From the NCBI GenBank assembly GCA_014859265.1, contig JACUUN010000010.1:1-40682 (forward strand): 40,682 bases of DNA. Direction: 5' to 3'. The first letter of the stretch is position 1. Every line of letters begins with the position of its first letter. The stretch comes from Coriobacteriia bacterium (GTDB lineage Bacteria; Actinomycetota; Coriobacteriia; Anaerosomatales; SLCP01). Of this stretch, positions 1 through 40,682 are shown one piece after another. The translations under genes and the position numbers were made by a program. Under the pieces are notes generated by a model. It saw nothing but the letters and a program-made list of their open reading frames with translations, was not told where the DNA came from and ran no database searches.

Positions 1-798
1 TACACTCTGACCGTCAACCTGGAAGACACGGCGATGGGTCTGTTCCTTGCCAGGTTTCTCGACAGAGAGAGTGCCCCCGTTGGGGCGACTGCGACCGCAC
101 TGATCGGTTCTCCATCGACATACGGTAGCGGCCTCATGCCCTTCGGCATCCTTGCGCGAGGCACCACCTCGCCGCCGTACGGCTACGAGGATGGCGAGTG
201 GTTCGAACTGGTGCCGCAGGATGGTAGCTCGGGCAACTGGCAGTTCGTGGATCTCACGCCGTGGTCGGATGCGAACAATACGAAAGGCGTGATCTCGGCG
301 GGCGGAACAAGTCAGCCGGTCAGTATCGGGCAGACGCTCTACACGCAGACGGGATCGCCGCTCAATCCGAACTACGGTGCGCTAACCGGGGATCATTTCG
401 GCTGTAGCCCGCACCTCGTCGAACCCGGCGAGGATCCGGACACGCTTCCTGCGGACATGCGGACCCTCTACGATAGCGGCTACTTCAGCAGCGAGCACCT
501 CGTCTACAATGAGCAGCGGGAGATATGGACGAACCTGCACCCGGACGGCTCGACATGCTTGCGGCTGATAACGTGCCCGGTGCTGGTCATTGAGAACGGC
601 AATCCGTACGATTGGGGTTCAGCGACTGGCAATACCCTTGTGCGCATCGTCGGTTTCGTCAACATCTTCATCGCCAACGATCCATCGCACAAAGACGACG
701 TGATGTGGGGCAAGTTCATCCAGGTTGTACCGGAGGATGCCCTGAACATCGGTGGTTACGTCGAGTATGCGGGCGTGATCACCAGGCTCACGCAGTAG
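1..798 (+). CDS. TadG-like Flp pilus assembly protein, 5' end missing
   Basis: The reading frame is open from base 1, so the gene starts upstream; the first ATG inside the window (base 34) is not necessarily the start. The visible 265 residues read as an extracytoplasmic domain: no membrane segment, and many Gly, Ser, Asn and aromatic residues, with PFGI-, YGYEDGEW- and LIGSPSTYGSG-like stretches typical of the C-terminal part of TadE/TadG-like pilus proteins. Such proteins normally have one N-terminal membrane helix, which would lie outside the window. It sits directly upstream of cpaB in a Tad locus, which supports the assignment more than the sequence alone does. A strong hairpin overlaps its stop codon. 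The family is inferred from context plus weak sequence resemblance; a secreted pilus-associated protein of another family is possible. Confidence 0.6.
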   Translation, partial: YTLTVNLEDTAMGLFLARFLDRESAPVGATATALIGSPSTYGSGLMPFGILARGTTSPPYGYEDGEWFELVPQDGSSGNWQFVDLTPWSDANNTKGVISAGGTSQPVSIGQTLYTQTGSPLNPNYGALTGDHFGCSPHLVEPGEDPDTLPADMRTLYDSGYFSSEHLVYNEQREIWTNLHPDGSTCLRLITCPVLVIENGNPYDWGSATGNTLVRIVGFVNIFIANDPSHKDDVMWGKFIQVVPEDALNIGGYVEYAGVITRLTQ

Positions 799-820
799 TC
801 GTGGATATCTACGACTACTG
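793..820 (+). repeat. Stem-loop across the tadG-like stop codon
   Basis: Inverted repeat with arms CAGTAGTCGT (793-802) and ACGACTACTG (811-820). The middle adds a G-U and a G-C pair, leaving an ATAT loop, so the RNA stem would be about 12 bp. It contains the TAG stop of the upstream gene (796-798) and no run of T follows, so it is not a standard intrinsic terminator. It could set mRNA stability or expression differences between the upstream pilus genes and cpaB onward, or be a DNA palindrome bound by a protein. Confidence 0.7.
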
Positions 821-862
821 GAGCTTGCACCGACGAGGCGGAGCTTCAAGGGGAGGAGTCCC

Positions 863-1645
863 ATGCGCTCGAAAGCACTGATTCTTGCTGCTGCAATCGT
901 TCTCGGACTAGTCGCTGCGTTCTTCGCCGCGCGCTACCTTGACAGCGCGCGGATGCGTCTCGAGGCCGATGCGCAGCCGGTCGAGGTCCTTGTGGCCCAG
1001 CAAGACCTGCCTGTGGGTGCCACCGCGGAACAGCTCCTGCAGGGTCAGCAGATTGTAAGCACCACCATCCCCCGCCAGTATGTCTCCGATGGCGCAGTCT
1101 CTTCCTCGGCGTCCCTGGAAGGCCAGGTATTGGCGTTCCCGGTATCGAGGGGTGAACAGATTACCGCCGCCAGGTTCAAGTATCCGGCCGAGGCGGGGCT
1201 TTCGTACGCGGTTCCCAAGGACTACGTTGCCGTCTCCATCGCCAACAATGCCGTCAAAGGCGTGGCCGGGCTCGTGAAGCCCGGTGATCACGTCATGGTC
1301 ATCGCCAGCTTTGAGCCGAGCGGCGAGTTCGAGGATGGCATCACGAAGGTGATCCTGCGTAAGGCGCGGGTCATCGCGGTCGGCACCGATCTCTCCACGG
1401 CCGAGTCGGGGACCACCACCGGGGCAACGGATCAGCAGGAGAACCAGGGAGGGGCGTTCGCGCCGGGACAGGCCCAGGGTGCCGATGCGGTTCCGGGCAC
1501 GATAACCTTGTCCCTCCCGCCGGCCGAGGCAGAGAAGCTCGTCTTTGCCGAGGAGAAGGGCAATGTCTGGCTTGCGCTCATCGGGTCGACCACCACCGAG
1601 ATTCCCGAAACGCCAGGGATGACGTACCCACGGGTGCTGGAGTAG
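863..1645 (+). CDS. cpaB: Flp pilus assembly protein CpaB/RcpC
   Basis: A 260-residue protein with an N-terminal membrane anchor (about residues 5-24, ALILAAAIVLGLVAAFFAAR) followed by a periplasmic or extracytoplasmic SAF-type domain (VEVLVAQQDLPVGATA at about 41-56, then FPVSRGEQIT) and the CpaB-typical VSIANNAVKGVAGLVKPGDHVMVI block at about 125-148. A Thr/Gly/Gln-rich low-complexity stretch (about 178-212) precedes a final TLSLPPAEAEKLVFAEEKGNVWLAL element. CpaB/RcpC family members help assemble or stabilise the Tad secretion channel. The ATG start has AGGGGAGGA about 6 bases upstream. It is followed closely by cpaE, in the usual Tad order. Confidence 0.92.
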   Translation: MRSKALILAAAIVLGLVAAFFAARYLDSARMRLEADAQPVEVLVAQQDLPVGATAEQLLQGQQIVSTTIPRQYVSDGAVSSSASLEGQVLAFPVSRGEQITAARFKYPAEAGLSYAVPKDYVAVSIANNAVKGVAGLVKPGDHVMVIASFEPSGEFEDGITKVILRKARVIAVGTDLSTAESGTTTGATDQQENQGGAFAPGQAQGADAVPGTITLSLPPAEAEKLVFAEEKGNVWLALIGSTTTEIPETPGMTYPRVLE

Positions 1646-1656
1646 GTGGGGTCGTA

Positions 1657-2808
1657 GTGGGTCTCGTCGTAGTCGCAGACAGAAGCCCCGAGTTTGTCGG
1701 ACGGCTTGAGACCCTGCTCGAGCGCGAGGAGGGAATCACTCTCGCATCTGTGGTATCAGCCCCGGGTGCGGTCGAGACCGCGGTCAAGGAACAGGCTCAT
1801 GTTGTTGTATTCGGTCCGTCGATTCAGATTGACGCAGCTATCGCGGCAGGCGAGGAACTCGCATCCCGCTCCAGGCCCATAGAGTCAGTCCTTGTTGCAC
1901 AGAAGGTGACTGCGGAGTTGCTCCGCATGGCGATGCGCGCTGGCTTTCGAGATGTGGTCTCGTCGGAGGGATCGACCTACGGCGACGTGGGCGCAGCCAT
2001 AAGGGCAGCCCATGAAATCGCCGTGCGCTCGCGGACCGCCGAGCAGTCCGGTACAGCCGAGGCCCCCACGGCGTCCAAGAAGGCGAAGATCGTTACTGTC
2101 TTCAGCACGAAAGGGGGAGTGGGCAAGACGGTAGTCGCGACCAACGTTTGCGTTGCCCTCGCCCACGATCTGAAGAAAAGCGTGGCTCTCGTCGACCTCG
2201 ATCTTGAGTTCGGGGATGCCGCCATCATGCTCAAGCTCGAGCCCGCCCGGACCATCTATGACGCTGCCCAAGCGATCGACCGCCTTGATACAGAGATGCT
2301 GAAGGGGTTCTTGGTCGAGCATTCGTCCGGGTTGAAGGCACTGCTGGCGCCTCGCAGGTCCGAGGACGCCGAGTCGGTCACGACTGCACGCATCAGTCGC
2401 ATCATCGGTCTCCTTGCGGAGATCGTGGACTTCGTAGTGATCGATACGGCCGGTCGCTTCGATGAGGCAGTACTTACCGCAATCGACCGCAGCGATGAGG
2501 TTCTCGCGGTGGCCACAATGGAGGTTCCGAGCATCAAGAACACCAAGGTATCCCTTGAGAAGCTGAAGCAGCTCGGCTACCGCAACGGTGGTGTCAGTCT
2601 CGTGCTGAACCGGTCCAACAGCAAGGTTTTCCTCGAGGTGGCTGAGGTTGAGCGAGTGATCGGCGCGCGCATCACAGCAAGAATCCCGAGCGATCTCGCG
2701 GTGCCGCGGTCGGTCAACAAGGGTGTTCCGGTAGTGATTGATGCGCCCAAGTCTGCAGTGGCCAAGAGTCTCGTGGAACTCGCCCGCAACATCGCCGGAG
2801 ACACCTAG
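1657..2808 (+). CDS. cpaE: CpaE/TadZ-like pilus localisation ATPase with a degenerate receiver domain
   Basis: A 383-residue protein in two parts. Residues 1-122 resemble a response-regulator receiver fold (GLVVVADRS start, ends with an AAIRAAHEIA helix), but the position of the usual phosphoacceptor Asp reads VVVFGPS, so phosphorylation is unlikely. Residues 143-383 are a ParA/MinD-type ATPase: deviant Walker A KGGVGKT (152-158), VALVDLDLEFGD (176-187) and VVIDTAG (Walker B). In Tad systems CpaE/TadZ places the secretion apparatus, often at a pole. Start is GTG at 1657, with a GGTGGGG-like site just upstream; only 11 bases separate it from the cpaB stop. Confidence 0.92.
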   Translation: MGLVVVADRSPEFVGRLETLLEREEGITLASVVSAPGAVETAVKEQAHVVVFGPSIQIDAAIAAGEELASRSRPIESVLVAQKVTAELLRMAMRAGFRDVVSSEGSTYGDVGAAIRAAHEIAVRSRTAEQSGTAEAPTASKKAKIVTVFSTKGGVGKTVVATNVCVALAHDLKKSVALVDLDLEFGDAAIMLKLEPARTIYDAAQAIDRLDTEMLKGFLVEHSSGLKALLAPRRSEDAESVTTARISRIIGLLAEIVDFVVIDTAGRFDEAVLTAIDRSDEVLAVATMEVPSIKNTKVSLEKLKQLGYRNGGVSLVLNRSNSKVFLEVAEVERVIGARITARIPSDLAVPRSVNKGVPVVIDAPKSAVAKSLVELARNIAGDT

Positions 2809-2819
2809 GAGGGGACGAC

Positions 2820-4178
<1,359 letters not shown>

Positions 4179-4181
4179 CCA

Positions 4182-6116
4182 GTGACCAGCCGGACGCGTC
4201 TCGCGGTGCTTATCGGGGTGGTCGTTGCGGTTGTCTTTGCGGGTGCCGCATCTCTCGTTGCCCAGGATGCACTGGTGGTCCAGTCAACAGATCTGAGTAC
4301 GTATCCGCAGGTCTCTCTCAAAGTGGCGTTGCCCCCGGAGTTGGTTCCTGCGCGCGCCGGTGATCCGCAGCCAGATTTCGCCGTGCGCGAAAACAGCGTT
4401 GACATCGCCGGCGTGGAGGGAATCTCCGCGACCGAGATCAGGGAGCCGATCGATGTAGTTCTTGTCGTTGATGTGAGCGGCAGCATGCGTGGCGGTCCGC
4501 TTTTCGATGCGCAAGCTGCCGCGCGTGGCTTCATAGGGTCCATGGGTACCCGGGACCGGATCGCGCTTGTCGCGTTTGCATCGGAGCCCGTGGTGCTCTC
4601 GGGATTCACCGCCGACCGCACGGCGCTGCTTCAAGCCGTTGATTCACTTGTGGCGAGCGGTGAGACGGCGCTCTATGACGCCATCGTCCGGTCAATCGAT
4701 CTCATCACCGAAGAGGCGCAGGGTGACGAGCAATACATGATAGTGCTCTCGGACGGAGGAGACACAACGAGCATCAACTCGCTTGACAGTGCCTCTTCTG
4801 CAGTTGGGCAGTCGGAGGTCCCCGTCTATGCGGTTGCGCTCGAGAGTGACGAGTATAATCCTGAACCGCTCCGGGCACTTGCCCAGCGGTCCGGCGGCAG
4901 AACCGTATCCGTAACAGAGTCAGCTGAGTTCAGTGGCATCTTCGAGGAGATCGCGCAGGAACTGCGTAACGTCTACACAATCACATTCACAAGCCTCGAG
5001 CCCCTGACGCCCAGTCTTGATGTGGAGATCGTTGTCTCACAGGGTGATGTGAGACGGTCCACGCGCGTTGACTTGAAGAGCCCACTCTACGACTCTTCCG
5101 AACCAGCTGTTGGTCCGGATTCCGGGTGGACTGCCCCTCTGGCAAATCCGTTCTGGCGTATTGTCGCCACGATGTTCGCCTTTGCTGCGGTCGGTCTTCT
5201 CGTGTTCGGGCTGGGGTCGATTCTTGCACGACCATCGACCACCCTCGATCAGTTGGACTACTACACCCACGGGCTCGGCGGGTCCCTAGCAGGTGACTTA
5301 GGTGGCCCCGGGTCGGGCGGTCAGCGCGGCCGAGTGCTCGAGGCCATCGGTGCTTTGGCCGAGACTCACGGTTTCACAGGCGCGGTGCGCACCAAGCTCG
5401 AGAGGGCGGGACTTCCGCTGCGCCCCAACGAGTACATGTTCTTCCACTCGCTTGGGGTGATCATCACTGGACTGATGGCATACCTGGCTTCTGGAGAGCT
5501 CTTCGTGAGCGTCATATTCGTCGTTGTTGCTACGGTCTTGCCGATTGCGTTGCTGGAGCAGGCGATCGGCCGGCGGCGGCGACGGTTTGAGGAGCAGCTG
5601 CCGGACATCCTCTCCCTCGTGGCTGGCTCCCTGCGCTCGGGCTGGGGCATCTCTCAAGCGTTTGACCTCGTGGTCGAGGAGGTGTCCGAACCCGCGGCCA
5701 CCGAGTTCCGACGCGTTCAGTCGGAGAACCGCCTCGGACTTCCGCTCGAGGATGCGCTCGGCCGTATGGCCGAGCGAGTAGACAGTGATGACTTCCGCTG
5801 GGCAGTCGCCGCAATAGCGATTCAAAGAGACGTCGGCGGTAACCTCGCCGAGGTCCTCGATACGGTGGCTGCCACCATTCGGGAGCGGGCACAGCTGCGT
5901 CGGGAGGTAAGAAGTCTGACGGCAGAAAGCCGTTTCTCGGCAATCGTTCTTGTAATCCTGCCCTTCTTCCTGCTTGTCGCTCTATATGCCGTGAATCCCG
6001 GGTACATGGCAGTCCTGATCACCACCGGCACTGGATTGGCCATGTTGTCCCTGGGCGCTGTTCTGCTTGTGATCGGGTCGTTCTGGCTGATGCGTCTGAC
6101 GAAGCTGGAGGTCTGA
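4182..6116 (+). CDS. VWA domain fused to TadB-type pilus assembly membrane protein
   Basis: A 644-residue fusion. Residues 7-27 form a signal or membrane segment. Residues about 90-265 are a von Willebrand factor A domain with a complete MIDAS metal site: DVSGSM (97-102), the Thr of GETALYD (about 162) and the Asp of LSDGGD (191). A membrane helix follows (about 325-348). After a Gly-rich linker comes a type II secretion system F (TadB) domain at about 385-644 with two helices near 421-460, the conserved EQLPDILSLVAGSLRSGWGISQAF block (471-494), and two C-terminal helices. Classical TadB is about 300 residues without VWA. The VWA part would face outside and could bind pilin or TadG-like subunits; that is inference. 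GTG start, 3 bases after the cpaF stop. Confidence 0.88.
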   Translation: MTSRTRLAVLIGVVVAVVFAGAASLVAQDALVVQSTDLSTYPQVSLKVALPPELVPARAGDPQPDFAVRENSVDIAGVEGISATEIREPIDVVLVVDVSGSMRGGPLFDAQAAARGFIGSMGTRDRIALVAFASEPVVLSGFTADRTALLQAVDSLVASGETALYDAIVRSIDLITEEAQGDEQYMIVLSDGGDTTSINSLDSASSAVGQSEVPVYAVALESDEYNPEPLRALAQRSGGRTVSVTESAEFSGIFEEIAQELRNVYTITFTSLEPLTPSLDVEIVVSQGDVRRSTRVDLKSPLYDSSEPAVGPDSGWTAPLANPFWRIVATMFAFAAVGLLVFGLGSILARPSTTLDQLDYYTHGLGGSLAGDLGGPGSGGQRGRVLEAIGALAETHGFTGAVRTKLERAGLPLRPNEYMFFHSLGVIITGLMAYLASGELFVSVIFVVVATVLPIALLEQAIGRRRRRFEEQLPDILSLVAGSLRSGWGISQAFDLVVEEVSEPAATEFRRVQSENRLGLPLEDALGRMAERVDSDDFRWAVAAIAIQRDVGGNLAEVLDTVAATIRERAQLRREVRSLTAESRFSAIVLVILPFFLLVALYAVNPGYMAVLITTGTGLAMLSLGAVLLVIGSFWLMRLTKLEV

Positions 6117-6117
6117 G

Positions 6118-7056
6118 ATGCTGGTGCTGAGCGCGCTGGCAGTCGGTGCCAGTGTATGCATCGTGGCGTATTCAGTACTCAGCCTGGTGTTCTCAGAGGA
6201 GCGCCAGGTAGCACGTCGCCTTGCGCGGCTGACTGCTTTCGAGCGCATGCAAGCTGGCGAGGTGGAGCCGCTCTCACTGCCCTTTGTTGACCGCGTGTTG
6301 CGGCCGCTCGCCTCCGGAGCGCGTCACGGAGTCAGGTTGTTCGCGCCTCGCGACTATCGTTCTCGCCTCGACCGGAGATTACGAGTTGCAGGCAGCCCAA
6401 AGGACATGGATTCGGACTCGCTGATCGTGTTGAAGGTGCTGTCAGCACTTGTTGTGGCCGCTATTCTCTGGCTGCTGTTCCTCCGCATGAGCGACACCTC
6501 CTTACTTCAGGCTCTCTTCCTCAATACGATTGCCGGTGTGGCAGGATTCTTCGTTCCCGACCTGTGGCTGAGGGCCCGCACTTCAGCCCGTCAGACAAGC
6601 ATCCGGCGCAGCCTTCCCGATATGCTCGACATGCTCATGATCTCCATGCAGGCAGGGCTGGGTTTTGATGCTGCCCTCGTGAAGTTCCTGCGTAACTCGA
6701 CCGGGCCTCTCGCCGAGGAGTTCACGAGAGTCTTGCAGGAAATCAACGCCGGACTCTCTAGACGGGATGCGCTTCGCAACCTCTCAGAGCGTACCGAGGT
6801 GCCGGAGTTGACGACGTTCGTTATGGCTATGGTGCAGGCTGACGTGTTCGGAATCAGCGTCAGTAACGTGCTGAGCACGCAGTCGCAGGAAATGCGCACC
6901 AAGCGTCGCCAGTTCGCTGAAGAGCTCGCTCAGAAGGCACCGGCAAAGATGGTCTTCCCCCTCATTTTGTGTATCCTTCCGGCGACCCTCATCGTACTCA
7001 TGGGTCCCGCCGTGATCGCCATCGGTCGAGCGTTTGGTCTCATCGCGGGCCAGTAG
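6118..7056 (+). CDS. tadC: TadC-type pilus assembly inner-membrane protein
   Basis: A 312-residue integral membrane protein with an N-terminal helix (about 2-25), two central helices (about 102-145) and a C-terminal helix pair. The T2SSF domain is marked by RRSLPDMLDMLMISMQAGL (about 162-180), the ALRNLSERTEVPELTTFVMAMVQADVFG block, and KAPAKMVFPLILCILPATLIV. TadB and TadC together form the platform on which CpaF acts. Start ATG lies 1 base after the stop of the VWA-TadB gene (TGAGATG). It is the last gene of the Tad operon here; a different, more GC-rich gene group begins 83 bases later. Confidence 0.93.
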   Translation: MLVLSALAVGASVCIVAYSVLSLVFSEERQVARRLARLTAFERMQAGEVEPLSLPFVDRVLRPLASGARHGVRLFAPRDYRSRLDRRLRVAGSPKDMDSDSLIVLKVLSALVVAAILWLLFLRMSDTSLLQALFLNTIAGVAGFFVPDLWLRARTSARQTSIRRSLPDMLDMLMISMQAGLGFDAALVKFLRNSTGPLAEEFTRVLQEINAGLSRRDALRNLSERTEVPELTTFVMAMVQADVFGISVSNVLSTQSQEMRTKRRQFAEELAQKAPAKMVFPLILCILPATLIVLMGPAVIAIGRAFGLIAGQ

Positions 7057-7139
7057 CGCGACGACTTCCCGGGCCGTAGGGCATACTTACTCCCGTAGAC
7101 GCCTCGCGCGTTTTTTCATCCCCGACACCGGAGTAGCCC

Positions 7140-7709
7140 ATGGCCATGGACCACGACAAGATCGCCGAAGGCGTACGCCTCATCCTTGAGGGCATCGGCG
7201 AAGACCCCATGCGTGAGGGACTGGTCGACACGCCCCGCCGCGTGGCGGACATGTACGCGGAGATCTTCGCCGGCCTGGACCAGGACGCGGCAGACCACTT
7301 CTGCGTGACGTTCAACGAGGACCACCAGGAGATGGTGCTCGTCCGCGACATCCCTCTCTACTCGATCTGCGAGCACCACTTCGTGCCGTTCATGGGCAGG
7401 GCGCATGTCGCCTACGTCCCGGGCAAGGAGGGGAGGATCTGCGGTCTCTCGAAACTCGCGCGCGTGGTCGACGTCTTTGCGCGCAGGCCGCAGGTGCAGG
7501 AGCGCATGACGAGTCAGATCGCGGATACCATCGTGGAGAACCTCAACCCTCGGGGAGTCATGGTCGTGATCGAGGCCGAACATCTCTGCATGTCGATGAG
7601 GGGCGTTCAGAAACCCGGCGCGATAACGACGACATCGGCAGTGCGTGGCATCTTCGAGCGGAACATGGCCACGCGCTCAGAGGCGATGTCGCTCATCAAG
7701 GGCCGATGA
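7140..7709 (+). CDS. folE: GTP cyclohydrolase I
   Basis: A 189-residue enzyme that converts GTP to 7,8-dihydroneopterin triphosphate, the first step of folate synthesis. Zinc ligands are visible as Cys77 and His80 in SICEHH and Cys150 in EAEHLCM. The signature block [25 protein letters not shown] (about 99-123) and [14 protein letters not shown] near the end are canonical. Two ATG codons (7140 and 7146) are possible; 7140 has GGAG 6 bases upstream. The stop overlaps the folP start by 4 bases (ATGA), so the fol genes are translationally coupled. Confidence 0.98.
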
Positions 7710-8596
7710 GCGGGAGACGCGAACTTGTCCGTGGGCTACAGAGGTGGCGCGGCATGAGTGGACGCGTGTGGCGCTGCGGTAGTCGTCACCTCTGTCTCGA
7801 CCGACCCCTGATCATGGGCATCGTCAACGTCACGCCTGACTCCTTCTCGGACGGTGGCGCGTACGCCGACGCGGCCGCCGCTGTCGCGCATGCCGAATCG
7901 ATGCTCGCCGAAGGTGCCGGCATCATCGACGTTGGCGGCGAGTCGACGAGACCCGGTGCTGCTGCGGTGAGCGAGGTGACCGAGCTCGGTCGCGTCCTCC
8001 CCGTTGTTGAGCGCCTGGCTGCCGGTGTTGGCGCCGCACCCGTCTCCATTGACACTCGCCACCCCACGGTGGCCCGCGTCTGCGTCGACGCGGGCGCGTC
8101 GATCATCAACGACATCACCGGTTTTCGCGACCCCGAGATGATCGAGGTCGCTGCCGGGTGCGACGCGGGGCTCGTCGTGATGCACATGCTCGGCGATGAT
8201 CCTGCGGCCATGCAGGACGACCCGCACTACGACGATGTGGTCAGCGACGTGGCGGCGTTCCTCGGCGAGAGGGTGGCTGCGCTGGAGGCCGTCGGGGTGG
8301 ACCCGAAACGGATCGTAGTGGACCCCGGCATCGGCTTCGGCAAGACGCTGGAGCACAACCTCGAGCTGCTGCGCGGCGTACCCGCGATCGCGGCGCTCGG
8401 CTACCCGGTACTCGTCGGCGCGTCGCGCAAGCGCTTCATCGGGCACATACTCGGTGAAGAGGACCCGAAGCGCCGGGTCGCGGGAAGCGTGGGGGCCGCG
8501 GCGTACGCGGTGATGCACGGCGCGGACATCGTGCGCGTCCATGACGTAGCCGAGACCGTTCAGGCGCTTCGCGTCATCGCGGCGATTGGAAGGTGA
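7706..8596 (+). CDS. folP: Dihydropteroate synthase
   Basis: A 296-residue TIM-barrel enzyme that joins 6-hydroxymethyl-dihydropterin diphosphate to p-aminobenzoate. Motifs: [17 protein letters not shown] (about 35-51), GGESTRPGA (about 76-84), [22 protein letters not shown] (about 207-216) and the phosphate-binding [11 protein letters not shown] (about 234-244). The first 30 or so residues are a poorly conserved extension; an internal ATG at 7754 would give a shorter form of more usual length. The 4-base overlap with folE favours the longer start. It overlaps folK at its 3' end (GTGA). Confidence 0.97.
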
Positions 8597-9420
8597 CTGG
8601 CGTGACGCGCGCCTACATCGGGCTCGGCGCCAACCTCGGCGAGCGGATCCACACGCTCGCGGATGCCCTCTGTGCCATCGATGCGCTGCCTGAGACGACG
8701 GTGGCCGCGGTGTCGCGCGTCTACGAGTCGGAGTCGTGGCCGGATCCTACGTCGCCGGCGTACGCGAACGCGGTAGCCGTGGTCGAGACCGCGCTCGAGG
8801 CCGATGTGCTGCTGCGTCTCATGAAGGAGATCGAGACCGACCTCGGCCGGACGCCCGGTCCGCGCAACGCTCCGCGGGTGGTGGATCTCGACATCGTGCT
8901 CTTCGGCGACGAGGAGTGGGAGGGGACCGAGCTCGTCATCCCGCATCCGCGCTTCGCCGAGCGGGAGTTCGTCGTGCGACCGTTGCTCGAGGTCGATCCG
9001 CTCGTGACTCTGCCCGACGGTTCTCCCGTCTGCGACGATCGGGTGTCGGTGGGCCGCATCACCGGGGCGCTCGGCACGCTGCCCGGTTTCGCCGACCTGA
9101 CGCGTGGGCCCGGAGACAAGGAGCCTTCCGAGGAGTGGGTCGAGGTCGCTGAGGGAGGTGCGGCGCCCGGTTCGGGCCAGGCGTCCGCTACCGACGCGCT
9201 GCTCCTGCTCGAGCGCTCGGTATTGGAGCAGGAGGGCATCCCGTATGCGTGGGATCCGTACGCCCCTGAGCTCTGGACGAACCCGTGGGGGTTCAAGCCC
9301 CGCTTCCGCCTCATGGTTCCCGGCGAGCATGCCGACCGGGCTCGCCGGCTGCTCCGGGTGGTCGTGTCCGCGCCGTCGGCTCCGGAATCGTACCCCGACG
9401 GCGGGGACGAGACGGAGTAG
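8593..9420 (+). CDS. folK: HPPK (folK) with an added C-terminal DUF2007-like domain
   Basis: Residues 1 to about 165 are 6-hydroxymethyl-7,8-dihydropterin pyrophosphokinase: YIGLGANLGER at the start, VSRVYESE, then GRTPGPRNAPRVVDLDIVLFGDEE and LVIPHPRFAEREFVVRPLLEV. The enzyme pyrophosphorylates the pterin ahead of FolP. Length is 275, well over the usual 160-ish. The extra tail (about 190-260) reads LLERSVLEQEGIPYAWDPYAPE then FRLMVPGEHADRARRLL, which resembles the small DUF2007/putative signal-transducing domain; this is a resemblance, not proof. Start is GTG at 8593 (GTGA overlap with folP); GTG at 8602 is an alternative. No folB (dihydroneopterin aldolase) lies between or beside the three genes. 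Confidence 0.93.
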   Translation: MTGVTRAYIGLGANLGERIHTLADALCAIDALPETTVAAVSRVYESESWPDPTSPAYANAVAVVETALEADVLLRLMKEIETDLGRTPGPRNAPRVVDLDIVLFGDEEWEGTELVIPHPRFAEREFVVRPLLEVDPLVTLPDGSPVCDDRVSVGRITGALGTLPGFADLTRGPGDKEPSEEWVEVAEGGAAPGSGQASATDALLLLERSVLEQEGIPYAWDPYAPELWTNPWGFKPRFRLMVPGEHADRARRLLRVVVSAPSAPESYPDGGDETE

Positions 9421-9454
9421 CTCCAACCGCACGCGTCTAGCCGGTCACCTGCGG

Positions 9455-9463
9455 TGGTATACT
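9455..9463 (+). promoter_or_regulatory. Extended -10 promoter for the pan-nad operon
   Basis: TGGTATACT fits an extended -10 element (TGnTATAAT with one mismatch). No convincing -35 box is seen 16-18 bases upstream, as often with extended -10 promoters. It sits about 80 bases before panB in the first non-coding gap after folK. The leader up to panB shows no riboswitch that I can recognise. Confidence 0.6.
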
Positions 9464-9541
9464 CTCTATCCCACCCGTACGGGGCCGCTTGGACCCTCGG
9501 AGACGCCAGGGCTGAGACGGCAGACCGGGAAGGAGCGTGCC

Positions 9542-10447
9542 ATGAGCGCCATGGTACCTATGGATCCCCCGCACGCGGTCACGACTACTGCGCTTCGCGC
9601 GATGAAGTCAGCGCAGCGCCCCATCGTCATGATCACCGCCTACGACACGCCCTCGGCGCGCCTGGTGGAAGAGGCCGGTGTGGACGTGATCCTCGTCGGC
9701 GACTCGCTCGGCATGACGGTGCTCGGCTTCGACTCGACGCTGCCCGTGACGGTGGACGACATGGTGCGGCACACTGCTGCCGTCACCCGCGCGACGAAGA
9801 GAGCGCTCGTGGTGGCCGACATGCCGTTCATGTCGTTCCAGGTCTCCGAGGAAGACGCGTTGCGCGCCGCGGGCAGGCTCGTCGTCGAGGGCGGGGCGGC
9901 CGCCATCAAGCTCGAAGGCGGAGCGCATGTCGCACCTACGGTGCACAGGCTCGTCCAGGCCGGCATCCCGGTCATGGCCCACGTGGGCCTCACGCCGCAA
10001 TCCGTCCACCAGCTCGGCGGCTACAAAGTCCAGGCGAAGGAAGCCGATGCCGCCGCCACCCTGATCGACGACTGCCTTGCGCTCGAGGAGGCAGGCGCCT
10101 TCGCGATCGTACTCGAGTGCATCCCCGCCGAGCTTGCCACACTCGTCTCGCAGCAGCTCGCGGTCCCGGCTATCGGCATCGGGGCGGGTGAGGGCTGCGA
10201 CGGGCAGGTGCAGGTCCTCCACGACCTGATCGGTCTGGGCGGGGAGTTCCTGCCGCACCACGCGAAGCGCTACGCCGACACGGGCGCGCTCGTGCGCGAG
10301 GCGGTCACCGCCTACGCCGACGACGTGCGCGGCCACGCGTTTCCAACCGAGGAGCAGACGACCCACATGGACGCGGGAACGCTCGAGGCGGTCCGCAGCG
10401 CGCGAGCGCGCCTTCGTCGGGTGGGCGGCTCCGGGACGGAGGCGTAG
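9542..10447 (+). CDS. panB: 3-methyl-2-oxobutanoate hydroxymethyltransferase
   Basis: A 301-residue TIM-barrel enzyme that forms ketopantoate from 2-oxoisovalerate and methylene-tetrahydrofolate, the committed step to pantothenate. Motifs: IVMITAYDTPSARLVEEAGVDVILVGDSLGM (about 29-59), the metal-binding Asp in VADMPF, AAIKLEGG, VMAHVGLTPQS and IGIGAGEGCDGQVQVLHD. The start at 9542 is chosen because GGGAAGGAG stands 7 bases upstream and the frame before it is the shadow of folK. Folate genes upstream supply the cofactor. panC follows after 2 bases. Confidence 0.97.
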   Translation: MSAMVPMDPPHAVTTTALRAMKSAQRPIVMITAYDTPSARLVEEAGVDVILVGDSLGMTVLGFDSTLPVTVDDMVRHTAAVTRATKRALVVADMPFMSFQVSEEDALRAAGRLVVEGGAAAIKLEGGAHVAPTVHRLVQAGIPVMAHVGLTPQSVHQLGGYKVQAKEADAAATLIDDCLALEEAGAFAIVLECIPAELATLVSQQLAVPAIGIGAGEGCDGQVQVLHDLIGLGGEFLPHHAKRYADTGALVREAVTAYADDVRGHAFPTEEQTTHMDAGTLEAVRSARARLRRVGGSGTEA

Positions 10448-10449
10448 CG

Positions 10450-11331
10450 TTGGAACGCGTCGCATCCAAGGCCGAGGCGCGGCGCGCTGCAGCGGACGCA
10501 CGGACCGAGGGCAAGACAGTCGCGCTCGTTCCCACGATGGGCGCTCTGCACGAGGGACACCTCTCGCTTGTACGCGCGGCGTGCAACCGCGCCGACTACG
10601 TCGCGGTCTCGGTGTTCGTGAACCCCACGCAGTTCGGTCCCGGCGAGGACTACGATTCCTACCCGCGTGACCTCGAGGCCGACCTGCGGCTTCTCGCTGC
10701 CGAGGGTGTCGACCTCGTCTTCGCGCCGAGCGCCGGTGTGATGTACGAACCCGGCGCATCGGTGACGGTCGACCCCGGCGCGCTCGCGGAGTGCTGGGAG
10801 GGCGAGATCCGCCCAGGACACTTCGCCGGTGTCACGACAGTGGTCACGAAGCTCCTGAGTATCGTGAGGCCGGACCTCGCATACTTCGGCGAGAAGGACT
10901 ACCAGCAGCTCCAGGTCGTGCGGCGGCTCGTGCGCGACCTCGACCTGGGCGCCACGGTAGTCGCGTGCCCAATCGTGCGTGACCGTGATGGTCTCGCACT
11001 CTCCAGCCGCAACGTGCGGCTCACCGCCGACGAGCGCGCCTCCGCCCTCGCGATTCCCGCGGCGCTCGAGGCGGCGGCTGTGGCGCTCGCGTCACGCGAG
11101 CGCGAGGCGCGCGCGCTGGAGCGGGCGATGTTCGAGCGGCTCGCCGGTGAGGAACACCTCTCACTCGATTACGCGGTCGTGGTCGATCCAGACACGCTCG
11201 AGCCGCTCGACACCGTCGACGGTCCCGCGCGCGCGCTTGTGGCGGCCCGCGTCGGGGATATCCACCTCATCGACAACTGCGCGCTGGTGCCCCATCCTGG
11301 GCACTCCGACCGAAGGAGCACAAACGAGTGA
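10450..11331 (+). CDS. panC: Pantothenate synthetase
   Basis: A 293-residue class I nucleotidyltransferase-like ligase that joins pantoate and beta-alanine using ATP. Visible: VPTMGALHEGHLSLV with the HxGH-type site (about 27-41), VFVNPTQFGPGEDYDSYPR, GHFAGVTTVVTKL, YFGEKDYQQL and the KMSKS-like DGLALSSRN. The start is TTG at 10450, just after the panB stop; the next in-frame starts would remove conserved sequence. The stop overlaps nadA by 4 bases (GTGA), which ties pantothenate and NAD synthesis into one transcript. Confidence 0.97.
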   Translation: MERVASKAEARRAAADARTEGKTVALVPTMGALHEGHLSLVRAACNRADYVAVSVFVNPTQFGPGEDYDSYPRDLEADLRLLAAEGVDLVFAPSAGVMYEPGASVTVDPGALAECWEGEIRPGHFAGVTTVVTKLLSIVRPDLAYFGEKDYQQLQVVRRLVRDLDLGATVVACPIVRDRDGLALSSRNVRLTADERASALAIPAALEAAAVALASREREARALERAMFERLAGEEHLSLDYAVVVDPDTLEPLDTVDGPARALVAARVGDIHLIDNCALVPHPGHSDRRSTNE

Positions 11332-12242
11332 CGGACCCGACTGCCATCCATGAGGAGATCCGGGCGCTGGCTGCCAAGCGTGACGCCGTGGTGCTCGCAC
11401 ACAACTACCAGCGCGCCGAGATACAGGACGTCGCGGATTACGTTGGCGACTCGCTCGGCCTCTCGCGGCAGGCAGCGGCGACCGACGCGAGCGTTATCGT
11501 CTTCGCGGGTGTGCACTTCATGGCCGAGACCGCCAAGATCCTTTCGCCCAGCAAGACGGTGCTCATGCCCGAGCCGCGCGCCGGTTGCCCGATGGCCGAC
11601 ATGCTCACCGGCGAGCAGCTTGCAGCGTGGCGCGGGGAGAACCCCGGTGTGCCGGTCATCACCTACGTGAACTCGTCGGCTGAGGTCAAGGCGCTCTCCG
11701 ACATCTGCTGTACCTCGGCCAACGCGGTCGAGGTCGTCCGCTCGCTCGGTGCGCAGCGCGTGCTCTTCGGCCCGGACCGCAACCTCGCCACTTGGATCGG
11801 TGCGCAACTTCCCGACGTCGAGATCACCGCATGGGATGGGTGGTGCCCGACGCACGACGACGTCACCGTCGAGCAGGTGCGCGAGGCGATGGAGCGCCAC
11901 TCCTCGGCCAAGGTAATGGCCCATCCCGAGTGCCGCCCCGAGGTGACCGCGCTCGCCGATGCCGTGCTCTCCACGAGCCAGATGCTGCGATACGCCGCAG
12001 AATCGGCGGCCGACGAGTTCATCGTCGTCACCGAGGAGGGGCTGCTGCACGGCCTTGCGAAGGCGGCCCCTGGCAAGCGGTTCGTGAACCTGACACCACG
12101 CATGCTCTGCCCGAACATGAAGGTCACCACCATCGAGAAGGTGCGCGACTCGCTTGCCGGTATGCACACCGCCATCGAGGTGGACGACGATGTCGCGCGG
12201 CGCGCGTTGGGCGCGGTCGAGCGGATGGTGGCTCTTGGCTGA
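11328..12242 (+). CDS. nadA: Quinolinate synthase
   Basis: A 304-residue 4Fe-4S enzyme that condenses iminoaspartate with dihydroxyacetone phosphate to quinolinate. The three expected cluster ligands are visible: Cys87 (RAGCPMADM), Cys173 (GWCPTH) and Cys261 (MLCPNM). Other signatures are VLAHNYQRAEIQDVADYVGDS (about 22-42), FMAETAKIL and YVNSSAEVKALSD. It is the compact three-Cys type found in many anaerobes and archaea. GTG start with GAAGGAG about 10 bases upstream. The oxygen-sensitive cluster fits an anaerobic host. Confidence 0.98.
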   Translation: MTDPTAIHEEIRALAAKRDAVVLAHNYQRAEIQDVADYVGDSLGLSRQAAATDASVIVFAGVHFMAETAKILSPSKTVLMPEPRAGCPMADMLTGEQLAAWRGENPGVPVITYVNSSAEVKALSDICCTSANAVEVVRSLGAQRVLFGPDRNLATWIGAQLPDVEITAWDGWCPTHDDVTVEQVREAMERHSSAKVMAHPECRPEVTALADAVLSTSQMLRYAAESAADEFIVVTEEGLLHGLAKAAPGKRFVNLTPRMLCPNMKVTTIEKVRDSLAGMHTAIEVDDDVARRALGAVERMVALG

Positions 12243-13995
12243 GCGTCCCGACACCCACCGCGACGAGCACGACCTCGCGCGCGAGCGGCGTACGGGCGGG
12301 ACCTTTCTGCCCGACGAGCGCCGCCTGAAAGCCGGCGAACTGCCGGAGTCGCTCGGGAGGCGCTACCTGCTCGAGTTCGACACCGACGAGCTGCTGCAGC
12401 AGCGCTTCGATGTCCTCGTGGTGGGCTCGGGTATCGCCGGGCTCATGGCCGCGCTCTCGGTTGGACCGGAGTGCAAGGTCGGTCTCGTGACGAAGGCGAG
12501 GCTGACCGAGACGGGTACCTGGTACGCGCAGGGCGGCATCGCCGGTGCGGTCGGCGAGGCGGACTCGGTAGAGCTGCACCTCGCCGACACGCTCGTGGCC
12601 GGCCAGGGACTCTGCGACGAGCGTGTCGTGCGGGCGGTGGTCGGAGAGGCTGCGGCGGCGCTCGCGGATCTCGAAGCGCTCGGTGTCCGGTTCGATCTGG
12701 CCGAGAACGGTGGGGTCAGCCTCGCACGCGAGGGAGGGCACAGCCTGCCGCGCGTGCTGCACACTGGCGATGCGACCGGCGCGGCCATTCAGGGGGCGCT
12801 CTCCTCGGCGATCCGCTCGGCCGATCACGTCGACCTGTTCGAGGACCACTTCCTCGCCGACCTGCTCACTGCGGGCGAGCGCTGTGTCGGCGCGCTCGTG
12901 CTCGACGGGACCACGCGTCGGCCCGCTGTCTTCTGGGCGGACTCGGTCGTGCTCGCGACCGGCGGATGCGGTCAGGTCTACCGGGTCACGACGAATCCGA
13001 GAATCGCGACTGGCGACGGTCTGGCGGCAGCGTGGCGTGCCGGTGCGGAGATCAGCGACGTGGAGTTCGTGCAGTTCCACCCGACGGCGCTGGACCATGC
13101 CGATCATCCAAGATCGCTCATCACCGAGGCTCTGCGCGGCGAGGGTGCCTATCTGCTTGACTGCTCCGGCGAGCGCTTCATGGCCGGTGTGCACCCGCTT
13201 GCCGAGCTTGCTCCCCGCGACGTGGTCTGCCGCGAGATCGAGGGCGTCATGGTGCGCTGCCAGCAGCCCCACGTATGGCTTGACGCGCGCCATCTCGGCG
13301 AGGCTCACCTGCGCAAGCGGTTCCCGACGATCTGGGAGCGCTGCAAGGAGGCCGGCTACGACCTGTCGGCCGAGCTGGTCCCGGTCGCCCCCGCGGCGCA
13401 CTACATGGTCGGCGGCGTGAAGGTTGATCTCGTAGGGCGCACTTCGCTCCCCGGTCTGTACGCTGCCGGCGAGGTGACCGCTTCGGGACTCCACGGGGCG
13501 AACAGGCTCGCGTCGAACTCGCTTCTAGAAGGCGTCGTCTTTTCGCGTCGCATCGCGCGCGCGCTTCACGATGGGGTCCCCGCCGAGCGCGCTGCCCGGA
13601 TCGTCTCCGGGCCGGTCGAGCAGACCGCGGCGTTCACCATCGGCGCGGCGCGTTCCACTCTGCAGCAGGCGATGACGGGCTTCGCGGGCATGATTCGCTC
13701 GGAAGGCGGCCTGTCAGAGGCGGCGGCCGTCCTTGCGGGCTTGAGCCGGCTGCTCGACGTGAGCCTGCGACGAACCGAGGAGCTCGAAGTCCAGAACATG
13801 ATCACGGTCGCCGCGCTCATCACGCACGCTGCGCGGGTTCGTGCCGAGACGCGCGGTGCGCACAGCCGGGTCGACTTCCCCGAGCGTGACGACGCCAACT
13901 GGGCGGGTCACCTCGTCTGGCAGCGGGGTACGACCCCGCGCTTCGTGCCCGTTCCCGTGTCGCACGCGCGCGTGCCGGGGGGAGGCGACCAGTGA
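12235..13995 (+). CDS. nadB: L-aspartate oxidase
   Basis: About 586 residues from a TTG at 12235 that overlaps the nadA end by 8 bases; the open frame extends further up but that part is nadA shadow. A non-conserved stretch of about 45 residues precedes RRYLLEFDTDELLQQRFDVL and the FAD-binding GSGIAGLMAAL. Further motifs: TWYAQGGIAGAVGE (flavin site), LPRVLHTGDATGAAIQGAL, VLATGGCGQVYRVTTNP, EFVQFHPTAL, EALRGEGAYLLD and the C-terminal LHGANRLASNSLLEGVVF. It oxidises aspartate to iminoaspartate for NadA; in anaerobes fumarate can take the electrons. The exact start is uncertain. Confidence 0.96.
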   Translation: MAERPDTHRDEHDLARERRTGGTFLPDERRLKAGELPESLGRRYLLEFDTDELLQQRFDVLVVGSGIAGLMAALSVGPECKVGLVTKARLTETGTWYAQGGIAGAVGEADSVELHLADTLVAGQGLCDERVVRAVVGEAAAALADLEALGVRFDLAENGGVSLAREGGHSLPRVLHTGDATGAAIQGALSSAIRSADHVDLFEDHFLADLLTAGERCVGALVLDGTTRRPAVFWADSVVLATGGCGQVYRVTTNPRIATGDGLAAAWRAGAEISDVEFVQFHPTALDHADHPRSLITEALRGEGAYLLDCSGERFMAGVHPLAELAPRDVVCREIEGVMVRCQQPHVWLDARHLGEAHLRKRFPTIWERCKEAGYDLSAELVPVAPAAHYMVGGVKVDLVGRTSLPGLYAAGEVTASGLHGANRLASNSLLEGVVFSRRIARALHDGVPAERAARIVSGPVEQTAAFTIGAARSTLQQAMTGFAGMIRSEGGLSEAAAVLAGLSRLLDVSLRRTEELEVQNMITVAALITHAARVRAETRGAHSRVDFPERDDANWAGHLVWQRGTTPRFVPVPVSHARVPGGGDQ

Positions 13996-14918
13996 GCCGC
14001 CGTGACCACTCCGTCGTGGACGAGATTGTCGTACGTGCTCTGGCCGAGGACCTCGGTGTGCCCGCCGGGGCGTTCGCCGTGGGCTTTGACGTTGTCCGGG
14101 AGGCGCTTTCACGCGACGTCACCACTGCAGGGGTGGTGCCGCGAGGCTCGGTCTTCGCGGGACGCATCGTGGCGCGGGAGGCCGGCATCGTCTGCGGCCT
14201 GCTCGCCGCCGAGCGCGTCTTCGCTCTCCTGGCCGGTTCGGCGGGAGTGGCTGGTGGCATCGAGTTCGAGGCGCTGACCGCGGAAGGAGATGTCGTAGGC
14301 GCCGGGGATGCGGTGGCTCGCGTCTCTGGCGATGCTGCCGTCATTCTCGCGGGAGAGCGCACGGCACTCAACTTCCTCATGGTGCTCTCGGGAATCGCGA
14401 CGGCGGCCGCCCGCTGGCAGAAGGCGGCCGGACCCGGGGTCGCCGTCTTCGACACGCGCAAGACGCTTCCGGGATTGCGGGCGCTCACGAAGTGGGCGGT
14501 GGCGTGTGGCGGCGCACATCCGCACCGGTCGAGCCTCTGGGACATGGTGCTCATCAAGGACAACCACGTCCGGCTCGCCGGTGGGCTGGCAGCCGCGGTC
14601 ACTGCGGCTCGAGAAGCGTATCCGGAGCTCCCCATCGAGGCCGAGGCGGATACCGTCGAGCAGGCGGCCGAGGCGGCCAGTGCCGGGGCCGATGTCGTGC
14701 TCCTCGACAACATGGATGCGGCGACGATGTGTCGTGCGGTTGAGGCGGTCCGGGAGGCCTCGGCAGGGCGGGAGACACGCTGCCTCACCGAGGCGTCTGG
14801 TGGCGTGACCCTCGAGCGCGTCCCCGAGATTGTGGCGACCGGGGTGGACCGCATCTCCACGAGCGCGCTCGGTCTTGCGCCCCCGCTCGATTTCGGATTC
14901 GATGAGCAGACGGCGTAG
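13992..14918 (+). CDS. nadC: Nicotinate-nucleotide pyrophosphorylase (carboxylating)
   Basis: A 308-residue quinolinate phosphoribosyltransferase that makes nicotinate mononucleotide. Visible: SRDVTTAGVVPRGS, AGIVCGL, ERTALNFLMVLSGIAT, FDTRKTLPGLRALTKWAVACGGAHPHR (substrate phosphate and carboxylate binding Arg, Lys and His), LWDMVLIKDNH, IEAEADTVEQA, VVLLDNM and LTEASGGVTLERV. The block GGAHPHR replaces the commoner GGGxNHR, a minor change. GTG start with a 4-base overlap with nadB (GTGA). It completes nadA-nadB-nadC. Confidence 0.98.
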   Translation: MSRRDHSVVDEIVVRALAEDLGVPAGAFAVGFDVVREALSRDVTTAGVVPRGSVFAGRIVAREAGIVCGLLAAERVFALLAGSAGVAGGIEFEALTAEGDVVGAGDAVARVSGDAAVILAGERTALNFLMVLSGIATAAARWQKAAGPGVAVFDTRKTLPGLRALTKWAVACGGAHPHRSSLWDMVLIKDNHVRLAGGLAAAVTAAREAYPELPIEAEADTVEQAAEAASAGADVVLLDNMDAATMCRAVEAVREASAGRETRCLTEASGGVTLERVPEIVATGVDRISTSALGLAPPLDFGFDEQTA

Positions 14919-14942
14919 CACATACGACCTGAAAGGAGGCTT

Positions 14943-15647
14943 ATGGACCCGGTGACCGGCATCGTGCTGATCGACTGGGTGCTCGGCTTCCTCGACACGG
15001 CGGGCTACCCGCTCGTGTTTGGCTTCACTGTCTTCGAGAACATCTTCGTCGTGGGCACGCTCACGCCGGGCGAGACCGTCGTCATGGCGGCGGCATTCCT
15101 CTCGACGCCGCAGTACGGGTCGCTCTCCTGGCCGCTCGTGTGGATCTCTTCGGTTGTCGGGACTGTCGTCGGCAGCAACATCAGCTACTTCCTCGGCCGG
15201 AGGGGTGGGCGGGATGCGCTGCTGCGCTACGGGCACCGCTTCCATATAAGCGAGAAGCGCATCGCCGATGCCGAGGTGTACTTCCTGGTCCACGGATCCA
15301 AGACGGTGCTCATCGCGCGCTTCACGGCGGGTTTCAAGAACTTCACGCCGATGATCGCCGGGGTCTCGCGGATGAAGCTGCCCTGGTTCGAGGCGTATAC
15401 GTTCATCGGTGCCGTTCTTTACACCACGATCATGGTGCTCCTCGGGTACTTCCTGGGGGAGAACTTCGAGCGCGCCATGGCATTCGCCGCGGGTCTCGGG
15501 TACGTGGGCGTCGTGCTACTGGTGATCATCGTGGCGGTCATCGTGGTCGCCCGCCGGCGCGTGAAGGCCCGACGCAGGATCGAGGCAGAGCTCCAGGGGC
15601 TGCTCGAGGAGGAGTACGAGGAGCACGAGGCCGGGGGGCACCTGTGA
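14943..15647 (+). CDS. DedA-family membrane protein
   Basis: A 234-residue membrane protein with several hydrophobic segments and the two DedA hallmarks: VFENIFVVGTLTPGETVVMAAAFL (about 26-49, with the acidic and PGE residues) and ARFTAGFKNFTPMIAGVSRM (about 125-144, with the conserved Arg and Gly). The last 30 residues are strongly charged (RRRVKARRRIEAE then EEEYEEHEA) and cytoplasmic. DedA proteins are thought to move lipids or use the proton gradient; the substrate here is unknown. A perfect AAAGGAGG lies 3-10 bases before the ATG. The birA start overlaps its stop. Confidence 0.93.
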   Translation: MDPVTGIVLIDWVLGFLDTAGYPLVFGFTVFENIFVVGTLTPGETVVMAAAFLSTPQYGSLSWPLVWISSVVGTVVGSNISYFLGRRGGRDALLRYGHRFHISEKRIADAEVYFLVHGSKTVLIARFTAGFKNFTPMIAGVSRMKLPWFEAYTFIGAVLYTTIMVLLGYFLGENFERAMAFAAGLGYVGVVLLVIIVAVIVVARRRVKARRRIEAELQGLLEEEYEEHEAGGHL

Positions 15648-16606
15648 CCCGTCGCGACGAAGTGCTCGAGGCGCTGCGCTGCGCGGGTGAGGCCGACGTG
15701 TCCGGCGAGGATCTCGCGCGCCGCCTGGGCATCTCGCGCGTGGCGGTTGGCAAGCACGTCGCGGCGCTGCGTGAGGCGGGCTATCAGGTAGAGGCGGTTC
15801 CAGGCCGCGGGTACGCTCTGACCGGTGTCCCCGATGCTCCGCTCCCTGCCGAGGTGCGTCGATATCTGCAATCTGCGCTCTGGGAGCGACTCGAGGGCGG
15901 TGGTGTGACAGGGTCAACGAACGCTGACGCAGCCGCACTCGCACGCGCCGGCGCTCCACACGGGACCGCTGTGCTGGCCTCGCGCCAGACCGCGGGCCGC
16001 GGCCGGCTCGGCAGGTCGTGGGAGTCGCCGACCGGCGGCGTCTACGTCTCGGCGGTACTCAGGCCCCCGTTTCCGCCCGCGGCCCTCACGGGGTTGCCGC
16101 TCGCGGTGGCGGTCGGCGTGGCCGGCGCGCTCGCGCGTTTCGGCATCGAGGCTGGGGTGAAGTGGCCAAACGACCTGCGCCTGGATCACGGCAAGCTCGC
16201 GGGCGTCCTGCTCGAGATGTCCGCCGAGGCGGATCGCACGGCCTGGGTGGTCGTGGGCGTGGGGCTGAACGTCCGCCGGGCCGGAAGTGAGATCGAAGGC
16301 GCCGCCTACCTCGAGGACGTTGCCGGTGCGGTAGGGCGCGCGGAGGCCGGTGCGGCGGTGCTGGACGGGATCGCCGAGGGATATCGCCTGCTGGTCGCGG
16401 AGGGGTTCGCATCAGTGCGTGCGGCGTTTGGTGAGCGTGACGTGCTCGCCGGGTCGGAAGTGCGTGCGACCGACTCGGAGGGGCGCCTGATCGCCGAGGG
16501 CCGCGCGGCCGACGTGGATGGCGAAGGCAGACTGCGCGTCGACACGTCCGACGGTGTTGTCGCCGTAGCGGCCGGCGACGTGACGCTGGTGGGGAACGGG
16601 CGGTAG
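15644..16606 (+). CDS. birA: Bifunctional biotin-protein ligase and biotin repressor
   Basis: About 320 residues from GTG at 15644 (GTGA overlap with the DedA gene). The N-terminal winged helix (about 1-60) contains VSGEDLARRLGISRVAVGKHVAALREAGYQVEAV. The ligase domain shows TGSTNADA, SRQTAGRGRLGRSWESPTGGVYVS (biotin-AMP site), VKWPNDLRLDHGKLAGVLLE and VVGVGLNV, followed by a small C-terminal SH3-like part. It attaches biotin to carboxylase subunits and, with bound biotinyl-AMP, should repress biotin uptake. A well-formed BirA operator in front of the next gene, bioY, supports the regulatory role. Confidence 0.97.
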   Translation: MTRRDEVLEALRCAGEADVSGEDLARRLGISRVAVGKHVAALREAGYQVEAVPGRGYALTGVPDAPLPAEVRRYLQSALWERLEGGGVTGSTNADAAALARAGAPHGTAVLASRQTAGRGRLGRSWESPTGGVYVSAVLRPPFPPAALTGLPLAVAVGVAGALARFGIEAGVKWPNDLRLDHGKLAGVLLEMSAEADRTAWVVVGVGLNVRRAGSEIEGAAYLEDVAGAVGRAEAGAAVLDGIAEGYRLLVAEGFASVRAAFGERDVLAGSEVRATDSEGRLIAEGRAADVDGEGRLRVDTSDGVVAVAAGDVTLVGNGR

Positions 16607-16679
16607 GGTCGGGCGACGGGTGGCCGGCGCTCGGCGATCAGCGGTCCTCCCAGGGGAGGTTCCGGCTGCCTAAGGAAAA

Positions 16680-16718
16680 TGGGTGCACCTGCACCCACCA
16701 TGGGTGCAATCGCACCCA
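16680..16718 (+). repeat. Twin 18-bp palindromes upstream of bioY
   Basis: Two near-identical palindromes, TGGGTGCACCTGCACCCA (16680-16697) and TGGGTGCAATCGCACCCA (16701-16718), stand 3 bases apart, so their centres are 21 bp apart, two turns of DNA. They lie between birA and the bioY promoter, 37 bases before the -35 box. No T run follows, so a terminator is unlikely. The arrangement looks like a double operator for a dimeric DNA-binding protein; no known box matches in my reading. Confidence 0.75.
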
Positions 16719-16754
16719 CTAACCTGACGGGGCAGCCCGGCCCCCCGGACACGA

Positions 16755-16783
16755 TTGACGTGAAGCGCCCACTACGGTATACG
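16755..16783 (+). promoter_or_regulatory. Sigma-70-type promoter of bioY
   Basis: TTGACG (16755-16760) and TATACG (16778-16783) are separated by 17 bases, close to consensus. The BirA operator begins at the last base of the -10 box, so bound BirA would block initiation. Confidence 0.8.
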
Positions 16784-16810
16784 TAAACCTCGGCATCGGC
16801 AACGGTTTAC
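16783..16810 (+). promoter_or_regulatory. BirA operator
   Basis: Inverted half-sites GTAAACC (16783-16789) and GGTTTAC (16804-16810) with a 14-base spacer. This matches the known bacterial BirA box (TTGTAAACC-N14-16-GGTTTACAA). It runs from the -10 box to just before the AGGAGG of bioY. With a BirA that has a DNA-binding domain encoded next door, biotin-dependent repression of bioY is the clear prediction. Confidence 0.92.
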
Positions 16811-16825
16811 AGGAGGACAAGGTCC

Positions 16826-17410
16826 ATGGCCCGTGACGTCACGGCATTATCACAGCGAACATCGCACTCCGCCCGCGTGGGACGCACCCGCGAGATGGTG
16901 ACCGCCGCGCTGCTCGCCGCGCTGCTCGCCGCCTCGGCATGGATCTCGATTCCGGTCGGTGCCGTGCCGGTCACACTGCAGGTCTTCATCGTTCTGCTGG
17001 CAGGGCTGCTGCTCACGCCGAGGGGCGCGTTCGCCGCCGTCGGCGTGTATCTGCTGCTCGGTGCGGCGGGTTTGCCGGTCTTCGCGGGCGGACTCGGTGG
17101 CACCGGTGTGCTTGCGGGTCCCACCGGCGGCTATCTGTGGGGCTTCGCGCTGGGGGCTACCACCGTGGCCTGGTTGAGGGGCACGCGAGCGCTCGCCGGG
17201 TCCCGCGCGGTCGCCGACGCGGTGGCGCTGGCTGCGGGCATCATCGTCATCTATCTCGCCGGGTGGCTGCAGCTCGTCGCGGTGACCGGCTTAGGTATAT
17301 GGCCCGCGTTCGCGGCCGGCGTGGCACCGTTCGTGGCGATCGACGCGTTCAAAGCCGTGGTCGCCCTCGGCGTGGCGCGGGCGCTCGTGCGCGCGGGGGT
17401 CGCAGGCTAG
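16826..17410 (+). CDS. bioY: Biotin transporter substrate-binding protein BioY
   Basis: A 194-residue integral membrane protein of the BioY/EcfS class with about six hydrophobic segments. Characteristic sequence: AAWISIPVGAVPVTLQ-like region (about 36-52), LLAGLLLTPRGAFAAVGVYLLLGAAGLPVFAGG and GPTGGYLWGFALGA (about 92-105). It binds biotin and works with ECF energy-coupling subunits or alone; no ecfA or ecfT genes are in the window. ATG start with AGGAGG 9 bases upstream. It is controlled by the BirA operator and promoter just before it. Confidence 0.95.
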   Translation: MARDVTALSQRTSHSARVGRTREMVTAALLAALLAASAWISIPVGAVPVTLQVFIVLLAGLLLTPRGAFAAVGVYLLLGAAGLPVFAGGLGGTGVLAGPTGGYLWGFALGATTVAWLRGTRALAGSRAVADAVALAAGIIVIYLAGWLQLVAVTGLGIWPAFAAGVAPFVAIDAFKAVVALGVARALVRAGVAG

Positions 17411-17486
17411 ATTCGGCACTCTTCGCGGGTGTCGCATGTCAGACTCTCGGTCTAAGATGGTGAAGAGCACCTACCGAGGGGAACCC

Positions 17487-18737
17487 ATGGCCGACCACCT
17501 CACCTTCGTGCATGCCGCAGATCTGCATTTGGACACGCCGTTTAGGCGGGTGGATGCGGCCGAACCGCGTGTGCGCGACGCGTGCGTTGAGTCCACATTC
17601 GACGCGTTCGACCGAATCGTCGACGTGTGCGTCGAACGCGGAGCAGCGTTCCTTGTCGTGGCTGGCGACGCCTTCAACACCGCCGAGCGTTCCTTCCGCG
17701 CCCAGAGCCGTTTCCGAGCCGCCGCCGAGCGCCTGGCCGAGACCGGCGTGCGCGTCTTTCTGGCCGGGGGGAACCACGACCCGGCGAGTGGGGGACCGGT
17801 GTCACTGGAGATGCCCGAGAACGTGCACTACTTCGCCTCCGGCGCGGTCGAGCGCATGGCGTTCCCCTCCGAGAACGATCCCAGCTGTGTGCTCTACGGC
17901 CGGAGCTTCGGGCGCGCACGGGAGACCGCGAACCTGGCGCGCGAGTTCCGCAAAGCCGACGGTGATCCGTTCGCCATCGGCGTCCTGCACGCCAACGTCG
18001 GCGGCAACCAGCAGTATGAGCCCTACGCCCCCTGCTCTCTGGACGACTTGCTCTCCACGGGGATGGACTACTGGGCGCTCGGCCACATCCACCAGCACCA
18101 GGTGCTCGCTCTCGAGCCCCCGGTCGTCTACCCGGGAAGCCCGCAGGGGCTCGACCCCAACGAGGCCGGCGAGCACGGCTGCGTGGTCGTCACGGTCGGG
18201 TCTGCCGGCGTGTCGACGGAGTTCGTCGAGACCGGTCGCATCGCGTGGGACCGGCGCAGCGTCGACCTTGCGGACACGACCTCCCTCGACGACGTGCTCG
18301 CCGCGCTCCGGGTCTGCTGCGAGAATGCCCGCGACGCCGCCGACGGGCGTCCGGTGCTGCTGCGCATCGACCTTGTCGGGCGCAGCGAAGCGCATGTGCT
18401 GCTGGCCCATGGAGCGACGTTCGAGGAGCTGGTGGCCGAGGTGCGCGCCGAGCAGCTCGCGGTCTCTCCCTGGGTGTGGCTCGACCGGGTGCGCGACCTG
18501 ACGCGGCCCGCGCTCGACCTCGACCGAGTGCGCGACGGCGCCGACTTCGCTGGCGACCTCGTGCGCATCGCCGACGAGATCGGGGCCGATGAGGCGGCGG
18601 CGATGCTCGACGAAGTGCTCGACCCGATTCGCGGCGCGGCTCGCGGGGTGGAGATGGGTTTCGACGCCGCGGCGCTAATCGAGCGCGCGCGCGACCTCTG
18701 CCTCGATCGGCTCCTCGCCGGGGAGCAGGGTCGCTGA
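17487..18737 (+). CDS. SbcD/YhaO-like DNA repair metallophosphoesterase
   Basis: About 416 residues from ATG 17487, chosen because GAGGGGA precedes it and the family begins right at the first motif; an upstream in-frame ATG (17436) would add a non-conserved leader. Phosphoesterase motifs: HAADLHLDTP, VVAGDAFN, LAGGNHDP, GVLHANVGG and GHIHQHQ, covering the usual metal ligands in the first 200 residues. The C-terminal half is the capping or partner-binding region. Such nucleases act with the SMC-like ATPase encoded next, which overlaps by one base (TGATG). Closer to the YhaO type than to E. coli SbcD by my reading. Confidence 0.9.
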   Translation: MADHLTFVHAADLHLDTPFRRVDAAEPRVRDACVESTFDAFDRIVDVCVERGAAFLVVAGDAFNTAERSFRAQSRFRAAAERLAETGVRVFLAGGNHDPASGGPVSLEMPENVHYFASGAVERMAFPSENDPSCVLYGRSFGRARETANLAREFRKADGDPFAIGVLHANVGGNQQYEPYAPCSLDDLLSTGMDYWALGHIHQHQVLALEPPVVYPGSPQGLDPNEAGEHGCVVVTVGSAGVSTEFVETGRIAWDRRSVDLADTTSLDDVLAALRVCCENARDAADGRPVLLRIDLVGRSEAHVLLAHGATFEELVAEVRAEQLAVSPWVWLDRVRDLTRPALDLDRVRDGADFAGDLVRIADEIGADEAAAMLDEVLDPIRGAARGVEMGFDAAALIERARDLCLDRLLAGEQGR

Positions 18738-21271
18738 TGCGCCTCAGGAGGATAGAGGCGACGCGCTTCGGACGCCTTCAGGATGCGACACTCGGCCCGC
18801 TCGGCGACGGTCTCACCGTGGTGCTCGGTCCCAACGAGGCGGGCAAGAGCAGCTTCACCGCGCTCGCGCGCCATCTGCTCTACGGCTTTCCGACCGAGAA
18901 GAGCTCCTCGGAACGCCCGTACCTGAGTGACGCCGGCACCCGGGAGGGGCGCCTCGTGTTCGAATCGGCCGAGGGCGAGTGGGTTATCGAGCGGACGGCC
19001 GGTCCGAAGGGCGGTCCGTGGGGCGTGCGAGCGCTGCGCGGCCCGGAGCGCCCGGGTCTCGTCGACGAGATCACCAGCGGCGTGAGCGAGCAAGCCTTCA
19101 AGGTCGTCTTCGGGTTCGGTCTGGCCGAGATGGCCGAGATCGAACGGTTACGCGGCACCGATGACGACATCATCGCCCGCCTCTATGCTGCTGGCGCGGG
19201 GCTCAGCGTCAGCCCCCAGGAGGTCCGCGCGGCAATCGAGGGCGATGCCGACGCGCTGTTCAAGAAGGGCCGCGCGTCGAAACCCGCCATCAACGCGCTC
19301 GTCGCGGAGGCGCGAGAGCTTCGTTCGCAGATATCCAGGCTGGAACACGACGCAGAGAGTCTCGTCGGCGATCGCGCCCGGCTCGCCGATCTGGCGGCCG
19401 AACTCGAGCAGGCGCGCGTCGAGCGCGACGAGACCGCAGCGCTTCACCGCACGCTCCTCGAGGAGGCACGCGCGCTCTCCGACCTCGAGGAGGCCGTGGG
19501 GGCCGCCGATGAGGAGCTGCTCGGCTTGCGGCGAGAGGCTCGGGATGCGGCGGCCGCGCTGGAGGCTATCGCTGTCGATGAAGCTGCGATCGGGTTCTCG
19601 GCTGATATCATCGCGCTCTCCGAGGAGCTGTCCGCATTCAGACAGCGCCTCGAGGCCGTGGCCGAGCTCGAAGGGCGCGTCGGGTCGCTCACAGCCGAGA
19701 GTGCTGGCTCCCTTGTCGAAGCCGGGCTCGACGCGGAAAGCGCAGCGGCCGTAGATGTGTCCCCCGAGACGCGTGCGGGCGTGGAGCGCTGGCGCGACCG
19801 TTTGCTGACAGCGGAGCAACGCGCCCGGACTGCTCTCGAGGAGCGCGAGGCAACCGCCGAGGAAGCCCAGGTCGTGAGCGGTACCGTAGGCGGCACGGAG
19901 CCCGTACCGGCGTCAGCCAGCGGCGGTCCGAACGTCCTCGCATGGCTGACCGTCGCAGCCGGAGTCGTGATTGCCGGCATCGGCGTCTACCTCGGCCAGT
20001 GGATTGCGGTAGCGGCGGGAGTCCTCCTCACTGCGTTCGCGGCGATGCAGGCTGCCGGCGGGCGCGCGGCTATGGTGCCTTTGACCGCAGACTCGGCGAG
20101 GCTCGCCGGGAGAGCAGATGATCTCGCGCGCCGCGCCGAACAGGCCGCACTTGCCGCTGAGCGCATCGAGCGTGAACTCGGGGAGGCACGTCGGGAGTGG
20201 ACCGGATGGCTCGAGGCCCGGGGGTTGTCGGGTGTGACCGAGCCTGCGGCGGCGGTGCGAGTGCTCGACCTCGTGACCGATGCGCGTCGGCGTGAGAGCG
20301 AGCGTGCGCAGGCCGCGGAGCGCCTCGCCCGCGAGCTCGAGGCAGTCGTGGGCTTCACCGGCCGCGTCGCGAAAGTGGCGGCCGGGCTCGGCATGCCGGC
20401 TCCGACAGATGCCCGCGAGGCGGACGCCGCAGTGGTTCGACTGAGGGAACGGCTCGGCGAGGCGCGCATAGCGGCTGAAGCTGCGGATCGGGCGAAGGCG
20501 CGCGCACATACCGCCGGTGCGGCGGTCACCGATGCGGAATCGCGCCGGGCGAGCGCAGCCACCCGGGCGCAGGAGATCATCGAGCGGCTGGATGTACCGG
20601 GAGGCCTCGCCGAGCTATCGGCGACGGTCGAGCGCGCCGCCGTTGCGTCCGAGGAAGCCCAGGAACGCTGGGGCATGCTGAAGAGCAAGCACGCGAGCCT
20701 CGAGACTCTCGTCGGCGAGCGCGAGCGCGAGGACACGATGGGCTCGATACGCTTTGAGCTCGTAAGTGTGAACGAGCGTATCTCCGAGCACGCCGAGCGC
20801 TACGCGGTCCTCTCACTCGCGAGCCGCCTGTTGCAGCGTGCCCAAGAGCGCTACGAACGCGAGCGGCAGCCCGAGGTGGTGCGTGAGGCAGAACGCATCT
20901 TCGCGACCATTACCGGTGGCGGTTACACGCGTCTTTCGGTCCCGTTGGGCGCATCAGCGATCGAGGTGTTCGACGCCTCGGCGAGCGCCAAGGACACGGG
21001 TCGGCTCTCGACGGGGACGGCCGAGCAGCTCTACCTCGCATTGCGCCTGGCACTCATCGGCCAACTGGAGGAGACCGGGGCCGCTCTTCCTGTGCTCATG
21101 GATGACGTGCTCGCGAACTTCGATCCCGAGCGCAAGGCGGGTGCTGCTGCGGCCGTCGCCGAGCTAGCACGCACGCGGCAGGTGGTGGTCTTCACGTGCC
21201 ATCCCGAGACCGCCGAGGTGCTCGGCAGCGCTGAACCCGGGCTTTCAACGCTCTCGCTCGACCGCTGCTAG
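18737..21271 (+). CDS. SbcC/YhaN-like SMC-type ATPase
   Basis: An 844-residue ATPase split by long coiled coils. The N-terminal head has RRIEATRFGRLQDATLGPLGDGLTVVLGPNEAGKSSFTALARHLLYGF-like sequence with Walker A GPNEAGKS (about 34-41). Glu/Ala/Arg-rich coils run to about residue 390. Two hydrophobic helices follow (about 398-435), then more coil. The C-terminal head has the ABC signature LSTGTAEQLYLALRLAL (about 756-772) and Walker B LPVLMDDVLANFD (about 784-796). The membrane-like helices in mid-coil are typical of YhaN, not of SbcC or Rad50. It should act with the preceding phosphoesterase in DNA end processing. Its TAG stop is shared, within CTAG, with the convergent kinase gene. Confidence 0.9.
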   Translation: MRLRRIEATRFGRLQDATLGPLGDGLTVVLGPNEAGKSSFTALARHLLYGFPTEKSSSERPYLSDAGTREGRLVFESAEGEWVIERTAGPKGGPWGVRALRGPERPGLVDEITSGVSEQAFKVVFGFGLAEMAEIERLRGTDDDIIARLYAAGAGLSVSPQEVRAAIEGDADALFKKGRASKPAINALVAEARELRSQISRLEHDAESLVGDRARLADLAAELEQARVERDETAALHRTLLEEARALSDLEEAVGAADEELLGLRREARDAAAALEAIAVDEAAIGFSADIIALSEELSAFRQRLEAVAELEGRVGSLTAESAGSLVEAGLDAESAAAVDVSPETRAGVERWRDRLLTAEQRARTALEEREATAEEAQVVSGTVGGTEPVPASASGGPNVLAWLTVAAGVVIAGIGVYLGQWIAVAAGVLLTAFAAMQAAGGRAAMVPLTADSARLAGRADDLARRAEQAALAAERIERELGEARREWTGWLEARGLSGVTEPAAAVRVLDLVTDARRRESERAQAAERLARELEAVVGFTGRVAKVAAGLGMPAPTDAREADAAVVRLRERLGEARIAAEAADRAKARAHTAGAAVTDAESRRASAATRAQEIIERLDVPGGLAELSATVERAAVASEEAQERWGMLKSKHASLETLVGEREREDTMGSIRFELVSVNERISEHAERYAVLSLASRLLQRAQERYERERQPEVVREAERIFATITGGGYTRLSVPLGASAIEVFDASASAKDTGRLSTGTAEQLYLALRLALIGQLEETGAALPVLMDDVLANFDPERKAGAAAAVAELARTRQVVVFTCHPETAEVLGSAEPGLSTLSLDRC

Positions 21272-22686
21272 TCCTTGAGCGCGGGCAACCGCAGCGTGAA
21301 GCGCGCCCCGCCCTCGGGGCGGTTCGTCGCCTCGATCTGCCCGGCGTGCGCTGTCACGATGGCCTTGACGATGGCGAGCCCGAGCCCCGAACCGCCGCTC
21401 GTGCGGTCGCGGCTCGCCTGCGTGCGGTAGAAGCGGTCGAAGAGCCGTCCGAGGTCGGCCTCGGGTATGCCCGGGCCTTCGTCGAGTACCGAGAGCACGG
21501 TTCGGTCTCCCTCGGCGCAGACCTCGACGAGCACGGTGCTTCGCTCGGCGACGCGCGTGGCGTTGTCGATGAGGTTGGCGACCACCTGCTGGATGCGATC
21601 GGGGTCGCCGAGCACCGCGGGCGCCTCACCTGAGATCTCGACGGTCGCCCCTCGCTTGGCGAGCAGCGGCTCGAGTCCGGCGACCGCCCGGCGTGCGACC
21701 TCGGCGAGGTCGAGCCTACGCAACGGCAGCTCGCCGGTCGCGCCTTCTATGCGCTGCAGCGCGAGCAGGTCGTTGGCGAGGCGCGCGAGGCGGTCGGACT
21801 CGCTTACGATCGTGGAGAGGAACCGCTCGGCGTCTTCGGGTGCCACGTCGCCGTCGAGCAACGTCTCGGCTGCTCCGCGGATCGCGGTGAGCGGCGTGCG
21901 CAGCTCGTGGCTCACGTCCGAGACGAAGCGCGACTTGCGCCGCTCCTCGTTCTTGAGCTCGCTCACCACCCGCTCGACCTCGTCGGCCATCGTGTTGAAG
22001 GCCTCGGCGACCGCTCGGGTCTCGCGTGCGCCCACCGGCTCGACGCGCACACCGAAGTCGCCCGCAGCGAACGCCGCCGTGCCGGTCTCGAGGTAGCGCA
22101 GCGGGCGGGAGAGCCAGCGCGACACGAGCTCGGCGAGCACTAGCGTGGCCAGCAGGAACGCCCCGAGCGCCCAGGCGAGCTGCTGGCGGTACTCTCGCAG
22201 CAAGCGGGTGACGGAGAGGGTGGGCGTCGAGGCGTACGATGCACCGATGATCTGCCCGCCGGAGCGGATCGGGTAAGCGACGTACATGGTGTAGATCTCG
22301 TCCTCACCGGTCCGGGTGAACGCCCCGTAGCGCCCGGCGAGCGCATTCTGTATCTCGGTCCGCTCGCTGTAGTCGATGCCGAGACCTGCCTCACCGGCCG
22401 AGTCGGCGACCGCTACGCCCGCGCCGTCGAGGATGCGCAGCCGCGATGCGAGTCCGGGATCAGCTGCCGCCAGCGTCGCCTGCAACGATCCCGCGCCGCC
22501 GAGTCCGCGCTCGCTTACGATGGCCGAGGCCACGAGCGCCTCGCTGCCGAGGCGCTCCTCGAGCTGGCGCAGGCCGAGGGATTCCATCTGTGCGAGGAAG
22601 TACCAGGAGAGTCCCGCAGCGGAGATGATTGCGACGGCGAGCAGTGAGGCGAAGAGACGCGCGCGGATCGATACGCTCAGGTGCAT
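21268..22686 (-). CDS. Sensor histidine kinase (PhoR/ResE-like)
   Basis: A 472-residue membrane kinase from ATG at 22686, 7 bases after the regulator stop. Domains: membrane helix about 11-32, extracytoplasmic sensor about 33-168 (PAS/CACHE-like, with LRILDGAGVAVADS and YPIRSGGQIIGASYAS), second helix about 169-190, HAMP about 191-245, HisKA with FVSDVSHELRTPL (His260), then the ATPase domain with NLIDNATRV (N box), DEGPGIPEADLGRLFDRFYR and GGSGLGLAIVKAIV. It should phosphorylate the response regulator encoded just upstream. The signal is unknown. Its stop lies in the same CTAG as the stop of the convergent ATPase gene. Confidence 0.95.
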   Translation of the reverse strand: MHLSVSIRARLFASLLAVAIISAAGLSWYFLAQMESLGLRQLEERLGSEALVASAIVSERGLGGAGSLQATLAAADPGLASRLRILDGAGVAVADSAGEAGLGIDYSERTEIQNALAGRYGAFTRTGEDEIYTMYVAYPIRSGGQIIGASYASTPTLSVTRLLREYRQQLAWALGAFLLATLVLAELVSRWLSRPLRYLETGTAAFAAGDFGVRVEPVGARETRAVAEAFNTMADEVERVVSELKNEERRKSRFVSDVSHELRTPLTAIRGAAETLLDGDVAPEDAERFLSTIVSESDRLARLANDLLALQRIEGATGELPLRRLDLAEVARRAVAGLEPLLAKRGATVEISGEAPAVLGDPDRIQQVVANLIDNATRVAERSTVLVEVCAEGDRTVLSVLDEGPGIPEADLGRLFDRFYRTQASRDRTSGGSGLGLAIVKAIVTAHAGQIEATNRPEGGARFTLRLPALKD

Positions 22687-22693
22687 CGGTCCG

Positions 22694-23401
22694 TCACGCC
22701 TGGACGCGGTAGCCGTAGCCGCGCACCGTCTCGACCACCGCAGGGTCGACTCCGGCGGCGGTGAGTTTGTCGCGCAGCCGCTTGATGTGAGTGTCGACCG
22801 TCTTGGTCTCCACGAGGTACTCCCAGCCCCATGCCTGCTTGAGAAGCTGCTCACGGCTGAGCACGTTGCCCGGGTAGCGCATGAGGGTGGCGAGCAGTTC
22901 GAACTCGCGGGGCGTCAGATCGATAGGCGTCTCGCCGAAGTGCGCCTCGTGCGAGGTCTCATCGAGCACGATGCCCGCAGCGGTCAGGCGTTCGCCGGGC
23001 AGCTGGTCGGGGTGGGCAGGGGCACCCGCGGCGGAGCGGCGAAGCAGCGCCTTCACTCGCGCCTGCAGCTCCCTGATTCCGAACGGCTTTGCGAGGTAGT
23101 CATCGCCGCCGAGCTCGAGTCCAACGACTTTGTCGAGTTCGGTGTCGCGTGCGGACAGGAAGAGCACGGGCACGTCACTGTGCGCCCGCAACTTCCGACA
23201 CACCTCGTAGCCGTCGGCGCCGGGCAGCATGATGTCGAGGATGATGAGGTCGAAGCGGTGGGCTGCGGCCAGTTCGAGGGCCTCGTCGCCGGTCATCGCG
23301 GTCTCGACCTCGTACCCATCCTTCTTGAGGTTGTACGAGACGAACTGGAGGATCGAGTCCTCGTCGTCGACGACGAGGATCCGCGCAGTTCCGGTGGTCA
23401 T
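22694..23401 (-). CDS. OmpR/PhoB-family response regulator
   Basis: A 235-residue regulator from ATG at 23401, with GGGAGG about 7 bases upstream; the longer open frame runs back across the coaX start and is not coding. Receiver domain: acidic pair in VVDDED (12-13), phosphoacceptor Asp56 in LIILDIMLP, Ser83 in FLSAR and Lys105 in LAKPFG. The C-terminal winged helix (about 135-235) has IDLTPREFELLATLMRYPGNVLSREQLLKQAWG and VDTHIKRLRDKL, ending VRGYGYRV. It forms a two-gene operon with the kinase. It is divergent from coaX across about 100 bases in which I see no convincing promoter beyond a TATCAT -10-like hexamer at 23438-23443 (minus). Confidence 0.96.
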   Translation of the reverse strand: MTTGTARILVVDDEDSILQFVSYNLKKDGYEVETAMTGDEALELAAAHRFDLIILDIMLPGADGYEVCRKLRAHSDVPVLFLSARDTELDKVVGLELGGDDYLAKPFGIRELQARVKALLRRSAAGAPAHPDQLPGERLTAAGIVLDETSHEAHFGETPIDLTPREFELLATLMRYPGNVLSREQLLKQAWGWEYLVETKTVDTHIKRLRDKLTAAGVDPAVVETVRGYGYRVQA

Positions 23402-23504
23402 GCGGCGCCTCCCGGTGTCGCGGGTATACCTGGGCCGATGATACCATTGAGCGAGTGCGCGCTTCTCGCGCGTCACCGTACCGTCACACAAGGGGGGAGC
23501 AGCG

Positions 23505-24269
23505 GTGATACTTGCTGTAGACGTCGGCAACACACACACCGTCCTTGGATTGTTCGACGAGAATGGTCTTGACGGGCACTGGCGCGTTTCGAGCAACCCT
23601 GCGCTTACCGCCGACGAGATCCGCGTGAAGGTAGCCGGCCTGCTCGCCGCTGACGGCCATTCCTGGACCGACATCGATCACGTAGTGCTGTGCTCCGTCG
23701 TTCCCCGGCTCACCGCCGCCTACGAGGAGATCGCCGAGAGCGCGTGCAACCGGGCGCCGATGGTAGTTGGCCCGGGACTGAAGACCGGGATGCCCATCCG
23801 CTACGACAACCCGCACGAGGTGGGCGCGGACCGCATCGCCAACGGGGTTGCCGCCTACGAGGCACACGGGGGACCGGTCGTCGTGGTGGACTTCGGCACC
23901 GCGACTACCATCGACGTCGTCGACGCCGAAGGGGCCTACCTCGGCGGAGCCATCGCGCCGGGCGTGGAGACGAGTGCCGAGGCGCTCTTCACGAAAGCCG
24001 CACGCCTCTCGAAGGTCGACCTCGAGGCGCCGCCTAGAGTCATCGGCACCAACACGCGCGAGAGCGTGCAGGCGGGTCTGCTCCTCGGTGAGGCGGTCAT
24101 GGTCGACGGGCTCGTGCGGCGCGTATGGGCCGAGCTCGGCACCGAGACCCCGGTGGTCGCGACCGGCGGGCTCGCGGAGAGCATGGCGCCGCTCTGCGAG
24201 ACCATCACCGCCGTCGACGCGGACCTCACGCTCGAGGGGCTCATGATCGTGTATCGCAGGAACGTGTAG
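23505..24269 (+). CDS. coaX: Type III pantothenate kinase
   Basis: A 254-residue ASKHA-fold kinase that phosphorylates pantothenate in coenzyme A synthesis, the next step after the panB/panC products. Motifs: ILAVDVGNTHTVLGLF (phosphate-binding loop and catalytic Asp6), VLCSVVP, GADRIANGVAAYEAHG, VVVDFGTATTIDVVD and GGAIAPGVETSAEAL, with the GLL-GE block. Potassium-dependent CoaX enzymes are common where PanK-I is absent. GTG start with AGGGGGGAG about 5 bases upstream. The same frame stays open past its TAG into the following nucleotidyltransferase. Confidence 0.97.
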   Translation: MILAVDVGNTHTVLGLFDENGLDGHWRVSSNPALTADEIRVKVAGLLAADGHSWTDIDHVVLCSVVPRLTAAYEEIAESACNRAPMVVGPGLKTGMPIRYDNPHEVGADRIANGVAAYEAHGGPVVVVDFGTATTIDVVDAEGAYLGGAIAPGVETSAEALFTKAARLSKVDLEAPPRVIGTNTRESVQAGLLLGEAVMVDGLVRRVWAELGTETPVVATGGLAESMAPLCETITAVDADLTLEGLMIVYRRNV

Positions 24270-24374
24270 GACAAGGCGTCCAGTTCGCCAGAACTGCTCG
24301 GCTCCAAGACCCGCGCGGCGGTCCTGACGGCGCTGCTCGAGCATCCGGGAGACGCTGTCCATCTGCGTGAACTC

Positions 24375-24914
24375 GTGCGCAGGGCCGGCGGCAGCGTTTC
24401 AGGCGTCCAGCGGGAGATTGCGCGCCTGGAACGACTCGGCCTCGTGTTCTCTCGCATCGATGAGGCTGGCCGCAAGCAGGTGTCACTCATGCCCGAGCAC
24501 CCTCTCGCGGACCCGCTGGCCGGGCTCGTTGCCGCCGAGTCCCGGGCCGCGTACGCGACGCGGGGCGTGTCCCCGCCTGAGGCTGGCGGCCTTGCTGCCG
24601 CTCTCAATCCCCGTGTCAGAGGGCTCGTCACGCCCATTCTCGAGACGTGTCTGGCGTTCGGCGCAACGCGGGTGGCACTCTTCGGCTCAGCCACTCAGGC
24701 CGACATCGCAGTCGTGCCCGCCGACCTCGACATCTCGGTCCGATTCGGCCCGGACGATTCGCGTTCACGGGCCGAGCGCTACTTCGGTCTGAAACGCGCA
24801 CTCGAGCGGGTGACGGGGATGCACGTGGACCTCCGGGAGGCCGACTACGGGGACAATCCCTACCTGCTGCGAGAGATCGAGGCGACCGAGGTGGTCCTCT
24901 ATGAGGCCGCGTGA
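24375..24914 (+). CDS. HTH-fused MNT nucleotidyltransferase (MntA-like antitoxin)
   Basis: A minimal nucleotidyltransferase with an intact active site. GS (104-105 from this GTG) is followed after 11 residues by DLD (117, 119), and VDL supplies the third Asp (152). In type VII toxin-antitoxin pairs MntA modifies the HEPN partner with AMP. The N-terminus is part of a winged helix (SVSGVQREIARLERLGLVFSR). GTG 24375 is the first standard start, but convincing winged-helix coding (LLGSKTRAAVLTALLEHP, VHLRELVRRAG) continues upstream in frame to the coaX stop, with only CTG as a possible start (for example 24294). The true N-terminus is therefore uncertain. It overlaps the HEPN gene by 14 bases. 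Confidence 0.85.
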   Translation: MRRAGGSVSGVQREIARLERLGLVFSRIDEAGRKQVSLMPEHPLADPLAGLVAAESRAAYATRGVSPPEAGGLAAALNPRVRGLVTPILETCLAFGATRVALFGSATQADIAVVPADLDISVRFGPDDSRSRAERYFGLKRALERVTGMHVDLREADYGDNPYLLREIEATEVVLYEAA

Positions 24915-25359
24915 TGTGCGGATTCCCCTCCACGACATGCGTGTCGCGGCCGACGCGATCGGCTCCTTCATCGACGGCCGTACGTACGAAGAGTACGCGA
25001 GCGATCTCATGTTCCGTTCGGCGGTGCAACGGCAGTTCGAGATCCTCGGCGAGGCGATGTGTCGTGCACTCCGAATTGAGTCCGGGCTCGCGGAGCACCT
25101 CGACGAAGCGCGGGGCGTTGTCGATTTCCGCAACGTTATAGTCCTTGGTTACGACACGTTGTCGCATCACACCGTGTGGGACCTCGCGACAGCGCACCTT
25201 CCCCGACTGCGGAAAGCGGTCGGGGAAGGTGCTCGACCGCCAAGGGGAGGACACCTGAATCGACATCTGCCCCGACACGCTATACTCCCCGTGTGCACAT
25301 TCATGTGCACACGGGGGCAGTCGTTGCGCGCGCGTGTCCGCTTGGGGAGGTCTGTGTGA
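24901..25359 (+). CDS. HEPN (DUF86-like) protein with a lost catalytic histidine and run-on tail
   Basis: Residues 8 to about 108 match the HEPN toxin family that pairs with MNT antitoxins: HDMRVAADAIGSFIDGRTYEEYASDLMFRSAVQRQFEILGEAM-like helices and FRNVIVLGYDTLSHHTVWDLATAHLPRLRKAV. The RNase motif RX4HXY reads R77-NVIV-L82-G-Y84, so the histidine is Leu (codon CTT at 25144, one base from His CAT). The Tyr that is modified by MntA in known systems remains. The last 40 or so residues are unlike the family and run over a promoter, a palindrome and the next gene's ribosome site; a +1 frame gives a natural-looking end at 25258. Probably non-toxic or decaying. Confidence 0.78.
   Translation: MRPRDVRIPLHDMRVAADAIGSFIDGRTYEEYASDLMFRSAVQRQFEILGEAMCRALRIESGLAEHLDEARGVVDFRNVIVLGYDTLSHHTVWDLATAHLPRLRKAVGEGARPPRGGHLNRHLPRHAILPVCTFMCTRGQSLRARVRLGRSV
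25281..25316 (+). promoter_or_regulatory. -10 box followed by a perfect palindrome (14-bp arms)
   Basis: TATACT (25281-25286) is a near-consensus -10; a TCGACA hexamer stands 15 bases upstream. Directly after it come arms CCCCGTGTGCACAT (25287-25300) and ATGTGCACACGGGG (25303-25316) around TC, a perfect inverted repeat. Its place over the likely transcription start suits an operator, perhaps bound by the HTH protein encoded 40 bases downstream. It could instead act as a 5' mRNA hairpin. There is no T run. Confidence 0.75.
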
Positions 25360-25970
25360 GGTTCTTCCGCATCGGTGAGAAGGTCGTGAGCCAGGAGAAG
25401 CTCTTCGATGCTCTCGTCGACATCCTTGCCGACCGCGAGGCCGGGGCCACCCAGGAGGAGGTCGCGCGCTCTCGCGGCGTGCAGCGCTCCTTCGTCTCCT
25501 TCCTCGAGTCCCTCGGCGAGGTTCGTCGCGGCGCCCGCATCGCTCTCGTCGGCTTCCCGGTCGCCAATGCCGAGGAGGTACGTGCGCTTGCCGAAGAGCA
25601 CGGCGTGGACTTCATCCTGGTCTTCAATCAGGCGGAGCGCGAGGACATCGAGAGCTCCCCCGGGGGTGAGGTGTTCAACCGCCTGCTCGAGACGCTCGCA
25701 ACACTTCGCGACTACGACGTCATCATCCTTGCGGCGAGTGACTGGAGGATCGAGCTCATCGAGCGCATCCTCGGCAAGGAGGTCGTCGGCATCCCGCTCG
25801 GACACACGCCGCTCCGAGCCGACGTACCTGTTGACATCGCCGAACTCGAGCAGATATTCCTCGGCGTGCGCTCCGCACGCATGCCCCGCGCGAGGACAGG
25901 CCGCGTGAGTGCCGCGCTGCGCGGGGCGGCCGAACGTGCTGGGAGGTGGACGCCATCAAAGAGGTCGTGA
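25356..25970 (+). CDS. Helix-turn-helix protein of unknown function
   Basis: A 204-residue protein from GTG 25356, placed by GGGGAGG 5 bases upstream; the frame is open further back but crosses the palindrome. The first 60 residues look like an HTH domain (KLFDALVDILADREAGATQEEVARSRGVQRSFVSFLESLG). The rest (about 61-180) alternates beta strands and helices: ARIALVGFPVANAEEVRALAEEHGVDFILVFNQ, YDVIILAASDWRIELIERILG, VVGIPLGHTPL. I recognise the combination only as a conserved regulator-like protein that accompanies the gene after it in some Firmicutes; the ligand is unknown. The tail is Arg/Ala-rich. Function: possible autoregulated transcription factor, inferred. Confidence 0.75.
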   Translation: MRFFRIGEKVVSQEKLFDALVDILADREAGATQEEVARSRGVQRSFVSFLESLGEVRRGARIALVGFPVANAEEVRALAEEHGVDFILVFNQAEREDIESSPGGEVFNRLLETLATLRDYDVIILAASDWRIELIERILGKEVVGIPLGHTPLRADVPVDIAELEQIFLGVRSARMPRARTGRVSAALRGAAERAGRWTPSKRS

Positions 25971-26881
25971 GCGTGTCGCTCGGCTCCTCGACGCGCGACC
26001 ACGAGGTCGAGATCGATCTGCTGGGCGAGCGCTTCCGCCTGAGGCGCGAGGGATTCGATGGCGACATAGCGCGGGCAGAAGCGCGGCTGGCCGAGCTCGA
26101 CGGCCATGTTGACGTGTTAAGCCTCGGCGGCATCGATCTCTATCTTCGTGCCGCCGGACACGACTACCGGTTCCGTGCCTCGAAGCGGCTCGCTGCCGCC
26201 GTCACGCGCACGCCGCTCGTGTGTGGGGCGGCTCTCAAAGGGCCGCTCGAACACGCCACCGTGAGTTTCATGCGCGATGAACTCGGCTTGGACCTCGCCG
26301 GGAAACGCGTGCTCGTCACCTCTGCGGTCGATCGCTACGGGCTCGCCGAGGGGCTGCTTGAACACGGGTGCGACCTGCGCTACGGCGACCTGCTGTACGC
26401 GCTCGGGGTGCCGATGCTCATCCGCGGGAAGCGCGCGCTCGACACGCTCGTCCACATACTGACGCCCGTTGTCGTGCAGCTGCCCTTCTCATGGCTCTAC
26501 CCGACGGGCACCGAGCAGGACAAGCCCCCCTCGGCCAAGCGCGCGCACCTCTACGAGCCGTTCGACATAATCGCCGGTGACTATCAGTACGTGCGTAAGT
26601 TCATGCCCGACGACATGCGCGGCAAGTGGGTCATCACCAACACCACCACCGCGGCGGACGTCGAGGAGATGCGCAGCCGCGGCGTGGAGCTGCTCGTCAC
26701 GACGACGCCACGCCTGGCGGGTCGCTCGTTCGGCGCCAACGTGATCGAGGCGGCGCTCATCGCGTACGCGGGTTCCCGCACGGAACTCGCCCCAGAGGAG
26801 TACGTGCGGCTTCTGGACGAAGTGGGCTTCAAGCCCGATGTCCAGTGGCTGCAGCGAAGCCCGGATGCGTCATCGCTCTAG
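25946..26881 (+). CDS. Conserved protein of the family labelled quinate 5-dehydrogenase
   Basis: About 311 residues. It begins EVVSVSLGSSTRDHEVEIDLLGERFRLRREGFDGD, has DVLSLGGIDLYLRAAGHDYRFR, GKRVLVTSAVDRYGLAEGL (a possible nucleotide-binding turn), then IAGDYQYVRKFMPDDMRGKWVITNTTTAADVEEMRSRGVELLVTTTPRLAGRSFGANVIEAALIAY. From memory, relatives are named quinate 5-dehydrogenase in databases, but I see no clear quinate/shikimate dehydrogenase active-site motifs and would not transfer the function. GTG 25946 is inside the GGGAGG site; GTG 25967 (GTGA overlap with the previous stop) or an ATC at 25955, 8 bases after GGGAGG, are alternatives. It forms a two-gene unit with the HTH protein. Confidence 0.7.
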   Translation: MDAIKEVVSVSLGSSTRDHEVEIDLLGERFRLRREGFDGDIARAEARLAELDGHVDVLSLGGIDLYLRAAGHDYRFRASKRLAAAVTRTPLVCGAALKGPLEHATVSFMRDELGLDLAGKRVLVTSAVDRYGLAEGLLEHGCDLRYGDLLYALGVPMLIRGKRALDTLVHILTPVVVQLPFSWLYPTGTEQDKPPSAKRAHLYEPFDIIAGDYQYVRKFMPDDMRGKWVITNTTTAADVEEMRSRGVELLVTTTPRLAGRSFGANVIEAALIAYAGSRTELAPEEYVRLLDEVGFKPDVQWLQRSPDASSL

Positions 26882-26926
26882 GCACCAGGTTTGCTCCTGA
26901 GAAGCTGCCGGGTGCGCCTATGACGA

Positions 26927-26955
26927 TTGTCGGTGGCCGCTCCGGGTGGTAATAT
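26927..26955 (+). promoter_or_regulatory. Promoter of the cytochrome c maturation operon
   Basis: TTGTCG (26927-26932) and TAATAT (26950-26955) with a 17-base spacer; a TGG just before the -10 makes it an extended -10. It lies in the 204-base gap after the preceding gene and about 120 bases before ccmE. The rest of the gap shows no gene and no structure I can name. Confidence 0.7.
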
Positions 26956-27085
26956 TAATAGCTGTTCAGGCAGGCAGGCGTTTCGGAGCGGTGCTCCCCA
27001 CGCCCATGCACCGGTACGTCCATGTCCGGTGACCTTCGTGGCGAGCCCTCCCGGGCGATGTCGCCCCGACAAAGGAGTGGTGTTC

Positions 27086-27763
27086 GTGAACAAGCGGGCG
27101 AGAATGCGCCTCATCGGCGTGACCGCCATCATCCTGATTTCGGTTATCGCAATCGTCGTCGGCGTGGGTGCGAGTGACGGCTCGTACTCGCGCAACGTTA
27201 GTGACGTGGTGGGTAACGACGAACTGGCCGGCGAGCGCGTGCGTGTGACGGGTACCGTCATCCCCGGTTCGTGGGACAAGAAGTCGAGCCCTATGCGCTT
27301 CGACATCCGCGACGAGGGTGCGACAGAAGGACCCTACATCTCGGTCGTGTACAACGGCCCCGTGCCGAGCACGTTCGGTGACGAGGTCACCGCAATCATC
27401 ACTGGGGTCATCGACGCCGACGGCGTGCTCGAGTCCGAGGACATGATCACCAAGTGTCCCTCCAAGTACGAATCCGCGACCGGTGCGCTCACCGTGGCCG
27501 ACTTGCTGGCCGAAGGTGAAGGCGTCATCGGCAAGTCTGTGCGCATGACCGGTTTCGTGGCCACCGGCACCATCCAGCCTCCTGGTGGCGCGGTGCGTTT
27601 CGTCGTCTCTGACGAGGGCGGGAGCCCGGCGGTCGACGTCTTCTATGATGGTGCTCTGCCCGAGGGCATGGTCGACGGATCGCAGGTCGTTCTTGGCGGG
27701 TTCCTCGACGAGCAGGGCGTGTTCGACGCTGTGAACGTCTCGCTCTCCGATACCGAGCAGTAG
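27086..27763 (+). CDS. ccmE: CcmE-type heme chaperone with CxxxY motif and a second OB-like domain
   Basis: A 225-residue protein from GTG 27086 (AAAGGAG 8 bases upstream). Membrane anchor about 9-28. First OB-like domain about 46-128: ERVRVTGTVIPGSW, FDIRDEG, ISVVYNGPVPSTFGDEVTAIITGVIDADGVLESEDMITKCPSKYE. Cys124 and Tyr128 form the CxxxY motif known from the variant CcmE of Desulfovibrio and archaea, in place of the HxxxY of E. coli. Residues about 134-225 repeat the layout (KSVRMTGFVATGTI, VRFVVSDEG, VDVFYDGALPEGMVDGSQVVLGGFLDEQGVFDA) but have no Cys or His motif. Ordinary CcmE is about 150 residues. It carries heme from CcmABCD to CcmF outside the membrane. First gene of the ccm operon. 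Confidence 0.9.
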   Translation: MNKRARMRLIGVTAIILISVIAIVVGVGASDGSYSRNVSDVVGNDELAGERVRVTGTVIPGSWDKKSSPMRFDIRDEGATEGPYISVVYNGPVPSTFGDEVTAIITGVIDADGVLESEDMITKCPSKYESATGALTVADLLAEGEGVIGKSVRMTGFVATGTIQPPGGAVRFVVSDEGGSPAVDVFYDGALPEGMVDGSQVVLGGFLDEQGVFDAVNVSLSDTEQ

Positions 27764-27862
27764 AGGCGAGCAGGGGGGCACCGCTCTCGGGTGCCCGTGC
27801 GGTCGTGCAGGAGCCCCGGGCGCCCGTGCCCGCGTGGCCAGGCGGAAGTGGAGTGGACACGT

Positions 27863-29905
27863 ATGGCCGACCTTGGCAACCTGTTCATGGGCCTCGCCCT
27901 CGTGGCGGCGTTCGTCTCGATAGCGGCTCTCGTGTGGGGCCGCAAGCTCGGGCCGAAGGAGGGCGAGGGGCTCACCAATACCGGCTACCTCGCCACCTAC
28001 GGTGTGCTGGCGGGGGTGACCGTCAGTATCGCGATTCTCACCTCGGCGTTCTTCAGTGAGAACTTCACCTTCGAGTACGTCGCCCAGCACCACTCCACCG
28101 ATGTCTCCGCGCTCGCCTGGCTCTACAAGTTCGCCGGCGTGTGGGCGGGCCGTGAAGGCTCGCTGCTCTTCTGGGCGTGGCTGCTCGCCATGTTCGCGGC
28201 CTACATCGCCTACAAGCGGATGTCGATCACCGACGAGCTCTCCAACATGTCGCTCGCGGTGCTCAACTTCGTACAGATATTCTTCCTGGTCGCGCTATTC
28301 ATCCCGCTCAACAACCCGTTCAAGCTCTCACCCGAGTCGTGGATCGGGCCGGGTGGCGAGCTGCTCATCCGGGGTGGCATGAACCCACTGCTCCAGCACT
28401 GGGCGATGACGCTGCACCCGCCCACGCTCTTTGTCGGCTATGCGGGGCTCGCGGTGCCTTTCGCTTTCGCGATCGGCTCGCTCATCGTCAACGACTCCTC
28501 GAAGCTCTGGGTCGAGATCGTCGACCGCATCACTGTCTTCTCCTGGCTCTTCCTCGGCATTGGGATCGGGCTCGGCGCCATCTGGGCGTATGTCGTGCTC
28601 GGGTGGGGCGGCTACTGGGCATGGGACCCGGTGGAGAACGCCTCGCTCCTGCCGTGGCTGACCGGAGTCGGCCTGCTGCACTCCTTCACGGTCTACCGGC
28701 GCCGCGGCGGCTTCAAGAAGTGGGCCGTCATGATGGCCGTCGTGAGCTTCGTGTTCGTGCTGCTCGGCACGTTCATCACGCGTTCAGGCGTCGTGCAGTC
28801 GGTGCACGCGTTCCAGCAGGACGAGCTCTCGTTCTGGTGGTTCCTCGCGATGATGGTGGGCTCGCTGCTCGCCGGGCTCGTCGGGATCACCTACCGGAGC
28901 GAGTCGTTCAAGGGCGCCGATGAGTTCGACAGTCTCACCGCGAAGGAGTCCTCGTACTACTTCAACAACGTGCTCATGCTCGTTGCAGCGGTCGTGATCG
29001 CGGCACTCACGCTCGCGCCGGCGTTCGGCGGCAAGACATACGGGCCGGCGACGTACGACGCGATTGCGCGCCCCGTCGGTATCCTCTACATCTTCATCAT
29101 GGCGGTCTGTCCGCTGCTCGCGTGGCGCAAGACTGACGGCGCGCAGTTCTTCGCGAAGATCAAGTGGCCTCTCGTGTCGGCCGCCGTCATCACATCGGCG
29201 CTCGTCTACCTTTGGTGGACGGTGCTCTGGCCTATCCACCTCTTCGGCAGCCCCAACGCCAACCCGTTCACATCCGTCACCCACACCTACGAGGCCATCA
29301 CCGCCTTCGCCGTGGGCGCGCTCGCGGTGAGCGTGGCGGTCTACCTCTTCGTTGTGGGTGCGCAAAAGCGCGCGCTCGCCAAGAGCGAGGCCTTCTTCGC
29401 TGCACTCTTCAGCATCATCACGAAGGCCCGCACGCAGTCGGGCGGCTACCTCACCCACCTCGGCATGGGCATCATCATCATCGGCCTGGTGGGCTCGATG
29501 TTTGTGAAGGACGTGCGTGTCGGCATCGAGAGCCAGCCTGGTGCCGTGTTCGAGGTCGGCGGATACGACTTCATCTTCCAGGGCTTTGACGAGCGCACGC
29601 TTCCCAACAACGACATCGTGAGCGAACTCCGCTTCGACGTGTACCGTGACGGGCGCCAGACCGGCATCGCGACGCCGGGCCAGATCCGGTACTTCCGCCA
29701 GGACCAGACGCGGCTCGACGTGAGCGTCATCGTCGAGCCGCTGCGCGATATCTTCGTCGTGTTCGAGGGCTTCGACCAGGGCGGCCAGATCCAGATGAAC
29801 ATCAAGATCAACCCGCTCATCAGCTGGGTCTGGTTCGGATTCGCGGTGACGATACTCGGCACGGGAATAGCCATGTGGCCGCGTCGTCGGCCCGAAGCGG
29901 CCTGA
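27863..29905 (+). CDS. ccmF: CcmF cytochrome c-heme lyase subunit
   Basis: A 680-residue polytopic membrane protein from ATG 27863 (GGAG 9 bases upstream). It contains WAGREGSLLFWAWLL (about 94-108), HHSTD, the NPFK and HPPTLFVGYAGLAVPFAFAIG blocks (about 185-205), the WWD heme-handling motif WGGYWAWDPVENASLLPWL (248-266), FITRSGVVQSVHAF and a C-terminal periplasmic region ending in a last helix. CcmF takes heme from CcmE and ligates it to CxxCH motifs of apocytochromes. Length is normal. A short intercistronic hairpin (arms GGGCACC/GGTGCCC, 27776-27796) lies between ccmE and this gene. No ccmG or ccmH is in the window. Confidence 0.97.
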   Translation: MADLGNLFMGLALVAAFVSIAALVWGRKLGPKEGEGLTNTGYLATYGVLAGVTVSIAILTSAFFSENFTFEYVAQHHSTDVSALAWLYKFAGVWAGREGSLLFWAWLLAMFAAYIAYKRMSITDELSNMSLAVLNFVQIFFLVALFIPLNNPFKLSPESWIGPGGELLIRGGMNPLLQHWAMTLHPPTLFVGYAGLAVPFAFAIGSLIVNDSSKLWVEIVDRITVFSWLFLGIGIGLGAIWAYVVLGWGGYWAWDPVENASLLPWLTGVGLLHSFTVYRRRGGFKKWAVMMAVVSFVFVLLGTFITRSGVVQSVHAFQQDELSFWWFLAMMVGSLLAGLVGITYRSESFKGADEFDSLTAKESSYYFNNVLMLVAAVVIAALTLAPAFGGKTYGPATYDAIARPVGILYIFIMAVCPLLAWRKTDGAQFFAKIKWPLVSAAVITSALVYLWWTVLWPIHLFGSPNANPFTSVTHTYEAITAFAVGALAVSVAVYLFVVGAQKRALAKSEAFFAALFSIITKARTQSGGYLTHLGMGIIIIGLVGSMFVKDVRVGIESQPGAVFEVGGYDFIFQGFDERTLPNNDIVSELRFDVYRDGRQTGIATPGQIRYFRQDQTRLDVSVIVEPLRDIFVVFEGFDQGGQIQMNIKINPLISWVWFGFAVTILGTGIAMWPRRRPEAA

Positions 29906-29916
29906 CCGGGCGGTCG

Positions 29917-30648
29917 ATGACCGAACCCGCGACCATATACGCGGCTGTCGAGGTACGGGATCTTACCCGGACCTTCGGCGCGCGCAAGGCGCTCGATCGC
30001 GTGAGCTTCGACCTGCCCACAGGGGCCTTCCTCTCCGTCTTCGGCCCCAACGGCGCGGGAAAGACCACGCTCGTCAAGGTGCTCACCACGCTCACTGCGC
30101 CCTCCAAGGGCACCGCGAGGGTGAGCGGCTTCGACGTGGTGGCCGACGCCGTCGAGCTGCGCAGCCGCATCGGGCTCATCAGCCATAACCCGCTGCTCTA
30201 CCCCGACCTTTCCGCCGAGGAGAACCTCGCGTTCTTCGCGGACATGTACGGGGTGGCCGATGCCGGGACGCGGGTGCGCGAGCTGCTCGTGGCCGTGGAA
30301 CTCGACCACCGTCGCCTCGACCTCGTGCGCACCTTCTCGCGCGGCATGCTGCAGCGGCTCTCGATTGCGCGCGCGCTCCTGCACGGCCCCGAGGTCCTCT
30401 TCCTCGACGAGCCGTACTCCGGACTCGACCCTCACGCGGTCGAGATCCTCGACAGCCTGATCGAGCAGATACGTGCCAACCACACCTTTGTGATGATCAG
30501 TCACGACCTCAACAAGGGGCTTGCGCTCTGCAGCCACGCGCTGATCCTTGCGAAGGGCAAGGTCGTGCTCTCGGCCCCGCGCACCGAGATCGACGAGAAC
30601 CAGTTCGCCGCGACCTACCGTGCGACCGTCGGCATGGGGGTGGCGTGA
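29917..30648 (+). CDS. ccmA: CcmA heme-exporter ATP-binding protein
   Basis: A 243-residue ABC ATPase from ATG 29917, 11 bases after the ccmF stop. Walker A GPNGAGKTT (about 43-51), Q-loop position reads LISHNPLLYPDLSAEENL (His replaces the usual Gln, as often in CcmA), signature FSRGMLQRLSIARALLHGP, Walker B VLFLDEPYSGLDP and H-loop MISHD. It drives release of heme-loaded CcmE with CcmB, CcmC and CcmD. Identification as CcmA rests on its place between ccmF and ccmB as well as on the motifs. Confidence 0.94.
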   Translation: MTEPATIYAAVEVRDLTRTFGARKALDRVSFDLPTGAFLSVFGPNGAGKTTLVKVLTTLTAPSKGTARVSGFDVVADAVELRSRIGLISHNPLLYPDLSAEENLAFFADMYGVADAGTRVRELLVAVELDHRRLDLVRTFSRGMLQRLSIARALLHGPEVLFLDEPYSGLDPHAVEILDSLIEQIRANHTFVMISHDLNKGLALCSHALILAKGKVVLSAPRTEIDENQFAATYRATVGMGVA

Positions 30649-30649
30649 C

Positions 30650-31363
30650 GTGGCAAGCGAGGCGCGGGGGCTCGGTGTCAGGCAGTTCAAGGCGATACTG
30701 CGCAAGGACATCGTCATGGAGTTGCGCACCAAAGAGATGATTACCTCGATGGGCATCTACGCGCTGCTCACGATGGTCATCTACCAGGTAGCGCTCTCCC
30801 AATCGGGGACCGCGTTCGATCCGCGCAACATCGCCGCGGGCTTGCTTTGGCTCGCCTTCGTGTTCACCTCCATGCTGGGGCTCAACCGCTCGCTCGTGCA
30901 CGAGAAGGACCAAGGCTGCCTCGAGGCGCTACTGCTCTCGCCGGTGGACCGGCCGGTCATCTTCTTCTCCAAGGCCGTCGGCAACCTGGTCTTCCTGCTC
31001 ATCGTCCAGGTGCTCACCATCCCAGTATTCGCGTTCCTCTTCCTGCAGGAGGGCAGCTATGCCGGGGAGTGGTGGATGATCCCGCTTGCGTTGCTTGCGG
31101 GTTCAGTCGGCATCTCCGGAGTGGGCACGCTGCTCGCTACAATGTCGGTCAACACGAAGGGTAAGGACTTCGTGCTCGCCGTCCTCTTCGTGCCGCTCAT
31201 GTATCCGCTCCTGCTCGCCGCCGTCTCCGCCACCAGCGCGGCGGTTCTCGGTGGCGACGGCTCGGTCCAGCAGTTCTGGACGGGGATGGGCATGATGGCC
31301 GGATTCGATGCGATAATGCTACTGGCATCCTTCGCGCTCTACGAGTTCATCGTCGGCGCGTAG
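30650..31363 (+). CDS. ccmB: CcmB heme-exporter membrane protein
   Basis: A 237-residue protein with six hydrophobic segments, from GTG 30650, 1 base after the ccmA stop. It begins with a cytoplasmic stretch RQFKAILRKDIVMELRTKEMITSMGIYALL typical of CcmB, followed by LWLAFVFTSMLGLNRSLVHEKDQGCLEALLLSPVDRPVIFFSK (about 64-106), which is the family core. It is the membrane partner of CcmA. The upstream part of the same open frame overlaps ccmA and is not coding. Confidence 0.95.
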   Translation: MASEARGLGVRQFKAILRKDIVMELRTKEMITSMGIYALLTMVIYQVALSQSGTAFDPRNIAAGLLWLAFVFTSMLGLNRSLVHEKDQGCLEALLLSPVDRPVIFFSKAVGNLVFLLIVQVLTIPVFAFLFLQEGSYAGEWWMIPLALLAGSVGISGVGTLLATMSVNTKGKDFVLAVLFVPLMYPLLLAAVSATSAAVLGGDGSVQQFWTGMGMMAGFDAIMLLASFALYEFIVGA

Positions 31364-31404
31364 GTCCTGAAGGCCGACGAACCGAGGGGGAGGTAGGTGC
31401 AACG

Positions 31405-32124
31405 TTGAACAGACACATCGTGGTCCTGTCCCTGCTCGTACTCGGTGGGGTGATGACGACCACCGCGTTCATCATGGCGTTCTTCTTCACGCCGCCGGTG
31501 CTCGGTCCCGCTGTCACGAACGAGGCCGGGCGCATTCTGGGCTACCAGCCGCTCTTCTCGCAGAAGATCTTCTACTTCCACGTACCGGTGGCGCTAGCCA
31601 GCTTCCTGGTGTTCTTCTTCACCGCCTACTACGGCGTGCGCTTTCTCATGACCAAGGAGAAGCAGTACGACACCCGGGCGCGAATCGCGACCGAGGTCAC
31701 ACTTCTGTTCGTCATTCTCACGATGGCCACGGGCATCCTGTGGACGCGCTTCGAGTGGGGCCGCTGGTGGGTGTGGGAGCCGAGGCTTACCACCTACTTC
31801 ATCATGACGCTGCTGGTCATCGCATACTTCGTGTTGCGTAACTCCATCGAGGACGAGGAGCGGCGCGCCACGTACGCGGCGGTCTTCGGCATCATCGCGT
31901 TCATCGATGCGCCCATCTCGTTCGCGATCACCCGCATCATCCCGTCCTCGGTCCACCCCGTAGTACTCCGCAGCGGCGGCGGCCTGACCGGCTCCCAGCT
32001 TGCGGCGTTCCTCATCGGCCTGTTCGGGATGCTCATGATCGGCTACGCCTTGTACCAGACCCGCGTGCGCGAGGAGCTCGCGCACGACCGCCTCGAGGCC
32101 GTCAAGGCCGCGCTCGAGGGCTAG
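31405..32124 (+). CDS. ccmC: CcmC heme-delivery protein
   Basis: A 239-residue six-helix membrane protein of the heme handling family. It has QKIFYFHVPVALASFLVFF (about 52-70, with a heme-ligand His), the tryptophan-rich motif WGRWWVWEPRLTTYFIM (about 119-135; most relatives have WD where this has WE) and SSVHPVVLRSGGG (second His, about 181). It loads heme on CcmE. The TTG start at 31405 has GGGGGAGG 11 bases upstream. It follows ccmB by 41 bases. Confidence 0.95.
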   Translation: MNRHIVVLSLLVLGGVMTTTAFIMAFFFTPPVLGPAVTNEAGRILGYQPLFSQKIFYFHVPVALASFLVFFFTAYYGVRFLMTKEKQYDTRARIATEVTLLFVILTMATGILWTRFEWGRWWVWEPRLTTYFIMTLLVIAYFVLRNSIEDEERRATYAAVFGIIAFIDAPISFAITRIIPSSVHPVVLRSGGGLTGSQLAAFLIGLFGMLMIGYALYQTRVREELAHDRLEAVKAALEG

Positions 32125-32148
32125 CAGCTCCAGAAGGAGGATGTGAAG

Positions 32149-32337
32149 ATGGACCCGGTTCTCCAGGAGATCTACACACTCGTCGTCCCAGCAATTCCTT
32201 ACGTGGCGGGCGCCTACGCTATCCTGTGGGTCGCGCTGGTCGTCTACATCGGTATGACATACAGTCGTGTCGGGCACCTCGAGAAGGAGATTGCCGCGCT
32301 CGAGGAGTCCCTCGAGCGGCGCGGCGTCGGCATGTAG
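32149..32337 (+). CDS. CcmD-like small membrane protein
   Basis: A 62-residue protein with one membrane helix (about 17-39, AGAYAILWVALVVYIGMTY) and a charged C-terminal helix (LEKEIAALEESLERR). Its size, topology and position straight after ccmC fit CcmD, which joins the CcmABC complex. Start ATG 32149 is preferred to GTG 32143 because AAGGAGG (32134-32140) is 8 bases from the ATG but only 2 from the GTG. CcmD sequences are poorly conserved, so the name rests mostly on context. Confidence 0.75.
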   Translation: MDPVLQEIYTLVVPAIPYVAGAYAILWVALVVYIGMTYSRVGHLEKEIAALEESLERRGVGM

Positions 32338-32391
32338 CCTGGGCGGTCTTCCAGGTACGTACACCGCAGGCATGACGGGAGGGGGTTCGGC

Positions 32392-33231
32392 GTGGAACAG
32401 GCCGCAGTCGTAAGCTTCTGGTTCGCCATGGCGCTCTATCTCGTGGCAACCGTGCTGTACTCCTACCATTTCGTCGCGAAGCGCCCCGTCTTCTCGTGGT
32501 ACGCGACGTTTGCGACAGGTGCCGGCTTCCTGGCACACACTGCCTCCATTGGCCTGCACTGGGGCGCGACCGGCGAGACACCGATCACGGGCTCCTTCAA
32601 CTCGCTCTCGCTCACCGCGTGGACGCTCGTGCTAATTTACTTCGTCGTCGAGCACCTCGTGAAGCTCAAGCTTTACGGGGCGGTGCTCGTGCCCCTCGCC
32701 TTCCTCGCGATGGCGACCGGACAGGTACTCCTCGGCTCGGAGAGCTTCGAACTCGGCGAGGCTGCAATCTCACAGCTCGACAGCTGGCGTGTGGGGATGC
32801 ACGTGGCGCTCATCATGATCGCCAACGCCAGCTTTGCGGTGGGTGCCGCGGCCTCGGGGGTCTACCTCCTGCAAGGCGCCCAGCTCAAGAAGCATAAAAC
32901 CTCGGCGCTCATGAAGCGCCTCCCTTCCCTCACCCAGACGCAGATGCTCGCGCGCCGGGCGATCATGCTCGCTTACCCGCTCTACACCGCGGGCATGCTG
33001 CTCGGCATCGTGCGCGCCATCGAATTCGACCTGAACTGGTGGTTCGACCCGCGCGTCATGATGTCGGGCGTGGTGTGGGCGATCTACGGCAGCTACCTGC
33101 TGCTCCACTACCGCCGCGGCGCGTCGGGCAAGCTGCTCGCCCGGCTGGCGCTCGTCGGCCTCGTCGCCGTCATCGTCCTCGCCATCATCGCGCGCACGGT
33201 GCCCACCGGATTCCACATCTTCGGGCTGTGA
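32392..33231 (+). CDS. CcsA/HemX-like cytochrome c assembly protein
   Basis: A 279-residue protein with eight or so hydrophobic segments, matching the Cytochrom_C_asm family. It has TASIGLHWGATGETPITGSFNSLSLTAWTLVLIYFVVE (about 50-87), SQLDSWRVGMHVALIMIANASFAVGAAASGVYLLQ, AYPLYTAGMLLGIVRA and LNWWFDPRVMMSGVVWAIYGSYLLLHYRRG. Members act as CcsA/ResC heme export/ligation proteins (System II) or as HemX, which tunes HemA levels in Bacillus. Lying between a System I operon and hemA, either role is possible. GTG start with GGGAGGGGG about 7 bases upstream. Confidence 0.85.
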   Translation: MEQAAVVSFWFAMALYLVATVLYSYHFVAKRPVFSWYATFATGAGFLAHTASIGLHWGATGETPITGSFNSLSLTAWTLVLIYFVVEHLVKLKLYGAVLVPLAFLAMATGQVLLGSESFELGEAAISQLDSWRVGMHVALIMIANASFAVGAAASGVYLLQGAQLKKHKTSALMKRLPSLTQTQMLARRAIMLAYPLYTAGMLLGIVRAIEFDLNWWFDPRVMMSGVVWAIYGSYLLLHYRRGASGKLLARLALVGLVAVIVLAIIARTVPTGFHIFGL

Positions 33232-33238
33232 TGAGTGG

Positions 33239-33943
33239 ATGAGCGACCCGTACGCCGACCCGTACTACCCGGTCTTCCTCAACCTGCGGGGCCGCCTCGC
33301 GGTGGTAGTGGGCGGCGGTTCTGTCGCCGAGCGTAAGATCACGACGCTGCTCGAGTACGGCGCGGACGTCGTGTGCGTCGCCCCCCTCGTCACGCCCGGC
33401 ATCGAAGCGCTGGTCGTGCAGGGACTGATAGAGCACCAGGACCGCGGCTACGTGCGGGGTGACCTCGCCGGCGCGTTGATCGTCGTCTGCGCGACAGATT
33501 CCACCGAGGTGAACCGTGCGGTCTACCAGGAGGCCGAGGGCCAGGGCTGCCTCGTCAACGTGGTGGACGTCCCCGAGCTCTGCAACTTCATCGTTCCCTC
33601 CATCGTGAAGCGGGGGCCGCTCCAGATCGCCATCTCAACCGCTGGCGCCGCTCCGGCGGTCGCCAAGCGCATCCGGTGCGATCTCGAGGAGCAATACGGT
33701 CAGGAGTGGGAGTGCTACGTCCGGCTGCTGGGCCAGGTGCGCTCTCTTATCCTCGACCGTGTCCCCGGGGGCGAGCCGGTGCGCAAGCCAATCTTCGAAG
33801 CGATTGCCGCATCAGACCTCTTCGAGCGCGTGATGGGCGGCGTGTGTCCGGACCCCGAGGATGTCTTCCGCGAATTCGTTCCGGCCGGCGCTGTTCCCCT
33901 GGTGCCACAAGGCGATGTATCCGCGCCCCCCGAGGGCGGCTGA
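33239..33943 (+). CDS. Precorrin-2 dehydrogenase (siroheme synthase N-terminal type)
   Basis: A 234-residue NAD-dependent enzyme of the CysG N-terminal/Met8/SirC family. Visible: YYPVFLNLRGRLAVVVGGGSVAERKITTLLEYGADVVCVAP (Rossmann turn GGGSVAERK, about 25-33), VVCATDSTEVNRAVY, LVNVVDVPELCNFIVPSIVKRGPLQIAISTAGAAPAVAKRIR. It oxidises precorrin-2 to sirohydrochlorin, and may also insert iron as Met8 does. The last 40 residues are a non-conserved tail. It supplies the siroheme that AhbA/B/C/D use for heme. ATG is 7 bases after the preceding stop. Confidence 0.94.
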   Translation: MSDPYADPYYPVFLNLRGRLAVVVGGGSVAERKITTLLEYGADVVCVAPLVTPGIEALVVQGLIEHQDRGYVRGDLAGALIVVCATDSTEVNRAVYQEAEGQGCLVNVVDVPELCNFIVPSIVKRGPLQIAISTAGAAPAVAKRIRCDLEEQYGQEWECYVRLLGQVRSLILDRVPGGEPVRKPIFEAIAASDLFERVMGGVCPDPEDVFREFVPAGAVPLVPQGDVSAPPEGG

Positions 33944-33944
33944 G

Positions 33945-34766
33945 GTGTTCTCCGGCGCTCATGCCGTCGTCACCGGCGGCAGCAGCGGTATCGGCCTTGC
34001 GTGCGCCGAGGCGCTCGCTGCGCGCGGCTCCCACGTTGCGCTGATCGCCCGCAACCCCGCCAAGCTCGAGCGCGCAAAGGCCACCGTGGAGGCGTGTCGT
34101 CGCGACCCGTCGCAGCGCGTAGCCATCGCAAGCGCCGACCTCTCCGACCTCGAGGCTGCCCGCGAGGCGTTCGATGCGCTTGCTGTAGAGGGGTTTGTGC
34201 CCGACATCCTGGTCAACAGTGCGGGCGTGATTCTGCCCGGCGAGTTCGTGACGATGCCCTTCGAGCATCTCGAGACGAACATGGCGTGCGGTTACTGGAG
34301 CGTAGTGAACCCGTGCAGGGTCGTAGCGCCGGGCATGATCGAGCGCGGGCGCGGTCACATCGTGAACGTCTCGTCGGTCGCCGGGTTCCTCGGCATCTAC
34401 GGCTACACTGGGTACGCGGCGGCGAAGTATGCGGTGCTGGGGTTCACCGAGGCGCTCCGTTTCGAGCTGCGACCGCATGGTATTTCGGTTTTCGTGGTGC
34501 TACCGCCCGACACCGACACGCCGGCGCTCGCGACCGAGCGCTCGATGCGGCCACCGGAGACCGACGTCATCGCCGGCAACATCAAGGCGATCGCGCCCGC
34601 CCGGGTTGCCGACGCGGTGCTTCGCGGTATCGAGCGGGGGAGGTTCCACATCATCCCGGACGCCACAAGCCGCTTCTACTTCCGGCTGAAGGGCCTGCTG
34701 CCCGAGGTGTTCTTCTGGATCGTGGACTCCGATGTGAAGAAAGCGCGGCGGGCGCATCGAGGCTAG
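33945..34766 (+). CDS. Short-chain dehydrogenase/reductase
   Basis: A classical SDR, about 273 residues from GTG 33945 (1 base after the previous stop, GAGGG about 10 bases before); ATG 33915 is an alternative overlapping the previous gene. It has TGGSSGIG (cofactor loop), NSAG (NNAG-type), catalytic Ser of VSSVAG, and YTGYAAAKYAV with YxxxK. Residue choice and the C-terminal RFHIIPDATSRFYFRLKGLLPEVFFWIVD resemble 3-ketodihydrosphingosine reductase-like SDRs, whose tails are membrane-associated. Substrate is unknown; a place in tetrapyrrole metabolism is only suggested by its neighbours. It may be a bystander. Confidence 0.88.
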   Translation: MFSGAHAVVTGGSSGIGLACAEALAARGSHVALIARNPAKLERAKATVEACRRDPSQRVAIASADLSDLEAAREAFDALAVEGFVPDILVNSAGVILPGEFVTMPFEHLETNMACGYWSVVNPCRVVAPGMIERGRGHIVNVSSVAGFLGIYGYTGYAAAKYAVLGFTEALRFELRPHGISVFVVLPPDTDTPALATERSMRPPETDVIAGNIKAIAPARVADAVLRGIERGRFHIIPDATSRFYFRLKGLLPEVFFWIVDSDVKKARRAHRG

Positions 34767-34880
34767 CGCAGCCCGGTGACCGGCGGAACCTGCGGCGACA
34801 GCGGCAAGTAGCGGGGTTTTCGCGTGCCGTACGGAGTTCACCAGGCCGTTGCCGAGAAGCCCCGACAGGGTTTCCCGTAT

Positions 34881-34910
34881 TTGATTGAAGGACCTTAAGA
34901 ATGGTAGAAT
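34881..34910 (+). promoter_or_regulatory. Promoter upstream of hemA
   Basis: TTGATT (34881-34886) and TAGAAT (34905-34910) are 18 bases apart, with TGG just before the -10 (extended -10). It lies in the 295-base gap between the SDR and hemA, and would start a transcript with a leader of about 145 bases. The earlier part of the gap (34767-34880) shows no gene or terminator that I can support. Confidence 0.7.
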
Positions 34911-34916
34911 CACCGG

Positions 34917-35022
34917 TGTTCAGGCAACGTGCAGAAGGTGCGTGATCAAGTGTGTCGCATGCGTCACATCGCCCTCGCCGGGCTTGTTTGCCTGAACAAC
35001 ACGCACCGCTCCGGCGAGGGCG
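34917..35022 (+). promoter_or_regulatory. Structured hemA leader with interleaved inverted repeats
   Basis: Two perfect inverted repeats interlock. Arm A1 TGTTCAGGCAA (34917-34927) pairs with A2 TTGCCTGAACA (34988-34998); arm B1 CGCCCTCGCCGG (34970-34981) pairs with B2 CCGGCGAGGGCG (35011-35022). The order A1-B1-A2-B2 allows a pseudoknot or a switch between two folds. A near-palindrome, TGTGTCGCATGCGTCACA (34951-34968), lies between A1 and B1. The region is downstream of the promoter and upstream of hemA, so a cis-acting RNA controlling the first committed enzyme of tetrapyrrole synthesis is plausible. No cobalamin-riboswitch box is visible. Confidence 0.65.
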
Positions 35023-35061
35023 TACCCATGCCACCTATCTCGTGAGGCGAGTCTCCACACG

Positions 35062-36438
35062 ATGCACCTGACTCTCGTGGGCCTGAGCCACAAGACCGCG
35101 CCGGTCGAGATACGCGAGAAGCTGACCTTTCCCGCTCACCGGCAGGAGGAGGCGCTCTCGCTTCTCCTCTCGACCCCCGACGTCGCCGAGGCGGTCGTGC
35201 TCTCCACCTGTAACCGCACGGAGATCTACGCCGTGACGGTGGCCGGATCGGATGGTCCCGGAGCCATCGTCGACTTCCTCGCTGACTACCACGATCTGGA
35301 CCGCCACGAGCTCGTTCGCTACCTGTACTTTTCCGAGGGCGAGGCGGTGGTGCGCCACCTCTTCCGCGTGGTCGCCTCCCTCGACTCGATGGTCATCGGC
35401 GAGGCGCAGATCCTCGGCCAGGTCAAAGAGGCCTACGAGTACGCATTCGCTAACGACTCGGCGGGCCGAATCTTCAACAAACTCTTCCGCCAGAGCTTCG
35501 AGGTCGGCAAGCGGGTCCGCAGCGAGACCGACATCGGGGAGAGTGCCGTCTCGATCAGCTACGCAGCCGTCGAGCTGGCCAAGAAGGTCTTCGACAACCT
35601 CGAAGGCCGCACAGTGCTTATCCTCGGCGCTGGCAAGATGAGCGAGCTGACCGCCAAACATCTCGTCTCCAACGGCGTCAAGACGGTGCTCGTCGCGAAC
35701 CGCACCTACGAGCGTGCCGAGGAGCTCGCATGCCGCTTCTGCGGCCTGGCGATTCGCTACGACGAGCTTTTCGAGCGCATGCGCGAAGCCGACATCGTGA
35801 TCTCGTCGACCGCCGCGACCCATTATGTGGTGACCAAGGACAAGGTTGCCGCGGCGATGCGAAGCCGCAAGGGCCAGCCGCTTTTCCTCATCGACATCGC
35901 TGTGCCGCGCGACATCGACCCGGACATCAACGATCTGGACGACGTCTTCCTCTACGACATCGATGACCTCAGCGGCGTGGTGGAGTCCAACCTCGAGGAG
36001 CGCATGCGCGAGGCGCGCCGCGCCGAGGAGATCATCGCCGAGGAGATGGTGGCCTTCGAGCGTTGGATCGAGTCGATGGAGGTCGTGCCGACAGTAGCGG
36101 CCATCCGCGCCAAGGCCGAGCAGGTCCGCTCCGCCGAGCTCGAGAAGGCGCTCAAGCGCCTGGGCGGGCTCTCGGAAAAGGAGCTCAAGACCATCGACGC
36201 GCTGACGACCTCGATCGTAAACAAGATGCTGCACGGTCCCACCGCGCGCTTGAAGATGGTTGCTGGCGAGAAGGACGGCTATACCTACGTCGAGACCGCG
36301 CGCTTCCTCTACGGTCTCGACGCGAATCCCGAAGGCAGGGCCACGCACGCGGGCCTCATCAAGTCGCTGTTCGGTCGCGCTGAGCGAGCCGCTGACAAGA
36401 GTACGCAGAACGAGATGGGAGACACGATTGGCTGTTAG
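35062..36438 (+). CDS. hemA: Glutamyl-tRNA reductase
   Basis: A 458-residue enzyme that reduces glutamyl-tRNA to glutamate-1-semialdehyde, the start of the C5 tetrapyrrole pathway. Catalytic Cys50 in LSTCNRTEIY, GLSHKTAPVEIREKL at the N-terminus, SMVIGEAQILGQVKEAYEYA, NADPH-binding VLILGAGKMSELTAKHLV, FLIDIAVPRDIDP and a C-terminal dimerisation helix region. The ATG lacks a close strong ribosome site (GAGG about 14 bases upstream), which fits translational control by the leader. A short frame ending at 35045 stops just before it. hemC overlaps its end by 11 bases. Confidence 0.98.
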   Translation: MHLTLVGLSHKTAPVEIREKLTFPAHRQEEALSLLLSTPDVAEAVVLSTCNRTEIYAVTVAGSDGPGAIVDFLADYHDLDRHELVRYLYFSEGEAVVRHLFRVVASLDSMVIGEAQILGQVKEAYEYAFANDSAGRIFNKLFRQSFEVGKRVRSETDIGESAVSISYAAVELAKKVFDNLEGRTVLILGAGKMSELTAKHLVSNGVKTVLVANRTYERAEELACRFCGLAIRYDELFERMREADIVISSTAATHYVVTKDKVAAAMRSRKGQPLFLIDIAVPRDIDPDINDLDDVFLYDIDDLSGVVESNLEERMREARRAEEIIAEEMVAFERWIESMEVVPTVAAIRAKAEQVRSAELEKALKRLGGLSEKELKTIDALTTSIVNKMLHGPTARLKMVAGEKDGYTYVETARFLYGLDANPEGRATHAGLIKSLFGRAERAADKSTQNEMGDTIGC

Positions 36439-37402
36439 CCGCGAAAAGCTCACAATCGGGACCCGGGGCAGCAAGCTCGCCCTGTGGCAGAGCAACCACA
36501 TCAAAGGCCGTCTCGAGGAGATCACTGGGCTGCCAGTCGAACTCAAGATCATCAAGACGACCGGCGACAAGATCCTCGACGTGCCGCTCGCCAAGGTCGG
36601 CGGCAAGGGACTCTTCACCAAGGAGATCGAGGTAGAGCTACTCGCCGGCACCGTTGATCTCGCGGTGCACTCGATGAAGGACGTCCCCACCGAGCTTCCC
36701 GGGGGCTGCATCATCGCCGCGACGCCCGAGCGCGTCGACCCGCGTGACGTCATCGTATCGGGTGACGACTACGACCTGGAAACGCTCCCGCAGGGCGCGC
36801 GTCTGGGCACCAGTAGCCTCCGCCGCCGCAGCCAGGTCCTCGCGCTCCGTCCCGACCTCGAGATCGTCGATGTGCGCGGCAACCTGGACACGCGAATGCG
36901 CAAGGCCGAGGAGGGCGAGGTCGACGCCGTCATCCTCGCGAGCGCAGGCATCACCCGCATGGGGTGGGCCGACCGCATCACCCACTTCATCGAGCCGGCA
37001 CAGATGGTTTCGGCTGTCGGGCAGGGTGCCATCGGTGTGGAGGTTCGCAACGACGACCCGTTCATGGCCGACGTGTGCGCTCAGCTCTGCCACGACGAGA
37101 CCTTCACGTGCGTGACCGCCGAGCGCGTGGTCATGCGTCAGCTCGAGGGCGGGTGCCAGGTGCCTATCGGCGCATACGCGCGCATCGAGAGTGACGTGCT
37201 CGTCATGGACGCGATCGTCGGTTCGGTGGACGGTGAGACGATTCTGCGCCACCGGGTCGAGGGCTCGCCGAAAGAGCCCGCGATGCTCGGTATGCGCATG
37301 GTCGACGCGCTGCTCGGCATGGGCGCATCGGCAATCCTCGAGCAGATCAGAGGAGCGGCAGACGCCGCGGGGGGCAGGGTGGACCGCCTGCTGGAGACAT
37401 GA
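36428..37402 (+). CDS. hemC: Porphobilinogen deaminase (hydroxymethylbilane synthase)
   Basis: About 324 residues from TTG 36428, set by GGGAGA 5 bases upstream and by the family start LTIGTRGSKLALWQ; the longer frame is hemA shadow. Further motifs: IIKTTGDKILDVPLAKVGGKGLFTKEIEVELL, AVHSMKDVPTELPGG, GTSSLRRRSQVL, IVDVRGNLDTRMRK, AVGQGAIGVEVR and EGGCQVPIG with the dipyrromethane-binding Cys at about 243. It links four porphobilinogens to hydroxymethylbilane. The next gene follows after 86 bases. Confidence 0.98.
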   Translation: MAVSREKLTIGTRGSKLALWQSNHIKGRLEEITGLPVELKIIKTTGDKILDVPLAKVGGKGLFTKEIEVELLAGTVDLAVHSMKDVPTELPGGCIIAATPERVDPRDVIVSGDDYDLETLPQGARLGTSSLRRRSQVLALRPDLEIVDVRGNLDTRMRKAEEGEVDAVILASAGITRMGWADRITHFIEPAQMVSAVGQGAIGVEVRNDDPFMADVCAQLCHDETFTCVTAERVVMRQLEGGCQVPIGAYARIESDVLVMDAIVGSVDGETILRHRVEGSPKEPAMLGMRMVDALLGMGASAILEQIRGAADAAGGRVDRLLET

Positions 37403-37488
37403 ACGTCTCCGCGAGCGTGCGCACCGCCCGGCAGCGGCTGCGTCAGATGACCGCGATCTGATTTGATTGGAACGGACAAGGAGGTCAG

Positions 37489-39027
37489 ATGGGTGCTCCC
37501 ATCGTCTACCTGATTGGCGCCGGCCCGGGTGACCCGGGTCTCATGACCGTCAAAGGGCTCGAGTGCCTGGCCAAGGCCGAGGTCGTCGTCTACGACTACC
37601 TGGCCAACCCACGCTTCCTCTCGGCGGCCGACCCGGATGCCGAGCTCATCTACGTCGGCAAGAGGGGCTTCTCCAAGCACGTCACGCAGGAGGAGATCAA
37701 CGCAATCCTCGTCGAGAAGGCGCTCGAGGACGGCGGCAAAGTCGTGGCGCGCCTCAAAGGCGGCGACCCGTTCATCTTCGGGCGCGGCGGCGAGGAGGCC
37801 CTCGCGCTCTACGACAACGAGATTCCCTTCGAGGTCGTTCCCGGCATCAGTAGCGGATACGCAGCACCGGCCTACGCGGGCATCCCCGTCACGCACCGGG
37901 GCATCACGACCGACTTGGCGTTCGTGACCGGTCACGAGGATCCCACCAAGGAGACGACCGACGTCAACTGGAAGCACCTCGCGACCGCCGTGGGCACCAT
38001 CTGCTTCTTCATGGGCATCAAGAACCTGCCCATCATAACCGAGCGGCTGATGACATTCGGCCGTTCGTCCGAGACCCCGGTCGCACTCATTCGCTGGGGC
38101 ACCACCCCGCGCCAGCAAACGCTCACCGGCACGCTCGCCGACATCGCCGAGAAGGCCGTGGCCGCGAAGTTCAAAGCCCCGGCAATCACTATCGTCGGCG
38201 AGGTCGTGCGCTTGCGCGAGCAACTGGCCTGGTTCGAGAACAAGCCGCTCTTCGGCAAGACGGTCATAGTCACGCGCTCGCGCACGCAGGCTTCCGATCT
38301 CTCCGAGCGTTTCATGGAGCTCGGCGCCGAGGTGCTTGAGTTCCCCACCATCAAGATCACCGACCCCGAGAAGTGGGACCCGGTCGATGAGGCCGTCCGC
38401 AACCTGGCGGTCTACGACTGGATCGTCTTCACCTCCGTGAACGGCGTCGACCAGTTCTTCGGCCGCATGGAGAGGATGGACGTCGATGCCCGTCAGTTCG
38501 CCGGGTGCCGGGTGGCCGCTATCGGGCCCGCGACCGCCGCGCGCTGCATGGGCCACGGCATCCGTCCCGACTACGTGCCCGACGAGTACGTGGCCGAGGG
38601 CGTTCTCGAGGGCTTCTGCGAGCGCGGCGTGGGCGAGGGTACGCGCCTCCTCATCCCGCGGGCGCTGGAAGCCCGCGAGGTGCTGCCGGACACATTGCGC
38701 GAGCGGGGCGCGATGGTCGACGTGGTCACCGTCTACCGCACCGTGCTCGGCGCCGGAGAGCAGAGCGTGCTCACGAGGTTGGCCGAGGGCACGGTCGACA
38801 TCATCACCTTCACTTCGTCGTCCACGGTCAAGAACTTCATGAAGCTGACCGAGGGCATGGGTATTGCAGCGACGATGGACCGTGTACTCATCGCGTCCAT
38901 CGGCCCCATCACCTCGGATACCGCGCGCAACCTCGGGCTTACCGTGGGCGTGGAGGCCGGGGAGCACACCATTCCGGGACTGGCCGACGCCGTCGTCGCG
39001 CACGTCGCGACGAAGGACGCCGGGTAG
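37489..39027 (+). CDS. cobA-hemD: Fused uroporphyrinogen-III C-methyltransferase and uroporphyrinogen-III synthase
   Basis: A 512-residue fusion. Residues 1 to about 245 are the SAM-dependent methyltransferase: YLIGAGPGDPGLMTVKGLECLAKAEVVVYDYL, VARLKGGDPFIFGRGGEEA (about 86-104), VVPGISSGYAAPAYAGIPVTHRGI and TITIVGEVVRLRE-like end. Residues about 255-512 are HemD: KTVIVTRSRTQASDLSERFMELGAEVLEFPTIKI, DWIVFTSVNGVDQFF, VAAIGPATA, LIPRALEAREVLPDTLRERGA, DIITFTSSSTVKNF and IASIGPITSDTARNLGL. It turns hydroxymethylbilane into precorrin-2 in two steps, steering flux to siroheme. Such fusions are common in anaerobes. AAGGAGG 4 bases before the ATG region. Confidence 0.97.
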   Translation: MGAPIVYLIGAGPGDPGLMTVKGLECLAKAEVVVYDYLANPRFLSAADPDAELIYVGKRGFSKHVTQEEINAILVEKALEDGGKVVARLKGGDPFIFGRGGEEALALYDNEIPFEVVPGISSGYAAPAYAGIPVTHRGITTDLAFVTGHEDPTKETTDVNWKHLATAVGTICFFMGIKNLPIITERLMTFGRSSETPVALIRWGTTPRQQTLTGTLADIAEKAVAAKFKAPAITIVGEVVRLREQLAWFENKPLFGKTVIVTRSRTQASDLSERFMELGAEVLEFPTIKITDPEKWDPVDEAVRNLAVYDWIVFTSVNGVDQFFGRMERMDVDARQFAGCRVAAIGPATAARCMGHGIRPDYVPDEYVAEGVLEGFCERGVGEGTRLLIPRALEAREVLPDTLRERGAMVDVVTVYRTVLGAGEQSVLTRLAEGTVDIITFTSSSTVKNFMKLTEGMGIAATMDRVLIASIGPITSDTARNLGLTVGVEAGEHTIPGLADAVVAHVATKDAG

Positions 39028-39078
39028 AGAGACAATGCGCGCCGTTGCCGGCGGCGCGACGAGAAAGGAACCGCACAC

Positions 39079-40356
39079 ATGATAGGTATCTCGAAACTCT
39101 ACTGCGGAGCCGTCGAGCCTGGTGACGTGCTGCGATACGACCGCGACTCGTCCAAGCTCCCGAGCGAGCTGCTCCAGTTCGCCCGAGACAAGAAGCCGGT
39201 CGTCGTCTGGAACTGCACCCAGCGCTGCAACCTCAAGTGCGTGCACTGCTACGCGCAGTCCGAGGACCGCGACTACGCGGGCGAGATGAGCACCGAGGAG
39301 GCCAAGGTCATGATCGACGACCTAGCCGAGTTCGGCGCGCCGGTCCTGCTCTTCTCGGGCGGCGAGCCCACCATCCGCAAGGACCTCGTCGAGCTCATGC
39401 ACTACGCCAAGGGCAGGGGCATGCGCGTGGTCATCTCCACCAACGGAACGCTCATCACCGCCGAGCGCGCGAAACAGTACGCCGAGGTCGGCCTCTCGTA
39501 CGTCGGCGTGTCGCTCGACGGCGGCAAGGAGACCCACGACAAGTTCCGCGGGCTGCCCGGCTCGTTCGAGAAGGCCATTGCGGGCATCCGCAACGCGCGC
39601 GATGCCGGCATCAAAGTCGGCCTGCGCATGACGATCAACAAGCGCAACTGGGCCGACATCCCGGAGATCTTCAAGGTCATGGAGGAGGAGAACATCCCCC
39701 GTGCCTGCTTCTACCACCTTGTCTACACCGGCCGCGGGTCCGAGCTCATGAAGGAGGATCTTGACCACGCCGAGACGCGCCAGGCCGTGCGCCTGATCAT
39801 GGATCACACTAAGGCGATGTTCGACAAGGGTCTCGAGCCCGAGGTTCTCACCGTGGACAATCACGCCGACGGTCCGTTCGTCTACATGGAGCTCCTGAAG
39901 GAGGACCCCGAGCGTGCCGAGGAGGTCCTGCAGCTCCTCCAGTGGAACCAGGGCAACTCCTCGGGCAACGGCATCGCCTGCGTCTCGTGGAACGGCGAGG
40001 TCTACCCCGACCAGTTCTGGCGCCACTTCTCGATGGGTAACGTGCGGCAGCGCCCGTTCTCCGAGATTTGGACGGATGTTTCCGGCGACACCGAGCAGAG
40101 CGAGCTCATGGCCAAGCTCAAGGACAAGCGCCCGCACGTGAAGGGACGTTGCGCCCGGTGCTCGTGGCTCTCGATCTGCGGCGGCAACTTCCGCGTGCGT
40201 GCCGAGGCCGCCACCGGCGACCTGTGGGAGCCCGATCCGGCTTGCTACCTCACCGACGAGGAGATCGGCCTGAACGAGCTCGCTGACATGGCGGATCGTA
40301 CCGAGGCCGAGCTGGCCATCGAGAGTGGCGTGCCGGTGGGTGGAGAGCAGGACTAG
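39079..40356 (+). CDS. ahbC: AhbC/NirJ1-like radical SAM enzyme of siroheme-dependent heme synthesis
   Basis: A 425-residue radical SAM protein. The motif CNLKCVHC gives Cys50, Cys54 and Cys57 for the SAM cluster; FSGGEPTIRKDL is the GGE motif. A SPASM-like tail holds Cys358, Cys361, Cys367 and Cys389 (GRCARCSWLSICGGNFRVRAEAATGD) for a second cluster. The N-terminus IGISKLYCGAVEPGD then SSKLPSELLQFARDKKPVVVWNCTQRCN is characteristic of NirJ1/AhbC, which removes acetate side chains of 12,18-didecarboxysiroheme. Neighbouring precorrin-2 and siroheme genes support this. AhbD, the sister enzyme, is the main alternative. ahbA, ahbB, ahbD, hemB and hemL are not in the window. GAAAGGAA precedes the ATG. 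Confidence 0.92.
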   Translation: MIGISKLYCGAVEPGDVLRYDRDSSKLPSELLQFARDKKPVVVWNCTQRCNLKCVHCYAQSEDRDYAGEMSTEEAKVMIDDLAEFGAPVLLFSGGEPTIRKDLVELMHYAKGRGMRVVISTNGTLITAERAKQYAEVGLSYVGVSLDGGKETHDKFRGLPGSFEKAIAGIRNARDAGIKVGLRMTINKRNWADIPEIFKVMEEENIPRACFYHLVYTGRGSELMKEDLDHAETRQAVRLIMDHTKAMFDKGLEPEVLTVDNHADGPFVYMELLKEDPERAEEVLQLLQWNQGNSSGNGIACVSWNGEVYPDQFWRHFSMGNVRQRPFSEIWTDVSGDTEQSELMAKLKDKRPHVKGRCARCSWLSICGGNFRVRAEAATGDLWEPDPACYLTDEEIGLNELADMADRTEAELAIESGVPVGGEQD

Positions 40357-40366
40357 CCCCGGGGCG

Positions 40367-40608
40367 CTATCGCGCGTCAGCGTAGGCGCGCAAGAACGCT
40401 TGGCGGTCGATGCCCGCGAGGGTGCAAGCGCGACGCAGCGTCGCACCCTTGATGGTCCGGTGGTTAGGGAGCGTCATCGTCGAAATGGTGCCCCCGGAAG
40501 CATTGCGGGCAGCGAGATGTGGTTGCCCGACCTGACAACTTCATAGCTGAGAGAGGTGAGCGTCCGGATGACGCGGTCGCGTGGGGCATCCGCCGGCCAC
40601 GCGTTCAC
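40367..40608 (-). pseudogene. HicA-type mRNA interferase toxin, frameshifted
   Basis: Read on the minus strand from GTG 40608, the frame gives VNAWPADAPRDRVIRTLTSLSYEVVRSGNHIS (HicA core with the catalytic GNH), then goes out of frame near 40510. In the neighbouring frame it continues ASGGTISTMTLPNHRTIKGATLRRACTLAGIDRQAFLRAYADAR to the stop at 40367, the usual HicA C-terminus with NH and TLR. A single missing base near 40510 explains both. Either a decayed toxin or a sequencing error. The frame upstream of the GTG is also open (GLRRTR), so the start may lie a little earlier. The usual HicB antitoxin is not seen within the window. Confidence 0.75.
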
Positions 40609-40625
40609 CCGAGTTCGACGGAGTC

Positions 40626-40682
40626 CTACACGACGAAGGCGTCGAGCACTAGGTGTTCACCAATCACGTCGGGACCGAAGGT
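40626..40682 (-). CDS. C-terminal end of an unidentified gene
   Basis: The last 57 bases, read on the minus strand, are open from the window edge and end at TAG (40626-40628), giving TFGPDVIGEHLVLDAFVV. It lies directly upstream of the HicA-like gene in the same direction and could be a partner. Too short to identify; it does not look like the end of a typical HicB. Confidence 0.35.
   Translation of the reverse strand, partial: TFGPDVIGEHLVLDAFVV

Follow-up and report, generated by a model that had tools for sequence, protein, structure and literature searches.

The window analysed here, a stretch of 40,682 nucleotides from a Coriobacteriia bacterium that, to judge from its closest hemA relatives (named Anaerosomatales or Coriobacteriia), falls in or near the actinobacterial order Anaerosomatales, carries hemA, coding for glutamyl-tRNA reductase, and a cytochrome c maturation (ccm) operon that opens with ccmE (Table 1). 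The leader of hemA had been singled out by an earlier note, made from the sequence alone, for two interlocking inverted repeats placed downstream of an extended -10 promoter. This promoter is real and conserved: its extended -10 element, TGGTAGAAT, lies about 7 nt upstream of A1, the predicted start of transcription, and a TAnnnT motif stands 6-7 nt ahead of A1 in 57 of 59 hemA leaders, 54 of them with the extended form, against a background of 1.3% of random window positions (0.1% for the extended form). The promoter consensus reads TTGnnn, 17-18 bp, TGnTAnnnT.

Table 1. Features of the hemA and ccm leaders in the window.
Feature	Position	Strand	Remarks
hemA promoter	34881..34910	+	-35 TTGATT (34881-34886), 18-bp spacer ending in TGG, -10 TAGAAT (34905-34910)
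A1, 5'-terminal tag TGTTCAGGCAA at the predicted hemA start	34917..34927	+	Pair types and covariation with A2
A1 extension GCAG	34931..34934	+	Pairs with CTGC adjoining A2; GCGA/TCGC co-change in family f11
C1 GGTGCGTG	34937..34944	+	Covariation with C2
Variable hairpin between C1 and B1	34951..34968	+	In some relatives (f20) a strong hairpin
B1, 5' arm of the loop-closing stem	34970..34981	+	Paired in 83/83 homologues examined; sequences diverse
A2, anti-tag loop TTGCCTGAACA	34988..34998	+	Complementary to A1 (cis) and to the ccm tag (trans)
C2 CACGCACC	35000..35007	+	Complementary to C1 (cis) and to CGGAGCGGTGC of the ccm leader (trans)
B2, 3' arm of the loop-closing stem	35011..35022	+	T-run (intrinsic terminator) after B2 in f70, f83 and f89; none in the window
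hemA, glutamyl-tRNA reductase	35062..36438	+	Pfam GlutR_N, Shikimate_DH, GlutR_dimer
ccm operon promoter	26927..26955	+	TTGTCG and TAATAT, separated by a 17-bp spacer with TGG at its end; form conserved at ccm tags
ccm tag TGTTCAGGCAGGCAGG at the predicted start	26963..26978	+	Complementary to CCTGCTTGCCTGAACA of the hemA-leader consensus
C1-like CGGAGCGGTGC of the ccm leader	26984..26994	+	Complementary to GCACCGCTCCG of the hemA leader
ccmE, first ccm gene, followed by ccmF-ATPase-ccmB-ccmC	27086..27763	+	Pfam CcmE, CcmF_C, ABC_tran, CcmB, Cytochrom_C_asm

Both repeats, the 11-bp stem A and the 12-bp stem B, are perfect and interlocked in the order A1-B1-A2-B2, as had been reported; a third perfect helix of 8 bp, C, which crosses both A and B, had been missed. 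The strands of the leader follow the order A1-C1-B1-A2-C2-B2 and represent three mutually crossing helices, the boundaries of C1 and B being set by best pairing. About five bases (CCTGC) separate B1 from A2. The CTGC that adjoins A2 in nearly all relatives is TTGT in the window. With the CTGC-GCAG extension A and B would lie nearly adjacent, resembling an H-type pseudoknot with C1 and C2 in its two loops; simultaneous formation of A, B and C appears sterically conceivable, and alternative folds are equally possible. The minimum-free-energy fold of the hemA leader was not significantly better than that of shuffled sequences (z -1.4), which can be attributed to crossing helices being beyond what such folding represents. 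It is conservation and covariation, and not folding energy, that mark the structure as more than chance.

Comparative analysis with a covariance model revealed exactly one copy of the element per genome, located upstream of hemA, in 65 of the 69 genomes sampled from the window's order, where the pairing segments of the leader are nearly letter-identical. Three more families of the class yielded diverged copies, and a second model recovered copies in six families outside the class. The sample consists mostly of metagenome-assembled genomes (MAGs), and counts within the order are not independent events since its sequences are related, the C-to-U change in helix A representing one clade. Weak matches in G273 (L124), G387 (L183), G372, G393, G581 and G086 (E 0.002 or worse) were set aside; the two inspected, in G273 and G387, apparently lie within coding sequence, and a weak second match in G081 (C122) is inside a coding gene. 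In line with the earlier note, which had recognised no known riboswitch class, Rfam 15 (including T-box, cobalamin and other riboswitches) gave no match to the window at the gathering threshold, and at E values up to 10 it returned a single chance match (E 4.2). Within the literature library searched, no publication on hemA riboswitches or on RNA links between hemA and ccm was found.

Stem B is paired in all 83 copies examined, with a bulge in two copies of family f42, though its sequence is wholly different between lineages. In helix A, GTTCAGGC/GCCTGAAC corresponds to GTTTAGGC/GCCTAAAC, GTTTAGAC/GTCTAAAC and GTCCAGGC/GCCTGGAC in other copies, with double changes from C-G to U-A and from G-C to A-U in family f42 and from U-A to C-G in G577. 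In helix C, GGTGCG/CGCACC corresponds to GATGCG/CGCATC, to AGCGCAT/ATGCGCT (G405) and to AAGTTC/GAACTT (G330). When partners were permuted, swapped strands paired as well as the matched ones in 0 of 20000 trials for A, B and C each, and after reduction to 12 lineages in 0/20000 for A and 2/20000 for C. These swap tests, both in cis and in trans (below), contain no tree model, and explicit double changes in separate lineages are therefore relied upon as well. Helices A, B and C carry the compensatory changes by which a structured cis-regulatory RNA is recognised, so that the covariation in A1/A2 and B1/B2 that the earlier note had proposed to look for in related leaders, and its expectation of a pseudoknot or of alternative folds, are borne out. 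As judged from this comparison, the hemA-leader element is a previously undescribed, evolutionarily conserved folded RNA.

The same variation bears on a short frame (GTG 34929 or ATG 34959 to the stop at 35045) that had been put forward as a possible leader peptide. It is open in the window. Of the 59 leaders, only 41 keep the corresponding phase open and retain a start, as is to be expected in conserved GC-rich sequence. Neither frame nor length is conserved, base pairing is what the changes follow, and the distance between A1 and B1 varies by non-multiples of three; attenuation through this frame is hardly credible.

In families f20, f21, f70 and f89 the element was found in forms that lack the cis strands A1 and C1 and keep the A2/C2 loop nearly unchanged. 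It stands before hemA in f20, after ccmD in f21, between moaC and mogA in f70 and as a stand-alone copy in f89; in f21, where no hemA was detectable, the loop occupies the 3' end of the ccm operon and a tag the 5' end of the ccm genes. The idea that A1 alone explains the invariance of A2 was dropped once these forms had been found, and since relatives keep the loop without cis A1 and C1, its partner was sought elsewhere in the genomes. The predicted first bases of the ccm mRNA in the window are the same tag as A1, placed right after an extended -10 and followed by a C1-like motif. Upstream of ccmE, GTTCAGG(C/T) is present 5-8 nt past the -10, nearly always of the extended form, in 52 of 55 Coriobacteriia genomes. 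The ccm leaders as well tend to bear a C1-like GCGGTGCG, which in the window can pair with the C2/B2 junction through 11 complementary nt.

Pairing in trans between tag and loop at positions 1-9 holds in 53 of 53 genomes, all 477 cells of the comparison being standard pairs. Variation of the tag preserves pairing and consists mostly of A-to-G and C-to-U changes opposite an unchanged loop (G-U pairs); trans-compensatory changes occur in G064/G083 (U-A for C-G), in G577 (C-G for U-A, with tag GTCCAGG and loop CCTGGAC) and in G511 (G-C for A-U). Swapped trans partners were as good as the matched ones in 13/20000 permutations for A and 1/20000 for C, and in 258/20000 and 76/20000, respectively, when only seven lineages were used. 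Conserved complementarity is here combined with covariation in trans, the sequence signature of a trans-acting base-pairing regulator. The trans duplex is predicted to be stronger than the cis pairing of A in 43 of 45 genomes (means of -29.8 and -23.2 kcal/mol, respectively), energies computed without RNA structure or competition; displacing 8-14 bp of cis pairing might prove difficult for a trans partner. For C, trans pairing exceeded that of shuffled leaders significantly in roughly half of the ccm leaders only, and it was absent in f20 (except G085), f21 and f83. Simple folding of the ccm leader was not significantly better than that of shuffles.

The three genomes that lack the ccm tag (G022, G065 and G073) possess hemA, and the element was not detected in them; this co-absence would correspond to about two independent losses, and the three genomes are natural losses of the whole tag-loop system. 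The hemA loci found without the element are L134/L132 (G022) and L138-L140 (G067, G065, G073). Within the 1.2 Mb of G019 that were scanned, 65% of its 1.84-Mb complete genome, the exact tag with a -10 was present only at hemA and ccm, permuted-tag controls giving a mean of 0.28. The system therefore looks dedicated in the order, and a large tag regulon was set aside on this result. Matches with a single mismatch in G444 (C200), G559 (C26) and G085 (C138) had no clear promoter or heme-related gene and were discarded.

Taken together, conservation, tags at predicted start sites, covariation in cis and in trans and the single element per genome make it likely, by sequence comparison, that we are dealing with a new family of base-pairing regulatory RNAs tying heme synthesis to cytochrome c maturation. 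The earlier note had seen in the leader the logic of a riboswitch or attenuator, of which the structured, covarying leader stands. A ligand riboswitch for heme, siroheme or another tetrapyrrole, with the A/C/B pseudoknot as aptamer, pairing in cis only and a ccm tag that is just a shared start-site sequence, would suit a conserved pseudoknot of three helices placed at a classic point of control, and the mostly heme-related gene contexts. A stand-alone riboswitch is disfavoured because the loop has a trans pairing partner in the first bases of the ccm mRNA and because one family retains the element in the absence of hemA. Moreover, almost every conserved residue belongs to a helix strand with a match in a trans partner, no conserved pocket of unpaired bases is conspicuous besides short linkers, and the loop outlasts the loss of cis A1 and C1 in four families; we regard such a riboswitch as quite unlikely.

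The tags might also be read as DNA, with a transcription factor bound to GTTCAGGC at the +1 position of both operons, hemA and ccm, while A2 would be a second, inverted operator in the hemA leader. Tags in one orientation at a fixed distance from the -10 and their presence or absence together with the element would agree with such an operator, and a shift in the specificity of the factor could explain why A1, A2 and tag change together. This leaves helices B and C unexplained, as well as the fact that every variant of the tag at positions 1-9 preserves pairing, in most cases through G-U while the loop stays the same. Loop copies at the 3' end of an operon (f21) or inside one (f70), a stem B that serves as terminator in several lineages and a motif order on the opposite strand of C-A and not A-C also argue against an operator, which appears very unlikely.

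Other lineages show further arrangements of tag and loop. In f42 and f94 the element heads a cluster of ccm genes, with hemA 7-8 kb downstream. No further tags stood out in these two families, and a large tag regulon in f42, which has the cis form, was rejected, additional matches to GTTTAGRCAAG being at background and off promoters. A search for the complement of the loop identified tags in f70 and f89 at the predicted starts of hemA and of genes coding for an FtrD-like (DUF2318) protein, a ResA-like thioredoxin and a MacB/FtsX-like protein. Several of these leaders, and those of hemA and ccmE in f83, carry an intrinsic terminator about 30-90 nt past the tag, and some of the terminator loops contain a degenerate A2; on inspection, the terminator-bearing tagged leaders of f70, f89 and f83 look like diverged copies of one attenuator. 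The FtrD-like tagged leaders L185 and L339 (f70) resemble diverged copies of the element in the hemA leader; both have a weak A2 and a terminator of their own. Intrinsic terminators after B or after the tag were found in f70, f83, f89 and the ccmE leader of G577, and are absent in the window and most of its order, in which almost no leader, G026 excepted, has a T-run after B.

Individual loci showed additional pairings. An alternative hairpin, ACAGG...CCTGT, overlaps B1 in L172, L173 and L175-L182 (f42) and could compete with stem B. In f20, stem B of L120 holds the likely Shine-Dalgarno sequence of hemA, and in the ccm leaders L333 and L335 a CCCTCT is complementary to the ribosome site AGAGGAG, and GTGGG, the 3' portion of the tag, can pair with CCC; these pairings suggest a translational switch. 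Matches to hemA in two f20 MAGs, L143 (G079) and L144 (G087), have an internal stop or are split, which reflects either a pseudogene or a sequencing error. Translations from L184, L241 and L242 (G550) contain the typical sequencing-adapter artefact peptides MIRRPPRSTLFPYTTLFRS and FFFKQKTAYEIYQCDWSSDVCSSD, and some contig ends of that MAG therefore hold adapter sequence.

In the mechanism we propose, each genome would supply one anti-tag loop, A2-C2 within the loop of stem B, and the hemA and ccm operon mRNAs would open with its complement, the tag A1 (GTTCAGGC...), behind which C1 usually follows. As the loop sits in the hemA leader, it could pair in cis with the hemA tag, forming helices A and C across B, or, more strongly, in trans with the ccm tag. 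The two RNAs would meet in the cell, and tag pairing would decide the fate of the leader, the A2/C2 loop acting as a reader of whether the tag is cis-bound, trans-bound or free; competition between cis and trans pairing would most likely be what switches the leader. The stem-loop that follows the tag in low-GC relatives is an intrinsic terminator, so that the outcome there would be attenuation of transcription, with either B or a terminator belonging to the leader itself as the plausible site of termination. Given that almost no T-run follows B in the GC-rich order, translation or stability of the 5' end is more likely to be affected there. In response to its physiological trigger, such a switch could either activate or repress.

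Known systems offer partial parallels. The small RNA FasX of group A Streptococcus pairs with the 5' end of ska mRNA and prolongs its life (reviewed in PMC7509114), a precedent for an RNA that alters the fate of an mRNA by pairing at its 5' end, as would be the case here. FasX is a separate small RNA, whereas the anti-tag loop usually belongs to the leader of the target operon itself, with crossing helices and tags common to hemA and ccm. A variant of our explanation comes closer to FasX: a fragment of the hemA leader, or an RNA lacking A1, would act as an ordinary small RNA on the stability of tagged mRNAs, without leader switching. It would account for the stand-alone copy with a terminator in f89, the 3' location in f21, the intra-operon location in f70 and the position of the tag at the extreme 5' end, which in the order is for the most part some 90-140 nt away from where ccmE starts. 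Within the order and f42, however, the element lies within a hemA or ccm-hemA mRNA that has its own tag, no T-run follows B there except in G026, and no processing signal was identified, which makes this variant somewhat unlikely.

In icaR of Staphylococcus aureus, pairing of the 5' and 3' UTRs is reported to control translation within one mRNA (PMC3868564), which resembles the 5' tag and 3' loop of the ccm genes in f21; unlike in icaR, the tag here stands at +1 and the loop is conserved across the phylum in several positions. Rli51 of Listeria, reported to be a 5'-UTR attenuator that also acts in trans (PMC11394854), shares the combination of cis attenuation and a trans role in a leader RNA, and is not known to have a shared 5'-terminal tag system. 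Attenuators and pseudoknotted riboswitch leaders likewise possess mutually exclusive or crossing helices, and the terminator form of f70, f83 and f89 is of this kind; in contrast to them, the competing strand would here be supplied by another mRNA, and no Rfam family matches.

More tentatively, and somewhat less likely than not, the arrangement might represent a bacterial mRNA-to-mRNA address system, in which functionally linked operons share a 5' tag and one anti-tag loop reads the level of the others by strand competition. The operons so addressed would be those of heme synthesis and cytochrome c maturation and, in some lineages, of iron and thiol-redox genes, with the loop usually built into the leader of one tagged operon. 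Since the loop is in the hemA leader, the leader of the heme producer would in such a system sense how actively the heme consumer is transcribed. The tagged leaders may all descend, with divergence, from a single ancestral attenuator.

Free heme is toxic. To our knowledge, the way in which bacteria match the supply of heme to the demand of cytochrome c assembly is poorly understood. The two cultured members of the window's order carry 17-18 multiheme cytochrome genes (PMC9686372), and their heme demand is therefore large. If the proposed pairing is true, it would represent an mRNA leader that regulates another operon across a phylum, with cis and trans versions both present in living lineages, and the link between hemA and ccm would be testable through mutations of a few bases. 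A physical link between the hemA and ccm mRNAs, made by a conserved RNA, would then directly answer how supply is matched to demand, and RNA-to-RNA pairing may be the means by which these bacteria adjust heme production to heme use.
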